Below, piece after piece: positions 1 through 64,000 of a stretch of 64,000 bases of DNA. The notes beneath the pieces were generated by a model. That model ran no database searches, was not told the origin of the DNA, and saw nothing but the letters and a program-made list of their open reading frames with translations. How positions within the stretch are numbered: the first letter of the stretch is position 1; the number at the start of each line of letters is the position of its first letter. The stretch covers positions 62,001-126,000 of the forward strand of contig NZ_JAIVLK010000003.1 of the NCBI RefSeq assembly GCF_020524585.1, written 5' to 3'. The position numbers and the translations under genes are program-made. Origin of the DNA: Celeribacter naphthalenivorans (GTDB lineage: Bacteria > Pseudomonadota > Alphaproteobacteria > Rhodobacterales > Rhodobacteraceae).

Positions 1-1
1 G

Positions 2-217
2 CTTTTGGTGTCGCGTCGCGAGCTATCGAAGCTTTGGCAAGCGACGGGGCGCGAGGGCATGACGCTTGTGCCTTTGGTGATGTATTTCAACCATAAGGGC
101 CGGATCAAAATCAAACTCGGCATCGCCAAGGGCAAGAAAACCGTCGACAAACGTCAGACGGAGGCCAAGCGCGACTGGGGTCGCCAGAAACAACGTCTTC
201 TGCGCCACGGCGGTTGA
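2..217 (+). CDS. smpB: SsrA-binding protein SmpB (C-terminal part; start lies outside the window)
   Basis: SmpB binds tmRNA and delivers it to ribosomes stalled on broken mRNA (trans-translation). Only the last 71 residues are present. They show the family's conserved core strand (LVPLVMYF followed by [17 protein letters not shown]) and the basic C-terminal tail with the KRxxxxRDW element that inserts into the empty mRNA channel. The reading frame is open at the left edge, so the gene is cut by the window and not truncated in the genome. No T-rich terminator follows; the next 116 bases are the leader of the sulfurtransferase gene. Confidence 0.95.
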
Positions 218-251
218 ATTTTCACGTCTCAGTTACTTTATTGCGCCGCAA

Positions 252-297
252 GCCGCATGTGCGGCGGGCGATGCTTGCACGCGCCTTGAGAGAAGGC
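252..297 (+). promoter_or_regulatory. two tandem hairpins in the leader of the sulfurtransferase gene
   Basis: The 116-base gap between smpB and the sulfurtransferase holds two compact inverted repeats. One is GCCGC-ATGT-GCGGC (252-265), with a tetraloop. The other is GCCTT-GAGAG-AAGGC (283-297). Neither is followed by a T-run, so they do not look like intrinsic terminators. They could be a structured 5' leader controlling the downstream sulfur genes or simply GC-rich chance pairing. I cannot assign them to a known riboswitch class. Confidence 0.3.
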
Positions 298-333
298 TAA
301 GGCAGAACCCGAAAGCTCAGCAAAGGTCTGATC

Positions 334-1188
334 ATGCCCTATAGCGATCCCAAAACGCTCGTCTCGACCGACTGGCTCGCCGAGCACCTCAAAGCGCCGG
401 AGCTTCGCCTCATCGACGCCAGTTGGTACATGCCGGCGGAGGAGCGCGATTGTCTCGATGAGTATGAGCGCGAACATATTCCCGGCGCGCGGTTTGTCGA
501 CATCGACGAGGTCGCCGACCTGCGCTCCGATTTGCCGCATATGTTGCCGCCCGTCGAGAAATTCATGTCCCGCATGCGGGCGCTCGGCATTGGCGACGGG
601 CATCAGGTGGTGGTCTATGACAGCTCCGGCATGTTCTCCGCGCCGCGCGTATGGTGGATGTTCAAATATTTCGGTCAGGACAATGTCGCCGTTCTCGATG
701 GCGGTCTGCCGAAATGGAAGGCCGAAGGCCACCCGGTCACCGATCAGCCGCCGACCATTCGCGACCGCCATATGATCACCGAACTGCGCCCCGAACTGGT
801 GCGCGACGTGACGCAGGTTGCGGCCTCGGCCAAGCTGGGCGATCACGTGATCATCGACGCGCGCTCGCGCGAACGCTTCCGGGGTGAGGCGCCTGAGCCG
901 CGTGCCGGTCTGGCCTCCGGTCACATTCCAAATTCCCGAAACGTGCCCTTTGGCGAGGTGTTGAACCCCGATGGCACGATGAAATCCACCGACGAGCTGC
1001 GCGCCGTGTTCGAGGCCGCTGGCGTTGATTTGAACAAACCGGCCATCACCAGCTGTGGGTCAGGGGTGAGTGCTGCAATCTTGGGCCTCGCGCTCACCCG
1101 TCTTGGCGTGCCTTTCGCGCTTTACGACGGATCCTGGGCGGAATGGGGCATGTATGGCGACCTGAAAGTCGCGACTGGAGACGCGTAA
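334..1188 (+). CDS. sseA: 3-mercaptopyruvate sulfurtransferase (two-domain rhodanese)
   Basis: Transfers sulfur from 3-mercaptopyruvate to a thiophilic acceptor through a cysteine persulfide, releasing pyruvate. The 284-residue protein has the usual tandem rhodanese layout: an inactive N-terminal domain (about 8-140, with the LIDASWYMP start) and a catalytic C-terminal domain (about 160-275). The active-site loop is CGSGVSA, with Cys241; this CG[S/T]G[V/I] loop is typical of mercaptopyruvate rather than thiosulfate enzymes. The stop overlaps the next start by one base (TAATG), so it is co-translated with an aminotransferase. That partner could generate its substrate from cysteine (inference). 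Confidence 0.93.
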   Translation: MPYSDPKTLVSTDWLAEHLKAPELRLIDASWYMPAEERDCLDEYEREHIPGARFVDIDEVADLRSDLPHMLPPVEKFMSRMRALGIGDGHQVVVYDSSGMFSAPRVWWMFKYFGQDNVAVLDGGLPKWKAEGHPVTDQPPTIRDRHMITELRPELVRDVTQVAASAKLGDHVIIDARSRERFRGEAPEPRAGLASGHIPNSRNVPFGEVLNPDGTMKSTDELRAVFEAAGVDLNKPAITSCGSGVSAAILGLALTRLGVPFALYDGSWAEWGMYGDLKVATGDA

Positions 1189-2372
1189 TGCTGAGCAATC
1201 TGAAACCGCAACCGGCGGATAAAATCCTCGAACTGATGGCGCTGTATCAAAACGATCCGCGCGACACGAAGATCGACCTGGGCGTTGGCATCTACAAAAA
1301 TGCCGAGGGCGAAACCCCGGTGATGCGCGCGATCAAAGCGGCCGAAAAGCAGCTTTGGGAGGTCGAGACCACCAAGAAATACACCGCGCTCTCCGGCGAT
1401 CCGGCCTTTGGCGCGGCGATGAAGTCCTTGGTTCTGGGCGACAGCGTGGATCACGCCCGTGTGGGCGCGATTGCGACGCCGGGTGGCACGGGGGCTGTGC
1501 GCCAAGCACTTGAGCTGGCAAAACTGGTCGATCCGGAGACCACGATCTGGACCTCGAACCCGACCTGGCCGAACCATGTGTCGATCATCAAATTCATGAA
1601 GCTGAACCACGCCGAATATGCCTATTTCGACGAGGCCTCCTGCACCGTCGATTTCGACGCGATGATGGAGAGCCTCAAGGCGGTGAAAGCCGGTGATGTG
1701 GTTTTGCTGCACGGCTGCTGTCACAACCCGACCGGCGCGAACCTGACGCTGGAGCAATACGGTCTCGTGGCCGATCTGATCGCCGAGAAGGGCGCCACCG
1801 CTCTGGTGGACATCGCCTATCAGGGTTTTGGTGACGGGCTTGAAGAAGACGCGGCGGCGACCCGTCTTTTGGCCTCCAAACTGCCGGAGCTTCTGATCGC
1901 CTCAAGCTGTTCGAAAAACTTCGGCATCTACCGTGAGCGCACCGGCTGCCTCATGGCGATCTCTGAGACCGCCGAGCAGACCCCGGTGACCCAAGGCACG
2001 CTCAACTTTTTGAACCGTCAGAACTATTCCTTCCCGCCGGATCACGGCGCGCGTCTGGTGACGATGATCCTCACCGACGAGGCGCTCAAAGCCGACTGGA
2101 TGGCGGAGCTGGAAGAGGTGCGTCTGGGCATGTTGGGCCTGCGTCAACAGCTCTCCGACGAGTTGAAGCGCCTGACCAATTCGGATCGTTTCGACTTTAT
2201 CGCCCGCCACCGCGGCATGTTCTCCCGCATCGGCGCGACCTCGGAAGAGGTGCTGAAAATCCGCGAGGACTTCGGCATCTATATGGTCGGCGACTCGCGC
2301 ATGAACATCGCCGGGCTGAATGCAGAGACGGTGCCGCTTCTGGCGCAGGCTGTGGCGAAGACCTGCAAATAA
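1188..2372 (+). CDS. aspartate/aromatic amino acid aminotransferase (class I, PLP)
   Basis: A PLP-dependent transaminase of the AspC/TyrB family, 394 residues, close to the usual ~395. Visible landmarks are the substrate-loop region near GVGIYKNAEG, HNPTGANLT, and the Schiff-base lysine in SCSKNFGIYRERTG (Lys243). The start at 1188 is preferred over an in-frame ATG 45 bases upstream because it aligns with the family N-terminus (MLSNLKPQPAD) and overlaps the sulfurtransferase stop. In Rhodobacteraceae such genes are usually called aromatic amino acid transaminases. The coupling to 3-mercaptopyruvate sulfurtransferase suggests cysteine may also be a substrate. A strong terminator follows. Confidence 0.93.
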   Translation: MLSNLKPQPADKILELMALYQNDPRDTKIDLGVGIYKNAEGETPVMRAIKAAEKQLWEVETTKKYTALSGDPAFGAAMKSLVLGDSVDHARVGAIATPGGTGAVRQALELAKLVDPETTIWTSNPTWPNHVSIIKFMKLNHAEYAYFDEASCTVDFDAMMESLKAVKAGDVVLLHGCCHNPTGANLTLEQYGLVADLIAEKGATALVDIAYQGFGDGLEEDAAATRLLASKLPELLIASSCSKNFGIYRERTGCLMAISETAEQTPVTQGTLNFLNRQNYSFPPDHGARLVTMILTDEALKADWMAELEEVRLGMLGLRQQLSDELKRLTNSDRFDFIARHRGMFSRIGATSEEVLKIREDFGIYMVGDSRMNIAGLNAETVPLLAQAVAKTCK

Positions 2373-2394
2373 GCTCTGGCGAAATCTACGGATC

Positions 2395-2421
2395 AAAAGC
2401 GCGCTTCGGCGCGCTTTTTTT
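2395..2421 (+). terminator. intrinsic terminator after the aminotransferase
   Basis: Perfect stem AAAAGCGCGC / GCGCGCTTTT with a TTCG tetraloop followed by a T-run. It ends the sulfurtransferase-aminotransferase unit. Confidence 0.9.
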
Positions 2422-2491
2422 CATGTTAGCCTTTGTGTGTGGCGCCGAGACAGAAGAGCGCGTCACGAAAAGATGACTTTAAAATACATCT

Positions 2492-2501
2492 TATTCGAAT
2501 A
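2492..2501. promoter_or_regulatory. palindrome TATTCGAATA upstream of the rhodanese gene
   Basis: A perfect 10-base palindrome, 36 bases before the rhodanese start, in an AT-rich stretch that probably contains the promoter. Single-domain rhodaneses in this group are often controlled by persulfide-sensing ArsR-type repressors (BigR/SqrR family), whose sites are AT-rich inverted repeats. That link is inference from family knowledge and is not shown here. Confidence 0.3.
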
Positions 2502-2536
2502 TGTCCATTCACAAACAAACCTGCAGAGGAAACGCT

Positions 2537-2917
2537 ATGAAAACCGAAACCGTAGATGGGCTGAGCTTTGAGACATGGACCGTGGATGAGGTGGCAAAAG
2601 CCTTTGACGCCAATGAGATCACGCTGATCGACGTGCGCACGCCGCAGGAATATGCGTTCGAGCATATCCCCGGCGCACTCCTCTTGCCGCTGTCCTTCTT
2701 CTCCGCCGAAAAGCTGCCGTCGCAGGAGGGCAAACGCATCGTGTTCCACTGTGGGTCTGGCGTCCGGTCGGGCAAGGTGGCCGCGGCCTGTGCCGCTGCT
2801 GGCATTCGCCCGGTGGCCCATATGGAAGGCGGCTTTGGCGCCTGGAAAGCCGCGGGCAAGGCCTACACCGGCACCGACATGGCAACCGGTGCACCGAAAT
2901 CCGTGCCTGCCTCCTAA
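2537..2917 (+). CDS. single-domain rhodanese-like sulfurtransferase
   Basis: A 126-residue protein made of one rhodanese domain. It carries the LIDVRTPQEYAFEHIPGA signature and an active-site loop HCGSGVRSG with Cys72, which would carry a persulfide. There is no signal peptide, so it should act in the cytoplasm. The start at 2537 follows a good ribosome-binding site (AGAGGAAA); the longer open frame from 2501 lacks one. It has its own upstream gap and a terminator, so it is monocistronic. It lies directly after the mercaptopyruvate sulfurtransferase unit, giving two sulfurtransferases within 2.6 kb. The physiological sulfur donor and acceptor cannot be told from sequence. Confidence 0.92.
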   Translation: MKTETVDGLSFETWTVDEVAKAFDANEITLIDVRTPQEYAFEHIPGALLLPLSFFSAEKLPSQEGKRIVFHCGSGVRSGKVAAACAAAGIRPVAHMEGGFGAWKAAGKAYTGTDMATGAPKSVPAS

Positions 2918-2925
2918 ATGATCTC

Positions 2926-2949
2926 AAAAGGGCGCCTCAGCGCCCTTTT
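2926..2949. terminator. bidirectional terminator between convergent genes
   Basis: Stem AAAAGGGCGC / GCGCCCTTTT with loop CTCA. Both arms give a T-run in the respective direction, and the last base belongs to the stop codon of the convergent gene on the minus strand. Confidence 0.88.
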
Positions 2950-3707
2950 CAACTCGGGAAAGCCTTGGCCATCTCCCGATCAAACTCGGCCCAACTCACC
3001 GTCGCCTTGTTCCCGGCATAGCCGTGGTAGTGCGATTTGCCCGAAGAGGTCGGCAGACCGGCCCAGATTTTGGCCAGATTGTTCATGAACTGATGCCGGG
3101 TGATCTGCCCCGCACGCAGCTCGTAAATCCCCGCATCCGCCAGCAAGATATTCGCGAGTTGGTCCTGCACCGCCGGGGTGAAAATCACCTCCGGCCCCAG
3201 ATCTAATTCGTTCACAAGACGCCCCAAAGTCGAGGGGATGAATTGATAATAGCCGATGGCGTGCGGCTGGCCCGGCGTGTCGTCGATCCATTTGAAAATC
3301 TCGCCCAGCGACATCTGCGACGGCTTCTTGCCCGGCTTGCGTTTTGCCCCGTGTTGCACGGCGTCATAGCCATCACGCGGACTTTCGGCGCGTCCGATCA
3401 TGGCGCGGATCAGGGCAATATCGGCAGGCGCACGCGACAGGGTGCGAATCTTGGCCCGCGCTTCGGGACGTGGCGGCAGAGGTTCGAAAAAACTGCCCTC
3501 GGCGCGCCCGGCAAAGAGACTTGGCCCCATGGCCGTGGCCCCGCCCAGCGAGGCGTTCACCAAAGGCTGCGGTGCGGTTGCGATAAGCGGCTGGCGTTCC
3601 AAATCCCAGCCCTGCCCACTGGGCCGCAAAAGCGACAAAGGCTCAGCCCCCAGCGCAAAAGGCCAGAGCAAAAGGAGACAAAAAAGACCGCAATTCTTGC
3701 GCAACAT
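2949..3707 (-). CDS. secreted lysozyme/transglycosylase-like protein (lambda endolysin fold)
   Basis: A 252-residue exported protein of the Rhodobacteraceae. Residues 1-21 form a Sec signal peptide (MLRKN, then a Leu-rich core ending in ALGAEP). The C-terminal ~150 residues resemble phage lambda R endolysin (GH104-type lytic transglycosylase). They contain a catalytic-type Glu108 in GRAESPRDGYDAV, then GYYQF, then IWAGLP near the end, in the same order as lambda lysozyme's SEGTDNGRxxxxxHGYD, GRYQL and IWASLP. The likely role is periplasmic peptidoglycan cleavage (inference). The start is placed at an ATG 30 bases inside the longest frame because it begins the signal peptide. No phage genes are nearby. 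Confidence 0.75.
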   Translation of the reverse strand: MLRKNCGLFCLLLLWPFALGAEPLSLLRPSGQGWDLERQPLIATAPQPLVNASLGGATAMGPSLFAGRAEGSFFEPLPPRPEARAKIRTLSRAPADIALIRAMIGRAESPRDGYDAVQHGAKRKPGKKPSQMSLGEIFKWIDDTPGQPHAIGYYQFIPSTLGRLVNELDLGPEVIFTPAVQDQLANILLADAGIYELRAGQITRHQFMNNLAKIWAGLPTSSGKSHYHGYAGNKATVSWAEFDREMAKAFPS

Positions 3708-3783
3708 CGAGACCTCGAGGGTTCTGAAACTCGACATCAGGCATAGGGCGTCATGGTTGAGAAATGGTTTCCAACATAGAAAA

Positions 3784-3809
3784 AGCCCGGGCGATTGCGC
3801 GCCCGGGCT
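3784..3809 (-). terminator. intrinsic terminator after amt
   Basis: Perfect stem AGCCCGGGCG / CGCCCGGGCT with a 6-base loop. Read on the minus strand it is followed by TTTTT, so it ends the glnK-amt transcript. Confidence 0.88.
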
Positions 3810-3834
3810 CAGGATATTCAGACTGAGGAAGGGA

Positions 3835-5172
<1,338 letters not shown>

Positions 5173-5206
5173 AGGTTTCAGTCCCTTTCGTCTCGGGTAA
5201 GCGCGA

Positions 5207-5611
<405 letters not shown>

Positions 5612-5687
5612 TTAGGCGTTTCTTCACAAGCGATGCGACGGCCTGCCGTGAGTCATTTTCAAGCACTTGCGCCTAAAAATTATACAT

Positions 5688-5699
5688 TTTGTGCACAAA
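5688..5699. promoter_or_regulatory. palindrome TTTGTGCACAAA in the glnK/pbp divergent region
   Basis: A perfect 12-base palindrome, about 143 bases upstream of glnK and about 118 bases upstream of the penicillin-binding protein gene, in an AT-rich stretch. It contains the GTGCAC core that also occurs in NtrC sites, but without the spaced half-sites of an NtrC box. The regulator is unknown. Confidence 0.3.
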
Positions 5700-5816
5700 G
5701 ATCAAAAAATAGGCAGAAAAATAAAGAGGTCCGCGCGACTCGTTTCCCCTCAACATTCGCGACCCAACTCATTAAGGTCCTCTGCAATCAAAACCTGGCA
5801 AAAAATCGAGCAAAAC

Positions 5817-8006
5817 ATGACAGGATCCAATGGCGGAAAGCGGAAACTGGTCGCAGATCGGCGCTATCCCAACGGCACGAAAGCCAAGAAGAAGCCGGAA
5901 AAAAAGGCAAAAAAGCCTCTTTTCCGTAAAAAAACCGCTGCGCGCAAACCCAAGCGGGCCTCGACACGCAAACGGTCGTCGAATCCGATCGTGCGTCTGG
6001 TGGGCGGGCTGCTGCGCTGGGTCGGACGGCTGATCTGGCTGGCGTTCTCACGCGGTGCACTGGCCTTTGCCGTCGTTTTGGGCATTGCCGTTTTTTACAT
6101 CTATTCCACCCTGCCGCCCTATTCCGAGCTTCTCGATGGGCGCGCGCGGGGATCGGTCACGCTTCTGGATCGCAACAGCTCGGTCTTTGCCTGGCGTGGG
6201 GAACAATTCGGGGGCCAGATCACCGCAGACACCGTCTCGCCCTACCTCAAGAACGCCATTGTCGCGACCGAGGACAAACGCTTTTATCGCCACTTCGGCG
6301 TCTCGCCACGCGGTGTCGCCTCTGCGGTGAGGATCAACCTCTCCGAGGGGCGTGGCCCGCTGTCCGGCCATGGCGGCTCGACGCTGACGCAACAGACGGC
6401 GAAACTCCTGTGTCTTGGCGTGCCCTACGACCCTGAACAGTGGAAGAACCAGACGGAATACGAGGCCGATTGCCGCGAAGGCTCGATCGCACGCAAAGCC
6501 AAAGAGGCCGTCTACGCCATGGCGATGGAGGCCCGGTATTCCAAGGATGAGATTCTTTCGATCTACATGAACCGCGCCTATCTCGGCTCTGGTGCGAATG
6601 GGTTCGAGGCAGCCGCACAGCGCTATTTCGGCAAATCCGCCGCCGAGGTGACCATCGCCGAATCCGCCATGCTCGCCGGTCTTTTGACCGCGCCGACCCG
6701 CTATGCGCCGACGAACAATCTGGAACGTTCGCAAGAGCGTGCAGGCATCGTTTTGCTCCTGATGAACCAACAGGGCTACATCACGGACGAGGAACGCGCC
6801 TATGCGAAATCGCACCCCGCCGAGCTGTCCGAGACCGCCGAGAAGCGCGCGGGCGGCTATTTCGCCGATTGGGTGATGGGCGCGGGGCCGGATTTCCTGA
6901 CCCGCGACACGACCGAGGACGTGGTGATCGAAACCACCTTTGATCAGCGCATCCAAAGCGCCGCCGAAGAGGCGCTGACCTGGATTTTCGAGAACAAGGT
7001 GCGCGAAGGTTCCGAGGCACAGGCCGCCATCGTGGTGATGTCCGCCGACGGCGCTGTCCGTGCGATGGTGGGCGGGCGCAAGCTCAAGGTCTCGGGCGCC
7101 TTCAACCGTGCGACACAGGCGAAACGTCAGCCGGGGTCGTCGTTCAAACCCTTCGTCTATGCGACAGCTCTCGACATGGGCTGGTCCTATGACGATCCGA
7201 TCATGGACGAACCGATCACGATCAACGTCCCAGGCTCCGGGCCCTATTCACCGCAGAACTATGATCGCAAATTCCATGGTCTCGTGACCGTCACGGACGC
7301 GCTCAAACACAGCTACAACATCCCGGCGGTCGAGCTGGCGATGGATGCGGGGCTTGAGAACGTGCGCACCGTGGCCTCGACGTTCGGCATCGAGAGCGAC
7401 CTTGCACAGGGGCCTGCGCTGGCGCTTGGCGTCTCGGAAACCACGCTTTTGGAGATGACCGGCGCCTACGCGGGCATCCTCAACGGTGGCTCGTCGGTGA
7501 CGCCCTACGGCTTGAAATCCCTGCGTCTCAAAGGCGACAACACAGCCCTGATGGGGCAAGAAGGCGGGCTTGGCGAACGTGTCATCACGCCGGACAGCGC
7601 ACAGCAGCTCATCTATATGATGTATAATGCCGTTCAGTCGGGCACCGGCGCGCGGGCACAAATCCCGGGTGTCGAAGTGGCGGGCAAGACCGGCACAACG
7701 CAGGCGGCGCGCGACGCCTGGTTCATGGGCTTCACGGCGGATTACGTCGCGGGCGTCTGGATGGGCTACGACGACAACTCGCCCCTGACCGGCGTGACCG
7801 GTGGCGGTCTTCCGGCCGAAATTTGGCAGCGGACCATGGCGCAGGTACAAGACGGCCTCGAGCCGAAACCCCTGCCGATGATCCGCCCCGCCAGCCCGCC
7901 GACCGTGCAGCGCGCCCAGCCCAGCGGCAACGGTCAGCGCAGCAATGACAAGGCCGACAATGTGTTGATCGACCTGTTGGGGGCGATTTTCGGCAATGGC
8001 AACTGA
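5817..8006 (+). CDS. bifunctional penicillin-binding protein, PBP1A family (transglycosylase-transpeptidase)
   Basis: Polymerises and cross-links peptidoglycan in the periplasm. The 729-residue protein has a strongly basic cytoplasmic tail rich in Lys/Arg (1-55), one transmembrane helix (about 70-100), a GT51 transglycosylase domain (about 120-310, with VATEDKRFYRHFG and GGSTLTQQTAKLL), and a transpeptidase domain. The transpeptidase has the SSFK motif (nucleophile Ser441, Lys444), the SYN-type motif in HSYNIPAVELA, and the KTG triad at 624-626 (KTGTTQAARDAWFMGF). The start at 5817 begins the basic tail; the open frame upstream has no ribosome site. The C-terminus is Pro-rich, then short. Confidence 0.93.
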   Translation: MTGSNGGKRKLVADRRYPNGTKAKKKPEKKAKKPLFRKKTAARKPKRASTRKRSSNPIVRLVGGLLRWVGRLIWLAFSRGALAFAVVLGIAVFYIYSTLPPYSELLDGRARGSVTLLDRNSSVFAWRGEQFGGQITADTVSPYLKNAIVATEDKRFYRHFGVSPRGVASAVRINLSEGRGPLSGHGGSTLTQQTAKLLCLGVPYDPEQWKNQTEYEADCREGSIARKAKEAVYAMAMEARYSKDEILSIYMNRAYLGSGANGFEAAAQRYFGKSAAEVTIAESAMLAGLLTAPTRYAPTNNLERSQERAGIVLLLMNQQGYITDEERAYAKSHPAELSETAEKRAGGYFADWVMGAGPDFLTRDTTEDVVIETTFDQRIQSAAEEALTWIFENKVREGSEAQAAIVVMSADGAVRAMVGGRKLKVSGAFNRATQAKRQPGSSFKPFVYATALDMGWSYDDPIMDEPITINVPGSGPYSPQNYDRKFHGLVTVTDALKHSYNIPAVELAMDAGLENVRTVASTFGIESDLAQGPALALGVSETTLLEMTGAYAGILNGGSSVTPYGLKSLRLKGDNTALMGQEGGLGERVITPDSAQQLIYMMYNAVQSGTGARAQIPGVEVAGKTGTTQAARDAWFMGFTADYVAGVWMGYDDNSPLTGVTGGGLPAEIWQRTMAQVQDGLEPKPLPMIRPASPPTVQRAQPSGNGQRSNDKADNVLIDLLGAIFGNGN

Positions 8007-8016
8007 GGGTGGGGCG

Positions 8017-8792
8017 ATGGACAGGTCTGACTGCGACGTGTCCATCGCCCCGGTCAGCCAGGCGACGGCGGCGCGGTTCACCGACCTCTATTTTCGCCGC
8101 CCCTTTCTGATCTTCATCCGCAGCGGATCAAAGGTCGTCACCTGTCCCCTGCATGGCGAGATCGAGGGGCGCGAAGGCGATGTGATGATCTTTCCGCCCG
8201 GCGTCGTTTTGACGATGGAGAACCGCCCGCTGGCGGATCGGCACTATCAGGCGGAGGGGGTGAATTTCTCTGATGATCTGATCGCAGAGGTTTTCACGCA
8301 GACCCCGGTCATACAACGCAAGGCGGGCATCCAGCTTCTGCGCGCCGCCTCGCATCGGCCAGAGGCCGTGTTGCGGCTTTTGAAAGAGACGCTCGCCACC
8401 ACCAACCTGCCGCCCGAAATCCCCAGGCATCGCCTCATGGAGCCGCTGATTTGGCTGAAACACCAAGGTGTCGTGCTGCCGCTTTTGGGCGAGGACACGC
8501 CGCACGCACGGGTGCGCGAGTTGATTGAGCGCGATCTGAGCCACGACTGGCGCGCGATCTGGGCATGTCGGAGGCGACGCTGCGCCGCTGGCTGGCCAAA
8601 TCCGGGCATGGGTTTTCAGGCATCCTGCTGAACACCCGGCTGGAGCGCGGGCTGGGATTGCTTCAGACCACAGGCCAGCCGATCTCCGAGATCGCGCTGG
8701 ATTGTGGTTTCAAAACGCCCTCGCATTTTTCCGATGCTTTCAAGAAACGCTTTGGCATCCCGCCGAAATCCATCCGAACGGTCGAAGCCTGA
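8017..8792 (+). pseudogene. AraC-family transcriptional regulator disrupted by a frameshift
   Basis: Two overlapping reading frames together encode one AraC-type regulator of about 258 residues. The first frame (8017 to the shift near 8557) gives the N-terminal sensor domain, with DRSDCDVSIAP and later EGDVMIFPPGVVLTMENRP. The second gives the helix-turn-helix domain (GMSEATLRRWLAKSGHGFSG, then LDCGFKTPSHFSDAFKKRFG). The frames fit if one base is missing near 8557 (reading CGC GCG .AT CTG GGC ATG). The ATG at 8017 has a GGTGGGG ribosome site. This could be a real pseudogene or a sequencing error; the flanking codons show no other decay. Its likely target is the PEBP gene 93 bases downstream. 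Confidence 0.8.
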
Positions 8793-8884
8793 TCGTTTGC
8801 CGATAGTTTTTGCCCGACCACCGGAAGCGGGCCTGCTCTCCCGCGCCTAAAGTCATCCCATCACTGATTTGAAAAGGATGACAC

Positions 8885-9466
8885 ATGTCTTTCACCCTCC
8901 CCTTCATGCGGGCCTGCACGCGGGCTTGCACGGCGGCCCTCTCCGCCCTCACCCTGAGCGTCACCCTCTCTGGCGCCCTCGCCGCCGAAGAGTTTCAACT
9001 GACCAGCCAAAGCATGGCCGAGGGCGTGCAATTGAGCACCGCGCAGGTGTTCGAGGGCTTCGGCTGCACCGGCGGCAATCGGTCTCCCGATCTCGCTTGG
9101 TCCGGTCTGCCAGAAGGCACTGAAAGCCTGGCACTCACCGCTTATGATCCGGACGCGCCGACCGGCTCGGGCTGGTGGCACTGGGGCGTCGTGAACATTC
9201 CGATGGAGACGACGGAGGTGCCCGCCGGCGCCAGCGGCACGGATGCGATGCCCGAAGGCGCGCTGGAACTGCGCAATGATTATGGCAGCCCGGGCTTTGG
9301 CGGCGCCTGCCCGCCGCCGGGCGAGGTTCATCGCTATATCTTCACGCTGCATGCGCTGTCGGCAAAGCTCGATCTGCCGGAAGGGGTCACCAACGCCATC
9401 GCAGGCTATATGATCAACAGCCAGACCATCGCGACCGCGAAACTGACAGCGGTCTACACGCGCTAA
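8885..9466 (+). CDS. periplasmic YbhB/YbcL-family (PEBP-like) protein
   Basis: A 193-residue member of the phosphatidylethanolamine-binding-protein fold family. Residues 1-33 are a signal peptide ending in SGALAAE, so it is exported. The mature part carries the family core: GGNRSPDLAWSGLPEGT, the ligand-site DPDAPTGSGWWHWGVVNIP, and GACPPPGEVHRYIFTLHAL. The family's bacterial function is poorly known; proposed roles include kinase or protease inhibition and small-ligand binding. It begins after a strong AAAAGGATG ribosome site and ends at a terminator. The broken AraC gene just upstream in the same direction may once have controlled it. Confidence 0.88.
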   Translation: MSFTLPFMRACTRACTAALSALTLSVTLSGALAAEEFQLTSQSMAEGVQLSTAQVFEGFGCTGGNRSPDLAWSGLPEGTESLALTAYDPDAPTGSGWWHWGVVNIPMETTEVPAGASGTDAMPEGALELRNDYGSPGFGGACPPPGEVHRYIFTLHALSAKLDLPEGVTNAIAGYMINSQTIATAKLTAVYTR

Positions 9467-9473
9467 AGCACGA

Positions 9474-9503
9474 AAAAGGGCTGCGGTTCGATCCGCAGCC
9501 CTT
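9474..9503. terminator. bidirectional terminator between the PEBP gene and mlaC
   Basis: Stem AAGGGCTGCGG / CCGCAGCCCTT with a 6-base loop and an A-run on the left arm. It can serve both convergent transcripts. Confidence 0.85.
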
Positions 9504-9527
9504 CCATCGTTCAAATGCGTGAGCCGC

Positions 9528-10112
9528 TCAGCGCAGCGACGCCGTCAGCGCGTCGATGTTGCCACCGGCCTTGTCGAGCATGGCACCGATCTCGGCACGT
9601 TCGGATTTCAGCAAAGAAATCCCTTCGATCTGCAGGTCGATGAACTTGCCCGCCTTGTCATGCACGATGAAAGAGATCGCAAACGGCGGCTCGCCCCGCA
9701 GAATCGCGGTGCAGCGCACGTCATAGACCGAATTGACCTGTTGCGTGCTGTTGACCTCGACCTTGCCGCCGATGAATTCGCGAAAGCGCGAACCGTATTT
9801 GCGGGCGACATAGGTCTGGAACGCTTTGGTGAAGGCGTTGAGCTGTGCCGACGAGGCAGAACGCGCGGGCGGCCCAAGCACCGAACGCGCGATGTTCGGC
9901 ATATCGGCATACCGCGTCAGAACACGTTCGAAATCGACATACATCGCGGCTTCGGATTTGCCCGAATTGATGATGGCGTTGATGTCATTCACCGCTTTGC
10001 CGATCAGCGCCTCTGCCTGAGACGCGGAAAAGGCCAGCGCGGCCTGCGGCAAGATCAGAGTTGCGCCCAGAGCGGCGAGAACCGACCGGCGCGAAAAAGC
10101 GAAATCACTCAT
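9528..10112 (-). CDS. mlaC: MlaC-family periplasmic phospholipid-binding protein
   Basis: A soluble periplasmic carrier that shuttles phospholipid between the outer-membrane MlaA complex and the inner-membrane MlaFEDB transporter. The 194-residue protein starts MSDFAFSRRSVLAALGAT, a signal peptide with a twin-arginine-like SRRSVL motif. The mature domain shows the family features RYADMPNIARSVLG, KAFQTYVARKYGSRF and SFIVHDKAGKFIDLQIEG. It overlaps the end of mlaA by 8 bases (ATGAGTGA), implying translational coupling. The transporter genes mlaFED are not in the window. The longer open frame upstream overlaps mlaA and was rejected as the start. Confidence 0.9.
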   Translation of the reverse strand: MSDFAFSRRSVLAALGATLILPQAALAFSASQAEALIGKAVNDINAIINSGKSEAAMYVDFERVLTRYADMPNIARSVLGPPARSASSAQLNAFTKAFQTYVARKYGSRFREFIGGKVEVNSTQQVNSVYDVRCTAILRGEPPFAISFIVHDKAGKFIDLQIEGISLLKSERAEIGAMLDKAGGNIDALTASLR

Positions 10113-10881
10113 AGAAGTCCTCGTAAATATCATAGGGGGCTGCGCCCTGACCCGCGGCCTCACCATTCCCCGTGGCAATCGGTGTTCCCAATTCAAAGCG
10201 ACGGTTGTCGAGATAGGTCAAACGCATCTGGGCATAGCTGTCGGCACTGTCGTAAATCACAGATTCATAGAGATCGGAGTAACGATACCGTGTGTCCGCA
10301 AGGTCGGCAACTTTCAGCCCGGTCTTGTAGCTTTTCTCGGGGTTGCCCAAGAGGTTGCCGACGGGATCGAGTGCAATATCGACCAAAAGTCCGATGGAAT
10401 CGCGCTCCGTCGAGGGGCCATAAAGCGGCAGGACGACATAGGCACCTTCGCCGACACCCCAGGCGTGAAGCGTCTCGCCAAAATCGGCATCCCGCTCTTC
10501 GAGCCCCATCTCGGTCGCCGGATCGAAAAGCCCACCGATCCCAACCGTGGCGTTCACCGCGAAACGCGCCGTGTTGTGCAGCGCATCGCCAAGGCGGAAC
10601 TGCAACACGTCGTTCACCACTGTGCCGGGGATGCCCAGCGTGTCGGAGACATTGGAAAAGCCTTTGCGCAGCGGATCGGGCACCACCGTGCCATAGGCCG
10701 TCGACACCGGCTTGATCACCGCCTTGTCGAGCGCAATGTTGGTGTCATGCCAGCCGCGGTTCACCTCCTCATAAGGATCGGCAATCCCGTCCGGTCCCGG
10801 CGTGGCGCATCCCGCCAAAAGGGCAAGCCCCGAAACAGCGGCAAGGGCGGGCAGACCCCGCACAGAGAAAGATGAAAACAT
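10105..10881 (-). CDS. mlaA: MlaA (VacJ) family outer-membrane lipoprotein
   Basis: Removes misplaced phospholipids from the outer leaflet of the outer membrane. The 258-residue lipoprotein starts MFSSFSVRGLPAL and has the lipobox LLAGC with acylated Cys25. The family core follows: DPYEEVNRGWHDTN, then PDPLRKGFSNVSDTLG, GDALHNTARFAVNATVGIGGLFDPATEMGL, and GVGEGAYVVLPLYGPS. The chosen ATG begins the lipoprotein signal; 39 upstream codons are open but non-family. It is the first gene of a two-gene mlaA-mlaC operon on the minus strand. Confidence 0.93.
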   Translation of the reverse strand: MFSSFSVRGLPALAAVSGLALLAGCATPGPDGIADPYEEVNRGWHDTNIALDKAVIKPVSTAYGTVVPDPLRKGFSNVSDTLGIPGTVVNDVLQFRLGDALHNTARFAVNATVGIGGLFDPATEMGLEERDADFGETLHAWGVGEGAYVVLPLYGPSTERDSIGLLVDIALDPVGNLLGNPEKSYKTGLKVADLADTRYRYSDLYESVIYDSADSYAQMRLTYLDNRRFELGTPIATGNGEAAGQGAAPYDIYEDFYE

Positions 10882-11107
10882 GGCAGCAGACCTTCGGGCT
10901 AAGGCATCAAGGCAAATCGGGCAGACCAGGTGACAGGCGTCATCCCCATGGCTATACCGCGAGATAGTATCCCTGAAACGGAAGCCCAATATTAACACAC
11001 ACTCTGATATCTATCCTGTGACATTGTTTCAACAGATCACCTGTGGTTCACGCCATATGCGACAGGCAAATCTGCCATATCAGAGAAGACCGAGCTAAGA
11101 CATCGAC

Positions 11108-12847
11108 ATGACTCAGGAAGACATCCGCCTCGGCCAGAGAGAGCTTTCCAGCGTACGTCGCGAATCGCGCGGCCTATTTTGGATGTCTGGGGTATTCTCC
11201 ATATGTATCAATATGTTAATGCTCACCGGCCCGCTTTTCATGTTGCAGGTTTACGACCGCGTTCTGGGCTCCGGCTCAGAGGCGACGCTGCTCGCGCTGT
11301 TTTCCATCGTCGCGTTTCTCTATCTGATGATGGGGCTTCTGGATGGCACACGTGCGCACATCCTATCGCGCGTTGCTGCACGGTTTCAAAGCCGCTTAGA
11401 GACCCGCGTGTTTCACGCCACCATGGCGCAGGCGGCCCATAATCCGCGCGAAAGCCGCAAAATCCGCGGCATGGACAATCTCACCGCGATTCGTCGTTTT
11501 TTCGGCTCCCCGGCATTGGCCGCGCTCTTCGATCTGCCCTTCACGCCGTTGTTTCTCTTTGGGATCAGCCTGTTTCATCCCTATCTCGGCCTTTTGGCTG
11601 TCGGCGGCGGCGCCGTCCTCGTGGGGGTCGCGCTGTGGCATCGTTCTGCGGCGAAATCGATGCAAGACGCCGTGATCCGCGCCGAAAGCGAGGCCGCTCA
11701 AACCGCCAGCCGGATGACCACCGCCGCCGAGGCATTGGCCGCGTTGGGCATGAAAGAGGCCGCCTATCGCCGCTGGCTGAAAGCGCGGGAAACCGCCCTG
11801 GCGACATCCGTGGCGAGCGAGGACACCACCCATGGCTTCACCGCCGCCTCCCGCGCGCTTCGGTTGTTCTTGCAATCCGCGATGCTGGCGCTTGGGGCCT
11901 GGCTAGTGCTGGAGCGTCAGATCAGCCCAGGCGCCATGATCGCAAGCTCCATCCTGCTTGGACGCGCGCTTCAGCCCGTCGATCTTTTGATCGGGCAATG
12001 GAACCTGTTGCAGCATGCCCAACGTGGCTGGGGCGATCTGGCCGAATTGCTGGGCAAAAACCCCGCCGATGTCATCCGCACCGAATTGCCGCGCCCCACG
12101 GCCGCGTTGACGGTGCAACAGGTCTCTGTAGTGCCCCCGGGTCAGCAACAAGCCTCTTTGCGGATGATCAGTTTCGATCTGGCGCCGGGCGAAGCCTTGG
12201 GCGTGATTGGGCCGTCTGGCGCGGGCAAATCCACGCTGGCACGCGCTCTGACCGGGGTTTGGGCGCCGTCCAGTGGCGCGATCCGGCTGGATGGTGCGAA
12301 ACTGGAGCATTACGCCAGCGAAGCGCTTGGCAGCTACATCGGCTACCTGCCGCAACAGGTGCAGCTTTTCGACGGCACCATTGCCGAGAATATCGCCAAG
12401 TTGGCGCTCAGCCCCGATGCGGAAGCGGTGATTACCGCCGCGAAAAAGGCCGATGCGCATGATCTGATCCTGTCGCTGCCCGACGGCTATGACACGCCTG
12501 TCGCCTCCGCGGGCGGGCTGTTGTCCGGTGGGCAATTGCAGCGGATCGGCTTGGCGCGGGCGTTTTACGGCAATCCGGTGATCGTCATTCTCGATGAGCC
12601 GAACTCTAATTTGGACAACGCGGGTTCCCTCGCCCTGAACGCCGCAATCCGGCGTCACAAGGCCGAAGGTGGCGCGGTGTTGATCATGGCGCATCGGCCC
12701 TCCGCCATTCAGGAATGTGAAAAGCTTCTGGTGCTGGACGGCGGGCTGCGACGCGCCTTTGGGCCGCGCGATCAGGTGCTGGGCGAGATGGTCAAGAATT
12801 CCAAGGACATCCTGCGCAAGGACGCGGGTCAGGGGGGCATCCAATGA
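11108..12847 (+). CDS. prtD: type I secretion system permease/ATPase (PrtD family)
   Basis: Inner-membrane ABC exporter that drives one-step secretion of C-terminal-signal substrates such as RTX proteins. The 579-residue half-transporter has an ABC transmembrane domain (helices at about 27-75, 140-190 and 255-285) and a nucleotide-binding domain. The latter contains Walker A GPSGAGKST (Lys374), Q-loop YLPQQVQLF, signature LSGGQLQRIGLARAF, Walker B VIVILDEP and the H-loop in LIMAHRP. There is no N-terminal C39 peptidase domain, which fits the PrtD subfamily. Its stop overlaps the adaptor gene start (ATGA). No RTX substrate or TolC gene lies nearby. Confidence 0.93.
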   Translation: MTQEDIRLGQRELSSVRRESRGLFWMSGVFSICINMLMLTGPLFMLQVYDRVLGSGSEATLLALFSIVAFLYLMMGLLDGTRAHILSRVAARFQSRLETRVFHATMAQAAHNPRESRKIRGMDNLTAIRRFFGSPALAALFDLPFTPLFLFGISLFHPYLGLLAVGGGAVLVGVALWHRSAAKSMQDAVIRAESEAAQTASRMTTAAEALAALGMKEAAYRRWLKARETALATSVASEDTTHGFTAASRALRLFLQSAMLALGAWLVLERQISPGAMIASSILLGRALQPVDLLIGQWNLLQHAQRGWGDLAELLGKNPADVIRTELPRPTAALTVQQVSVVPPGQQQASLRMISFDLAPGEALGVIGPSGAGKSTLARALTGVWAPSSGAIRLDGAKLEHYASEALGSYIGYLPQQVQLFDGTIAENIAKLALSPDAEAVITAAKKADAHDLILSLPDGYDTPVASAGGLLSGGQLQRIGLARAFYGNPVIVILDEPNSNLDNAGSLALNAAIRRHKAEGGAVLIMAHRPSAIQECEKLLVLDGGLRRAFGPRDQVLGEMVKNSKDILRKDAGQGGIQ

Positions 12848-14157
12848 CCGCACATGCCCAAGAGACCGCATGGTCCGCGCGCCGGGCGATCTGGTTCGGA
12901 CTGACCTGTATGGCGCTTTTGTTCGGCGGCTTTGGCGGCTGGGCGATATTCGCAAGCATCGACGGCGCGGTGGTGGCCACCGGTCAACTTCAGGTCGAAC
13001 AGAACCGTCAGGCCGTCGCCCATCGCGATGGCGGCGAAGTGGCCGCCGTACATGTCAGCGAAGGTGCGATGGTCGAAAAAGGGGCTTTGTTGATCGAATT
13101 GTCGTCGGAGGATTACCTCAACGAAATCTCGCTTCAGGAAACCCAGCTTTTCGAACTTCTCGCCCGCGTCGCCAGACTTGAGGCAGAGCGCGACGGCGCG
13201 CCGACCATCACGCTTGCGCAAGAGTTGATCGACCGCATGGCCGAAGACCCGCAGGTCGCACGCTCTGTGGCCGGTCAAAAAGACCTGTTCCAAGCGCGTC
13301 AGGACACGGCCAAAGCCGAGATCGAACAACTCAATAAACAACGCAGCCAGATCGAGGTTCAGATCGAAGGCCTCGCGACGCAAAAATCCGCGCTCTCCGA
13401 GCAATTGTCGCTGATCGAAGAGGACCTCGCGGCGCAAACCGAATTGCTTGAACGCGGACTGACCCAGCAAAGCCGCGTCATCGGCATTCGCCGCGACGCC
13501 GTGCAATATGCGGCCGAGATCGGACGGCTTGAAACCGCAGAGGCGCAGGCGCAGGTGCAGATCACGGAGATCGAGCTGAACATCCTCAAGGCCAGCAGCG
13601 ACCGCCGCGAATCCGCCATCACCGAGCTGCGCGACATTCAAGCCAGCGTCAGCCGTCTGCGCGAACAAATTTCGGGCCTGCAGGCACGTCTGGCGCGCCT
13701 CGACATTCGCGCGCCGGTGGCGGGCGTGGTCTATGGCCTCTCGGTGTTCGGCCCCGGTGCGGTGATCCCTCCCGCACAGCCCGCGCTCTACATCGTGCCC
13801 CAAGACCGCCCGCTCATCATCATGGCGCGGGTCAGCCCGACCCATGTCGATCAGGTCTACCCCGGCCAACCCGTGCGCCTGCGGTTCACGACCTTTGACC
13901 GACGCACCACACCCGAGCTCGAAGGTCAGGTGATGCGCGTCTCCGCCGATGCCTTTGTCGACGAGGCGACCGGCGCGAGCTATTATCGCGCCGACATCCA
14001 CCTCCCCGAAGCACAGCGCGCGCGTCTGCCTGAGGGGACCGTTCTCATCCCCGGCATGCCGGTCGAAGCCTATATGTCCACGGGTGAACGCTCGCCCTTG
14101 GCCTATCTGACAAAACCCCTTACGGATTATTTCACCCGCGCCTTCCGCGAGAAATAA
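12844..14157 (+). CDS. prtE: HlyD-family type I secretion periplasmic adaptor
   Basis: Membrane-fusion protein linking the ABC exporter to an outer-membrane TolC channel. The 437-residue protein has one N-terminal transmembrane helix (about 14-37, IWFGLTCMALLFGGFGGWAIF region), a lipoyl-type half (AHRDGGEVAAVHVSEGAMV), and a long alpha-helical coiled-coil hairpin (about 90-290) rich in Gln/Glu/Leu. It then has the second lipoyl half (RLDIRAPVAGVVYGLSVFGPGAVI) and a beta-barrel region. The signature AEAYMSTGERSPLAYLTKPL-type tail (VEAYMSTGERSPLAYL here) is typical of HlyD/PrtE. It overlaps the ATPase gene by 4 bases. Confidence 0.92.
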   Translation: MTAHAQETAWSARRAIWFGLTCMALLFGGFGGWAIFASIDGAVVATGQLQVEQNRQAVAHRDGGEVAAVHVSEGAMVEKGALLIELSSEDYLNEISLQETQLFELLARVARLEAERDGAPTITLAQELIDRMAEDPQVARSVAGQKDLFQARQDTAKAEIEQLNKQRSQIEVQIEGLATQKSALSEQLSLIEEDLAAQTELLERGLTQQSRVIGIRRDAVQYAAEIGRLETAEAQAQVQITEIELNILKASSDRRESAITELRDIQASVSRLREQISGLQARLARLDIRAPVAGVVYGLSVFGPGAVIPPAQPALYIVPQDRPLIIMARVSPTHVDQVYPGQPVRLRFTTFDRRTTPELEGQVMRVSADAFVDEATGASYYRADIHLPEAQRARLPEGTVLIPGMPVEAYMSTGERSPLAYLTKPLTDYFTRAFREK

Positions 14158-14182
14158 CGCCATACGACAAAGGACCCTCCCC

Positions 14183-14641
14183 ATGGATCTCTCTGCAAAA
14201 CTCTCCGAGCTTGGCCTCACCCTGCCCGCCGCCCCTGCGCCCGCGGCCAACTACGTGCCCTATGTGATCAGTGGCAATCAGCTCTTTATTTCCGGGCAAA
14301 TCTCCAACGGTCCCGATGGGCTGATCTGTGGCAAACTGGGCGCGGATCTGACCACGGAAGCGGGCGCGCAGGCCGCGCAAAGCTGTGCGCTGGCGCTTCT
14401 GGCCCAAGCCAACGCCGCCGTGGAGGGCGATTTTTCCAAGGTGAAACGTCTTGTGAAACTCGTAGGTTTCGTCAATTCGACCGCAGAGTTCACCGAACAA
14501 CCCAAAGTGGTCAACGGCGCCTCTGACCTGATGGTCGAGGTGATGGGCGACATGGGCCGTCACGCCCGCTCCGCCGTCTCCGCCGCCAGCCTGCCGCTGG
14601 GCGTCGCGGTCGAGATCGAAGCGATTTTCGAGCTCGCCTGA
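14183..14641 (+). CDS. RidA-family protein (YjgF/YER057c/UK114)
   Basis: Members of this trimeric family deaminate reactive enamine/imine intermediates released by PLP enzymes. The 152-residue form belongs to the longer alphaproteobacterial subgroup, with NYVPYVISGNQLFISGQI at the N-terminus, LVGFVNSTAEFTEQPKVVNGAS in the middle and GVAVEIEAIFELA at the end. The catalytic Arg of archetypal RidA is replaced in this region by HARSAV (Arg present), so activity is plausible. A ribosome site AAGGACC precedes the start. Its stop overlaps the next start (TGATG), so it is coupled to the phosphodiesterase gene. Confidence 0.88.
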   Translation: MDLSAKLSELGLTLPAAPAPAANYVPYVISGNQLFISGQISNGPDGLICGKLGADLTTEAGAQAAQSCALALLAQANAAVEGDFSKVKRLVKLVGFVNSTAEFTEQPKVVNGASDLMVEVMGDMGRHARSAVSAASLPLGVAVEIEAIFELA

Positions 14642-15399
14642 TGCCCACTCTGCCAGAGGCCTTTTTAAAGGCGCCCATTGCGCATCGTGCCTTGCACGAT
14701 GACAATATCGCCCGCGCCGAGAACAACATCGCCGCCATTGATGCGGCGATCGCGCGGGGGTTTGGCATCGAGATCGACCTGCAACTGTCCTCGGACGGGG
14801 TGGCGATGGTGTTTCACGACTATGCGCTCAATCGCCTGACCGAGGGCCACGGCGCCTTTGCGCTCCAAAGCTCCGAGGCCCTGTCTACGCTTCGGTTCAA
14901 AACCGGCGAGGTCGGGGTGCCGACGCTCAAACAGGTGCTGGATCACGTCGCGGGGCGCGTGCCCCTGTTGATCGAGGTGAAGGATCAGGACGGCGCGATG
15001 GGCCCCAGTGTCGGCACCTTGGAAGTGGCTGCCGCCAAAGTGCTTGAGGGCTATGATGGCCCTGTCGCGCTCATGTCCTTCAACCCGCATTCGGTCGCGG
15101 TTCTGGCGGAGCTGTGCCCCCATCTGCCGCGCGGCATCACCACCGCGAATTGGGAGGACGAGGGCGCGAAACTCATCCCCGCCGACCGCCGCGAAACTTT
15201 GGGGCTCATCGAGGATTATGATCGCGTCGGCGCGTCTTTCATCAGTCACCAGTGGTCGAACCTCGACGCGCCTCGGGTCGCTGAACTGAAAGAGGCGGGT
15301 GCACATATTCTGTGCTGGACGATCCGAAACCCGGAAGACGAGGCGGAGGCACGCAAGATTGCGGAAAATATCACCTTTGAAGGCTACCTGCCGACTTGA
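14641..15399 (+). CDS. glycerophosphodiester phosphodiesterase family protein
   Basis: A 252-residue TIM-barrel phosphodiesterase that would hydrolyse glycerophosphodiesters to sn-glycerol 3-phosphate and an alcohol. The family landmarks are a shortened AHRAL start where most members have HRG, the metal-site GIEIDLQLSSDGVAMVFHD, PTLKQVLDHV, PLLIEVKD, and FISHQWSNLDAP near the end. There is no signal peptide, so it is the cytoplasmic UgpQ-like type. The usual PENT after HRG reads AENN here, a mild deviation. It is coupled to the RidA gene upstream. Confidence 0.88.
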   Translation: MPTLPEAFLKAPIAHRALHDDNIARAENNIAAIDAAIARGFGIEIDLQLSSDGVAMVFHDYALNRLTEGHGAFALQSSEALSTLRFKTGEVGVPTLKQVLDHVAGRVPLLIEVKDQDGAMGPSVGTLEVAAAKVLEGYDGPVALMSFNPHSVAVLAELCPHLPRGITTANWEDEGAKLIPADRRETLGLIEDYDRVGASFISHQWSNLDAPRVAELKEAGAHILCWTIRNPEDEAEARKIAENITFEGYLPT

Positions 15400-15451
15400 C
15401 GCCAAGACCCTGCGTGCCAGTTTCTAACCAGACGTCGCGCGCAGGACCTTT

Positions 15452-16630
15452 ATGACCGACCAGATCGAGATCAGCCTGATGAACAGCCTCGGTGCGATTG
15501 CGCCGGAGGACTGGGATGCTTGTGCTGCTCCCGGAGTTGGACGGCCTGACGATCCCTTTGTGACGCATCGGTTCCTGATGGCTTTGGAAAATTCCGGCTC
15601 GGTCGGTCCCGGCACGGGCTGGCAGCCCAGCTATCTCGTGGCGCGCGCAGGTGATCAGGCGATCGCCGTCGCGCCGATGTATGCCAAGGGCCATAGCCAG
15701 GGCGAATATGTTTTCGACCACGGCTGGGCCGATGCCTATGAGCGCGCGGGCGGGCGATACTATCCGAAACTCCAGATCGCGGTACCGTTTACGCCCGTGA
15801 CAGGCCGCAGGCTTTTGACCCGCCCGGGGTTCGAAGACATCGGCAAGGCCGCATTGGTTCAAGGTGCGGTTGAGGTGGCGGATCAGAACACGCTGTCGTC
15901 TCTGCATCTGACATTTTGCACCGAAGACGAAGTGGCCGCAGGCGAGACCATGGGGCTTTTGCACCGCACCGGGCAACAGTTTCATTGGGACAACGCGGGC
16001 TACGCCAGCTTTGACGATTTTCTCGCTGCGCTGTCGTCGCGCAAACGCAAAAATATTCGCAAAGAGCGCGCTCAGGCACAGGGGTTTGGTGGCGAGATCG
16101 TTACGCTCACGGGCAAGGACATCCAGCCCGAACATTGGGACGCCTTTTGGCAATTCTATCAGGACACCGGCAGTCGCAAATGGGGCTCGCCCTACCTGAC
16201 GCGGGCGTTCTTCGATGAGCTGCATGAGACCATGCGCGACGACGTTTTGTTGGTGCTGGCACAGATCGACGGGGTGCCGATTGCCGGCGCGTTGAATTTC
16301 ATCGGGCGGGATCGATTGTTCGGGCGCTATTGGGGCTGCACTGAATATCACCCGAGTCTGCATTTCGAGATTTGCTACTATCAGGCCATCGACTACGCCA
16401 TCGCCCACGGCCTCAAACGGGTCGAGGCGGGCGCGCAGGGCGAGCACAAGCTGGCACGCGGCTATATGCCCAACACGACGCATTCGCTGCACTGGATGCG
16501 CGATCCGGGCTTTGCCCGCGCCGTGGCCGAGTACCTTGAGGCCGAACGCGCTGCCGTGGCCGAAGAGGTTGAGGTGCTCACCTCATATGGCCCGTTCAAA
16601 TCCACGCCCGAGGAGGACGATCATGACTGA
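15452..16630 (+). CDS. FemAB-like / DUF482 N-acyltransferase family protein
   Basis: A 392-residue protein of the GNAT-fold group often annotated as 'peptidoglycan biosynthesis protein' or DUF482 (PF04339-like). Recognisable segments are the [12 protein letters not shown] start, [47 protein letters not shown], and [19 protein letters not shown] followed by [15 protein letters not shown]. The fold is related to FemX aminoacyl transferases, but the true substrate in Gram-negatives is unknown. An AGGA ribosome site precedes 15452. The stop is overlapped by the dehydratase gene (ATGACTGA). Confidence 0.85.
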
Positions 16631-16925
16631 GATATTGCAAGGCACCGCCCGGACCGGGGCCCTCACGCCATTACTGACACGCGGCTGGACCGAGACAGCC
16701 GATGGCAAGAGTATCGAGAAACGCTTTGAGTTTCGGAATTTCAACGAGGCCTTCGGGTTTATGACTCGGGTTGCACTTTGGGCCGAGAAACGCGATCACC
16801 ACCCCGACTGGCGCAATGTCTACCGCACGGTCGAAGTGACGCTTTCGACCCATGATGCCGGTGGGCTGACCCAGAAAGACATAAATTTGGCAGAAAAAAT
16901 GGACGAGGCCGCCGCACATGTTTGA
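16623..16925 (+). CDS. phhB: pterin-4a-carbinolamine dehydratase
   Basis: Dehydrates 4a-hydroxy-tetrahydropterin, recycling the cofactor of aromatic amino acid hydroxylases. The 100-residue protein matches the family size and carries the catalytic signature [20 protein letters not shown], with two adjacent His, followed by [12 protein letters not shown]. Its start overlaps the preceding stop by 8 bases and its own stop overlaps the mechanosensitive channel start by 8 bases (ATGTTTGA), so three genes are translationally linked. No phenylalanine hydroxylase is in the window; a moonlighting or salvage role is possible. Confidence 0.93.
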
Positions 16926-17766
16926 ACAAATCCTGAATTACGAAATCTACAACGGCCAGACCGTCGGGGACTATCTGTCTCTCGAATTTCTGGCGGGCAT
17001 TGCCGGGTCGATTTTGGGCGCGCTGATCCTTCTGATTGTCGGGATGATGATCTCCGGCTGGGTCGGTCGTCGCATCCGCGCCATCAGTGCGCGTTACAAA
17101 AGCCTCGACGACACGCTGTTCAACTTCCTCGCCAATATCGCCCGCTATGCGATCCTCGCGTTCACGATCCTGATCATCCTCAACACCTTCGGCATTCAGA
17201 CCACCTCGATCGTCGCCGTCATCGGTGCCGCCGGTCTTGCCATTGGCCTGGCTTTGCAAGGCACGCTGTCGAATGTCGCGGCGGGCGTCATGATCATCCT
17301 CTTTCGCCCCTTCAAGAACGGTGATTTCGTTGAGGTGTCCGGCAAGATGGGCACCGTGAAAGACATTTCGCTCAACTTCACCGAACTGGCCGACCTGTCA
17401 AATGTGCAGGTCATCGTGCCGAACTCGCAGGTTTGGGGCAATATCATCACCAATTTCTCGACCAACCAGACGCGGCGCGCCGAGTGGACCTTTGGCGTGG
17501 GCTATGGAGCGAACCTGAAGACCGCCGAAGAGGTGATCCGCAAAACGATCCTGTCGGACCCGCGCGCGCTCAAGGAGCCGGAGCCCTTCATTCAGGTCAA
17601 CAATCTCGGCGATTTCTCTGTCGATTTTCTGGTCCGGGTTTGGGTCAAATCCAGCGACTTTTTCCAGTTTCAGGCCGACATGAAACGTCAGGTCAAAGAG
17701 GCACTGGATGAGGCCGGGGTGGATATTCCTTTTCCGACGCGCACGTTGCTCAACGCGGCCGAGTAA
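16918..17766 (+). CDS. mscS: small-conductance mechanosensitive channel (MscS family)
   Basis: Inner-membrane channel that opens under membrane tension to release osmolytes. The 282-residue protein has the compact MscS plan: three transmembrane helices (about 25-50, 70-92, 95-128), with the pore-lining TM3 in [24 protein letters not shown] (residues about 108-131). This is followed by the beta domain starting [11 protein letters not shown] and a mixed alpha/beta C-terminus. [20 protein letters not shown] and [15 protein letters not shown] are typical. It is the last gene of the FemAB-like/phhB/mscS run and is followed by a terminator. Confidence 0.93.
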
Positions 17767-17771
17767 AACGA

Positions 17772-17798
17772 AACGCCCGGGATCATCTCCCGGGCGTT
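17772..17798. terminator. terminator between mscS and the peroxiredoxin gene
   Basis: Perfect stem AACGCCCGGGA / TCCCGGGCGTT with loop TCATC. T-rich sequence follows on the plus strand (TCTGTTTTC), and the minus-strand side is TTTCGTTTTA. It serves both convergent genes. Confidence 0.87.
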
Positions 17799-17804
17799 CT
17801 GTTT

Positions 17805-18293
17805 TCAGATCTTTTCGACCAGAGATTCACCGGCAGAAATCGTGCATTCCCCCGGGCTGCTCTCGACTTCGAGCACCTTCACCACGCCGTCCTCGGCATA
17901 GAGCGCGAAGCGTTTCGAGCGGTTGATCAGCCCGGCAGGCGGTGCGGTGAAATCAAGACCCAGTGCTTTGATGAACGCGCCTTCAGCATCGCCCAGCATG
18001 GTGATCCCGGCAACGTCTGCGCCGGTGTCTTTACCCCATGCCCCCATCACGAAGGGATCGTTGACGGAGACGCAAATCACCTCATCCACGCCCTTCTCTT
18101 TGAACTTCGGCATGGTGCGAATGAAGCTCGGCACATGCGCCGTGGTGCAGACGCCCGTGTAGGCCCCCGGCAGGCCGAAAAGCACAACCTTGCGACCCTT
18201 GAATTTCTCGGCTAGCTCCACGGACGCGGGGCCTTCTGCCGTCATTTCAAGCACCGTGCCACCCGGCAGGCTGTCTCCTGTTGCAATCGTCAT
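17805..18293 (-). CDS. peroxiredoxin (Prx5/AhpE-like thiol peroxidase)
   Basis: Reduces hydrogen peroxide and organic peroxides. The 162-residue protein carries the Prx5-type active site PGAYTGVCTTAHVPSF with peroxidatic Cys49, plus VICVSVNDPFVMGAWGK and the C-terminal EVESSPGECTISAGE, whose Cys could be a resolving residue. There is no signal peptide, so it is cytoplasmic. The glutaredoxin domain found fused in some bacterial homologues is absent. It is monocistronic, with its promoter in the 78-base gap shared with the divergent ferredoxin reductase gene, which suggests possible joint redox control (inference). Confidence 0.93.
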   Translation of the reverse strand: MTIATGDSLPGGTVLEMTAEGPASVELAEKFKGRKVVLFGLPGAYTGVCTTAHVPSFIRTMPKFKEKGVDEVICVSVNDPFVMGAWGKDTGADVAGITMLGDAEGAFIKALGLDFTAPPAGLINRSKRFALYAEDGVVKVLEVESSPGECTISAGESLVEKI

Positions 18294-18371
18294 CTTTGTG
18301 ATCCTCTGTGCGTTGTCATTCTGTCTTTTGACGATATAGGGTCAGGGCGTTTCGCGACCAGAGGAAAGAGC

Positions 18372-19577
18372 ATGAGCCACTTCATCGTCATCGGGGCCGG
18401 GCAGGCCGGGCAGAGCATCGTCACCACCCTGCGCGGGCAAGGCTTCGAGGGCGAGATCACCCTGATCGGCGAAGAACCCGTGCCGCCCTATCAACGTCCG
18501 CCGCTGTCAAAGGCCTATCTCTTGGGGGAGATGGAGCTGGATCGGCTGTTTCTGCGGCCCGAAAGCTATTACGCGGATGAGAACATCACGCTACGGATGG
18601 GCACCAAAGTGACCGGCATTGATCCGGTGGCGAAGACGGTGTCCCTCGGCGAAGAGGTGCTCTCTTATAACAAGCTCGCTCTGACCACCGGCTCCGCGCC
18701 GCGTCTGTTGCCCGCCACCATCGGCGGCGCTCTCGGCGGGGTTTACACCATGCGCACGCTTTCAGATGCCGATGCGATCGAGCCGGAGTTTCGCGAAGGC
18801 GCCTCTGTGCTGATCGTCGGCGGAGGGTACATCGGGCTGGAGGCCGCAGCGGTCGCCGCGAAAAAAGGGCTCAAGGTCACACTTGTTGAGATGGCCGACC
18901 GGATTTTGCAACGCGTCGCCTCCGTCGAGACATCCGATTATTTCCGAGCGCTGCATCAGGCCCATGGCGTCGATCTGCGCGAGGGCGTGGGGCTTGTGCG
19001 GCTCACCGGCGACACGCGCGTAAAAGCCGCCGAACTGACCGACGGAACCACCCTCAACGTCGATTTCGTCATCGTCGGCGTCGGCATCACCCCCGGCACG
19101 GAATTGGCCGAACTGGCCGGGCTGACGCTTGAGAACGGCATCAAAACCGACCTCTATGGTGCCACTTCGAACCCCGATATTTTCGCGGCAGGCGACTGTG
19201 CCTCCTTCCCGCATGACGGCGCGCAGATGCGGCTCGAATCCGTGGGCAACGCGATTGATCAAGGCGCGGTCGTTGCAAAAAACATGCTCGGCCAGGGTGT
19301 CACCTATGTACCGAAACCCTGGTTCTGGTCCGATCAATATGACGTCAAACTGCAAATCGCCGGGCTCTTTAATGGTCACGACAGGGTCGTGATCCGCGAG
19401 ACTGAGGACACGCATTCGCATTGGTATTACAAGGACGGCCAGTTGATCGCCATCGACGCGATGAACGATCCGCGCGGCTATATGGTCGCCAAACGCCTGA
19501 TCGAGAGCGGCAAAACCGCCGATCCCGACAAGGTGGCCGATCCCGCCACTGACCTCAAAACACTGATGCGTGCCTGA
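18372..19577 (+). CDS. FAD-dependent NAD(P)H:ferredoxin/rubredoxin-type reductase
   Basis: A 401-residue flavoprotein of the class that passes electrons from NADH to a small ferredoxin serving cytochrome P450s or dioxygenases. It shows the N-terminal FAD fold (FIVIGAGQAGQS), PPYQRPPLSKAYL, the second Rossmann motif for NAD(H) (VLIVGGGYIGLEAAAVA), and the FAD-ribityl motif NPDIFAAGDCASFPH. The reductase C-terminal domain contains PWFWSDQYDVKLQIAGL. No ferredoxin or oxygenase partner is adjacent. A GAGGAAAGAG ribosome site precedes the start. Its stop overlaps rsmD (TGATG). Confidence 0.9.
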   Translation: MSHFIVIGAGQAGQSIVTTLRGQGFEGEITLIGEEPVPPYQRPPLSKAYLLGEMELDRLFLRPESYYADENITLRMGTKVTGIDPVAKTVSLGEEVLSYNKLALTTGSAPRLLPATIGGALGGVYTMRTLSDADAIEPEFREGASVLIVGGGYIGLEAAAVAAKKGLKVTLVEMADRILQRVASVETSDYFRALHQAHGVDLREGVGLVRLTGDTRVKAAELTDGTTLNVDFVIVGVGITPGTELAELAGLTLENGIKTDLYGATSNPDIFAAGDCASFPHDGAQMRLESVGNAIDQGAVVAKNMLGQGVTYVPKPWFWSDQYDVKLQIAGLFNGHDRVVIRETEDTHSHWYYKDGQLIAIDAMNDPRGYMVAKRLIESGKTADPDKVADPATDLKTLMRA

Positions 19578-20137
19578 TGCGGATCATTGCCGGAGAATAT
19601 CGCGGGCTGGCGCTGGCCTCTGTCGGAAAAGGCGATGCGGGCGCGCATCTGCGCCCGACCACGGACCGTGTGCGCGAGAGCCTGTTCTCCGTTTTGACCG
19701 CTGGCAAATACGGCGATGCGGTCGAGGACGCGCGGGTGCTGGATCTCTTTGCGGGCACCGGCGCGCTGGGGTTAGAGGCCCTGTCGCGCGGGGCGGAATG
19801 CGTCACCTTTGTCGATGACGGACGCAAGGCGCAAAGCCTGATCACCGAGAATATCGGGAAATGCCGCGCCGAAGACCGCTGCGATCTGATGCGCATGGAT
19901 GCCACGCGCTTGCCCGCAAATCCGTCCGAACCCTATGACCTGATTTTCCTCGATCCGCCCTATGCCAAAGGCTTGGGCGAGATTGCGATTGCCGCCGCGA
20001 TTGCCGGGAACTGGCTGACCAAACGTGCGCTTGTGGTCTGGGAAGACAGCGCAGAGATCACGCCGCCTGATGCGCTGACGCTGTTGGACACGCGCAAATA
20101 TGGTGACACCAAAATCAATTTTCTGGAGCCGAAATGA
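19577..20137 (+). CDS. rsmD: 16S rRNA (guanine(966)-N(2))-methyltransferase
   Basis: Methylates G966 of 16S rRNA in the small subunit, using S-adenosylmethionine. The 186-residue protein starts MRIIAGEYRGLAL and contains LRPTTDRVRESLF, the SAM-binding LDLFAGTGALGLEALSRGA, and the catalytic DPPY motif in FLDPPYAKG. These are diagnostic for RsmD. It is coupled to its neighbours on both sides: it starts inside the reductase stop and its own stop overlaps the HAD gene (ATGA). Confidence 0.95.
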   Translation: MRIIAGEYRGLALASVGKGDAGAHLRPTTDRVRESLFSVLTAGKYGDAVEDARVLDLFAGTGALGLEALSRGAECVTFVDDGRKAQSLITENIGKCRAEDRCDLMRMDATRLPANPSEPYDLIFLDPPYAKGLGEIAIAAAIAGNWLTKRALVVWEDSAEITPPDALTLLDTRKYGDTKINFLEPK

Positions 20138-20781
20138 CACCGAAAGCCGTAATTTTCGATTGTGACGGGGTGATCGTCGATAGCGAGCCGCCGCTGCTGG
20201 AGTTCCTGCAAAAGGACTTCGCGCGCTTTGGTCTCGACATCACGCTGCATGAGTTGGAAACCCAATACGTTGGCGGCACCATGGCGCGTGTGGGCGAACG
20301 GGCGCGGGCCGCAGGGGCCAAACTGCCCGACGATTGGCAGGTCGAGGCCTACCCTCGCGTGTTCGAGATGCTGCGCGCGGGCGTCCCGCTGATCCCCGGC
20401 ATTGAGGCCGCTTTCGATGCGCTGGACGCCGCGGGCATTCCCTATGCCGTCGGTTCCAACGGGCCGATGGAGAAAATGGACGTGACGCTGGGCGCGCATC
20501 CGGCTGTGTTCGCCCGTCTCAAAGGCCGCATCCATTCCGCACATACGTATGGGACCGCGAAACCCGAACCGGGTCTGTTCCTGATTGCCGCCGAACAGCT
20601 TGGCATCTCCCCCGAAGACTGCGTGGTGATTGACGACAGCCCCTCTGGCTGTATCGCCGCGCGCCTGGCCGGAATGCGCTGCTTTGGTTTTGACCCGCAT
20701 GGCGACGGCGCGCGGCTGATCAAAGAGGGTGCCGAGCATCTCTCCGACATGCATGACCTGCCCGCCTGCCTCGGGCTTTAA
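20134..20781 (+). CDS. HAD-superfamily phosphatase (subfamily IA)
   Basis: A 215-residue cytoplasmic hydrolase likely to act on a small phosphorylated metabolite. The HAD motifs are in order: motif I FDCDGVIVDSE (nucleophile and acid/base Asp), motif II YAVGSNG, motif III with Lys in GTAKPEPGLF, and motif IV VVIDDSPSG. The alpha-helical cap lies between residues about 18 and 85. It resembles the YieH/beta-phosphoglucomutase-like branch, but the substrate cannot be inferred. It is the last gene of a three-gene run, ending at a terminator. Confidence 0.88.
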   Translation: MTPKAVIFDCDGVIVDSEPPLLEFLQKDFARFGLDITLHELETQYVGGTMARVGERARAAGAKLPDDWQVEAYPRVFEMLRAGVPLIPGIEAAFDALDAAGIPYAVGSNGPMEKMDVTLGAHPAVFARLKGRIHSAHTYGTAKPEPGLFLIAAEQLGISPEDCVVIDDSPSGCIAARLAGMRCFGFDPHGDGARLIKEGAEHLSDMHDLPACLGL

Positions 20782-20808
20782 ACCTTCATTGCAGTCAAAT
20801 ACTCAAAC

Positions 20809-20836
20809 AAAAAGGCCGCCCAAAGGCGGCCTTTTC
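20809..20836. terminator. terminator between the HAD gene and the TRAP binding protein gene
   Basis: Stem AAAGGCCGCC / GGCGGCCTTT with loop CAAA, followed by T-rich sequence on the plus strand and preceded by an A-run that gives a T-run on the minus strand. Confidence 0.88.
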
Positions 20837-20852
20837 TCAAATGATCACAGGT

Positions 20853-21938
20853 TCATTCCGTGGTGATTGTATAAGCCGCTCCCCGCGCATCGACCCAAGG
20901 GGCTGCGTCCTGCGCATGCTCCATGGCCGCTTTGACATCGGCCACAAGCTTTTCACCATCGAAACCTTTCTTATCCATTTCGGCGATCCAGTCGGCCACG
21001 ACCTCGTCGCCCAAGGCGGTGATCTTTGCGGTCTCCTCCTCGCTCAACACGTTGACCGCGTTGTCGCTCGCCTCAATAACTTTCACACCGTCGTCATCAC
21101 CCATGTCATAGGCAATGCCGGACCAGCGCGAGGCCATCAGGCCGGAATTGCGGTCGATCACCTCTTTCAGATCGTCGGGCAAGCTGTCGTATTTCGCCTT
21201 GTTCATCGCCCAGAGGAAATAGAGATTGTAGAACGACCGATCCCCAGCCACGTCGGTTTCGGCGTCGGTCAGCTCATCGAGCTTCAGCGACGGCGACATG
21301 GCGAAGGTGATGATGCCGCCATCAAGCACGCCTTTTGACAGCGCCTCGGGGAAGGCCGGGACCGGCAGGCCAACGGGGGTCGCGCCCATTTTTTCGAGCA
21401 GAAGCGTCGAGGTGCGGGTCGGCGCACGGAGTTTCAGACCTTCGAAATCCTCGACCTTGCGGATCGGTTCGCCTTTTTTGTGAACCAAACCCTCACCATG
21501 GGTGTGGGCGGCCAGAATGTGGATGTCGGCGAAATCGTCCAAAAGGTGCTCTTGGGTGAATTCCCACGCCGCCATGGAAGACAGTTCCGCCGATTTCAGC
21601 GAGACAAACGGCAGTTCGATGGCTTCGGTTTCCGGGAAACGCCCCGGCTGATAGCCCGGAATGATCCAGCCGCCGTCGATGGCGCCGTCACGGATCAGGT
21701 CGTATTGGTCCGGGGCTTTGCCGCCGAGTTGCATCAGCGGGTAGATCTCGACCTTGATGCGCCCGCCACTGTCTTTCTCGACCTTGCGAGCCCACGGCTC
21801 CATGAAATAGGTGGCGGAGCCGGCTTTCGGGGAAACGAAATGCTGGAACCGGAGGGTGACCTCCTGTGCGGCCGCAGACAGAGCACCGGTCGCGGTGAGC
21901 AGAGCGGCGAGAGCGGCGGATTTCAACAGGGGATTCAT
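20853..21938 (-). CDS. TRAP transporter substrate-binding protein (DctP family)
   Basis: Periplasmic solute receptor that would deliver a carboxylate-type ligand to a TRAP permease. The 361-residue protein has a signal peptide (MNPLLKSAALAALL... cleaved after SAAAQ). The family features are RFQHFVSPKAGSAT, LMQLGGKAPDQYDLIRDG, the ligand-binding Arg region LKLRAPTRTSTLLLEKMGATPVGLP (residues spread over about 165-190), and YNLYFLWAMNKAKYDSLPDD. A strong AAAGGAGG ribosome site fixes the start at 21938. The usual small and large permease genes (dctQ, dctM) are absent on both sides, so it is an orphan receptor. Confidence 0.9.
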   Translation of the reverse strand: MNPLLKSAALAALLTATGALSAAAQEVTLRFQHFVSPKAGSATYFMEPWARKVEKDSGGRIKVEIYPLMQLGGKAPDQYDLIRDGAIDGGWIIPGYQPGRFPETEAIELPFVSLKSAELSSMAAWEFTQEHLLDDFADIHILAAHTHGEGLVHKKGEPIRKVEDFEGLKLRAPTRTSTLLLEKMGATPVGLPVPAFPEALSKGVLDGGIITFAMSPSLKLDELTDAETDVAGDRSFYNLYFLWAMNKAKYDSLPDDLKEVIDRNSGLMASRWSGIAYDMGDDDGVKVIEASDNAVNVLSEEETAKITALGDEVVADWIAEMDKKGFDGEKLVADVKAAMEHAQDAAPWVDARGAAYTITTE

Positions 21939-22050
21939 CGGCAAGCCTCCTTTAGGCTGTGAGTGCGACCGCGTGTTCATGATCGCTCAAACTTGGCAAG
22001 TTGCTAGTCCGCTTGCTGGTCACTCACAACAGCCTCAGCCCATTTTTTAT

Positions 22051-22066
22051 CTGACCAAACAGTCAG
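22051..22066. promoter_or_regulatory. inverted repeat CTGAC-N6-GTCAG upstream of the TRAP receptor gene
   Basis: Arms CTGAC (22051-22055) and GTCAG (22062-22066), with 6 bases between, about 113 bases upstream of the TRAP receptor start. The form resembles operators of TetR- or GntR-type repressors. No regulator gene is adjacent, so this is only a candidate. Confidence 0.25.
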
Positions 22067-22085
22067 GCCTTTGTTCCATAAAGAA

Positions 22086-22114
22086 AAAGCGGAGAACTTT
22101 TCAGTCTCCGCTTT
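22086..22114 (-). terminator. intrinsic terminator after map
   Basis: Stem AAAGCGGAGA / TCTCCGCTTT with a 9-base loop. On the minus strand it is followed by a T-rich run (TTTTTCTTT), placing it 10-40 bases after the map stop. Confidence 0.85.
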
Positions 22115-22124
22115 AGCGTTTGTC

Positions 22125-22967
22125 TCAATATGTCGGGAAATAGATGTTCCCCGGAGAGAGGGTAAAGATCTCGCATCCCCTCGCCGTCACCCCGATCGAA
22201 TGTTCGAATTGGGCGGAGAGTTTCTTGTCCTTGGTAATCGCCGTCCAATCGTCGCCCAGCACTTTCGTCTCGGGACGGCCAAGGTTGATCATCGGCTCGA
22301 TGGTGAAGAACATGCCCTCTTCGAGCACCGGCGCGGCGTCGCCCGGACGGCGATGCGGCACATAGTGCAACACATTCGGGGGCGCATGGAACACCCGCCC
22401 CAGACCATGCCCGCAGAAATCGCGCACCACGGACATCCGGTTCTTATGCGCGTGTTCCTGAATGACGCGCGCAATGTCGTCAAAGGTGTTGCCGGGCTTC
22501 ACCTGTTCGATGCCATACATCAGGCAATCATGGGTCACCTGCACGAGGCGTTCGGCGAATTTTTTCGGCTGACCGACGAAATACATCCGGCTGGAGTCAC
22601 CGAACCACCCGTCCTTGATCACCGTCACGTCGATGTTGATGATGTCGCCATCCAAAAGCGTGTCATCCTTGTGGCCCGGAATTTTCGCACCAGGGATGCC
22701 GTGACAGACCACATGGTTGGTCGAAATACACGACGCGTGTTTGTAGCCCTTGTAGCCGATGGTCGCAGAGGTGGTGCCCAACTCGGTCACACGGCGTTCG
22801 ATGAAAGCGTCGATCTCTGCGGTCGTCGCGCCGGGCACGACCAGAGGGCCGACCTCATCGAGAATCTGCGCCGCGACCTGACCGGCGGCATGCATGCCGG
22901 CAAAATCGGCGTCCTCGTAAATCCGAATTCCGTCTTTGGTGATGCGGCCGCGATGCGTCTCGTCCAA
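22125..22967 (-). CDS. map: methionine aminopeptidase, type I
   Basis: Removes the initiator methionine from new proteins. The 280-residue protein has all five metal ligands in order: Asp in INIDVTVI, Asp in GDSSRMY, His in CGHGLGRVFH, Glu in FTIEPMI and Glu in QFEHSIGV. The active-site His is in ASCISTNHVVCHGIP. The start is a TTG at 22967, supported by a GGAG ribosome site 7 bases upstream and by the alphaproteobacterial family N-terminus (DET.RGRITKDGIRIY); no nearby ATG fits. sfsA lies 66 bases upstream in the same direction. Confidence 0.95.
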   Translation of the reverse strand: MDETHRGRITKDGIRIYEDADFAGMHAAGQVAAQILDEVGPLVVPGATTAEIDAFIERRVTELGTTSATIGYKGYKHASCISTNHVVCHGIPGAKIPGHKDDTLLDGDIINIDVTVIKDGWFGDSSRMYFVGQPKKFAERLVQVTHDCLMYGIEQVKPGNTFDDIARVIQEHAHKNRMSVVRDFCGHGLGRVFHAPPNVLHYVPHRRPGDAAPVLEEGMFFTIEPMINLGRPETKVLGDDWTAITKDKKLSAQFEHSIGVTARGCEIFTLSPGNIYFPTY

Positions 22968-23033
22968 GGGTCCACTCCGTTGTCTTTCGACCCGATATAA
23001 GGGCTTTGCGCGGAAAGGGCCAGTGCCGGAGGA

Positions 23034-23726
23034 TTACATCTGGCGCAAAAGGCGGGGCACAAAAACGACCTGCTGCGGGGTGATCTCGACCGGGAAGACC
23101 ATGATCTCGACACCCGCCGCCCGCGCCGCCGCCTCTGCCGCCGCATAGGTCGGGTCAATGTCGGCGGCGGGATGAAAGCGGTCGCAATCGTCGCGAGAGA
23201 CGAGATAGAGCATGACGGCCCGGTCACCTTGCGCCACCTGATCGGCCAGAACAGAGAGGTGTTTGGCGCCGCGCGCGGTTTTGGCGTCCGGGAATTCGGC
23301 CAGTCCGGTTTCGCGTGAAAGCGTCACGGATTTCACCTCAATCCAGATTTTTTGATCACCCTGCGTCACCAGAAAATCCGCGCGCGAATTGTCTCCGTAT
23401 TTCACCTCGGCCCGCACATCGCCCGCAAGCCCCGGCACCAGACCGGCCTCAAGCGCCTCCTTCACCACACGATTGGCAACGCCCGTGTCGACCACCACCC
23501 GCGCGCCTTCCAGCTCGACAATCCGCAGCCCGTATTTGAGCTTTTTCTTCGGGTCATCATTGGGTTCGACCCAAACCCGCGTCTCCGGATCGGACAGCCC
23601 CATCATAGACCCGGGGTTCGGACAATGCGCCGTCACCTCGCGCCCGTCGCCCAGACGAATGTCTGCGAGAAAGCGTTTATAGCGGCGCAAAAGCGTGGCG
23701 GGGATCAGATCAGTTTGAAAGCGCAT
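23034..23726 (-). CDS. sfsA: SfsA family protein (sugar fermentation stimulation protein A)
   Basis: A 230-residue conserved protein originally linked to maltose metabolism in E. coli. It has an OB-fold-like N-terminus and a nuclease-like C-terminal core. The family features are RRYKRFLADIRLGDGR, AHCPNPGSMMGL, the PD-(D/E)xK-like SRADFLV...WIEVKSVTL, and AVMLYLVSRDDCDRF. Its biochemical role is unsettled; nucleic-acid binding or cleavage is suggested by fold. The ATG at 23726 opens the family-typical MRFQTDLIPATL. The frame continues 94 codons upstream through unrelated sequence. It precedes map on the same strand. Confidence 0.92.
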   Translation of the reverse strand: MRFQTDLIPATLLRRYKRFLADIRLGDGREVTAHCPNPGSMMGLSDPETRVWVEPNDDPKKKLKYGLRIVELEGARVVVDTGVANRVVKEALEAGLVPGLAGDVRAEVKYGDNSRADFLVTQGDQKIWIEVKSVTLSRETGLAEFPDAKTARGAKHLSVLADQVAQGDRAVMLYLVSRDDCDRFHPAADIDPTYAAAEAAARAAGVEIMVFPVEITPQQVVFVPRLLRQM

Positions 23727-23774
23727 GGGGAGAGGCCTATACCCAATGTAACAGCCGCTCAAGGAGGGCGAGAC

Positions 23775-24515
23775 ATGACCGATCACAATCCCACCGCCGC
23801 CATTCTCATCATCGGGGACGAAATTCTTTCGGGCCGCACCCGCGATGCGAATATGTATCACCTCGCCGGTGAATTGACCCGCGTGGGCATTGATCTCAAA
23901 GAGGCGCGCGTGGTCTCCGACGACCGCGACGCGATTGTCGAGGCGGTTCAGACCCTGTCTTCGAAATACACTCATGTTTTCACCTCCGGCGGTATCGGGC
24001 CGACCCATGACGACATCACCGCCGATTGCATCGCCGCCGCTTTTGGCCGCACCATTGATGTGCGCGACGATGCCCGGGCGCTATTGACCGCGCATTACGA
24101 AGCCCGAGGCGTCGAGTTCAACGAGGCCCGGATGCGCATGGCCCGCATCCCCGAGGGCGCCACATTGATCGAAAATCCGGTCTCCATTGCGCCGGGGTTC
24201 TCGGTTGAGAACGTCCATGTCATGGCGGGTGTGCCGAGTGTTTTTGTCGCCATGGTCGCCGGGCTTTTGCCGACGCTCACGGGCGGCAAGCCCTTGTTGT
24301 CGCAGACCTATCGCATTGATCGCCCGGAAAGCACCGTGGCCGAGCCTTTGGGCATGTTGGCGGCGAAATACCCGGCGCTCTCGATGGGCTCCTACCCGTT
24401 CAACCGCGACGGCGCCTTTGGCACCAATATCGTGATCCGCGGGCAGGACGGCGCGATGGTCGATGCCGCGATTTTGGAGCTGGCCACAATTTTCCCCGCC
24501 AATGAACAGGCCTGA
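23775..24515 (+). CDS. MoCF-domain (CinA-like) molybdopterin-binding protein
   Basis: A 246-residue protein with a MoaB/Mog-type domain (residues about 8-170): IIGDEILSGRTRDAN, FTSGGIGPTHDDITADCIAAAFG and NVHVMAGVPSVF. It is the short form often called 'competence/damage-inducible protein A' but without the C-terminal nicotinamide-nucleotide amidase domain. In CinA the domain acts as a COG1058 ADP-ribose pyrophosphatase, so a nucleotide-repair role is as likely as molybdopterin binding. AAGGAGG precedes the start at 23775. It overlaps the next gene by 14 bases. Confidence 0.87.
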   Translation: MTDHNPTAAILIIGDEILSGRTRDANMYHLAGELTRVGIDLKEARVVSDDRDAIVEAVQTLSSKYTHVFTSGGIGPTHDDITADCIAAAFGRTIDVRDDARALLTAHYEARGVEFNEARMRMARIPEGATLIENPVSIAPGFSVENVHVMAGVPSVFVAMVAGLLPTLTGGKPLLSQTYRIDRPESTVAEPLGMLAAKYPALSMGSYPFNRDGAFGTNIVIRGQDGAMVDAAILELATIFPANEQA

Positions 24516-25224
24516 ACTGTTTCAGGCCTTCGAGGCGACTTGGCCGCCTTTGACGCGCGAAAGCCTCGGCCCCTTCACCTATCGCGATGGGGCGGGCGGT
24601 GGCAGCCGAGTGTCGGCGGCGACACTCGATGGCCCGCTGACCGACCCCGCTCTGGACGAGATCGAAGCCCGTTTTGCCAAGGACGGACGCGACGCTCTAT
24701 TCCAGATTCGCGGCGGCGAAGAGGATTTCGACGCGGCACTCGACGCACGTGGCTACCAAATGTTCGATCCGGTGGCGTGTCTTATGGCCCCCTTGGACCG
24801 GTTCGCCCCGGCGCAAGCGAAAGACGGCTATGTCTCTTGGCCGCCCACCGCGATTCAGCGGGAAATCTGGGCCGAAGGCGGCATCGGGCCTTCGCGGGTC
24901 GAAATCATGCTGCGCACGCGCGCGCCGAAATGCACGTTGCTGGGACGGCTGGGCGACACGCCTGCAGGCACCGGATTTGTTGCCATCCACAACCGTATCG
25001 CCGTGATCCACGCGCTGGAGATCGCCCTGCCCGCACGACGCAAAGGCCTTGCGCGAAGGGTGATGTCCATCGCCGCCGATTGGGCGCGGGAGAACGGGGC
25101 CGACAGTCTTGCGCTTCAGGTCACGCGGGCGAATACGGCGGCTCTTGCGCTCTATTCTGGGCTTGGAATGGAGGAGGTGGGCCAGTACCACTACAGAACC
25201 AAAATCTTGACCGGACACCCATGA
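24502..25224 (+). CDS. GNAT-family N-acetyltransferase
   Basis: A 240-residue protein with a C-terminal GNAT domain (about 120-235). The acetyl-CoA loop is seen in ALEIALPARRKGLARRVMSIAADWA, followed by LALQVTRANTAALALYSGLGM, both typical. The N-terminal ~110 residues (with ALFQIRGGEEDFDAALDARGYQ) may be a second, degenerate GNAT half. The start at 24502 lies inside the previous gene. Its stop overlaps the OmpA-like gene (ATGA). The substrate is unknown. Confidence 0.87.
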   Translation: MNRPELFQAFEATWPPLTRESLGPFTYRDGAGGGSRVSAATLDGPLTDPALDEIEARFAKDGRDALFQIRGGEEDFDAALDARGYQMFDPVACLMAPLDRFAPAQAKDGYVSWPPTAIQREIWAEGGIGPSRVEIMLRTRAPKCTLLGRLGDTPAGTGFVAIHNRIAVIHALEIALPARRKGLARRVMSIAADWARENGADSLALQVTRANTAALALYSGLGMEEVGQYHYRTKILTGHP

Positions 25225-26162
25225 AACTGACCCCACGCCTCGCTGTTTGCCTCATCTCTGCCTGTCTTGGGATGTCCTCTGGCGCCTCTGCGCTCGACCT
25301 GCCGGGGGCGGCCTCAGAGACCGCGCGGCAAAGCGAACTGGCCTCCGCCGAGCCCTTTCCGACCGGCGCCTACAAAGGTGAGGACACGCCACGGATCATG
25401 GCCGAGGGCGATGTCGAACGGGTCGCTTTTCGTGTCACAGGGACGTCGCTCACAAGCCACCAATTGATTGCACCGCTGCGCAGCCAGTTGGAGGCCGAGG
25501 GGTTTCAAATCCTTTTCGCCTGTGCCGATACGGTCTGTGGCGGCTTTGATTTTCGCTATCAACTCGACGTCCTGCCCGAACCCGCGATGCATGTGGACCT
25601 GAGCGATTATCAATATCTGGTCGCTGAACATGCCGACGGGCGAGTCGCCTCGCTCTTGACCAGCCATGCGCCGGGCGCGGGCTTTGTTCAGATCAGCACG
25701 GTGACGCCCTCCGACGCCCCGCCCGTTGAGTTGACGACGCCCAGTCAGACGGATTTGACCCAATCTCTTCGCCCCACTGCCACAGGCGATCTGGTGACCC
25801 GGTTCGAGGCGCGCGGGCGCGTTGTGTTGGACGATCTTGCCTTTGACACCGGCTCCGCGACGCTTGGCGAGGGGCCGTTCTCTTCGCTGCAGACGCTCGC
25901 CGGGTATCTGACCTCCCATCCCGAGGTCCGCATCATTTTGGTCGGCCACACGGACAACACGGGTTCTCTGGAAAGCAACACCGGCCTGTCCCGCCAGCGC
26001 GCGCAGGCGGTGCGGCAACGGTTGATCAACACCTATGGCGTGCCCTCCGGCCAGATCAGCGCCGATGGAATCGGTTATCTCGCCCCGCGCGTCTCGAACG
26101 CCACGCCCGAGGGGCGCGAGCAAAACAGAAGGGTCGAAGCGGTGATCGCCTCGACCCAGTAA
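25221..26162 (+). CDS. OmpA-family outer-membrane/peptidoglycan-binding protein
   Basis: A 313-residue exported protein. Residues 1-24 are a signal peptide ending in SGASALD. The C-terminal domain (about 195-310) is an OmpA-like peptidoglycan-binding module with DLAFDTGSATLGEG, the diagnostic VGHTDNTGSLESNTGLSRQRA, and RVSNATPEGREQNRRVEAVI. The middle part (about 60-165) is a family-specific domain containing a Cys pair (FACADTVCGGF). The first codons overlap the GNAT gene (ATGA). Similar proteins in Rhodobacteraceae are called OmpA family lipoproteins or porins, but no lipobox is present here. Confidence 0.88.
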   Translation: MKLTPRLAVCLISACLGMSSGASALDLPGAASETARQSELASAEPFPTGAYKGEDTPRIMAEGDVERVAFRVTGTSLTSHQLIAPLRSQLEAEGFQILFACADTVCGGFDFRYQLDVLPEPAMHVDLSDYQYLVAEHADGRVASLLTSHAPGAGFVQISTVTPSDAPPVELTTPSQTDLTQSLRPTATGDLVTRFEARGRVVLDDLAFDTGSATLGEGPFSSLQTLAGYLTSHPEVRIILVGHTDNTGSLESNTGLSRQRAQAVRQRLINTYGVPSGQISADGIGYLAPRVSNATPEGREQNRRVEAVIASTQ

Positions 26163-26191
26163 GTCTCTTCCACGAGAATTCGTTTAGTGCC

Positions 26192-27097
26192 TTACCACTT
26201 GTCCGGGCCTTTTTCCGCAAAGGAATGGACCAAGAAGTCAATGAAGGCGCGCACTTTCGGCTGGGTAAAGCGCCCCGGCGGGTAGACGGCGTAGATGCCT
26301 TGGGTCTCGGCGGGCAGATCGGGGATCGCCTCTTCGATCAGGCCTTGCTCCATCGCATCGGCGTACAAAAACGACGGCAGGTAAGCGATGCCGAGGCCGG
26401 AAATACAGGCGTTCAGCAAAGACTGCCCGTCGTTGACCGTCAGCCAACCCGCCGTGCGCACCTGACGTTTTTCGCCCGAGGGCGCGGTGAGTTTCCAGAC
26501 GGCGCCATTCGATTGGTTCGAATAGTGCAAAAGCTTGTGCTCGTTCAGATCGTCGATCTTCTGCGGGCGACCGTATTTTTGGAAATACGACGGCGAACCG
26601 ACCATGCGTTTGGTGGTTTCCGTCAGCTTGCGGGCGCGCAGGGTGCTGTCTTCCAACTCACCTATGCGCACGGCCATGTCAAAGCCTTCGGAAATCAACT
26701 CGACATAGCGGTTGTTCAAAACCATGTTCACGGTGATGTCCGGGAATTCCGACAGGAATTCGCCCAGCACCGGCGACAGGTGGTTCACCCCGAAATCGGT
26801 CGCAACCGAGATGCGCAACAGGCCCGAGGGTGCGGATTGCATCGAAGTGACGAGGGCATCCGCCTCGCCTGCGTCATTCAAAACACGGCGCGCGCGATCG
26901 TAATAGGCCAGACCGATCTCGGTCGGCGACACGCGGCGGGTGGTCCGATTGAGAAGACGGGCACCGAGCCGGGCCTCAAGCGCAGAAACATGCTTGGAAA
27001 CGGCGGATTTGGAAATCCCCATCTTCTTGGCTGCATCCGTGAAACCGCCCTGATCCACGACCGTGGCAAAGGCTTCCATTTCAGTCAGTCGGTCCAT
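26192..27097 (-). CDS. LysR-family transcriptional regulator
   Basis: A 301-residue regulator with an N-terminal winged helix-turn-helix (1-60: MEAFATVVDQGGFTDAAKKMGISKSAVSKHVSALEARL as the region) and a C-terminal effector-binding domain. It belongs to the AaeR/CrgA-like branch of LysR proteins, which often respond to aromatic acids or quinones (MVLNNRYVELISEGFDMAVRIGELEDS is typical). It is convergent with the OmpA-like gene and has no divergent partner, unlike most LysR genes. Its target is therefore not evident. Confidence 0.92.
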   Translation of the reverse strand: MDRLTEMEAFATVVDQGGFTDAAKKMGISKSAVSKHVSALEARLGARLLNRTTRRVSPTEIGLAYYDRARRVLNDAGEADALVTSMQSAPSGLLRISVATDFGVNHLSPVLGEFLSEFPDITVNMVLNNRYVELISEGFDMAVRIGELEDSTLRARKLTETTKRMVGSPSYFQKYGRPQKIDDLNEHKLLHYSNQSNGAVWKLTAPSGEKRQVRTAGWLTVNDGQSLLNACISGLGIAYLPSFLYADAMEQGLIEEAIPDLPAETQGIYAVYPPGRFTQPKVRAFIDFLVHSFAEKGPDKW

Positions 27098-27238
27098 TTA
27101 ATCTTACCTACGTTCTTGGCCCCTCATGGGAGAGTTATCCCGCGCAAATCGGGCAAGAATGGGGAAGGCGGGGGACAATAGCGTGGTCTTTCCGGGATCG
27201 TTTGCCCTCAGGAAACGCGGAAACAATCGGGAAAGCCG

Positions 27239-27279
27239 AAAATACTCCCGCCGAGCTTTGCCTCCGGCGGGAGTATTTT
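27239..27279. terminator. strong bidirectional terminator downstream of fadH
   Basis: A 15-bp perfect stem AAAATACTCCCGCCG / CGGCGGGAGTATTTT with an 11-base loop, 20 bases after the fadH stop on the minus strand. The terminator sequence (a TACTCCCGCC stem) is of a form I recognise as recurrent in roseobacter genomes. Confidence 0.9.
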
Positions 27280-27298
27280 ATGCAACAAAGGAAACGGG

Positions 27299-29407
<2,109 letters not shown>

Positions 29408-29429
29408 TCAGATCAATGCCGACGCGTTC

Positions 29430-29816
29430 TTAATTCGTGCCGGTCTCAAGGCAATGCCGACGAAAAGCGCGCTTCAACAGGTCCAATTCCTGCCGCAACA
29501 GGTCCATTTCCGCGCGAATGTCCTCTGAAAGCCCCTCCCCCGCGATCATCGACAGCGCATTGAGCACCCGGCCCGTCTCGCGATCCGTCATCACAAAGGT
29601 CTGCACCCCGTCGTTGATCAGCTCAGAAGGCACGGCAAAGCGAAAGAACCAGACGCCTTCACGTTCCGGGTCTTCGGCCAGCGTATGCCCCGGCACCGGC
29701 TGATCGAGATAGGTCACTTCGATTTCCGGCAGGGTGGTCACAGCGTCGGGCACATGCAATTCGCCCTCCCAAATCCCCGCCTGAAGCCGCGTTTTGACCA
29801 GTGTCACCTCATCCAT
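29430..29816 (-). CDS. conserved hypothetical protein of the Rhodobacteraceae
   Basis: A 128-residue protein I do not recognise beyond its family setting. The N-terminal ~95 residues look like a small beta-sandwich (LQAGIWEGELHVPD, PEIEVTYLDQPVPG, WFFRFAVPSELINDGVQTF). The C-terminal ~35 residues form an amphipathic helix/coiled coil (IRAEMDLLRQELDLLKRAF). There is no signal peptide. It lies 12 bases after the end of the preceding hypothetical gene on the same strand, so the two are probably an operon and may work together. Nothing in the sequence suggests a catalytic activity. Confidence 0.72.
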   Translation of the reverse strand: MDEVTLVKTRLQAGIWEGELHVPDAVTTLPEIEVTYLDQPVPGHTLAEDPEREGVWFFRFAVPSELINDGVQTFVMTDRETGRVLNALSMIAGEGLSEDIRAEMDLLRQELDLLKRAFRRHCLETGTN

Positions 29817-29828
29817 CGCTCAAATCCC

Positions 29829-30602
29829 TCACAGTTCAGCGCGCGGACGGCGCGACAGGGTCAAATCCCGGATGAACACCTGATTCATCTCCGGGCCTTC
29901 GAAAATCAGATCGATCCAAAGCTTTTCCACCCGCTTCTCGTTGAGCTTGGTGTAGGCGAGATCGAAATCCACATGGCCTTCTTCGGTGTGAAGCGGCAAT
30001 TCGCGCACCACCTGTTCCAGATTGGGGCCGTGTTTGACATTGAGCCGGGCGAAAATCTCAAGCCCCTTCTCCATATCCACCGCATAGTCCAGCCGCACCA
30101 GATGGCGACGCGAGAGCCCGTCACAGACCTCATCCGGCACTTCAATAGAGAGCGACAGAAAGGAACCGTCAAAACGGAAAACCTCAAGACGCAAGCCAAA
30201 GGGCGCCAAGTCTTCCTCAGAGGTGTTACGGACCTGGCGATAGGTCAGTTCGGAGATTTGACAATCGTGATAAAGCGTCGCCTCGCAGCCGATCAGCGCC
30301 TTGTTCGGCACGGCAGAGGCGCCCTGCGGCATGATCGGGCCGCGCCACAACTCGGGGCGGTGCGACCAGTCGGTGTAGAGCGGCAATTGCATCGCGTTCG
30401 AGCCGATCAGGGGCAAAGCGAGACGTCCGTCGGCCACAAAGAGAAACCGATCAATCTCCCACCGCAGCGACCGCGCCTGTCCACGCAAACGACGTAGTGC
30501 GGGCAGGCTGAGCTGCTCCGCCATCGTCGCCCGACGCGCCCAGCGCCGGATCGCGATGGAGTTGAACCGTTTTTCAATCAGATTTCTGAGGCGCCGCCGC
30601 AT
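29829..30602 (-). CDS. conserved hypothetical protein, probably the DUF6478 family
   Basis: A 257-residue protein found in Rhodobacterales, probably the family labelled DUF6478 (recalled, not checked). The N-terminus is very basic (MRRRLRNLIEKRFN... with several RR pairs, 1-35), suggesting nucleic-acid or membrane association. The rest is predominantly beta, with WSHRPELWRGPIMPQG, LYHDCQISELTYRQVRN, a repeated FRFDGSFLSLSIEVPDE pattern and IFEGPEMNQVFIRDL. This looks like a carbohydrate-recognition-like sandwich. No signal peptide. The ATG at 30602 follows AGCAAAGG; a GTG ten codons earlier is less convincing. Confidence 0.7.
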   Translation of the reverse strand: MRRRLRNLIEKRFNSIAIRRWARRATMAEQLSLPALRRLRGQARSLRWEIDRFLFVADGRLALPLIGSNAMQLPLYTDWSHRPELWRGPIMPQGASAVPNKALIGCEATLYHDCQISELTYRQVRNTSEEDLAPFGLRLEVFRFDGSFLSLSIEVPDEVCDGLSRRHLVRLDYAVDMEKGLEIFARLNVKHGPNLEQVVRELPLHTEEGHVDFDLAYTKLNEKRVEKLWIDLIFEGPEMNQVFIRDLTLSRRPRAEL

Positions 30603-30739
30603 TCCAAAACCTTTGCTAAACTCTTGAGACACTTAGCCTGTCTGACTCTTACTATGTCCGACAAAGGTTTCTACTCAACAAACGCGAGAAGATTCCAGAG
30701 TTTGGTTCCATTTGAGCAACAGTATTTTAAAGCCGCCCT

Positions 30740-31369
30740 TCAAAGCGTTCCGGGGTTGCGGCGCTCCAGATCGGAGACAAAGCGTTCCAAGAGCTTGCGC
30801 AGACCCGCCTCCGACATCGGCGCCTCATCAAAGGGCGTCGCCGTCACGGTCACCAAACGACCCTTGAGGACAAAGAGCGCCCGCCAATATTCATCGCCCT
30901 GACCGGCCAGCATATTGGGCGCGCTGTCGCGGGCATGAAGCCAAAGCCGCCCGCCTTCGACATCGCTTTCGATCAGGGTCACCGTGCGCGCCGATCCGCT
31001 GCGCGAGAGCGCTTTGCGCCCGGCCTCAGAGGCAAAGAAGGCCTCGACACTCGGCGCATCGAAACTTTCGCCTTGCGACAAAGGTGCAGAGATCGAGAGG
31101 GTCAGAACCGCGGTTTTGCCCTTGAGACTGGGATTGTTGCCGCCGCTGAGGCCCGTGCAGCTGCCCAACAGGACGAAACCACCGTTCTGGCCATCCCGTA
31201 CCGATCCCCTATCGACGCAAAAACCAGAAGGCCCCGCGACAGACAGGCCGGAAACCGGCAGGGTCACCGCACTCGGCGGACGCGGTCCGGTGCCGGGCGT
31301 CTCCAAGGTGCAGGCCGTCAGGACCATGGCAAAAACCGGCGCCAAGATCACCCAAACCATCTTTTTCAT
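30740..31369 (-). CDS. hypothetical lipoprotein
   Basis: A 209-residue protein with a lipoprotein signal peptide (MKKMVWVILAPVFAMVLTAC; acylated Cys20), followed by a Pro/Thr-rich linker. The mature domain (about 40-205) contains two further Cys (GFCVDRGSV and GSCTGLSGG) that may form a disulfide, and the FVLKGRLVTVTATPFDEAPMSEAGL segment. It resembles small Rhodobacteraceae envelope proteins without an assigned function. It is upstream of, and in the same orientation as, the basic hypothetical gene, with a 137-base gap that may hold a promoter. Confidence 0.75.
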   Translation of the reverse strand: MKKMVWVILAPVFAMVLTACTLETPGTGPRPPSAVTLPVSGLSVAGPSGFCVDRGSVRDGQNGGFVLLGSCTGLSGGNNPSLKGKTAVLTLSISAPLSQGESFDAPSVEAFFASEAGRKALSRSGSARTVTLIESDVEGGRLWLHARDSAPNMLAGQGDEYWRALFVLKGRLVTVTATPFDEAPMSEAGLRKLLERFVSDLERRNPGTL

Positions 31370-31566
31370 CGGACCTGTCCCTTTTCACGCAACACCCGTC
31401 CCCACCACGGGAGACGATTCCGGCACGGCATACAGGGGCTGTCTCCCGCTTCCAAGCCACCCGACGTCACAGAGATGTGTCAATCGGCGAATTCCCGCGC
31501 TTGGTGGATCGCTTTCCCTGCCCTCATGCCCGTGGTATCGCTCAAGAAACCGTTTCCGAGAGCCTC

Positions 31567-32484
31567 ATGTCCGATCGCACCTCCCCTCCTCTTGCCCCAC
31601 ATCACCCCTATGCGCCGATCATCGACTCCGCGATGCGGCGCCCCGAGCTTTGGCGCGCGGGTGTGGCAATCCTCTGCGGTCTTTTGGCAGGCGTCATTTT
31701 GATGCCTTTGGTCTTTGCGCTGATCGGCGTGCTCGCCCCCAATCTCGCGCCGTTTCAATTCGGCGATCGTGGGCTGGCGGTTGGCGCCACGCCCGGCGGG
31801 ATGTTCACTGTCTTTACCGGCTTCCTGCCGCTGGCCTTTGGAACGATCCTGATCGCGAAATGGCTGCATGCCCGGAGCCTGCGCGACCTCACCGGCCCCG
31901 GCGCGTTGATGCGGGCGCAGTTCTTCACCACGCTGAAATGGATCACCGGCTTTACCGTGCTGATCTTTTTCCTGCCCTGGGATGGCGACACGGAGGTCGT
32001 CGCCAATCTTGAGCCGCAAATCTGGCTGTTTTGGCTGCCCTTCGCGCTTTTGGGTCTGATGGTGCAGGTCACCGCCGAGGAGCTTTTGTTTCGCGGCTAT
32101 CTGCAAAGCCAGATCGCGGGGGCGACCGGGTCCTACCCGCTGGGCCTCGTGGCCTCCGCCGTGCTGTTCGGGCTCTTGCATCTGAATGGCCAGGCCGAGG
32201 GCGTGGCGGCGCTTTTCCCGGTGCTCTGGGCCATGGCGTTCGGGCTTTTGGCGGGCGATCTGACGATGCGTTCCGGCACCATCGGCCCCGCCGTGGCGCT
32301 GCATCTTATCAACAACGTCGGCCCGATCCTCTTGTCGGCGCAACAGGACATGATGTCGGGCTTCGCGCTCTTCGTGCAAACCGAGGACCCTTCCGTGCTT
32401 CTGGCCGATCCAAAGGTCATGGTGTTCCAGGCGCTGCTTCTGCTCACCAGCTGGCTTATCGCCCGCCTCGCGATCAGGCGTTGA
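31567..32484 (+). CDS. CPBP-family intramembrane glutamic/metal endopeptidase
   Basis: A 305-residue membrane protein with about seven or eight hydrophobic segments. The CPBP (ABI) motifs are present in order: motif 1 TAEELLFRGYLQ (EExxxR), motif 2 SAVLFGLLHLNGQAEG (FxxxH), and motif 3 HLINNVGP (HxxxN). These form the active site of the Rce1-like intramembrane proteases. Bacterial members process or protect against peptides; the substrate is unknown here. The start at 31567 follows a CCGAGAG site; the open frame extends 30 codons upstream without family similarity. Confidence 0.9.
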   Translation: MSDRTSPPLAPHHPYAPIIDSAMRRPELWRAGVAILCGLLAGVILMPLVFALIGVLAPNLAPFQFGDRGLAVGATPGGMFTVFTGFLPLAFGTILIAKWLHARSLRDLTGPGALMRAQFFTTLKWITGFTVLIFFLPWDGDTEVVANLEPQIWLFWLPFALLGLMVQVTAEELLFRGYLQSQIAGATGSYPLGLVASAVLFGLLHLNGQAEGVAALFPVLWAMAFGLLAGDLTMRSGTIGPAVALHLINNVGPILLSAQQDMMSGFALFVQTEDPSVLLADPKVMVFQALLLLTSWLIARLAIRR

Positions 32485-32558
32485 TTGCAATTCATCGGCA
32501 AGAGGCTTATCTGGGGCCACAAGTAACGCCCCGTCACGTAAAGTCCAAAGGCCCGCGC

Positions 32559-33515
32559 ATGAACTGGATCTCGAACTACGTCCGCCCGAAGATCAATTCG
32601 CTCTTCTCGAAACATGACACGCCGGACAATCTTTGGACGAAATGCCCGGAGTGCGGCACCATGCTGTTCCACCGCGAATTGGCGGAGAACCAGAACGTTT
32701 GCACCAACTGCGACCATCACATGCACATCACGCCGCGCGCGCGGTTCAAGGCGATGTTCGATGGTGGCATTTTCTCCGAGGTCAAGGTTCCCGAACCGAT
32801 TGAAGACCCTCTGAAATTCCGCGATCAAAAGAAATACCCCGACCGCATGAAAGCGGCGCAGAAATCCACGGGCGAAAAAGAGGCCATGCTGGTCGCCGAG
32901 GGTGAGATCGGTCGCACGCCGGTCGTCGCCGCAGCGCAGGATTTCTCCTTCATGGCGGGCTCGATGGGCATGTATGTCGGCAACGCCTTCATCGCCGGTG
33001 TCGAGCGCGCGATTGAGCTCAAACGCCCCTTCATCATGTTCTCCGCCGCCGGTGGCGCCCGGATGCAGGAGGGGATTCTCTCTCTGATGCAAATGCCGCG
33101 CACCACTGTGGCGATTGAAATGCTCAAGGAGGCGGGTCTGCCCTATATCGTGGTGCTCACCCACCCGACCACGGGCGGTGTGACGGCCTCTTATGCGATG
33201 CTGGGCGATGTGCAGATTGCCGAACCCAATGCGCTGATCTGTTTCGCGGGGCCCCGTGTGATCGAACAGACGATCCGCGAAAAGCTGCCCGAGGGCTTCC
33301 AGCGCGCCGAGTACCTTTTGGATCACGGCATGCTCGACCGCGTCACCCATCGCACGAAGATGAAAGACGAGCTGGTCACCATTCTGCGGATGCTGGGCAA
33401 CCTGCCCCCGGCGGTCGCGGGCGAATTGCCTGCGCCGAAAGCGGAAGAGACTGCGGAACCGGCCAAAGCTGAAACGCCCTCCGCCAAGAGCGGAAACAAG
33501 GACGCGCAAAAGTGA
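32559..33515 (+). CDS. accD: acetyl-CoA carboxylase, carboxyltransferase subunit beta
   Basis: Forms, with AccA, the carboxyltransferase that makes malonyl-CoA, the first step of fatty acid synthesis. The 318-residue protein begins MNWISNYVRPKI and carries the AccD zinc ribbon CPEC...CTNC (Cys29, 32, 48, 51). The crotonase-fold core has GSMGMYVGNAFIAGVERAIEL, FSAAGGARMQEGILSLMQM and TTGGVTASYAMLGDV. The C-terminus is a 40-residue Glu/Ala/Lys-rich tail. It overlaps folC by 3 bases (GTGA), a conserved pair. Confidence 0.97.
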   Translation: MNWISNYVRPKINSLFSKHDTPDNLWTKCPECGTMLFHRELAENQNVCTNCDHHMHITPRARFKAMFDGGIFSEVKVPEPIEDPLKFRDQKKYPDRMKAAQKSTGEKEAMLVAEGEIGRTPVVAAAQDFSFMAGSMGMYVGNAFIAGVERAIELKRPFIMFSAAGGARMQEGILSLMQMPRTTVAIEMLKEAGLPYIVVLTHPTTGGVTASYAMLGDVQIAEPNALICFAGPRVIEQTIREKLPEGFQRAEYLLDHGMLDRVTHRTKMKDELVTILRMLGNLPPAVAGELPAPKAEETAEPAKAETPSAKSGNKDAQK

Positions 33516-34786
33516 CCGCCCAAAATTCCGACGTCATCCTCGACCGGCTGATGTCCCTGCATCCCAAGATCATTGATCTTGTCCTTGATCGTGTCTGGCG
33601 CCTTCTGGGCGCTTTGGATCATCCGGAGCGCAAATTGCCGCCCGTGATCCATATCGCAGGCACCAATGGCAAAGGCTCCACCCAGGCGATGATCCGCGCA
33701 GGACTTGAGGCGGCGGGCAAAACTGTCCACGCCTATACCTCGCCGCATCTGGCACGGTTTCATGAGCGCATCCGTCTCGCCGGAGAGCTGATTTCCGAGC
33801 CTGACCTGATGGAGGTGCTCGAAGAATGCGAGCGCGCCAATGGTGGCGAACCGATCACGTACTTTGAGATCACCACCGTGGCCGGCATCCTCGCCATGTC
33901 GCGGGTGCCAGCCGATTATACCCTGTTGGAAGTGGGCCTCGGCGGGCGCCTCGACGCCACCAATGTGATCGAGACGCCTGAGCTGTCGATCATCACGCCG
34001 ATTTCCATCGACCACACGCAATTCCTCGGCGAAACGCTCACCGCAATCGCGGGCGAGAAAGCCGGGATCATCAAGCGCGGCGTGCCCTGCGTCGTCGGTC
34101 CGCAGCCCGACGAGGCCTTGGACGTGATCGAAGCCACCGCCGCCCGCCTCGGCGCGCCTTTGCTGCGCTACGGTCAGGAATGGCATGTCTGGGAAGAGCG
34201 TGGCCGGTTGATTTTCCAGGACGAAACCGGATTGCGCGATCTGCCGTTGCCGCGTCTTTTGGGGCATCACCAGATCCTCAACGCAGGCGCCGCCATCGCC
34301 GCGCTGCGTCATATGGGCTATGGTGACGACGCGCTTGAGGCCGCCCTCACCGACGCCTTTTGGCCCGCGCGGATGCAGCGGCTCAAAACCGGACCACTGA
34401 TTGACGCCGCCCCTCAGGCCGAACTTTGGCTCGACGGCGGGCACAACCCGGCGGCTGGGATCGCCTTGGCCGAAGCACTGGAGCGCCTGCCCAAACGCCC
34501 GACCTATATGATCTGCGGCATGCTCAGCACGAAAGACGTCGGTGGCTATCTGCGCGCACTCAAGGGCCACACGGAACAGCTGATCGCCGTCTCGATCCCG
34601 GATTCGCAGGCCACGCTGTCGGCGCATGAGACCGCCGAATTCGCCCGCGCCGAAGGCTTTGACACTTTGGAAGCCGACAGTGTGCTCTCCGCGATCCAAG
34701 GCATCGTCGCGGACCATCCAGAGGCGCGCATCCTGATTTGCGGATCGCTCTACCTCGCGGGGCATGTGTTGCAAAGCAACGGCTAA
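33512..34786 (+). CDS. folC: folylpolyglutamate synthase / dihydrofolate synthase
   Basis: Adds glutamate to dihydropteroate and to reduced folates. The 424-residue protein is a Mur-ligase-fold enzyme with P-loop GTNGKGST (residues 50-57), SPHLARFHERIRL, the LLEVGLGGRLDATNV metal-binding segment, ISIDHTQFLGETLTAIAGEKAGI, and the C-terminal WLDGGHNPAA. The start is GTG at 33512, overlapping the accD stop (GTGA), which fixes it. The pairing with accD is common in proteobacteria. Confidence 0.95.
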   Translation: MTAQNSDVILDRLMSLHPKIIDLVLDRVWRLLGALDHPERKLPPVIHIAGTNGKGSTQAMIRAGLEAAGKTVHAYTSPHLARFHERIRLAGELISEPDLMEVLEECERANGGEPITYFEITTVAGILAMSRVPADYTLLEVGLGGRLDATNVIETPELSIITPISIDHTQFLGETLTAIAGEKAGIIKRGVPCVVGPQPDEALDVIEATAARLGAPLLRYGQEWHVWEERGRLIFQDETGLRDLPLPRLLGHHQILNAGAAIAALRHMGYGDDALEAALTDAFWPARMQRLKTGPLIDAAPQAELWLDGGHNPAAGIALAEALERLPKRPTYMICGMLSTKDVGGYLRALKGHTEQLIAVSIPDSQATLSAHETAEFARAEGFDTLEADSVLSAIQGIVADHPEARILICGSLYLAGHVLQSNG

Positions 34787-34876
34787 CAGTCTCTCGAACA
34801 GTCTCTGTGCGCCCGCGCGTGTTTGCGTTCGGGCGTGCACACCATATCTCTGTTTTCAACTGCAAGGAGACAGAAC

Positions 34877-35905
34877 ATGGCTTTGGAATTCGGCGTAGAC
34901 ACGTTTGGCGACGTCACATGGGACGAAAACGGCAATGATTTGCCGCAGGGTCAGGTCATCCGCAATGTCATCGCGGAAGGCGTTTTGACCGATCAGGTCG
35001 GCCTTGATGTGTTCGGTCTTGGCGAACACCACCGCCCGGATTTTGCCGTCTCCGCCATCGAACCGGTGCTCGCCGCCATCGCCGCGCAGACCTCTAAGGT
35101 CAAACTGACCTCCGCCGTCACGGTCCTGTCCTCCGACGATCCGATCCGGGTGTTTCAGCGCTTTTCGACCCTGCAAGCGATTTCAAACGGGCGCGCGGAG
35201 ATCACACTGGGGCGCGGGTCTTTCACCGAAAGCTTCCCGCTCTTCGGCTTTGATCTCTCGGATTACGAAATGCTATTTGAAGAGAAATTCGAGCTATTCA
35301 AGCTGTTGACCACGCAAGACAAAGTCAGCTGGTCCGGGCGTCATCGCACCGCGTTGAAACAACAAACCGTCTATCCCCGCCCCGAACGCCCGATCCCCGT
35401 TTGGCTCGGCGTCGGCGGCACCCCGCAATCGGTGGTGCGCGCGGCGGCCAACGATGTCTCCATGACGCTCGCGATCATCGGCGGAAGCCCCGCGCGGTTC
35501 AAACCCTTTGCCGATCTTTATCGCGACGTGCGCAAACAGATGGACGCGCCGATGCTGCCGCTGGGGGCGCATTCGCCGGGGCATATCGCCAAGACGGACA
35601 CCGAGGCCCGCGATCGCTATTTCGACGGCTACCGGATCATGCATCAACGCATCGGCGCGAGCCGCGGTTGGCCGCCGCTGACGCGCGAGGCCTTTGAGCA
35701 TGAGGTGGATCACGGCGCGCTTTTTGTCGGCTCGCCTGAGACGGTCGCCCAGAAAATCGCCGCCACCGTGTCGGTGCTGGGGCTGGATCGGTTCGACCTG
35801 AAATATTCCGCCGGTCCCGTGAGCCATGACGCAATCATGGACACGATCCGTCTCTACGGCGAAGAGGTCGCACCGCGCGTGCGGGAGATTTTGGCAGAGA
35901 AGTAA
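34877..35905 (+). CDS. LLM-class flavin-dependent oxidoreductase
   Basis: A luciferase-like monooxygenase-fold protein of 342 residues that should bind FMN or F420. The family features are MALEFGVDTFGDV, GLDVFGLGEHHRPDF, TSAVTVLSSDDPIRVFQRF, RAEITLGRGSFTESFPLFG, and the C-terminal HGALFVGSPETVAQKI. It belongs to the SP_0267/Atu2307-like alkanal monooxygenase branch. An AAGGAG site precedes the ATG at 34877. It is monocistronic and convergent with zapE, with only 3 bases between the stop codons. The substrate cannot be inferred. Confidence 0.9.
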   Translation: MALEFGVDTFGDVTWDENGNDLPQGQVIRNVIAEGVLTDQVGLDVFGLGEHHRPDFAVSAIEPVLAAIAAQTSKVKLTSAVTVLSSDDPIRVFQRFSTLQAISNGRAEITLGRGSFTESFPLFGFDLSDYEMLFEEKFELFKLLTTQDKVSWSGRHRTALKQQTVYPRPERPIPVWLGVGGTPQSVVRAAANDVSMTLAIIGGSPARFKPFADLYRDVRKQMDAPMLPLGAHSPGHIAKTDTEARDRYFDGYRIMHQRIGASRGWPPLTREAFEHEVDHGALFVGSPETVAQKIAATVSVLGLDRFDLKYSAGPVSHDAIMDTIRLYGEEVAPRVREILAEK

Positions 35906-35920
35906 GTCTTAGGACTTACT
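35901..35920. terminator. short hairpin containing both convergent stop codons
   Basis: Perfect inverted repeat AGTAAGTC-TTAG-GACTTACT. The left arm carries the LLM gene stop (TAA) and the loop/right arm the zapE stop. There is no T-run on either side, so termination strength is doubtful. Confidence 0.4.
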
Positions 35921-36994
35921 CTCCTCCCCCCAATCCTTGTCTTGCATCTCCCGAAGGCGCGACGCTGTGCGTTCAAACTCAAACGCCCCTGCGCCTTCGA
36001 TATAGAGCCGCTCCGGCTCATCGACGGCGGTGCAAACCGTGCGGACCTTGGCCTCATAAAGCGCGTCAATCAGCGTGACGAACCGCTTCGCCTCGTTGAA
36101 ATTGCCCCGGGTCAGACGCGGGATGTCCTCGAGGATCAAAAGTTTGACCGCATCGGCGATCACCAGATAGTCCCCCGGCCCGAACATCTGGCCGCAAAGA
36201 TCCCAGAATGTCGCCCGCGCGATACCGTTGTGAAACTTCGGCAGGATCACATCGCGGCCTTTGACCTTCAGCGTCAGGCTCTCCGTCGCACCGCCGGTCA
36301 GGTCGTTCCAAATATCATCAATCGTCGCACGCACATCGCCCGTCACCGGGTGGAAATACACCGGCGTCCCCGTCAGGCGCCCCTGTCGATAATCCACCGG
36401 CGAGTGCAGGTGATGCACCTCGAGTTTTTGTTTCAAAATCTCGATGAAGGGCAGGAAAAGCTGTCGGTTCAGCCCGTCCTTATAGAGATCGTCCGGCACC
36501 CGGTTCGAGGTGGTCACGACGGTCACGCCATTGGCAAACAGCCCCTCGAACAGCCGCCCCACGATCATCGCATCGGCGATGTCCGTGATCTGCATCTCAT
36601 CAAAGCACAAGAGTTTGATCTCATGCGAAATTTTATCGACCACGGGCGCGATGGCATCCGAGGTTCCCGCCTTGCGCGCGGCCTCGATCCCGGCTTGCAC
36701 CTCTTGCATGAAGGCATGGAAATGCACGCGGCGCGCGGGCACGGGAGAGTGTTCATAGAACAGGTCCATCAGCATGGATTTGCCACGCCCGACCCCGCCC
36801 CAAAGGTAGAGACCGCGCGCAGCTTCGGGCTTTTTGCGACCACCGATCAAGGACAAAAGCCCCTTTTTCGTCGGCAGGTTCGCAAGATCAGAGCGCACCC
36901 GCTCCAACAGCGGCAAGACCGCCTCTTGCGCCGGATCGGCGCGCAGCGTGCCTTCGGCCACACGGGCCGCGTAAATGTCCATCAGCGTTGTCAT
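35909..36994 (-). CDS. zapE: cell division protein ZapE (AFG1-like ATPase)
   Basis: An AAA-type ATPase that in E. coli associates with the Z-ring and destabilises FtsZ polymers; mitochondrial AFG1 is the eukaryotic relative. The 361-residue protein has Walker A GGVGRGKSML (about 66-75), RRVHFHAFMQEVQ, Walker B LLCFDEMQITD, sensor-1 VTVVTTSNRVPDDLYKDGLNRQLF, and the C-terminal TRGNFNEAKRFVTLIDALYE. All are diagnostic. It is monocistronic. A 111-base gap separates it from the divergent MFS gene. Confidence 0.95.
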   Translation of the reverse strand: MTTLMDIYAARVAEGTLRADPAQEAVLPLLERVRSDLANLPTKKGLLSLIGGRKKPEAARGLYLWGGVGRGKSMLMDLFYEHSPVPARRVHFHAFMQEVQAGIEAARKAGTSDAIAPVVDKISHEIKLLCFDEMQITDIADAMIVGRLFEGLFANGVTVVTTSNRVPDDLYKDGLNRQLFLPFIEILKQKLEVHHLHSPVDYRQGRLTGTPVYFHPVTGDVRATIDDIWNDLTGGATESLTLKVKGRDVILPKFHNGIARATFWDLCGQMFGPGDYLVIADAVKLLILEDIPRLTRGNFNEAKRFVTLIDALYEAKVRTVCTAVDEPERLYIEGAGAFEFERTASRLREMQDKDWGEESKS

Positions 36995-37105
36995 GCCCCG
37001 TTCCTACTGCGCCCCAACGCATAAGGAAAGATGATGCGCACCATCTCGATCATTCGATTGACGCCAAGCGCAAATTTGCCGAAACCTGTGGCAAAGGAGA
37101 CCAAG

Positions 37106-38359
37106 ATGTCCCAAACACGCACGCCCCTCATCACGCCCGTCCTTATCGCCGGCTGTGTCGTCATCGTCATCAGCTTTGCGATCCGCGCGTCTTTCGGCGT
37201 GTTTCAGATCCCGATTGCAACAGAGTTCAACTGGCCCCGCGCCGAGTTCTCTCTGGCGATTGCGATCCAGAACCTGTTTTGGGGCATCGGCCAGCCGATT
37301 TTCGGTGCTTTGGCCGAGCGCATCGGGGATCGCAAGGCGATCATTCTGGGCGCTGTGACCTATGCCACAGGGCTTGTTTTGTCGTCTATGGCGGTCTCCC
37401 CACAGGCGCATCAATTCTACGAAACCCTCGTGGGCTTCGGCATCGCGGGCACCGGTTTTGGCGTGATTTTGGCCGTCGTGGGCCGGGCGTCCTCCGATGA
37501 AAACCGCTCGATGTCTTTGGCCATCGCCACCGCCGCCGGGTCCGCCGGTCAGGTGTTTGGTGCGCCTCTGGCCGAGTGGCTGTTGAGCTTCATGTCTTGG
37601 CAGAATGTGTTCCTGCTCTTCGCCGCCTCCGTTCTGGCGTCTCTCGCCGTCCTGCCGATGATGCGCAGCCCGGATATCGCCAGCAAAGCCGAGCTGGAAG
37701 AAAGCCTGGGCGCCATTCTGGGCAAGGCCTTTCGTGACCCGACCTACACGCTGATTTTCTTGGGCTTCTTCTCCTGCGGCTATCAGCTCGCCTTCATCAC
37801 CGCGCATTTCCCGGCGCTGGTGACCGAGATGTGCGGCGCGATTGATCCTTCGGGCACTTTGGCCTCTCTGGGCGTGTCGACGACCTCTGCTCTGGGGGCG
37901 ATCTCGATTTCGCTCATTGGGCTGGCGAATATCGGTGGTACGCTTTTGGCGGGTTGGCTCGGCAATCGGTTTTCCAAGAAATACCTGCTCGCGGGGATTT
38001 ACCTCGGCCGCACTCTGGCCGCCGCAGCATTTATCGCCCTGCCGATCACCCCCACATCGGTGCTGATTTTCTCCGTCGTCATGGGCGCCTTGTGGCTCGC
38101 CACAGTGCCGCTGACCTCGGGACTCGTCGCGCATATCTACGGGTTGCGCTACATGGGTACGCTCTACGGGATCGTGTTCTTTTCCCACCAGTTGGGCGCA
38201 TTTTTGGGCGTGTGGCTCGGCGGGCGGCTATACGATCTCTACGGCGACTATACCATGGTCTGGTGGGTCGGGGTCGGCATCGGAGCGTTCTCTGCCATCG
38301 TGCATTTGCCGGTCAAGGAAATCCCCTTGGGCCAACGTGCAGAGCGCGCGTTAAGCTAA
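37106..38359 (+). CDS. MFS transporter
   Basis: A 417-residue major-facilitator permease with about 12 hydrophobic segments. It carries the loop 2-3 signature GALAERIGDRKAIILG and a repeat-like segment in the second half (GWLGNRFSKKYLLAG). Its closest resemblance is to the oxalate/formate antiporter-monocarboxylate group (SFGVFQIPIATEFNWPRAEFSLAIA is typical of that branch). The exact substrate is unknown. The AAAGGAGA site fixes the start at 37106. Its end overlaps the convergent HAD gene by 9 bases. Confidence 0.9.
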   Translation: MSQTRTPLITPVLIAGCVVIVISFAIRASFGVFQIPIATEFNWPRAEFSLAIAIQNLFWGIGQPIFGALAERIGDRKAIILGAVTYATGLVLSSMAVSPQAHQFYETLVGFGIAGTGFGVILAVVGRASSDENRSMSLAIATAAGSAGQVFGAPLAEWLLSFMSWQNVFLLFAASVLASLAVLPMMRSPDIASKAELEESLGAILGKAFRDPTYTLIFLGFFSCGYQLAFITAHFPALVTEMCGAIDPSGTLASLGVSTTSALGAISISLIGLANIGGTLLAGWLGNRFSKKYLLAGIYLGRTLAAAAFIALPITPTSVLIFSVVMGALWLATVPLTSGLVAHIYGLRYMGTLYGIVFFSHQLGAFLGVWLGGRLYDLYGDYTMVWWVGVGIGAFSAIVHLPVKEIPLGQRAERALS

Positions 38360-38971
38360 GTCTTCCGCCGTCAAAAGCCCCTCAGAGATCAGCCGTTCGG
38401 CCCAGCCCTCCGGCCCCTCGAACAGATGCGTTTGCCATCCGCGCGAGGCGGCCATGTCGATGTTGTCCTGCCGATCGTCCGTGAACAACAGGCGCTCCGG
38501 CGCGATTTTACAATCGGCCTCGACCATCTCATAGATCATGGAATGCGGTTTAACACAGCCCATCCGGCCAGAGACATAGCGCCGGTCGAAGTCCGTCAGG
38601 AACGGGTACTGCGTTTCAGCGAATTCAAAACTTTCGATGCCGAAATTTGTCAGGGCAAACACCGGTACGCCCTTGGCACGCAAAGCCCGCAGAATCTTGA
38701 CTGAGGCGGGGATCGCAGGCGTCGCCATTTTGATCCAGTCGAAATACCACATCAGGATTTCGTCTTTGAAGTCAGGATATTGCGCGGCACAGGCCTCGAC
38801 TGTTTTGCGGAAGTCATGGCCCTGATCGACAAGATCGTTCATCGCATGAAGATCGACCGTCTCGAACATCGCCTTACGCCGCGCTTCGCCGATCACCGCA
38901 TCGTAATGCCGCTCCGGCTGCCATTCGATCAACACGTTGCCGATGTCGAAAATCACCGCCTCTATGGTCAT
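38351..38971 (-). CDS. HAD-superfamily hydrolase (haloacid dehalogenase-like, subfamily IA)
   Basis: A 206-residue cytoplasmic hydrolase. Motif I is FDIGNVLIEW (nucleophile Asp followed by Gly-Asn; the second Asp of DxD is replaced by Gly in the DIGN variant seen in YihX-type phosphatases). Motif II is VFALTNF, motif III includes Lys in GCVKPHSMIY, and motif IV is LFTDDRQDNI. It most resembles the YihX/epoxide-hydrolase-N-terminal group. It overlaps the YaiI gene upstream by 4 bases (ATGA) and the convergent MFS gene at its end by 9 bases. Confidence 0.9.
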   Translation of the reverse strand: MTIEAVIFDIGNVLIEWQPERHYDAVIGEARRKAMFETVDLHAMNDLVDQGHDFRKTVEACAAQYPDFKDEILMWYFDWIKMATPAIPASVKILRALRAKGVPVFALTNFGIESFEFAETQYPFLTDFDRRYVSGRMGCVKPHSMIYEMVEADCKIAPERLLFTDDRQDNIDMAASRGWQTHLFEGPEGWAERLISEGLLTAEDLA

Positions 38972-39426
38972 GTCGCATCCCTTTTGGCGCCCTGCACAGC
39001 GCGCTCCAAAGCGTCGAGAAAACGCGAACGATCCGCCTTCGAGAACGGCTTGCCGCCGCCTTGGCGAAACGGGTCCGCCGCGCGCAGGTCATACATCAAA
39101 TCCCGCGTCGCCAAAGCATGGCCAATGTTGGACGGCGTGAACGCCTCGCCATCGTGTTTGAGCGTCCGCGCCCCGGCCTCAACCGTTTTCGCGGCCAGAG
39201 GAATGTCGCCGGTGACAACCACATCGCCGCGCCCCGCCCGTTCCGCGATCCACATGTCGGCAATGTCCGGCCCATCGGGCACAAAGATCATCTCGACATA
39301 GGGATTTTGTGACGGACGCAGCCCGCCGTTACAGACGAACAGACATTGGATTTGATGCCGCGTGGCGACTTTCTCCACCTCGGCTTTCACGGGGCAGGCA
39401 TCGGCATCGACATAAATCTTGGTCAC
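38968..39426 (-). CDS. YaiI/YqxD family protein (DUF188)
   Basis: A conserved PIN-like-fold protein of 152 residues whose biochemical role is unproven; a nuclease activity is suggested by the fold. The family start KIYVDADACPVKAEVEKVA is clear, followed by FVPDGPDIADMWIAERAGRGDVVVTGDIPLA and GEAFTPSNIGHALATRDLM. The best start is the GTG at 39426, just ahead of the conserved DADACPV segment. A TTG 33 bases upstream would add 11 residues. Its stop overlaps the HAD gene start on the same strand. Confidence 0.9.
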   Translation of the reverse strand: MTKIYVDADACPVKAEVEKVATRHQIQCLFVCNGGLRPSQNPYVEMIFVPDGPDIADMWIAERAGRGDVVVTGDIPLAAKTVEAGARTLKHDGEAFTPSNIGHALATRDLMYDLRAADPFRQGGGKPFSKADRSRFLDALERAVQGAKRDAT

Positions 39427-39469
39427 GGGGTCCGTCTTTGGCTGGCTTTTTCTTGGCAAAAATACTCAA

Positions 39470-40447
39470 TCAGCCTCCGCCAATGAGCACCCCCGCAGCG
39501 AACACCAGTGCGCCGCCGAACACAACCTGAAATGCCGCACGCATGAAGGGCGTGTTCATGTATTTCTTTTGAATCCAGGCAATCGACCACAGCTCAATGA
39601 AAACCACCGCCATGGCGATGAAGGTCGCGGTCCAGAAATGCGGGATCAGATAGGGCAGCGCGTGCCCCAAGCCCCCCAAAGTCGTCATCACGCCAGAGGC
39701 AATGCCGCGTTTCATCGGCGAGCCACGGCCCGACAGCTCGCCATCGTCCGAGGCGGCCTCTGTGAAGCCCATGGAAATCCCGGCACCCACGGAGGCGGCC
39801 AAGCCCACGAGGAAGGTTGTGTGCGTGTCCTGCGTCGCAAACGCCGTTGCAAAGATCGGCGCGAGGGTAGACACCGAGCCATCCATCAGCCCCGCAAGAC
39901 CCGGTTGCACCCAGGTCAGAACGAATTGACGATGCGCAGTCTTTTCCTCTTCGCTGCGGGTCTCATCGGTGAGGTGTTCGTCCTCCAACTCGCCAGCGCG
40001 CCGGTCATGCCCGGCCTCCGCCGCCGCCAACCGACCGAGGAGCGCGCGCGTGTCGGCGTCCTGTGTGCGCTCCGCCGCTTTGCGGTAAAAGGCCTCGGCG
40101 CCCTGCTCCATCGCATGGGCCTCTTCGCGGATACGCTCAAGGCCAAGGTTGCCGATCAGCCAGACGGGGTTCCGCGTGTAATAGCCCGCGACATGTTCGC
40201 GGCGAATAAGCGGGATCACATCTCCGAACCGGCGTTTGTGTAGGGAGATGAGTGCCTCCCGATGCCCGTCTTCCTCTTCGGCCATGCCGTCGAAAATCTT
40301 GGCGCTGTCCGGGAAGTCCGTGCGCAGGTGCTCGGCATATTGGCGGTAAATGCGCGCGTCGTCTTCCTCCGAGGAAATCGCCAACGCGATGATTTCCTGC
40401 TCGCTGAGGTCCGAGAAGCGTTTTCGATTGGCGATGGCCGGGAACAT
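39470..40447 (-). CDS. mbfA: MbfA / Er-VIT family iron exporter (rubrerythrin domain fused to VIT1-CCC1 membrane domain)
   Basis: Membrane-bound ferritin-like protein that in Agrobacterium and Bradyrhizobium exports iron and protects against iron and peroxide stress. The 325-residue protein has an N-terminal di-iron rubrerythrin-type domain (about 12-165; Glu/His ligands in SSEEDDARIYRQYAEHL, MAEEEDGHREALISLH, HAMEQGAEAFYRKAAE and AAAEAGHDRRAGELE). A VIT1-like domain with about five transmembrane helices follows (about 180-322). A perfect Irr-type palindrome lies 12 bases upstream of the start, which supports the assignment and implies iron-dependent repression. Confidence 0.94.
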   Translation of the reverse strand: MFPAIANRKRFSDLSEQEIIALAISSEEDDARIYRQYAEHLRTDFPDSAKIFDGMAEEEDGHREALISLHKRRFGDVIPLIRREHVAGYYTRNPVWLIGNLGLERIREEAHAMEQGAEAFYRKAAERTQDADTRALLGRLAAAEAGHDRRAGELEDEHLTDETRSEEEKTAHRQFVLTWVQPGLAGLMDGSVSTLAPIFATAFATQDTHTTFLVGLAASVGAGISMGFTEAASDDGELSGRGSPMKRGIASGVMTTLGGLGHALPYLIPHFWTATFIAMAVVFIELWSIAWIQKKYMNTPFMRAAFQVVFGGALVFAAGVLIGGG

Positions 40448-40458
40448 GAGTGCCTCCG

Positions 40459-40477
40459 ATTTAGAATGGTTCTAAAT
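40459..40477 (-). promoter_or_regulatory. Irr-type iron control element upstream of mbfA
   Basis: Perfect palindrome ATTTAGAATGGTTCTAAAT (8-base arms, 3-base spacer), ending 12 bases before the mbfA start. It matches the TTTAGAA-N3-TTCTAAA form described for Irr/ICE sites in alphaproteobacteria. Its position over the start region suits repression of mbfA under low iron. Confidence 0.85.
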
Positions 40478-40546
40478 TAGACATCCCTTGCGTCTTCTGC
40501 AACTGCAATTGCGTCCAACAAACGCGAAATTCTGCACTTGCACAAC

Positions 40547-40562
40547 TAAACTGATCAGTTTA
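40547..40562. promoter_or_regulatory. 16-base palindrome, candidate TetR operator
   Basis: Perfect palindrome TAAACTGATCAGTTTA in the mbfA/tetR divergent gap, about 147 bases before the TetR start. It has the size and dyad symmetry of a TetR-family operator. It is probably an autoregulatory site of the adjacent TetR gene (inference). Confidence 0.6.
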
Positions 40563-40709
40563 CTTTCAGCAAAGACCCTCGCGGTCGATATCGACATCCC
40601 TGTCGAGCACTGGGCGGGCCTATAAACGTAGGTCTGCCTTTTTTATGGCCTTTTCACTGGCTATGATCAGGACGAACGCACTAAGATTGCGCCATAGAGA
40701 GAGCAAATT

Positions 40710-41333
40710 ATGGCACACAGCAGCCTTATACTCAAAAAAGGACGCAAATTCGATCAGGTCATCGAAGGGGCCCGCACCGTGTTTCTACGCGATGGTTATG
40801 AGGGCGCCTCGGTCGATGACATCGCGCGCGAGGCGGGCGTGTCGAAAGCAACGCTCTATAGCTATTTCCCCGACAAACGCGTGTTGTTTCTGGAAATCGC
40901 AGCGCTGGAAACCAGACGACAAGCCGACGCCCACGAAGAACGGCTGGATGTCACCGATCCGCCAGAAATCGTTCTGCCGTCCGCCGGGCGCAAAATTCTC
41001 GATTTCGTTTTGTCGGACATCGGCATCGCCGTGTTTCGCATCGCCGTCGCCGAAAGCGCGCGTTTTCCCGAGATCGGCCAGAAATTCTACGACAGCGGGC
41101 CGGGTCTGCTGAAAGAGAGATTGTCGCAATATCTTGCCAGTTGGTGCGCCCAAGGCGTTCTCACCATTGACGATCCCGAGCTGGCCGCCGAACAATTCGC
41201 CGAACTGTGCAAGGTGCACCTGTTTCATGCTCACCTCTTCCAAGGTCGCACCGACGTGGACGAGGCGGAACGGGGCAGGATCATCGACAGCGCCGTTGCT
41301 CTATTTCTGGCCCGATATGGAACCCGATCATGA
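40710..41333 (+). CDS. TetR/AcrR-family transcriptional regulator
   Basis: A 207-residue repressor. The N-terminal helix-turn-helix (about 12-60) reads RTVFLRDGYEGASVDDIAREAGVSKATLYSYFPDK as a region, the standard TetR signature. The C-terminal ligand domain contains RIAVAESARFPEIGQKFYDSGP, typical of the TetR_C branch found in AcrR-like regulators of Rhodobacteraceae. A perfect 16-base palindrome lies upstream and a small lipoprotein gene is coupled downstream (ATGA). The ligand is unknown. Confidence 0.9.
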   Translation: MAHSSLILKKGRKFDQVIEGARTVFLRDGYEGASVDDIAREAGVSKATLYSYFPDKRVLFLEIAALETRRQADAHEERLDVTDPPEIVLPSAGRKILDFVLSDIGIAVFRIAVAESARFPEIGQKFYDSGPGLLKERLSQYLASWCAQGVLTIDDPELAAEQFAELCKVHLFHAHLFQGRTDVDEAERGRIIDSAVALFLARYGTRS

Positions 41334-41632
41334 TCAAGACTCCTCTGCGACTTCTCGCTCTCTCTCTTTGCGCCCTGACGGCTTGCAACGAGGAGGCCCC
41401 TGCCGCCGGCGAACGTGACCCCGCCCTGCCGAAACCCAGCGACCTGAGCTGCGCCATGGATTTGGTGACGCCGCTGGTCGGGGAATTGCCCGAGGCTCTC
41501 GAGACACTCGACATCCCTGACCCCGTCCGGGTGCTCCGCCCCGGCATGGCCATGACACAGGATTATCGCCCCGACAGGACCAACATTGAAATCGGTCCCG
41601 ACGGTCGCATTGTCCGCACGTGGTGCGGCTAA
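41330..41632 (+). CDS. peptidase inhibitor I78-family lipoprotein
   Basis: A 100-residue lipoprotein with signal peptide and lipobox ALTAC (Cys19), so it is anchored in the envelope. The C-terminal half matches the I78 inhibitor family (PF11720-type): VRVLRPGMAMTQDYRPDR, then TNIEIGPDGRIVRTWCG. The conserved pattern is P-G-x-A-x-T-x-D-Y-R-P-x-R followed by GRI.R..CG. Family members inhibit serine proteases such as subtilisins. It starts within the TetR stop codon (ATGA), so the two are co-translated. It probably protects envelope proteins from proteolysis. Confidence 0.82.
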   Translation: MIKTPLRLLALSLCALTACNEEAPAAGERDPALPKPSDLSCAMDLVTPLVGELPEALETLDIPDPVRVLRPGMAMTQDYRPDRTNIEIGPDGRIVRTWCG

Positions 41633-41654
41633 GATCACGCCGACATATTTCAGA

Positions 41655-41780
41655 CAAAGGAAAAGCCGAGACAGTGATTCTGTCTCGGCCTTACAAGTTG
41701 GTTTAGAGCGAGATCCCCGGCGCCGCGAACTGGGTGGGGGCTGTTAAACCGCGACACCGGGGCAAAGCGTTCTCGCTCTG
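41655..41780 (-). ncRNA. candidate structured small RNA with a C-rich loop and its own terminator
   Basis: In the 291-base gap between the I78 gene and the DUF2794 gene, the minus strand folds well. An outer helix AGAGCGAGA / TCTCGCTCT (41779-41771 with 41713-41705) encloses a bulge and a continuous 13-bp helix (41762-41750 with 41727-41715, two G-U pairs). A 22-base loop containing CCCCCACCC caps it. A second perfect hairpin GCCGAGACAG / CTGTCTCGGC (41689-41680 with 41674-41665) is followed on the minus strand by TTTTCCTTT, a proper intrinsic terminator. The reverse reading has no terminator, so the minus strand is favoured. C-rich loops of this kind pair with ribosome-binding sites in known alphaproteobacterial sRNAs. 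I could not assign the family. Confidence 0.6.
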
Positions 41781-41923
41781 ACATCTGTTTTGCCTGTTGA
41801 TCCGGGCCAAATGAGGAACCAAGAAAGAAAAAACATGGGCCATTTTGTGCCTGAAATAAGGCGACATTCACGATGTGGTGGAGTTTTCTTGATTTACCGC
41901 ACGATTGGCCCCACTCTTAAGAC

Positions 41924-42280
41924 ATGACCATACAAACGCCGACGCCCTTTCCGGGCCAACCGCACAGCCCCCAAGCCCCTGAAAAGGTCGTTTTCGACCG
42001 CCACGAGCTTGGCGCGATCATGGGCATTTATGGACGCATGGTGGCCGCTGGCGAATGGCGCGATTACGGCATGTCCTTTCTTAAAGACGTCGCCGTGTTC
42101 GCCGTGTTTCGCCGCACTGCCGAACATCCTTTATACAGCATCGAAAAGCGCCCGAAACTGCGTGGCAAACAGGGGATGTACGCTGTGATCGGCATGGATG
42201 GGCAGATCCTCAAGCGCGGCGCGGATTTGCGCACCGTGTTGCGGGTCTTCGACCGGAAACTCATTCGCCCGGTCGACTAG
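41924..42280 (+). CDS. DUF2794-family conserved hypothetical protein
   Basis: A 118-residue protein of the alphaproteobacterial DUF2794 family. The conserved core GRMVAAGEWRDYGMSFLKDVAVFAVFRR, then EKRPKLRGKQGMYAVIGMDGQILKRG, is almost fully retained. No signal peptide or membrane helix, so it is cytoplasmic. Function unknown; the high conservation and near-universal presence in Rhodobacteraceae suggest a housekeeping role. The gene is monocistronic and divergent from the candidate sRNA on the minus strand. Confidence 0.9.
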   Translation: MTIQTPTPFPGQPHSPQAPEKVVFDRHELGAIMGIYGRMVAAGEWRDYGMSFLKDVAVFAVFRRTAEHPLYSIEKRPKLRGKQGMYAVIGMDGQILKRGADLRTVLRVFDRKLIRPVD

Positions 42281-42288
42281 AGCCGGTT

Positions 42289-43116
42289 TCAAAGCCTGCG
42301 ATGTGCCGTCACGCCCCCATCGCCCTGTGCCGCAATTCGGGCAATTGCGCGCGCAATCGGCTCGTAAGCCACCGCCATATGATGCGCGTTGGCGTGGATC
42401 AGAACCTCGTGGTCCACACAAAGCGCCACATGGCCTTTCCAGAACAAAAGATCACCACGCTGATAACCGCCTGAGGCCTCGCCCCCGAGGCTTTGCTGCA
42501 GATCACTGTCGCCCGGACAGGCAATGCCACAGGCCAAAAGCCCCGCCTGCACCAGCCCCGAACAATCAATCCCGAACGCAGAATTTCCACCCCAAAGATA
42601 GGGCGTGCCAAAGAACAGCTGCGCGATGGTCACCGGGTCGGTGAAAGGCCGCTCGATGGGGCGGATATGGGGTTTGGGGACGAAAGCTGTCTCCGTACCG
42701 TCTCCATAGGCGACTTCCATGAATTTGTGGCGCTCATCAACGACCCGAATGCGGGCGCCAAACGACAGGCTGGTGCGCTCTTCGGCTTTGAACGAATCGG
42801 TCGGGTAGAGATGCGTCGCACGCACCGAAATCAGATGCGTTGCCGTCTGATCCGGGCCAAGCATGCTCTCCTCAACATAGCCGACATAGCCATCCCGCGT
42901 CGCGACACCAAAGGCCCAGCCCTCGTGTCGCTCCAGCACATCGAAGGCCTCTCCCCAAAGCAATTGCCGGTCGCGTTTGCCTGCGGGACTGGCGCGCAAA
43001 TCTGCGAGAGGGGAGGAAATCGTCGCACGTTCAGGCGTCACGACAGTCTGCCCCGCATGGGCAAATCCATCCAGGGCCACACGCGTGTTGGCGGGGGTCA
43101 GGCGACGGTCACTCAT
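42289..43116 (-). CDS. NlpC/P60-family cell wall peptidase with SH3 domains
   Basis: A 275-residue endopeptidase resembling gamma-D-glutamyl-L-diamino acid endopeptidase (dipeptidyl peptidase VI type). An N-terminal bacterial SH3 region (about 35-150) contains WGEAFDVLERHEGWAFGVATRDGYVGYV. The C-terminal NlpC/P60 domain has the catalytic Cys in FGIDCSGLVQ, the His in KGHVALCVDHEVLIHANAHH, and TPYLWGGNS. No signal peptide, so it probably acts on muropeptides imported to the cytoplasm (recycling). The ATGA overlap with the leucyl aminopeptidase gene suggests a peptide-recycling pair. Confidence 0.9.
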   Translation of the reverse strand: MSDRRLTPANTRVALDGFAHAGQTVVTPERATISSPLADLRASPAGKRDRQLLWGEAFDVLERHEGWAFGVATRDGYVGYVEESMLGPDQTATHLISVRATHLYPTDSFKAEERTSLSFGARIRVVDERHKFMEVAYGDGTETAFVPKPHIRPIERPFTDPVTIAQLFFGTPYLWGGNSAFGIDCSGLVQAGLLACGIACPGDSDLQQSLGGEASGGYQRGDLLFWKGHVALCVDHEVLIHANAHHMAVAYEPIARAIARIAAQGDGGVTAHRRL

Positions 43117-44495
43117 AGCTTCAACAGCTCCGGAAGCGCCGCAAGAATGGCGCGTGCCCCCTGCCCTACGCCGCCTTTTGATCGCGCCGGTTTGGCGGAG
43201 GGGTTCCAACCGTAGATGTCGAAATGCATGTAGCGCGGCGTCTCCGTCACAAAGCGGCGCAGGAACAAGGCGGCGGTGATCGCGCCAGCCATACCGCCCG
43301 AGGGCGCATTGTCGAGATCGGCAATCCCCGGCTCGATCATCGTCTCATAGGGGTCCCAATAGGGCAATTGCCAGACCGGATCGGCCACCGTCATCGCGGC
43401 CCGTGAGAGCACCTTGGCGTCCGTGTCGTCGGTTGCAAAAAACGGCGGAATATCGGGGCCAAGCGCCACCCGCGCCGCGCCCGTCAACGTCGCCATGGAG
43501 ATCACCAGATCGCTCGGGCTTTCATCGGCCAGCGCCAGAGCATCGGCCAGCACCAATCGCCCTTCAGCATCGGTGTTGTTGATCTCGACCGTCAGGCCTT
43601 TGCGTGAGGTCAGGATGTCTTGCGGGCGGAAGGCGGAGCCATCGACGGCATTTTCCACCGCCGGGATCAGCACGCGCAGTTGCAGCGGCAGCTCCAGCGC
43701 CATGATCATTTTCGCCAGCCCCAGAACCGTGGCTGCACCGCCCATGTCCTTTTTCATCAGACCCATGGAGGCGCCCGGTTTGAGGTTCAGCCCGCCCGTG
43801 TCGAAACACACGCCTTTGCCTACGAGCGTCAGCACCGGGCCAGACGTGCCCCAGCGCATGTCGATCAACCGCGGCGCGCGCGGCGAGGCGCGGCCCACCG
43901 CGTGAATCATGGGGAAATTCTGCGCCAAAAGATCGGCGCCGGTGATGACGGACATCTCCGCCGCATGGTCTTTTGCCAGTGTGACAGCGGCAGCTTCCAG
44001 CTCCGCAGGCCCCATATCGTTGGCGGGCGTGTTGATCAGATCGCGAGTGAGGGCTTCGCCCGCGGCTATGGCCTCGAGCCGCGCGACATCGGCCCCTTCG
44101 GGAGCTACGAGCTCAGCATCGGGTGCAGATTTCTTGGCATATTTATCAAAGACATAGCCCGCAAAGAGCCAGCCAAGAAGCTGTTCCTCCAGCGCCGCCC
44201 CCGTGAGGGTCGTTTCCAGGTGATAGACGCCTTTGGGCAGAGATTTTCGCACAGCTCCCAAAGCGAACCGCCCGCGCAAACGATCCTGGTCAGAGCCAAG
44301 CCCCGCCACAGCGCCCGCAATGCCCGATGCGCCCGGATAAGTGCAAACACTTCCCGAAGAGGCGGTAAATCCCTGCGCCCTGATCCAATCGGCCTGCGCC
44401 GGGTCGAGACCGGCCAGCGTGTCGTCGAGCTGGTCGGGCGTGATCAGATGGAGCGGAAGAGAAGCACTGCCGGAGACGGCAAAGGAAAGTGGCAT
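43113..44495 (-). CDS. leucyl aminopeptidase family metallopeptidase (M17)
   Basis: A two-zinc exopeptidase of 460 residues. The M17 features are LVGKGVCFDTGGLNLKPGASM, MKKDMGGAATVLGLA, the signature NNTDAEGRLVLADAL (metal ligands and catalytic Arg), and SGGMAGAITAALFLRRF. The N-terminal domain (1-150) is the shorter, divergent type of the alphaproteobacterial subgroup. It cleaves N-terminal residues of short peptides. It is co-translated with the NlpC/P60 peptidase downstream. Confidence 0.93.
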   Translation of the reverse strand: MPLSFAVSGSASLPLHLITPDQLDDTLAGLDPAQADWIRAQGFTASSGSVCTYPGASGIAGAVAGLGSDQDRLRGRFALGAVRKSLPKGVYHLETTLTGAALEEQLLGWLFAGYVFDKYAKKSAPDAELVAPEGADVARLEAIAAGEALTRDLINTPANDMGPAELEAAAVTLAKDHAAEMSVITGADLLAQNFPMIHAVGRASPRAPRLIDMRWGTSGPVLTLVGKGVCFDTGGLNLKPGASMGLMKKDMGGAATVLGLAKMIMALELPLQLRVLIPAVENAVDGSAFRPQDILTSRKGLTVEINNTDAEGRLVLADALALADESPSDLVISMATLTGAARVALGPDIPPFFATDDTDAKVLSRAAMTVADPVWQLPYWDPYETMIEPGIADLDNAPSGGMAGAITAALFLRRFVTETPRYMHFDIYGWNPSAKPARSKGGVGQGARAILAALPELLKL

Positions 44496-44606
44496 CGAAT
44501 AGGGCCTTTCTTGAGGATTGCCCCAAGATTAGCCCATCCGATGCCACCTGCAAGCTGGTTCACAGCACCTTTTGGCGCCACGTGAACCAATTCTTTTTGA
44601 TCGACC

Positions 44607-45005
44607 TTAAAGCGAGGCGCCCTGAAGGTCCCAAACCGCCAAAAGGGAGTTTTCCCCGATCCGCATGAGACGCGCAACACAGGCCGCCAAAGCCGTGCTG
44701 TCCTCCGCCAGTGCGAGCGTTTTCACATCCTCGGCCACCTTCGCAAAGGTGACCATGCCGATCTGTTCCGAAATGGCGATCATCGACCGTGCAGCCCGCT
44801 GCATCTCTTCGAAATCACCTTTCTTATAGCTGCTTTCGACTTTGGACAGCCGAACCGCCAGCTCCTCCATCGCTCGGGACACAACGCCGTCCGCGCCGGA
44901 CGTCCCAAGCTGATCATAAAGCTGATCCAAACGGTCTCGATCAACCTTCACAGACCCATCAGGTCGCAACCTTGCCACCACCATATCAATACCCCAATTT
45001 TTCAT
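44607..45005 (-). CDS. hypothetical protein with a degenerate HPt-like four-helix fold
   Basis: A 132-residue all-helical protein. Residues about 40-125 read like a histidine-containing phosphotransfer domain: VSRAMEELAVRLSKVESSYKKGDFEE, then RAARSMIAISEQIGMVTFAKVAEDVK. In true HPt domains the matching segment is aHSLKGaAanIGa; here the phosphorylatable His is Arg. The domain may therefore bind a receiver without accepting phosphate. No other phosphorelay gene is adjacent. The assignment is from pattern resemblance only. The ATG at 45005 is used; a GTG nine bases upstream is possible. Confidence 0.6.
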   Translation of the reverse strand: MKNWGIDMVVARLRPDGSVKVDRDRLDQLYDQLGTSGADGVVSRAMEELAVRLSKVESSYKKGDFEEMQRAARSMIAISEQIGMVTFAKVAEDVKTLALAEDSTALAACVARLMRIGENSLLAVWDLQGASL

Positions 45006-45150
45006 GCGCCCCACGCGCTATGTGTCGACTTTGACCGATCAGCCTCAAGAAAAGGTTTAATCGGAATAGGTTTTTCACTCGAATTCCTCGAAAACTCTCA
45101 TTACATTCGCCGCGATTATCCCTGACCTCCACAAAGTGAGTTCCGCAGCG

Positions 45151-45798
45151 ATGAAATACGCAAAACCTCTCCCGAACTATATGGTGCAACGCTATCAAGG
45201 TTGGAAAGCCACCACGTTTTCCGAAAACAAGTCCTGGTATCGTCGTTTGGCCGATGAGGGACAGCGTCCCCGGGCGTTCATCATTTCCTGCTGCGACTCG
45301 CGTGTTCATGTGACATCCATTTTCGGCGCGGATCAGGGCGAATTCTTCATTCACCGCAATATCGCCAACCTCGTGCCGCCCTTCACGGACGACGGCGACC
45401 ACCACGGGACATCCGCGGCGGTGGAATATGCCGTCACCGCACTGAAGGTCGCTCATATCGTCGTGCTCGGGCACTCCAACTGTGGCGGTGTGCAGGGCTG
45501 TTACGACATGTGTTCAGGCAATGCGCCGGAGCTTGAGGAAAAGTCCTCCTTTGTCGGTCGCTGGATGGACATCCTCCGCCCAGGTTACGAACGCGTCCTG
45601 CAAATTCCGGAAGATCAGCGCAAACGCGCCCTCGAGAAAGAATCCATTCTCGTCTCGCTCGAAAACCTGATGTCCTTCCCCTTTGTCCGCGAGGCCGTCG
45701 AGAAGGGCGATCTCACCCTTCACGGGCTCTGGACGGATATTGGCGAGGGTGATTTGCATCAGTACGATCCCGAAACGAAGTCGTTCTTGCCCGTTTGA
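45151..45798 (+). CDS. beta-class carbonic anhydrase
   Basis: Interconverts carbon dioxide and bicarbonate. The 215-residue protein has the zinc ligands of beta enzymes: Cys47 in SCCDSRV (CxDxR motif with Asp49 and Arg51), and His108 and Cys111 in VVLGHSNCGGVQG. FIHRNIANLVPPF and SFPFVREAVEKGDLTLHGLW are also typical. No signal peptide, so it is cytoplasmic, probably providing bicarbonate for carboxylases such as acetyl-CoA carboxylase. The ATG at 45151 with GTGAG ahead is preferred to a GTG 15 bases upstream. Monocistronic. Confidence 0.93.
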   Translation: MKYAKPLPNYMVQRYQGWKATTFSENKSWYRRLADEGQRPRAFIISCCDSRVHVTSIFGADQGEFFIHRNIANLVPPFTDDGDHHGTSAAVEYAVTALKVAHIVVLGHSNCGGVQGCYDMCSGNAPELEEKSSFVGRWMDILRPGYERVLQIPEDQRKRALEKESILVSLENLMSFPFVREAVEKGDLTLHGLWTDIGEGDLHQYDPETKSFLPV

Positions 45799-45827
45799 CC
45801 TACCGGTCTGAGGACGTCAGACGATCT

Positions 45828-46133
45828 TTAAGCAACCAGGCGCAGGACGTTTTCAACGGCGTCCTCTGCCGACACGGCGTGCTCTTCGGTCAGAATGAGC
45901 GGCGTATTGGCGACATCTTCCATGCGCGGTGCATCGATCATGGCGCCGGAGGTGACAGAGGCCGAGCGCACGAACATCGGTTTGCTCACCTGCGTGATGA
46001 TGTGATGGCTGCTGGGCCGGGCCGTTGCGACGGGGTCATCCAGCTCTTCGGGAAAGAACATCACGGCCCCGCTTTGATGCAGGTTCAGCGCGATGATGCG
46101 GCCTTGGCGGGCTTTTGCGAGATAGTCGGTCAT
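45828..46133 (-). CDS. small hypothetical protein, first of two unknown genes
   Basis: A 101-residue protein I do not recognise. It has no signal peptide and no membrane helix. Residues 1-55 contain ARQGRIIALNLHQSGAVMFFPEELDD and 56-101 contain MEDVANTPLILTEEHAVSAEDAVENVLRLVA. The gene starts behind a clean AAAGGA ribosome site and its codon use resembles the neighbours, so it is probably real. It lies 35 bases after the 74-residue gene on the same strand and may be its operon partner. A DNA stretch with two CtrA-type boxes lies upstream of the pair. Confidence 0.6.
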   Translation of the reverse strand: MTDYLAKARQGRIIALNLHQSGAVMFFPEELDDPVATARPSSHHIITQVSKPMFVRSASVTSGAMIDAPRMEDVANTPLILTEEHAVSAEDAVENVLRLVA

Positions 46134-46167
46134 GAGTTTGTCCTTTCAAATGTCGTTATGATCGCGC

Positions 46168-46392
46168 TCAGGCGGCTTGGGCGAGGTGCGACACGCGCGC
46201 GCCAAGGTCTGGGCGATAATCCGGTTCGGAATGGTAACCGCCGAGCAAGATGACGTTCGAACGCCGTGCTTCGCGGGTCAGATTGTGGTTGGCCGGGCGG
46301 CCTGCGGCATCGGCGGCCGGCACGTCCCAGTTGAAAAGGAGCCCACCTTTGGCCTCGACAGGTTGACCTGCGGTTCTCATTAGCTTGATCAT
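46168..46392 (-). CDS. small hypothetical protein, upstream partner of the pair
   Basis: A 74-residue protein of unknown function. It starts MIKLMRTAGQPVEAKGGLLFNWDVPAADAAG as a region and contains a basic EARRSNVILLGGYHSEPDYRPDLG segment. No signal peptide or membrane helix. The AAAGGACGG ribosome site supports the ATG at 46392; the frame extends upstream but the extra residues look non-coding. It is separated from the upstream DUF4139 gene by 375 bases that hold two CtrA-type boxes. Confidence 0.55.
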   Translation of the reverse strand: MIKLMRTAGQPVEAKGGLLFNWDVPAADAAGRPANHNLTREARRSNVILLGGYHSEPDYRPDLGARVSHLAQAA

Positions 46393-46602
46393 GTTTCCGT
46401 CCTTTCGTCGCGCATCGTTCCAAACCCCCGGAACCCTTGAGATCATGGGAACACGGGCGGTCGATTGGCGGAAATGGAGCATGGAAACAATTTGAGACAT
46501 TTGCGATTTTTCCCGCAGATGCACAAACAATATGTCTTAAGAGTCAAAGAGATAACGCCCCGTTAAGAGGCGGATTTCAAAAGTTAAAATTCTCTTCATC
46601 GT

Positions 46603-46617
46603 TTAAATTTTGGTTAA
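46603..46617 (-). promoter_or_regulatory. CtrA-type box
   Basis: TTAA-N7-TTAA with a flanking C on the plus strand (TTAAATTTTGGTTAAC). On the minus strand it reads TTAACC-N5-TTAA, close to the full CtrA consensus. It lies 211 bases upstream of the 74-residue gene. Confidence 0.6.
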
Positions 46618-46675
46618 CTTGTCTTGAGACCCGTGACGGTGATCTGACCCTCCTGCGGCAGCTTTGTGACAGGCT

Positions 46676-46690
46676 TAACATGGCCTTAAA
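46676..46690. promoter_or_regulatory. second CtrA-type box
   Basis: TTAACATGGCCTTAA, again TTAA-N7-TTAA. Two such boxes within 90 bases are unlikely by chance in a GC-rich genome. Confidence 0.5.
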
Positions 46691-46767
46691 ATTTCCGAAT
46701 CGCGGGGGCCCGGATGCGATCCGGACTCCCGCATAAAGTGTACATCACAGCAGACAGATGGCCGCGC

Positions 46768-48420
46768 TCATTGCAGCATCTTGCCTTCCGGCCAGCGCAG
46801 GTTTTCGCTCAGGCTGATCTCTTGGCTATCGCCCGCCTCAAGGTCGAAATGCCACGCGAGCACGCCACGCTGGTCATCCATGTCCTCAACATCCGGCTCG
46901 GGAGACGCCGACCAGTCCACTTTCAACGCGTCCTGCACAGACACGGAGACGCGGTCCACAACCTCGATTGGCCAGCTCCGTGCCGTCAAGTTCGCGACCT
47001 CGATCCGCCATTCCGTCTCCATTTCGTTAGATTTCGAAATTACCCCTCGGTCGCCTTCGTTCTCGGTCAGCAAAACACGCTTGACGGTCACGCCATCCAT
47101 CGGTCCGAAAGACAGCTCCGCCTCGGCGCCATCGACCAACGTATCGAAGGCCGCTTCGCCAATGCTCACCCCGTCGCGGATCAACTGCACCGGACCGGGC
47201 ACCAGCATCTCGCCGGTCTCATTGGTGAAGCGCGTCATGAGATAGCCGACCTCCTCATGCAGCGGCACGGCGCGCACGAAAATCTCCGGCGACAGATCGG
47301 CGGTGGACAGAGCGAATTCCACCGCATCCTCGCCCGAATAGAGCGTCGCAGGCGTCGGGTAGCTATAGGTCTGGCTGAGGCCGGAAAGGGTGGTGTTCAT
47401 CTTCTGCACCATCGCGGGCGATTCCATCACCGGCTCGGCATAGCCCTCCACCATCGCCGTATCCGCCATATTCCGCATCAGCGGCTCGACCGGGCGCGGG
47501 TCATAGACACGGCGGATCAGCGGATAGACCTCACTCGGGAAACTGCGGCGGGTCGGATCGTCCGTGGCAAAGGTCAGCGCGACATCGGTCCAAGGCTCGC
47601 CGGTGTCTTGCATGGCGACGACCGAACGCGTGAGCGACAGGGTGCTGTCCTCCGTGTTCAGGCGTGCAGCGTACCGCGGCTGCCAGGCGGCCTCATTGGA
47701 CATGTAGGTAAAGCTGATCTCGACATCGCCGGCCTGCTCCATGGTCACCGGCAGGGTGATGGAGATGCGGTTTTCATCGGAAGGCACCAAAAGCTCGAGC
47801 GCCTTCGTGGCCTCCGCCAGCTCTGTCTCAAGGTCCTCCATGGCCTCTTCTGCGGCCTTGGCGCGACGCTCCGCGTCCTGCTGCGCAAGGCGGGCGGCAA
47901 GGGATTCTTCGCGGATCATCCGCGCGGTGGCCGCGCTTTGCTCCGCATCGCTTCCGTCAGACAGCCGTGCGAGATAAGCGAGCGTGTCCTTGGCGGCCTC
48001 GGCCTCGAACCCGATCTGCGCAATCTGTGCGCGCCGGTCGTCGATCTCACCCTCCAGCTTCTCGACACGCGCCAAGGCGGCTTTCTCCGCCTCTGACCGA
48101 ATGAGCAGCGCCTTGGAGATGTCTTCGAGGCCGTAAGCCACTGGGCCAAGCTCGCCCCCTTCGACACGGATCTGCATGTTCCGCGCAATCTCCTCGTAGG
48201 AATGACGGGTCGGAATGTCGGCAAAGACGATTTCGTGCTGACCTTCGGGCAGAGAGACGGTCGCATCGCGCGTGATCATCGCACCTGCGGGATAGAGCGT
48301 CGCCTCGGTCACAAGGCTGCGCGCCTCAAAGCGCTCCGCATAGGCGGGCAGCGTGATCAAGGCGCTCCCTGCGAGACAGGTGAGGGTCAGAATGGAGCGC
48401 GTGGTAAAATTCGGGAACAT
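46768..48420 (-). CDS. DUF4139 / mucoidy-inhibitor-MuiA-type exported protein
   Basis: A 550-residue periplasmic or outer-membrane-associated protein. Residues 1-27 are a signal peptide ending LPAYAE. The N-terminal DUF4140-like domain (about 35-135) includes TEATLYPAGAMITRDATVSLPEG. A Glu/Arg/Ala-rich coiled coil (about 95-215) follows, and then the DUF4139 beta-rich domain (about 225-550: ISFTYMSNEAAWQPRYAARLN, AVPLHEEVGYLMTRFTNETGE, ENEGDRGVISKSNEMETEWRIEV). Streptomyces MuiA and similar proteins are implicated in envelope or polysaccharide phenotypes, but the mechanism is unknown. It is close to the EPS locus, possibly by chance. Confidence 0.85.
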   Translation of the reverse strand: MFPNFTTRSILTLTCLAGSALITLPAYAERFEARSLVTEATLYPAGAMITRDATVSLPEGQHEIVFADIPTRHSYEEIARNMQIRVEGGELGPVAYGLEDISKALLIRSEAEKAALARVEKLEGEIDDRRAQIAQIGFEAEAAKDTLAYLARLSDGSDAEQSAATARMIREESLAARLAQQDAERRAKAAEEAMEDLETELAEATKALELLVPSDENRISITLPVTMEQAGDVEISFTYMSNEAAWQPRYAARLNTEDSTLSLTRSVVAMQDTGEPWTDVALTFATDDPTRRSFPSEVYPLIRRVYDPRPVEPLMRNMADTAMVEGYAEPVMESPAMVQKMNTTLSGLSQTYSYPTPATLYSGEDAVEFALSTADLSPEIFVRAVPLHEEVGYLMTRFTNETGEMLVPGPVQLIRDGVSIGEAAFDTLVDGAEAELSFGPMDGVTVKRVLLTENEGDRGVISKSNEMETEWRIEVANLTARSWPIEVVDRVSVSVQDALKVDWSASPEPDVEDMDDQRGVLAWHFDLEAGDSQEISLSENLRWPEGKMLQ

Positions 48421-48543
48421 GATTTCCTCCTTAAAGGTCGGAGGAAAGGTCCAATGCGGGGCCGACCTGCGCAAGGGGAATTCGGGCCCCGGCTGCCCCT
48501 GACTTCCCCTGCGGCGAAACCTCGCCGATCCCCCGGCCTCTGG

Positions 48544-48756
48544 TCAGGCCACAGTCTTGGTTTCGGGGCGGTAGCCGTCCTGAAACTTCTCATGGAAGGT
48601 CTTGCACAGATCCTCACGGGTGAGCTGTGGCGCGGGTTTGGCCAATTCCTCTGCCCAATCCCCCAGACGGTCGGCTGAGCGCTCGGATGCCCCCACGTCC
48701 GTTGTTTTGATGTCGTGATGACGCATCGCGCCGAGATCGATTTTCACTCGAAACAT
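48544..48756 (-). CDS. small hypothetical protein
   Basis: A 70-residue soluble protein without recognised family: MFRVKIDLGAMRHHDIKTTDVG, then RLGDWAEELAKPAPQLTREDLCKTFHEKFQDGY. It is charged, with no signal peptide. It sits 123 bases upstream of the DUF4139 gene on the same strand and may be part of its transcript. A GGGGTAGGGTG stretch could serve as ribosome site. It is short, so coding status is uncertain. Confidence 0.45.
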   Translation of the reverse strand: MFRVKIDLGAMRHHDIKTTDVGASERSADRLGDWAEELAKPAPQLTREDLCKTFHEKFQDGYRPETKTVA

Positions 48757-49090
48757 CACCCTACCCCTTCGTTGCATGGCTCTGCTGTCAGGCCGAGAGT
48801 AAACATAGCAGCGCCACAGTTGCGCCGCGCGGATGAATAAAGTTTAAAGTTAATGCCGTCTCGCGCCCTGAGGGGGCCGCGGAATTTCCCTAAATTTCAG
48901 GATATTGCACGTTTAAAAATCAAAGTTTTTCGCGTGGTTTCGCGGCTCTTGCGACCTGCCCTTTTGGGCAAATGCGGCAGCAAAGCGGCCAGTTCGCCGC
49001 GACATGGCCCGATAAAGGCGAATCGTCCAACAAAAAAGGGCGCCCGCAAGCGCCCTTTCGTTAAGAGTTTCGTAAGCTTGTTTGAGCGTC
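48757..49090. other. intergenic stretch between the small gene and asd
   Basis: No gene seen. It contains the asd terminator near its right end and AT-rich stretches near 48830-48920 that probably carry the promoter of the minus-strand genes 48544-48756 and the DUF4139 gene. The middle is GC-rich without clear repeats. Confidence 0.6.
49033..49058 (-). terminator. intrinsic terminator after asd
   Basis: Stem AAAGGGCGC / GCGCCCTTT with a 6-base loop. On the minus strand it is followed by TTTTTTG. It ends asd about 35 bases after the stop. Confidence 0.87.
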
Positions 49091-50113
49091 TCAGCCCTTT
49101 TTGAGCACCCGACGGCCCAGCAGTTCCGCGATCTGCACCGCGTTCAGAGCCGCACCTTTGCGCAGGTTGTCGGAGACACACCAGAGGTTCAGACCGTTCT
49201 CGATGGTGACGTCCTGACGGATGCGGGAAATGAAGGTCGCGAAGTCGCCGACGCATTCGACCGGGGTCACGTAACCGCCGTTTTCACGCTTGTCGACCAC
49301 GAGAATGCCCGGCGCGGTGCGCAGGATTTCGCGGGCTTCGTCCTCATCGAGGAACTCTTCGAATTCGATGTTGATCGACTCGGAGTGACCGACAAAAACC
49401 GGCACGCGGACGCAGGTCGCGGTGACCTTGATCGAGGAGTCGACGATCTTCTTCGTCTCGGCGATCATCTTCCACTCTTCTTTCGTGTCGCCCGAGTCCA
49501 TGAAGACGTCGATATGCGGGATCACGTTGAAGGCGATCTGTTTGGTGAATTTCGACGGAGCCACTTCCTGACCCGGGACATACATGCCCTTGGTCTGGTC
49601 CCAAAGCTCGTCGATGCCTTCTTTGCCCGCGCCCGACACGGACTGGTAGGTAGAGACGACGACGCGTTTGATTTTCGCACGGTCATGCAGCGGCTTCAGC
49701 GCCACAACCATCTGCGCGGTGGAACAGTTCGGGTTCGCGATGATGTTTTTGTTGGAATACATCTCGATCGCGTCCGGGTTCACTTCCGGCACGATCAGCG
49801 GGATTTCCGGATCGTAGCGATACAAAGACGAGTTGTCGATCACGACACAGCCTGCCGCCGCCGCTTTCGGGGCGTAGGTTTTCGTGGCGTCGGAGCCGAC
49901 CGCAAAGAGAGCCATGTCCCAACCTGCGAAATCGAAGGTATCGAGATCCTTGGTGGTCAGGGTCTTGTCGCCAAAGCTCACTTCGGTGCCGAGAGATTTG
50001 CGCGACGCGAGTGCGGCGATCTCATCAACAGGAAACTCGCGTTCAGCGAGGATGTTCAGCATTTCGCGGCCCACATTGCCCGTGGCGCCCACGACGACGA
50101 CTTTATAGCCCAT
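49091..50113 (-). CDS. asd: aspartate-semialdehyde dehydrogenase
   Basis: Reduces beta-aspartyl phosphate to aspartate semialdehyde, a branch point to lysine, diaminopimelate, threonine and methionine. The 340-residue protein has the NADP-binding VVVVGATGNVGREML, active-site NPNCSTAQMVVALKPLH with Cys130, SVSGAGKEGIDELWDQ and the late RVPVFVGHSESINIEF, with its catalytic His. The ATG at 50113 begins the NADP motif; the longer frame upstream is not family-like. It is monocistronic and ends at a terminator. Confidence 0.96.
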   Translation of the reverse strand: MGYKVVVVGATGNVGREMLNILAEREFPVDEIAALASRKSLGTEVSFGDKTLTTKDLDTFDFAGWDMALFAVGSDATKTYAPKAAAAGCVVIDNSSLYRYDPEIPLIVPEVNPDAIEMYSNKNIIANPNCSTAQMVVALKPLHDRAKIKRVVVSTYQSVSGAGKEGIDELWDQTKGMYVPGQEVAPSKFTKQIAFNVIPHIDVFMDSGDTKEEWKMIAETKKIVDSSIKVTATCVRVPVFVGHSESINIEFEEFLDEDEAREILRTAPGILVVDKRENGGYVTPVECVGDFATFISRIRQDVTIENGLNLWCVSDNLRKGAALNAVQIAELLGRRVLKKG

Positions 50114-50184
50114 TTGGGTCTCCTCATCAGTCTTAGGGTGACTGGCGCGGACCCTTACTAGAAAGGGGCTTTGGAGAAAAGCGT

Positions 50185-51327
50185 TTAATGTGAGATCGCC
50201 TGACGCGCGGCGTGAATGCACGCCTTTGCGGCAGTTTCATCGACCGTGACACGGCCATCCTCGCCGATCGACACTTTCGGGAAATGCACCTCATCAAGAT
50301 AATTCATGAAAGCCGCGCGCAAGGCAGGGTCAAAGTTGAGCGATTCTGCCTCTGACAGGGTGTCTTGCAGCGCGTCGATGCCCTCCACCACATGCACGAG
50401 CCCCGACTGGGCAAAGAAGGCCTCGCCCAGAGTGATCACAGGCTTGTCGTAGAAAAATGCCTGCAGCCCGACCGAGGAATTGATGGTCAGAACGGCGCGG
50501 CTGGCGCGGACCTGATCAAAGGTGTCGGTGTCATTGTCGATGCGGATGCGATGGACAGAGGTCTCGACGGCGCGGGTAAGCGCATCGGCCAGAGAAATCT
50601 TGGCGGAGGGGTGTTCCTTGATCCGAATGTGCCAGCCCTCGGGCAGAGAGGGCGCCGCCAGAGCCAGCATGTCGATCATGTTTTCGACCGAGCGCACCCA
50701 GCCGGAAAACAGGGTGATCTGGCTGTCATTGGGCACTTGCAGCGGCACGAAGATGAAATTCTCCTGCGCCAAATCCGCACCGGATTTTTGCCCCACGTCA
50801 GAGCGCCTTGAGGCCCGCGCCGTCAGCGTGTCACCCAACGCCCGCCAGCCCTCGCCCTGCCGATCCGCGCGTCCGGCGGCCCAGGCGGCGTAGAACCGTG
50901 GATCGCGCGGCAGAGAGCCAAGCGCGTTGACGCCCGTGTGGTCCAACTGCATCCGGCCCGGAAAGGGCGCCAGTTCGGCGAAAAGTGTCGGCACGCCCGC
51001 ATCGCGCGCGCCCTCCATGAACAGCCGCCGCGAGCCGGTGACACCGTTCCAGCACATCGCAATCGTGTCCGGGTGACGCAGGAAATAGCGGCGCGCTCCG
51101 TTGTATTGCAGCCTTAGAAGCAATCGCTTGAGACCGCGTCCCATAGCACCTTTGGGCTGTCTTTTGGCCACGGTCAGCGCGCGTTCGACACGTTCCAATG
51201 TTTCCGGAAAATCACGCGAAGACCAAGGGATCGTCCAAAGCACACGGGCGCCCCCGTCGAGCTGCGCCACGGAGGACATGAAGCTGTCTTTTTTCTTCGA
51301 AAACCCCTTGAGATAGGTGATCACCAC
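50185..51327 (-). CDS. capsule polysaccharide synthesis/export-type protein (KpsS/LipB-like)
   Basis: A 380-residue cytoplasmic protein with the Capsule_synth type domain (PF05159-like). These proteins include beta-Kdo transferases that build the lipid-linked base of group 2 capsules. The glycosyltransferase-B-like C-terminal half has HIRIKEHPSAKISLADAL, then NSSVGLQAFFYDKPVITLGEAFFAQSGLVHV. The N-terminal part contains TIAMCWNGVTGSRRLFMEGAR. The start is a GTG at 51327 with AAGGG upstream; a downstream ATG at 51279 lacks a ribosome site. It lies on the asd side of the EPS locus; the donor sugar cannot be inferred. Confidence 0.78.
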   Translation of the reverse strand: MVITYLKGFSKKKDSFMSSVAQLDGGARVLWTIPWSSRDFPETLERVERALTVAKRQPKGAMGRGLKRLLLRLQYNGARRYFLRHPDTIAMCWNGVTGSRRLFMEGARDAGVPTLFAELAPFPGRMQLDHTGVNALGSLPRDPRFYAAWAAGRADRQGEGWRALGDTLTARASRRSDVGQKSGADLAQENFIFVPLQVPNDSQITLFSGWVRSVENMIDMLALAAPSLPEGWHIRIKEHPSAKISLADALTRAVETSVHRIRIDNDTDTFDQVRASRAVLTINSSVGLQAFFYDKPVITLGEAFFAQSGLVHVVEGIDALQDTLSEAESLNFDPALRAAFMNYLDEVHFPKVSIGEDGRVTVDETAAKACIHAARQAISH

Positions 51328-51769
51328 AGCGCGCCCTTATCGTTTTCTTTATCGCTTACACATATTGCGGCCCACAGTTTCGTGATCCGCACCACCTCTA
51401 TCGATCTAAGCCTGCGGCACGATTTCGACAAGCGATGACAGAAATCTAAAAGCTCGGGGCTGACGAAAGACACGAAACGCGATGGGCCCTTTCATCTGAT
51501 TTAGGGGGAGAATCTTCATCGAATGTGTTGTGCGCGCCCGCCTTCGAGGAAAAAATTCCTTATCTTTCCATACATTATAAGCAAAAAAATGCCGAAACCG
51601 ACTGCACACTTCAGTATGTGACGCCAAATAGCCACGTTTCATCGAAAACCCCCTGCGCCATTGCCCCCCATACAACTTAAAAGGTTTTCAGCCCGAAACA
51701 CATATGCGAGATTGAGTGTGAACTTGGCCAGAAAGGTCGAGTCCATCGTCGTAATGGAGATACTTAAAG
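51328..51769. other. promoter-bearing gap between the capsule gene and the YjbE-like gene
   Basis: A 442-base stretch without a supported gene. It is unusually AT-rich around 51550-51600 and 51700-51760. It must hold the divergent promoters of the capsule-type gene (minus) and the YjbE-like gene (plus); a -10-like CATTATAAG occurs at about 51572-51580. The short open frames here have no ribosome sites or family similarity. Confidence 0.55.
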
Positions 51770-52027
51770 ATGAAAAAAGTTGTCCTCGCTTCTGCGCTCG
51801 CTCTTGCGACCGCTTCTGCCTCTTTCGCTGGCGGCTATGAAGAGCCGATGATCGACGCCCCCGTCCTTGTTCAAGACGGCTCCAGCTCCTCTGCTGGTTC
51901 CATGGGCGGCAACGCGCTCCTGCTTCTGCTCGGCGCGGCTGCGATCGCTCTGGCGCTCGATTCCGGTTCCTCTGATGGCACCAGTTCCTCTGGTGGCAAC
52001 AACGGCGGCAACCAGCAGCAAAACTAA
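51770..52027 (+). CDS. small exported YjbE-like protein
   Basis: An 85-residue protein: signal peptide (1-20, MKKVVLASALALATASASFA), a short acidic linker, a Ser-rich stretch, one hydrophobic helix (about 49-63, ALLLLLGAAAIALAL), and a Ser/Gly/Asn/Gln-rich tail. Length and composition resemble E. coli YjbE, a small Ser/Thr-rich protein of the yjbEFGH exopolysaccharide operon. Homologues of yjbF and yjbH lie just downstream, in the opposite direction. T-ending codons suggest good expression. Similar small proteins are widespread in roseobacters; none has a proven function. The YjbE assignment rests on context and composition. Confidence 0.72.
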   Translation: MKKVVLASALALATASASFAGGYEEPMIDAPVLVQDGSSSSAGSMGGNALLLLLGAAAIALALDSGSSDGTSSSGGNNGGNQQQN

Positions 52028-52052
52028 GCCTTGGCTGACATACTGATGTCTT

Positions 52053-52080
52053 AAAACGGCGGCTCATCAGCCGCCGTTTT
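52053..52080. terminator. bidirectional terminator between the YjbE-like gene and yjbF
   Basis: Stem AAAACGGCGGC / GCCGCCGTTTT with a 6-base loop. T-runs occur on both sides. Confidence 0.9.
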
Positions 52081-52096
52081 CATTTTGAAGTCCCGT

Positions 52097-52810
52097 TCAC
52101 CATCTCACCCGGCGCAACACAAGCTGGCCATTCTCGACACCGGCCCATTGCACGGATTGAACCATACGGCCCTGCGCGTCGATCCAGTAGGTGTTGGTGA
52201 ATTTGAACGCGTCTTTGCGACAGGTTTCCCGCATGACACGCGTCGAGGTCGAAATCACCCCGCTCTCCACCGTCTGCGTTTCGCCCGGAACGATGGAACA
52301 GCTCAGGATCAAGCGGCTGGTGCGATCCTGCCCGTCGAGAAAGCGGTAGGTCTTCTGAACAGTGCCCGCCTGACGCGCGGCGATCAGCCCGGCGGCGCCG
52401 CCATCTTCGACAGACATCAGATCGTTGCCAAAGCCCCGCGTCGCGGTCAGCATCGGCCGATCCAGACTCATACTCACGACATCGCGCGTCACCCAAGTCG
52501 TCACACGAGCATTCTGCCCGTAGATCGAGGCCATCCCATAGGCGCCGGTCTTTTCGCGCAGCACGAACATCAGAGGCGCGCCCTCGAATTCTCTGAGCGC
52601 ATTGGCGATCATGACATTCGGATCACCCGGACCGGTGGCGGAGGCGTTCCGGCCAAAGGCCGATTTGATCAGCGTGCCCACCTCATCCAGAGTTGCCTTT
52701 GTGCGGTCGGTGGCGACATCGTTGCCACAGGCCGACAGCGCCATCCCCGACACCAGCAGAAGCCCCAAAACAGCTTTGCGCAAACGCGCGGCAGTCAACA
52801 TATCTCTCAT
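52097..52810 (-). CDS. yjbF: YjbF-family group 4 capsule/exopolysaccharide lipoprotein
   Basis: A 237-residue lipoprotein (lipobox ALSAC, Cys28) of the YjbF/GfcB family. Typical segments are EFEGAPLMFVLREKTGAYGMASIYGQNARVTTWVTRDVVSMSLDRPMLTATRGFGNDLM (a region, with GFGNDLM diagnostic) and the two Cys later (LILSCSIV, METCRKD) that may pair. In E. coli the protein participates in export of an exopolysaccharide. Its start overlaps the yjbH stop (ATGA), so the two are co-translated. Confidence 0.88.
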   Translation of the reverse strand: MRDMLTAARLRKAVLGLLLVSGMALSACGNDVATDRTKATLDEVGTLIKSAFGRNASATGPGDPNVMIANALREFEGAPLMFVLREKTGAYGMASIYGQNARVTTWVTRDVVSMSLDRPMLTATRGFGNDLMSVEDGGAAGLIAARQAGTVQKTYRFLDGQDRTSRLILSCSIVPGETQTVESGVISTSTRVMRETCRKDAFKFTNTYWIDAQGRMVQSVQWAGVENGQLVLRRVRW

Positions 52811-54948
52811 CTCCAGAACCGGCCCCACCGATCCTCGACCTCGGCCTGACCCGCATCGCGCACGCGGTCATAGAGGCGACCGGAGAGATCGAGCCGCGCG
52901 CCGCCATCACGAGACAGCGAATTGAGATTGAGGTCACGGGTCTCTGCGGTCGGGGTGCCGATGAACCAATCCACCGGCATGGAAATCCGGATGCCCTTGT
53001 CAAAGGAGCCTTCGCCGAAATCCTCAAAAGGCACATCGGTCAGTGTCGCATAGGCCCCAACACGCCAGCCGTTGTTGAATTCGCGATCGAGCGTCAGCGT
53101 TGCGCCCCAGTCCTCGGCCAGATAGCGACCGACATCGAGTTGGCCGTGGAAACCGTTGCCGAAATCCATATAGCCGGAGACATGGCCAGTCACCACGTCA
53201 TAGTCCTGAAAGCCGAACAGGTCGTCGTAATCGCGCTGCTGGACATAGGCCACCTCGGCCCCGATGGCATAGGCATTTTCCGGCTTTTTCCAAAGCACCT
53301 CACCAGCGACACCGCCGAACATCCGCTCAAGATAGCCCACGGAGACACGCGTGAACACATTCTCCGCCGGATGCGCATACCAGTTGGCGGCCAGAGAATT
53401 CAGCTGGAACTGATTGGAATATTGCGCTGCATTCGAACGCACTGGCGGCAGGGCATCGTCGTCGCTGTGGGACTCCAAGTCATCAACGTTGCCCGTTAGT
53501 TTCAGCGACGCGGTGCTGGTCAGCGACAGCCCCGGCGCGACTTCATAGGACAGATTGCCCCGCAGACCCAAATCGGCGCGGATCGGGCTATCCGGATCGA
53601 ACAGCGTGGCGCTCAGATAGGGGCTCACACTCCAGTTGAAATCCGGATAGACGCCTTCGGCACGCACCATCGGATCAGAGGGCAAAGCGCGCGGATCTAC
53701 AAACTGCGTGACAGCGAGCATTTCGCCGGCGGGTTCGAATTCGAGCTGTTCGATGGCCCGGCGCGGGATCACGGTGGATTGCACCGGCATGCCCTGGACC
53801 ACTTCGGTGAAGACAAAGGTTTCGACCGACGGCGGGAAGGCCCGCGTCGCAATCCGTGACAGACGCCCAAGCGCCTGAGCATGCGCCGGATAACGGGTGT
53901 TGCGGAATTCGATCTCAGCCCGGGTGGCGGTCAAGGACATCGCCTCAAGCGTCAGCCCCTCTTTGGCCATCGCCCCGGCAAGCGCCTTGCGAATGCCCGG
54001 CGCATCGCGCCCGTCCTCGATCCAGGCCCCCGACCAGCCCAAGGCATCGGCAGAGCGGCTCGGGCGTTGTTTGACCGGCAGCGGCGCGGTTTCAATCCCG
54101 CCCGCATAGGCCGGGTTGTTCGGATTGAGATGGCCGCTGATGCCGAAGCCGAAGGTGTCGCCATACATATACGCCATGGTCATCGAGATATTCGGATGGA
54201 TCGCGTAGGACAGCCCGACGTTGTAGGGCGAGGCATGGTCGAGAATGCCGCGCTCGGTCTCTGCGACATAGGCGTCAGAGGAATATTCGGCCAAAAGCGT
54301 CAGCTTGTCGGTGAGGGCATAGCTCAAGCCGCCAAAGGTGCCCACAGGGCCACGGAACCATTGCCCGGAATTCAACGTGCCGCCGGTTTCGACCACCGTT
54401 TCGTCGCGCTCGCCGAAAGACAGGCCAAGGGAGTTCTCGGAGGCCAACCGCCCCCAGCCAAGGCCGCCCGTGACTTTCAGCCGCTCGCCGATGGATTTCG
54501 TCGCAACGATATATTCGCTGCTCAAAAGACCCGTACCAATGAAGTCGCGCAGACCCACGGCGATGGCGGGGCGAAGCGCGCCCTCATCGACAATCTGATA
54601 GGACAGATCGAAGGTCCGGTCCCAATAGATGTCAAACTCATCGGTCAGATCGTCCGTGCCGGTATAGCTAAAGCTTCCGCTCAGTTTCGGCGTGATCTGG
54701 AAGGTCAGCGTCGAGCGCCGCATCGGGCCGAAACGGTTGTGCGACAGGCTCAATTGACCATCCGGCGCCACTTCGGCCGTGGGCATATCGAGCAGGCCGG
54801 GGTTGCCATAAAAGCCGTAATGCGTGTCCGTGGCATTCTGGGCCATGGCAGCCTGACCATGGAACACAGCCAGAGACCCGACCACGACGACACTCAGGCC
54901 AAACCCTTGCGCCGCGTCCCGATGTGCCGCTCGTGTCCTCTTTACCAT
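52807..54948 (-). CDS. yjbH: YjbH-family outer-membrane protein
   Basis: A 713-residue exported protein of the YjbH/GfcD family, predicted to be a beta-barrel in the outer membrane and to take part in exopolysaccharide secretion. A signal peptide is in residues about 15-38. Family features are HYGFYGNPGLLDMPTAEVAPDGQLSLSHN, SFSYTGTDDLTDEFDIYWDRTFDLSYQ and GLRDFIGTGLLSSEYIVATK in the N-terminal half, and a repeated barrel-like C-terminus (NAAQYSNQFQLNSLAANWYAHPAENVF, GYLERMFGGVAGEVLWKK). The ATG at 54948 with GGGGAACCGAG is preferred to one 66 bases upstream. It is co-translated with yjbF. Confidence 0.9.
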   Translation of the reverse strand: MVKRTRAAHRDAAQGFGLSVVVVGSLAVFHGQAAMAQNATDTHYGFYGNPGLLDMPTAEVAPDGQLSLSHNRFGPMRRSTLTFQITPKLSGSFSYTGTDDLTDEFDIYWDRTFDLSYQIVDEGALRPAIAVGLRDFIGTGLLSSEYIVATKSIGERLKVTGGLGWGRLASENSLGLSFGERDETVVETGGTLNSGQWFRGPVGTFGGLSYALTDKLTLLAEYSSDAYVAETERGILDHASPYNVGLSYAIHPNISMTMAYMYGDTFGFGISGHLNPNNPAYAGGIETAPLPVKQRPSRSADALGWSGAWIEDGRDAPGIRKALAGAMAKEGLTLEAMSLTATRAEIEFRNTRYPAHAQALGRLSRIATRAFPPSVETFVFTEVVQGMPVQSTVIPRRAIEQLEFEPAGEMLAVTQFVDPRALPSDPMVRAEGVYPDFNWSVSPYLSATLFDPDSPIRADLGLRGNLSYEVAPGLSLTSTASLKLTGNVDDLESHSDDDALPPVRSNAAQYSNQFQLNSLAANWYAHPAENVFTRVSVGYLERMFGGVAGEVLWKKPENAYAIGAEVAYVQQRDYDDLFGFQDYDVVTGHVSGYMDFGNGFHGQLDVGRYLAEDWGATLTLDREFNNGWRVGAYATLTDVPFEDFGEGSFDKGIRISMPVDWFIGTPTAETRDLNLNSLSRDGGARLDLSGRLYDRVRDAGQAEVEDRWGRFWR

Positions 54949-55054
54949 TGCTCGGTTCCCCACCGCTTTCTTGTTTTGAGGCAGACTAAAGCGTTTCACA
55001 TGAAAACTGAACACAGATTTCCAGAAATCGCGGGCCGCGCGGCTGTTGTGGGCC

Positions 55055-56926
55055 TTATGCCTCGCGCTGCACTTGCGGCGCCGGGTATCCGCCCAGTCGA
55101 TCGGTCACAATCGTGCGCAGCATCTCGGCGTTGCCACCCTCAATCGCGGCTTGGATTTCGCGCAGCATTCCAGCAACTTCGATCTGGCTCAGCATGGCTT
55201 CCTCAGCGCGGAGAATTTTGGCATGCGGAGTTTTGCGAAGATTGTCGAGCGTGACAAACAGTTCTTCGCACAGCTTCTCGCCGGGGCGCAGGCCGGTGAT
55301 CTGGATCTCGATATCGCCTTCGCCGGTCGCGGGGTTGAACACCCTGCGCCCGGAGAGCTGGATCAGCCTCCGCGCCAGATTCATGATTTTCTGCGGCTCG
55401 CCCATGTCGAGCACAAAGACATCGCCGCCCTCGGCATAGGCCCCGGCCAAAAGCACCAGACGAGAGGCCTCGGACACGGTCATGAAGTAGCGGCGCACAT
55501 CGGGATGCGTCACGGTGACCGGACCGCCCGCCTCGATCTGGGACTGGAACAGCGGCAAGACCGACCCCGAAGAGCCCAACACATTGCCGAAACGGACCAT
55601 GGCGAATTTGGTGTTCGGCGCGCGGGTCTGGATGTCCTGGATCACCAGTTCCGCGATCCGCTTGGTCGCGCCCATCACGCTGCTGGGACGCACGGCCTTA
55701 TCCGTGGAAACCAGAATAAAGCGTTCGATGTCCTCTTCTACCGCAACCTCGGCAAGCGTTTTCGTCCCGATGACATTGTTGCGCGCGCCCTCGATTTCGT
55801 TGCCCTCGACGAGAGGCAAATGTTTGTAGGCGGCGGCATGGATGACGATCTCAACCCCCTCGCCGCGCATCACATGTCGCAGACGATTGGCATTGGTGAC
55901 AGAGCCGAGGCAGGCCTTGATCGGAGTATTGTGCCGGGCCGCCCACTCCCGCAGATCGTTGTCCACGGTGTAGAGGTTGAATTCGCTATGCTCGAAAAGC
56001 ACAATTTTCGCAGGTCGGCAGTTCAACAATTGTCGACAGAGTTCAGAGCCGATGGAGCCCCCGGCCCCGGTGACCATAACGACACGTCCGGCATAGCTTT
56101 TGGCGACCTCGGGGGTTTCCAGATCGACCTTGCCGCGCCCCAGAACCTCATGCGGCTCCACAGTACGCAGCCTGGCGCTGCCGCGGTCGGCCAGAAGGTC
56201 GATGAAAGACGGCAAGATTTGTACTTCGATTTCAGTGCGCTCACACATCTCGACGATGGCATTGCGGCGCTGTCGTGCCGTGTCCGGCAGCGCGATCATC
56301 AATTTGGCAATGGAGTTGCGGAACACTTCGCCGACAAAATCCGAGGGCGAAAGCACCGGAATGCCTCCGATCTCCATGCCGTGCATTGTCGGATTGTCGT
56401 CAAAAAACGCCACGACGCGCATGTCCACGCTCTGGCTGAGCGCCGAAGCAAGCTGAACCCCTGCAGCGCCCGCGCCAAAAATCGCGACGGCTTTCCGTTT
56501 GCGCATATGTTCGCGCAGATGCCCGAGAACGGCCACAGCAATGGCGCGCGCGCTGACCATGCCGGAAAAGGCAAAGGTGCCAAAGGTCAAAACCGTCTCA
56601 AAGACCTGTTCCCCGTGAAGCACCAGAAGGGTCACGAAAAGAGTCACCGCCAAGGCAAAACTGGCCCGCGCGATATTCAGAACGTCGGTCGAATTGAGCA
56701 TCACCAGTTTGATGCGATGCAAGCGCAGCCCAAACACCAGAGCCGTCCCCGTCAGCAAGACGACCGGATAGGCCCAAAGCGTTGCAGCCGGCCATTGCAC
56801 AAGTTTCGTGCCTTGCAGGAAAAGATTGGTGATGGACAGGGCCAAGGCGATGATCGCGACGTCCGCAACCAAAAGCGTTGCCCGCACAAGCTTATAGGGC
56901 AAGGAGGTCAGCCCAACGATCAGCAT
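55055..56926 (-). CDS. membrane NDP-sugar epimerase/4,6-dehydratase (CapD/WbpM/FlaA1 family)
   Basis: A 623-residue protein. The N-terminal half has four transmembrane helices (about 10-125) followed by a first Rossmann-like region (KAVAIFGAGAAGVQLASAL). The C-terminal catalytic domain (about 285-580) carries VTGAGGSIGSELCRQL, HAAAYKHLPLVEGNEIEGARNNVIGTK (catalytic region), LVSTDKAVRPSSVMGATKR and VRFGNVLGSSGSV. It probably dehydrates UDP-N-acetylglucosamine for surface polysaccharide. The start is an ATG six codons inside the longest frame (whose first codon is TTG). It is the central modifying enzyme of the EPS locus. Confidence 0.92.
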   Translation of the reverse strand: MLIVGLTSLPYKLVRATLLVADVAIIALALSITNLFLQGTKLVQWPAATLWAYPVVLLTGTALVFGLRLHRIKLVMLNSTDVLNIARASFALAVTLFVTLLVLHGEQVFETVLTFGTFAFSGMVSARAIAVAVLGHLREHMRKRKAVAIFGAGAAGVQLASALSQSVDMRVVAFFDDNPTMHGMEIGGIPVLSPSDFVGEVFRNSIAKLMIALPDTARQRRNAIVEMCERTEIEVQILPSFIDLLADRGSARLRTVEPHEVLGRGKVDLETPEVAKSYAGRVVMVTGAGGSIGSELCRQLLNCRPAKIVLFEHSEFNLYTVDNDLREWAARHNTPIKACLGSVTNANRLRHVMRGEGVEIVIHAAAYKHLPLVEGNEIEGARNNVIGTKTLAEVAVEEDIERFILVSTDKAVRPSSVMGATKRIAELVIQDIQTRAPNTKFAMVRFGNVLGSSGSVLPLFQSQIEAGGPVTVTHPDVRRYFMTVSEASRLVLLAGAYAEGGDVFVLDMGEPQKIMNLARRLIQLSGRRVFNPATGEGDIEIQITGLRPGEKLCEELFVTLDNLRKTPHAKILRAEEAMLSQIEVAGMLREIQAAIEGGNAEMLRTIVTDRLGGYPAPQVQREA

Positions 56927-57064
56927 TTTCTTGTACAAAGCCAACTCGCTCTAAAAGTGTAATCCCACCCCTTACGCCATTAACCCTAAAATATGCGTGA
57001 ACGGGAAGTCCAGCCAAAGAGTTCGCTTTCTACGAAAGTTTAGAGAGAGTCGGCAGAACCACGC

Positions 57065-57682
57065 TCAGTTTCTCAGTTTGCGAAGAGCTCCCAGCACGGT
57101 CTTCAGCATAATTCCCATATCAAAACAAAGATTTGAATTTTCCTGATAGATCAAATCCAGACGTGCTTTTCGGGGCACACAGTGAACGCTATAGACATGA
57201 TCCGTCTCCTCCGCACTCTGACACGGCGCCAAAAGCCGCGTCTCATGTTCGTGAAAAACCAGTGAGGCAAGTCCGGTCACGCCCGGTCGACTGCGCAAAA
57301 CCGGCACATAAACCTCAGGAAACTTTTCAACGTAAAGGCGAAGAGGCGGACGCGGTCCGACAAAGGACATATCGCCTTTCAGGATGTTCCAAAGCTGTGG
57401 CAACTCATCCAGACGCGTGCGCCGCAGCATGGCACCGGTGCGGGTAATTCGGTGATCCTTATTGCCGCCAGACACGCCATGATCGGCGGCATTCACCGTC
57501 ATGGTGCGAAATTTGATCAACTGAAAGGCCCGCTCCGGGGTCTGCATCCGTTCGGATCGAAACAGGATCGGGTGCCCATCGCGCAACAGCACAAGCGCGG
57601 CAATGACGATCATCACCGGCAAAAGAAACGTCCCGATCAGCAACGCAAAGAAGATATCAAAGAGGCGCTTCCCGAGTGTCAT
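57065..57682 (-). CDS. undecaprenyl-phosphate sugar transferase (initiating glycosyltransferase)
   Basis: Transfers the first sugar phosphate to undecaprenyl phosphate and so begins a polysaccharide repeat unit. The 205-residue protein is the short membrane form: one hydrophobic N-terminal segment (about 10-32), then the catalytic bacterial-sugar-transferase domain with [56 protein letters not shown] and [10 protein letters not shown]. The stop and start overlap with the upstream epimerase gene (ATGA), so both are co-translated. No other glycosyltransferases, flippase or polymerase are in the window. Confidence 0.93.
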
Positions 57683-58566
57683 TTCCGTTCCAGACAGCTT
57701 TGCCAGTCGTCTATGATGTCCTCCGACGAGGCGTCGAGGTCAACCCCCGGACACAACTTTGCCAAAGCGGTACAATCGAGCGTGATGTTCTGATGGCCGG
57801 GATCGGTCTGTGGCCTCGCCTGCCACGGAACCTGCGCCGCCTCGAGCAGGGCGTTCATCTCGACGGGACGTGTTCCCGCCAGATTGAGACAGGCGGGCAA
57901 ACGCCCCTCACAATCTGCCAATGTTTTGAGAACATTCAGTAATTTTTGAGGCCCGATATAGGACCGTCGCGGTCCGGCGCCATCCGGAAAAACGTCCAAC
58001 GCCAAAGGCACATCCCCATCCGCACGCGCCATGGCATTGCCAATCAACATATCCGCCCCCGCGACATTGCCAATCCGAAGCGCGCAAATGTCGAGCCCTT
58101 CTTCTGCCGCACGTCGCAGAGCAAGCGCCTCCATCGCGACCTTCGCAGCGCCATAGGCATTGACCGGGTCATGCGGATCGGTTTCGCGAAAGGGACGCCC
58201 CTTTCCCGCGCCATAGACGGCAGAGGAAGAGGCGACAAGGACACGCGGGATACCCGCCTGCGCGGCCGCCGTGATGGCCTGATCGACAAGGGTCACATTG
58301 GCCTGCATCGCCTCAGGGTCGCGCTTATCCCCCGCCTGCGCCGCACCGCTAAAGACCAAGACCGCGCGAAAGGGCACCTTTCGGTGCGCCGCGATGAGGG
58401 GCGCGGGATAGGCAAAATCGGACCAGACGAAACCTTGCGCCGCCGCAGGGACCTCATCGCGGAACTGCCAGACCATCCGGGGATCTTGCGATGCAGGCTC
58501 AGCGCCACGCAGCAGCCGGCCGATACGACCGGAGGCTCCAAGGAACGCGAGGCGGGTCTCAAGCAT
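57679..58566 (-). CDS. NAD-dependent epimerase/dehydratase (extended SDR)
   Basis: A 295-residue NDP-sugar modifying enzyme. The N-terminal Rossmann motif is FLGASGRIGR (GxxGxxG type), followed by ASSSAVYGAGKGRPFRE and the catalytic YxxxK in AYGAAKVAMEALALRRA. Its exact product is unclear. The ATG at 58566 with GGAGTG upstream is used rather than a TTG five codons earlier. It leads the EPS transcript that continues with the sugar transferase. Confidence 0.87.
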   Translation of the reverse strand: MLETRLAFLGASGRIGRLLRGAEPASQDPRMVWQFRDEVPAAAQGFVWSDFAYPAPLIAAHRKVPFRAVLVFSGAAQAGDKRDPEAMQANVTLVDQAITAAAQAGIPRVLVASSSAVYGAGKGRPFRETDPHDPVNAYGAAKVAMEALALRRAAEEGLDICALRIGNVAGADMLIGNAMARADGDVPLALDVFPDGAGPRRSYIGPQKLLNVLKTLADCEGRLPACLNLAGTRPVEMNALLEAAQVPWQARPQTDPGHQNITLDCTALAKLCPGVDLDASSEDIIDDWQSCLERK

Positions 58567-58658
58567 GAAAGGCACTCCCAATTCGGCATGCCCCTCATGC
58601 TAACCCGTTTAGAACCAACCTGAAATCAGAGATTTCAACGACACATTCACCTGACGGC

Positions 58659-59495
58659 TCAGCCGTCAAACCGCATCGGCAACATGAGATTGAAGACCGA
58701 GTCCGTCAATTCCGCAGGGGCCGCCGGAAGTCTGGCGCTGCGCACTGCCGCGATGGCCGCATTGTCCAACGCCGCATTGCCCGAGCTTTTCGAAACGCTG
58801 ACGCTTTGCACGGCCCCGCTATGAGCCACTTTGATCAACAAGGTCACGGTGCCGGAGCCGCCCCCGCGCGGTGCGCGTTTTCGGCGTTCAATGCGGGAGC
58901 GCACGACGGACTGCCATTTGCTCAGCGCCGATTGCCGCGCGGCTTTCGACAGACCTGCCGCCTGTGCGCTCTGCGCCTGCCCGGCCTGCGCTCCGCCACC
59001 ACTGCCCGCGGCACGGGTCGCGTTGCTCGTGCGCTCGCTGCCTGCGCGCGCCTGCTGGGTTGTCTCTGCGGGCTGGGCCTTGGGCGGCTCAGCCGGTTTC
59101 GGAGGTTCTGGCGGTTTCGGCGGCGGTGGCGTGGTCGGCACCTCAGGCTCGGCAAAGCTCTCTGTCGTCTGCTGTGGCTGCATCGGCAGCGGCAGTGCCT
59201 TTTGCGACGGGGCCAGGTCGATTTCCGGCAGGTCCAATTGGGGTTGCTCCGGCATCACCGGCGCCTCGGGACGCGGCATGTCGAGCTGTTCGACGGGCTG
59301 CTCGATAGGTTGTTCCCACCGCTCCACCATCGCCGCCAAAGCCACATCAGAGGCCTGAAGCGTCAGATGCGCCTCGCCACCCGCACCAGCCGCCTCGGCC
59401 CCTGTGGAATTGTCCGCAAGGCTGACGGCCGCCACGGCCAAATGCGCCCCCACGGCCAGCCCCACAAATACGGTTCCTGTGAGAAGTCGTTTCAT
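58659..59495 (-). CDS. tonB: TonB-family energy transducer
   Basis: Spans the periplasm and transmits proton-motive force from ExbB-ExbD to outer-membrane receptors. The 278-residue protein has an N-terminal transmembrane anchor (about 5-27) with a His at 18, like the functionally important His in the E. coli anchor. A long Pro/Glu/Lys/Ala-rich periplasmic linker follows (about 55-190: EPEVPTTPPPPKPPEPPKP as a region). The C-terminal domain has SVSKSSGNAALDNAAIAAVRSARLP and a beta-strand SVFNLMLPMRF. It is the last gene of exbB-exbD-exbD-tonB; its start overlaps the previous stop (TGATG). Confidence 0.92.
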   Translation of the reverse strand: MKRLLTGTVFVGLAVGAHLAVAAVSLADNSTGAEAAGAGGEAHLTLQASDVALAAMVERWEQPIEQPVEQLDMPRPEAPVMPEQPQLDLPEIDLAPSQKALPLPMQPQQTTESFAEPEVPTTPPPPKPPEPPKPAEPPKAQPAETTQQARAGSERTSNATRAAGSGGGAQAGQAQSAQAAGLSKAARQSALSKWQSVVRSRIERRKRAPRGGGSGTVTLLIKVAHSGAVQSVSVSKSSGNAALDNAAIAAVRSARLPAAPAELTDSVFNLMLPMRFDG

Positions 59496-59923
59496 CAGGC
59501 GCCTCCCCCTTGGCTGGTGACCAGTTCAACCTGCGAAAAGCCGAGCGCCGAGAGTTTCGGCAAAAGCGCCGCGACATCTTTGGCGGGCACCTCGCGGTCC
59601 GCATGAAGAGCAATGCTTGGCCCCGCGCTGCCGTCACAGCCGCCATCGGCACAGAGCTTCACGCGCTCGATTTCCAAGGCATGGAGCGCCTCTTCCGTGC
59701 CCTGCGCCTCTTGAAACGCCAATAGACCATCGCGCCCGAGGAACAGCGGCAAAGCGGCCTCGACCTCGGCTTCGACACCCGCGTCGGGCAGTTCGACCTC
59801 GATGGGCGCAGGTGGCGCGATCTGGGCGGTCATCAGGAAAAAGATCAGCAAAAGAAAGACCACGTTGATCATCGGAACAACGCTCTCGGCAGGCGCTTGG
59901 CGGGGCTTGTTGGAAAAATCCAT
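59495..59923 (-). CDS. exbD2: second ExbD-like protein, with Asn in place of the membrane Asp
   Basis: A 142-residue ExbD paralogue with one transmembrane helix (about 15-37). Where ExbD proteins have a conserved Asp (TPMIDVVF in the neighbour), this one has PMINVVF, i.e. Asn20 (codon AAC, read directly). The periplasmic domain also differs: it has a Cys-containing insertion KLCADGGCDG. The end SIALHADREVPAKDVAALL is normal for the family. The ATG at 59923 matches the MDF start of the first ExbD and has GGAG upstream; a GTG three codons earlier overlaps the first exbD. It may form a mixed dimer with the first ExbD. Confidence 0.88.
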   Translation of the reverse strand: MDFSNKPRQAPAESVVPMINVVFLLLIFFLMTAQIAPPAPIEVELPDAGVEAEVEAALPLFLGRDGLLAFQEAQGTEEALHALEIERVKLCADGGCDGSAGPSIALHADREVPAKDVAALLPKLSALGFSQVELVTSQGGGA

Positions 59924-59928
59924 ATTGC

Positions 59929-60306
59929 TCACTCCACCAGCACGAGGTTGCTGTAGCCCTCAGTGCCGAGCCATTCCATCACCTCGATCACCCGTTGCAG
60001 CGGCACCTCTTCGTCGGCGCGCAGGATGATCATGTCTTCGGGGCCGTCCATCAATCCGGGCAAAGCGGCGAGGATGTCTTCTTCGCTGCGTGCCGTGCCG
60101 TTGAGCTGTAGGGCCTCATCGTCCACGCGGATCAAACGCGCGGGGCCTGTGTAGCCGCTCGACGCGCCGCCGCCCAAACTTAGCGACAGTTGCGCGGGCG
60201 TGCCGAATTGCGAGGCCAGCATGAAAAAGACCAAAAGCAGGAACACGACGTCGATCATCGGCGTGAGCGACATCCGGTGTTTGCGCCGGGGTGCGCCGAA
60301 ATCCAT
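59929..60306 (-). CDS. exbD: ExbD biopolymer transport protein
   Basis: Stator subunit that, with ExbB, couples proton flow to TonB. The 125-residue protein is of normal length and has the canonical transmembrane segment LTPMIDVVFLLLVFF with Asp19, then the periplasmic domain with IRVDDEALQLNG and IILRADEEVPLQRVIEVMEWLGTEGYSNL. It follows exbB by 3 bases and is followed by a second ExbD paralogue. Confidence 0.94.
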   Translation of the reverse strand: MDFGAPRRKHRMSLTPMIDVVFLLLVFFMLASQFGTPAQLSLSLGGGASSGYTGPARLIRVDDEALQLNGTARSEEDILAALPGLMDGPEDMIILRADEEVPLQRVIEVMEWLGTEGYSNLVLVE

Positions 60307-60309
60307 GGT

Positions 60310-60990
60310 TCACTCCGCCGCTTGAGCGACGCTCAGGCGGGTGTCCTTCGGCGCACGGGAGCGCAGGAACACGCGGGTCGCCATGTCTTCCAATTCGTGA
60401 CGCAGGCGGTCGGCCACGGCCTCGAAACCGGTGAAGGCGATGGAGGCGGGGATGGCGACAGCCATACCGGCAGCGGTGGTCAAAAGTGCTTCCCAAATGC
60501 CGCCTGCGAGCATCGCCGGGTCAGCCTTCGCACCGGCTTCCTGCAGGGTTTGGAAGGCGGAGATCATGCCCAAAACGGTGCCCAACAGACCCAAAAGCGG
60601 GGCAATCGTGGCGATCAATTCAAGCGGACGCAAGCCAGTGCGCGTGCGCTCCAAGTCCTTCTTGGCGAGACGCGTGGTCTCAGCCTCTGCTGCGGCATCG
60701 TCAAAGGCGGCGTTTTCATGCGCTTCAAAGGCCTCGCGCAGGAACCGCGAGCGCAGGCCCTTGCGTCCGGCCAACACCTCGCGCGCGGAAGCGCTGTCGC
60801 CGTCCGCCCAAAGCGTCAAGGCGCGTTCGCTGACCGCCCGGCTGCGCCATGCGCCCAGATAGGCCAGGTCCCAGACCTTCCAGAGGATCAACGCAAGGGT
60901 GATCACCGACAGCGCCGCAATGGCCCAAATCGACGGGCCACCTTGGGCGAGAAAATCGAACAGAGTTGAGAAGAGAGCCGAATCATCCAT
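60310..60990 (-). CDS. exbB: ExbB/TolQ-family proton channel protein
   Basis: Pentameric inner-membrane stator subunit. The 226-residue protein has three membrane helices (about 18-40, 130-155 and 165-190) and the family region RTGLRPLELIATIAPLLGLLGTVLGMISAFQ, then GIWEALLTTAAGMAVAIPASIAF. The ATG at 60990 with GGTGA ahead is chosen; another in-frame ATG is 12 bases upstream. It is the first gene of the exbB-exbD-exbD-tonB operon, and a palindrome lies in its promoter region. Confidence 0.93.
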   Translation of the reverse strand: MDDSALFSTLFDFLAQGGPSIWAIAALSVITLALILWKVWDLAYLGAWRSRAVSERALTLWADGDSASAREVLAGRKGLRSRFLREAFEAHENAAFDDAAAEAETTRLAKKDLERTRTGLRPLELIATIAPLLGLLGTVLGMISAFQTLQEAGAKADPAMLAGGIWEALLTTAAGMAVAIPASIAFTGFEAVADRLRHELEDMATRVFLRSRAPKDTRLSVAQAAE

Positions 60991-61046
60991 GTCAGTCACC
61001 ATACAATGCGTGTAGCTGGCTGATCCATTCAGCTGGCGTTTGGCCC

Positions 61047-61075
61047 CGGATAAATTATCCTAGTCTTTTAGTCAA
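61047..61075 (-). promoter_or_regulatory. probable promoter of the exbB operon with an overlapping palindrome
   Basis: On the minus strand a TTGACT -35 (61075-61070) is 17 bases from a TATCCG -10 (61052-61047). A palindrome GGATAA-A-TTATCC (61048-61060) overlaps the -10. Because tonB operons are usually iron-repressed, this is a candidate iron-regulator site; which regulator binds is not known. Confidence 0.45.
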
Positions 61076-61087
61076 GTTATCTCCCCC

Positions 61088-63034
61088 TCATTCTCGACTG
61101 AGCGCCACGACCGGATCGAGCCGTGCCGCATTGCGCGCCGGAAGGAACCCAAAAGTGATGCCGATGAGGGTCGAAGACAGGAAGGCCACGACAATTGCAG
61201 TGGTCGAAAAACTGAGCCTTATGCTGGAGGCGAATTCCTCGATCAGATAGCCGCCCGTCAGCGCAGCGAGGATGCCCAAAATGCCGCCGACGAAACAGAC
61301 CATCACTGCCTCGATCAGGAACTGGCTGACGATGTCGGACCGCCGCGCCCCGATGGCGATGCGCACGCCGATTTCCTTGGTCCGCTCGGTGACGGAGACC
61401 AGCATGATGTTCATCACCCCGATGCCTCCGACGACCAGCGAAATCACCGCGATCATCGCCACCAGATAGGTCAGCGTCTCCGTGGTCGAGGTGATGGTTT
61501 CGCGGATCGTGTCGGTATTCGACAGAAAGAAATCCTTGGTCCCGTGGCGCGACATCAAGAGCGCGGAAATCTCCGCCTCGGCCAGCGTCATGTCGTAATC
61601 ATCCGCCACGCGCACGCCGATGCTGTTGAGATTGTTCTGACCGGAGACCCGCGCCATCGACGTGGTATAGGGCACCCAGACGTTGAGCGACGAAGGCCCG
61701 AATGTGGCGCCGGTCGATTGCACAATGCCGATGATCCGCACGGGCACATGGCCCAAAAGCAGCACCTCGCCCAAGGGATCGGAATTCGCGCCAAAGAAAG
61801 TCTCCTGCGTGTCAGCGTCGATCACCGCGACTTGGGCATAGCTGTCGACATCCTCCGTGGAGAACACGGAGCCAGAGACGGTTTCATAGGAATGCACCTG
61901 AAAATAATCGCCCGACACCCCATTGATCGACGCGGAAGCCTCGATGTTGCGATAGCGCACGGTGGCCGAGGAGGACACGGCAGGCGACACGCTGTCGGCC
62001 AGATCCAAAAGCGCCAGAGCCGCCGCATCCGACGGCACGAGTGTTTCGATCCTTCCCTGATCGCGGGAGCCAAAGCCCGACCCCGCCCGCACCGTGATCG
62101 TGTTGGTGCCCAAGGACGAGATGTTTTCCAGAACCTGCTCCTGCGAGCCATTGCCCAAAGCCACGACCAGCACCACGGAGGCGATGCCGATGATGATGCC
62201 GAGCATGGTCAGGAAAGACCGCGTGCGATGGGCCAGCATGGCCTTGAGCGAAATATTGAACGCCTCGACCAACCGCCGCAGACCGGCACCGAAACCGCCA
62301 TGATCCGCGCTCTGGCGTGACCATTGGGCGGTTGGCGCGGCGGTGTCCTCCTTGCGCGTGTCGGAAATGATCCGACCGTCGCTGATCTCGACAATCCGAT
62401 GCGCATGCGCCGCGACATTCGGGTCGTGGGTCACCATGACGATGGTGTGGCCTTTGGCGTTCAGCTCCAAAAGCAGATTGATCAGGTCTTCGCCGCTTTT
62501 GGTATCGAGCGCGCCGGTGGGTTCATCCGCGAGGATCACCTCGCCACCGTTCATCAAGGCGCGCGCAACCGAGACCCGCTGTTGCTGACCGCCCGACAAT
62601 TCGGAAGGCCGGTGATCGAGACGGGTGTCGAGGCCCAATTGTTCCAAGAGCGCTTTGGCGTGATCACGGCGCGCAGCGCGACTGGCGCCAGCGTAGATCG
62701 CGGGCACCTCGACATTGCCGACCGCGTCGAGATCGGAAAGCAATTGATAGCGCTGAAAGATGAACCCGAAATGCTCGCGCCGGAGCTGCGCCAACTCATC
62801 GGGGCTCAGATCGCTCACATCCTTACCGTTGAATGCATACTGCCCGGCACTGGCGCGATCGAGGCAGCCGAGGATGTTCATCAGCGTCGATTTACCGGAG
62901 CCGGAGGTGCCGATGATGGCGACCATTTCGCCGGGATAGATGTCGATGTCGACGTCACGCAAGACAGTGATGGTTTCGTCACCCGCCTGAAAGGATCGGC
63001 TGATGCCACGGGCGGAAATAAGCGGCTCTGTCAT
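61088..63034 (-). CDS. macB: MacB-family macrolide/efflux ABC transporter (ATPase fused to permease)
   Basis: A 648-residue mechanotransmission ABC protein. The N-terminal nucleotide-binding domain (1-225) has Walker A GTSGSGKSTL, FIFQRYQLLSDLDAVGNVEVP, signature SGGQQQRVSVARAL and Walker B VILADEP. The C-terminal half has a first transmembrane helix near 285, a large periplasmic domain, and three more helices (about 530-640, with GGIGVMNIMLVSVTERTKEIGVRIA and the end AARLDPVVALSRE). It works with MacA and an outer-membrane TolC. It starts 1 base after the macA stop. Confidence 0.94.
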   Translation of the reverse strand: MTEPLISARGISRSFQAGDETITVLRDVDIDIYPGEMVAIIGTSGSGKSTLMNILGCLDRASAGQYAFNGKDVSDLSPDELAQLRREHFGFIFQRYQLLSDLDAVGNVEVPAIYAGASRAARRDHAKALLEQLGLDTRLDHRPSELSGGQQQRVSVARALMNGGEVILADEPTGALDTKSGEDLINLLLELNAKGHTIVMVTHDPNVAAHAHRIVEISDGRIISDTRKEDTAAPTAQWSRQSADHGGFGAGLRRLVEAFNISLKAMLAHRTRSFLTMLGIIIGIASVVLVVALGNGSQEQVLENISSLGTNTITVRAGSGFGSRDQGRIETLVPSDAAALALLDLADSVSPAVSSSATVRYRNIEASASINGVSGDYFQVHSYETVSGSVFSTEDVDSYAQVAVIDADTQETFFGANSDPLGEVLLLGHVPVRIIGIVQSTGATFGPSSLNVWVPYTTSMARVSGQNNLNSIGVRVADDYDMTLAEAEISALLMSRHGTKDFFLSNTDTIRETITSTTETLTYLVAMIAVISLVVGGIGVMNIMLVSVTERTKEIGVRIAIGARRSDIVSQFLIEAVMVCFVGGILGILAALTGGYLIEEFASSIRLSFSTTAIVVAFLSSTLIGITFGFLPARNAARLDPVVALSRE

Positions 63035-63035
63035 C

Positions 63036-64000
63036 TTAGAACATCCTTCCCGGACCCATGCGGGTGTTGCCGGAGGTGTTCACGGAGACGGCCCCGCCGG
63101 TGACCACCAGATCGCCTTCGTTGAGACCAGAAACGATCTCAGCCGTGACCTTGTTGTTCAGACCGACCTCGACCTGACGGGCCTCGCGCGTCTTGTCGCC
63201 CTCATCGTAAATCTCGACCATATAATAGCCCTCAGGCGTGCTGCTGAGCGCCGACGACGGAACGGTCAACACATCGACCGCCTCGTCCAACACGATGGAC
63301 ACCTCGGTCGTCATGCCGATGCGCAACAGATGGTCGGGGTTCTCGACCTCAAGCCGCCCATTGTAGTAAATCGCCTCATCCGTGCTGATCGTGTCGCTGT
63401 CTTCGATCTCGGAGGGCGCCGGCTCGATGTCGCGCACGGTGGCCTCAAACGCCTTGTCCGGTTCCCCCAGAATGGAAAACCGCACATTTTGCCCCGGCGC
63501 GACATGCACCACGTCGGCCTCGGAGATCTCCGCTTTGACGATCATCTTGTCGAGATTGGCGAGTTTGACGATGGTCGGCGCATCCATGCTGGCGTTCACC
63601 GTCTGACCCGCGTCCACCACCACGGCCACCACCGTCCCGGCGATGGGCGCGGTGACTTTCGTGCGATCGAGCGCGATCTGGGCGGTGGAGACCTTGACCT
63701 CGGCACTGGATTTCTGCGCGTTCAGGGCATCGAGTTCAGCGGTGTAGACCTCAAGCGTCGCCTCGGCCGCCTCGACATCCTCTTGCGAGGCGTAGTTTTG
63801 CGCATGCAGGCTGGTGACCCGTGTGAGGCTCAGTTCCGCCTGTTTGATATTGGCGCGTTTCGCGGCAATCTGCGCCTCGATATTGGCAAGATCGGCCTGC
63901 GCCTGCAAAAGCTCGTTTTGCTGATCTTCGCTGTCGATCTGCGCGATCAAATCGCCTGCGGCCACCGCGTCCCCCAAGTTCACGGCCAGCTCCTCGATCT
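63036..64000 (-). CDS. macA: MacA-like periplasmic efflux adaptor (N-terminus outside the window)
   Basis: Membrane-fusion protein partner of MacB. At least 321 residues are present and the frame is open at the right edge, so the start lies outside the window. Visible parts are the lipoyl half VNLGDAVAAGDLIAQIDSED, a coiled-coil hairpin (about 25-100: QADLANIEAQIAAKRANIKQAELSL as a region), the other lipoyl half RTKVTAPIAGTVVAVVVDAGQTV, and the beta-barrel VKAEISEADVVHVAPGQNV. A membrane-proximal end LVVTGGAVSVNTSGNTRMG closes the protein. It is upstream of macB by 1 base. Confidence 0.9.
   Translation of the reverse strand, partial: IEELAVNLGDAVAAGDLIAQIDSEDQQNELLQAQADLANIEAQIAAKRANIKQAELSLTRVTSLHAQNYASQEDVEAAEATLEVYTAELDALNAQKSSAEVKVSTAQIALDRTKVTAPIAGTVVAVVVDAGQTVNASMDAPTIVKLANLDKMIVKAEISEADVVHVAPGQNVRFSILGEPDKAFEATVRDIEPAPSEIEDSDTISTDEAIYYNGRLEVENPDHLLRIGMTTEVSIVLDEAVDVLTVPSSALSSTPEGYYMVEIYDEGDKTREARQVEVGLNNKVTAEIVSGLNEGDLVVTGGAVSVNTSGNTRMGPGRMF

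Follow-up and report, generated by a model that had tools for sequence, protein, structure and literature searches.

Operon structure and gene identities

The window, a stretch of 64,000 nucleotides from Celeribacter naphthalenivorans, carries four genes arranged head to tail on the reverse strand, exbB-exbD1-exbD2-tonB (61002-58659), so that exbB, exbD and tonB lie together as in a Ton operon (Table 1). The genes are tightly spaced, with gaps of 3 bases between exbB and exbD1 and 5 bases between exbD1 and exbD2, and the stop codon of exbD2 and the start codon of tonB overlap by one base (TGATG). G-rich stretches resembling ribosome sites are found directly 5' of exbD1, exbD2 and tonB; GGAG stands directly 5' of the exbD2 ATG, within the 3' end of exbD1. 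exbD2 might instead start from a GTG at 59932, although the ATG is likelier.

Table 1. Genes of the Ton operon in the window
Gene	Position	Strand	Product	Profile match
exbB	60310..61002	(-)	pentamer-forming motor subunit	PF01618, 99.5 bits
exbD1	59929..60306	(-)	Asp-bearing ExbD (D19)	PF02472, 68.6 bits
exbD2	59495..59923	(-)	Asn-bearing ExbD (N20)	PF02472, 69.9 bits
tonB	58659..59495	(-)	TonB-type transducer	PF03544, 45.6 bits; TIGR01352, 55.6 bits (cut-off 27.1)

Both ExbD proteins exceed the curated Pfam cut-off for the ExbD/TolR family (PF02472, 25.4 bits), and both fall below the cut-off of 152.95 bits for the NCBIfam ExbD equivalog TIGR02803, ExbD1 with 42.0 bits and ExbD2 with 27.5 bits. 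The transducer scores as TonB, and the Agl-Glt AgmX/PglI domain (NF033768) is not among its listed NCBIfam matches. Residues T142, E171 and T176 of the window ExbB align with T148, E176 and T181 of Escherichia coli ExbB, which are described as essential or conserved in excerpts of PMC12905483 and PMC8599685. All three are conserved in 79-80 of 80 sequences, a set made up of the window and 79 of the 80 loci of a genome-contig scan that selected Asn-bearing copies.

The operon is flanked by genes for a MacB-type ABC transporter and an HlyD-type protein on one side and for a sugar transferase and an epimerase on the other, neighbours that indicate no substrate. A TTGACTAAAA...GATAAT-like stretch 5' of exbB (60990-61100), similar in three Celeribacter loci, is a possible promoter or operator; the motif GACTAA was found in 3 of 79 stretches upstream of exbB, all three of them from Celeribacter loci.

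Asp and Asn at the proton-carrying site

ExbD1 reads SLTPMIDVVFLLLVFF, with Asp19 encoded by GAC (60250-60252), and ExbD2 reads SVVPMINVVFLLLIFF, with Asn20 encoded by AAC (59864-59866). The membrane stretches around the two residues are nearly alike (PMIDVVFLLLVFF in ExbD1 vs PMINVVFLLLIFF in ExbD2), and in the alignment to the profile of Asn copies N20 falls without gaps on Asp25 of E. coli ExbD. The re-read codons and this alignment agree with the first-pass annotation of the sequence, which had assigned Asp19 to the first ExbD and Asn20 (AAC) to the second. Having Asn20 at this place, ExbD2 lacks the protonatable Asp of the membrane helix. According to the consulted part of PMC11658791, ExbD cannot do without that Asp, and in E. 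coli the D25N form has no activity; in the related stator protein MotB, the D22N exchange is treated as a mimic of the protonated state in an excerpt of the review PMC9389320.

The AlphaFold2 model of ExbD2 has a helix at residues 19-32 followed by an alpha/beta domain and is of moderate confidence (mean pLDDT 75, pTM 0.51). Its six best matches in the PDB are periplasmic domains of ExbD or TolR, with E below 0.001 for the first (8pek) alone. ExbD2 is thus predicted to possess the single membrane helix and the ExbD-type periplasmic domain of the family. Its closest named match, with 92% identity, is from Celeribacter.

Conservation of the Asn-bearing copy

A protein similarity search covered 61 genomes (the source genome and 60 relatives) and gave matches in 54, from which 30 loci were fetched. 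An Asp copy together with an Asn copy was present in 29 of the 30, the window's own locus among them; 28 could be read directly and one more (L030) once its short matched stretch was read, and the 30th (L031) holds a lone TolR-like gene. Asp in close orthologues of the second gene would have told against the first-pass annotation; they carry Asn in 29 of the 30 loci, the 30th having no second copy, and Asn recurs in distant systems. Within the family 37 genomes were searched, and at least one Asp/Asn pair was detected in 30, a count that includes the source genome and three loci from a later search; the remaining 7 were seen in match lists only.

A class-wide search with the Asn-copy profile covered 240 genomes and matched 106, TolR-like genes included. 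All of its best 30 loci have Asn in the copy that was matched, the profile being one that favours Asn copies. An Asp copy lies upstream as a separate frame in 28 of these, L136 is near a contig edge, and L130 holds the Asp and Asn copies in a single open frame (L130:1018-1899). A natural fusion was considered for L130 and dropped, since the end of its Asp copy is unlike the others, which points rather to a frameshift or a fault in the assembly; L130 is therefore left out of the evidence.

The codon usage at the focal site is AAC 90 and AAT 40, so that the residue, rather than the codon, is maintained. In an alignment of 16 rows, picked for diversity irrespective of the focal residue, N20 and ten other positions of the membrane segment are invariant. 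It is scarcely credible, then, that exbD2 has only lately mutated or is a duplicate that decays and does nothing: nothing speaks for this besides the lost essential residue, and against it stand the intact frame, the invariant positions, the synonymous codon change at the site and the presence of the Asn copy in many families and other classes. The earlier judgement that exbD2, with its intact frame and ribosome site, is no decayed copy was sound; the frame, the GGAG and the conservation all bear it out, and on the conservation we reject a decayed copy.

Asparagine can in principle deamidate, and a post-translational change of Asn20 to Asp would restore a motor with two Asps. Chemically possible as this is, it has no support in the sequences: in the printed copies Asn is followed by Val, Ile or Leu, and such a neighbour makes for slow deamidation. 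Selection could, moreover, just keep an Asp codon, as it has in the first copy, and we hold this route to be very improbable.

Pairing of the two copies is nearly constant. At first pass, 5 of 207 Asn-copy matches (not all distinct) had no Asp copy nearby; two of these were paired by another profile, one has both copies in one frame, one lies at a contig edge, and one, L090, is a real exception to the pairing at its locus. Here (L090:2905-3405, Pseudotabrizicola sediminis) a single ExbD starts like an Asp copy and continues like an Asn copy, possibly through recombination of near-identical stretches or an assembly merge. The same genome has another Asp/Asn pair elsewhere.

Frequency of pair types

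Two samples of genomes were chosen by the ExbD Pfam profile irrespective of the residue, and tandem pairs were picked by eye among the adjacent matches listed, a procedure that overlooks any pair of which one member scores under the listing limit. The class sample (50 genomes) yielded 18 tandem ExbD pairs, of which 12 are Asp/Asn (two from the source genome) and 6 Asp/Asp. The phylum sample (45 genomes) yielded 10, namely 3 Asp/Asn (again two from the source genome), 4 with the reverse order Asn/Asp and 3 Asp/Asp. Five pairs are common to both samples, the source genome's own two and those of G064, G062 and G048. The general profile did not pick up the Asn copy of L218, which was read through the profile of its own group, built with L218 included. 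The genome-contig scan and a DNA-pattern scan, both selecting for Asn, are excluded from these frequency estimates. In the latter, the Asn motif, written as a strict DNA pattern, was matched in 26 genomes among 398 of the phylum, and the reversed-pattern control in 2. Asp/Asn pairs account for 23 of the 29 loci found by the pattern, four of those outside the class; the other 6 have no ExbD match and were taken as chance.

The loci fetched gave 177 distinct pairs, with 157 Asp/Asn and 10 each of Asn/Asp and Asp/Asp, a total that is weighted to Asn, since the two scans selected Asn and two of the profiles were built from Asn copies, and that omits matches whose focal residue would not align. Asn/Asn pairs and third focal residues are absent from the 177. 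Asp/Asp tandem pairs do exist (10 of 177, and the published operon of Sphingobium SYK-6), so the asymmetry is not required by having ExbD genes in tandem.

The copies also differ in their periplasmic parts. Among the 157 distinct Asp/Asn pairs, the Asn copy has two periplasmic Cys in 46, one in 2 and none in 109, and the Asp copy has none in any of the 157. The first-pass annotation had presented a Cys-containing periplasmic insertion as a trait of the second copy; with two Cys in 46 of 157 pairs this is a minority condition and, as a defining feature of Asn copies, is ruled out. The Cys pair of the window's ExbD2 (59495-59923) perhaps forms an intramolecular disulphide.

Differences of this kind, with Cys confined to Asn copies, would suit a reading in which ExbD2 is a structural adaptor: its membrane helix would need a residue that is polar but uncharged, its place in the heterodimer would serve mainly to provide a second periplasmic domain for binding TonB or peptidoglycan, only one Asp would ever have mattered and proton use would be unaffected. 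An excerpt of PMC10907165, in which one TonB D-box strand binds two ExbD chains differently and in opposite senses, agrees with such a role. Were a single Asp all that counts, however, other small residues should turn up at the site, and only Asp and Asn occur in the 177 pairs, Asn-weighted as that set is; we rate this reading as rather improbable.

ExbD systems of the source genome and of plasmid relatives

The source genome has five ExbD-family matches, which are TolR and two Asp/Asn pairs. TolR scores above its cut-off and is adjoined by TolQ, TolB and Pal, and, Tol apart, the matches in this genome include no ExbD cluster with Asp alone. The second pair lies on another contig (C8; L036:2485-5332) in a cluster of ExbB, an Asp copy (PLADAMFQLLIFF), a divergent Asn copy (AIVNIVLLLIFFFL), which at 21.8 bits is below the Pfam cut-off, and a protein of 442 residues that matches neither Pfam nor NCBIfam. 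Both ExbD copies of this cluster are very divergent, and a Ser/Thr kinase adjoins it. One further genome from the genus has a close relative of the cluster (86%), likewise Asp/Asn. As to the ExbB family in the source genome, its fourth match is MotA and its fifth (C2:188170) is without an NCBIfam family. Since both non-Tol ExbB-ExbD clusters are Asp/Asn and the genome encodes 10 TonB-receptor plug domains, TonB-dependent uptake in this organism most likely runs on an Asp/Asn motor, judging from gene content.

Asn-copy matches were obtained in 23 plasmid records, and the neighbourhoods of three were read. In Phaeobacter inhibens P72 the operon comes after genes that encode a TonB-dependent receptor, an iron ABC transporter and an adenosylcobinamide amidohydrolase; the Leisingera S132 operon is separated by a few kb from IucA/IucC siderophore genes; and in Pacificitalea it is near hemP. 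All three operons are Asp/Asn and near iron-uptake genes. A receptor-specific role of the second ExbD, offered earlier as an alternative, finds no support in the neighbourhoods read.

Agl-Glt-like clusters and origins of the Asn copy

In clusters outside the class that resemble the Agl-Glt motors, the Asn copy precedes the Asp copy at all 10 loci, which come from 9 of 299 genomes of the phylum; 4 of the 10 served in building the search profile. These Asn-first loci bear the identifiers L216-L219, L233-L241 and L247, of which some repeat one place, leaving 10 distinct loci. Five weaker loci from the same search proved to be ordinary Asp genes. An exbB gene lies upstream of the Asn/Asp pair in the four loci checked (4/4). 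The AgmX/PglI C-terminal domain scores above cut-off in the partner genes of L217 and L218, the two tested, and by this domain they resemble the Agl-Glt-type clusters described in an excerpt of PMC3169522. The two kinds of system differ in order and partner: the Agl-Glt-like clusters place Asn first and have a GltG-like partner, whereas the window places Asp first and has TonB.

In the best trees, the Asn copies of the Ton-type and Agl-Glt-like kinds are separated. A tree of 107 rows, comprising 50 of the 177 pairs and 7 single genes with the focal column masked, has at its best 7 label changes, 2 of them forced by starred branches. A 48-row subset tree has 2 changes, 1 of them forced, and there a single Asn clade received an AU p of 0.2. 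On these trees, two origins of the Asn copy are favoured, a single origin not being rejected (AU p 0.2). The second copies of L212 and L221 have Asp and stand among or beside Asn copies in the tree at weakly supported forks; they may be reversions or old forms.

A proposed motor with one protonatable axle helix

We consider it probable, by a modest degree, that ExbD1(Asp) and ExbD2(Asn) form an obligate heterodimer in the ExbB pentamer, of which ExbD1 alone is protonated, with about five protons per turn. Each ExbB pentamer would hold one ExbD1 and one ExbD2. Proton uptake and release would be carried out by ExbD1 only, and ExbD2 would supply the required second axle helix, its Asn standing permanently in place of a protonated Asp. 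A turn of the motor would then cost about five protons rather than ten, and the periplasmic domains of the two copies would be free to specialise for the unequal ExbD faces offered to TonB.

The first-pass annotation had suggested that the stator dimer is asymmetric and protonatable on one side only. The near-constant pairing with an Asp copy, the adjoining exbB gene and the strong constraint all fit such a dimer; co-assembly within one pentamer is the part that we infer, as are the proton count, the rotation and the division of labour. The sole replacement found is Asn, a neutral look-alike of protonated Asp, and this fits a helix that is fixed in the neutral state better than it fits a lost constraint. 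As D25N suggests by analogy, a homodimer of Asn copies would be expected to have no activity; homodimers of ExbD1 are possible.

Current rotary models, in the consulted part of PMC12215075, have two Asps that alternate, with 36 degrees per proton, and excerpts of PMC9389320 and PMC12215075 count ten protons per turn. Given such alternation, and given that D25N is inactive in E. coli, a motor that is half Asn may be weak. In a Ton operon of Myxococcus, of which the focal residues were not read, single deletion of exbD1 or exbD2 leads to like developmental defects, and both mutants retain some PopC secretion, according to an excerpt of PMC6434023. No ExbD1/ExbD2 heterodimer entry was among the matches of our PDB search.

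The inactivity of ExbD(D25N) (PMC11658791, in the part consulted) also lends itself to a different reading, that ExbD1 homodimers drive the motor and that some of the pentamers take up ExbD2, inactive in itself, as a brake or regulator that reduces proton leak or determines how many motors are active; placed in a tightly spaced operon, exbD2 could compete for ExbB. A brake should nevertheless vanish in some lineages, and L090 is the one real exception to the pairing among the 207 non-distinct matches; the recurrence of the Asn copy in Agl-type motors, with the order reversed, counts against it as well. We regard a brake as unlikely, and prefer the heterodimer.

More broadly, the heterodimer may represent a half-gear branch of the 5:2 rotary motors, with an obligate Asp/Asn axle, five protons per turn, halved torque and fixed polarity. 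It would then be the ordinary Ton motor in a large part of one family (30 genomes of 37 searched) and would have evolved two or more times, in Ton-type motors and, with the gene order reversed, in gliding-type ones. We put this forward as a tentative proposal that we would sooner bet against than for.

The Asp/Asn ExbD pair is a new form of a known motor and is far more widespread than was stated in the first-pass annotation. No description of an Asn-bearing ExbD was found in the literature searched, from which subscription journals were mostly outside the scope. A lopsided pair that recurs in many bacteria offers a natural test of proton use in motors expected to have two identical proton-carrying parts. 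In a natural motor that seemingly has a single Asp, the assumption of two alternating Asps becomes directly testable by swapping two codons, and the Asp/Asn system makes the two axle chains distinguishable, which a homodimer does not. The annotation 'ExbD' alone is, moreover, no proof of a proton-carrying subunit.

Comparison with known systems

The operon of the window shares with the ExbB5-ExbD2 complex and TonB of E. coli (PDB 6tyi, 9ddp) the same ExbB pore residues, the ExbD profile and fold, and the TonB partner. In the E. coli motor a single ExbD forms a homodimer, which has two Asp25, whereas the window encodes two ExbDs, one of them with Asn. The operon tonB1-exbB1-exbD1-exbD2 of Sphingobium SYK-6 resembles that of the window in combining tonB, exbB and two exbD genes; its ExbD1 and ExbD2, unlike those of the window, both keep Asp, as stated in an excerpt of PMC8599685. 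For paired vWA proteins with a TolR/ExbD-like helix, the consulted part of PMC12204202 proposes a heterologous pair per TolQ-like pentamer, and both members are said there to retain Asp, unlike the pair in the window. The AglR-AglQ-AglS motor of Myxococcus xanthus is, like the window, built from one ExbB-like and two ExbD-like genes, and AglQ and AglS both have Asp according to an excerpt of the review PMC9389320.
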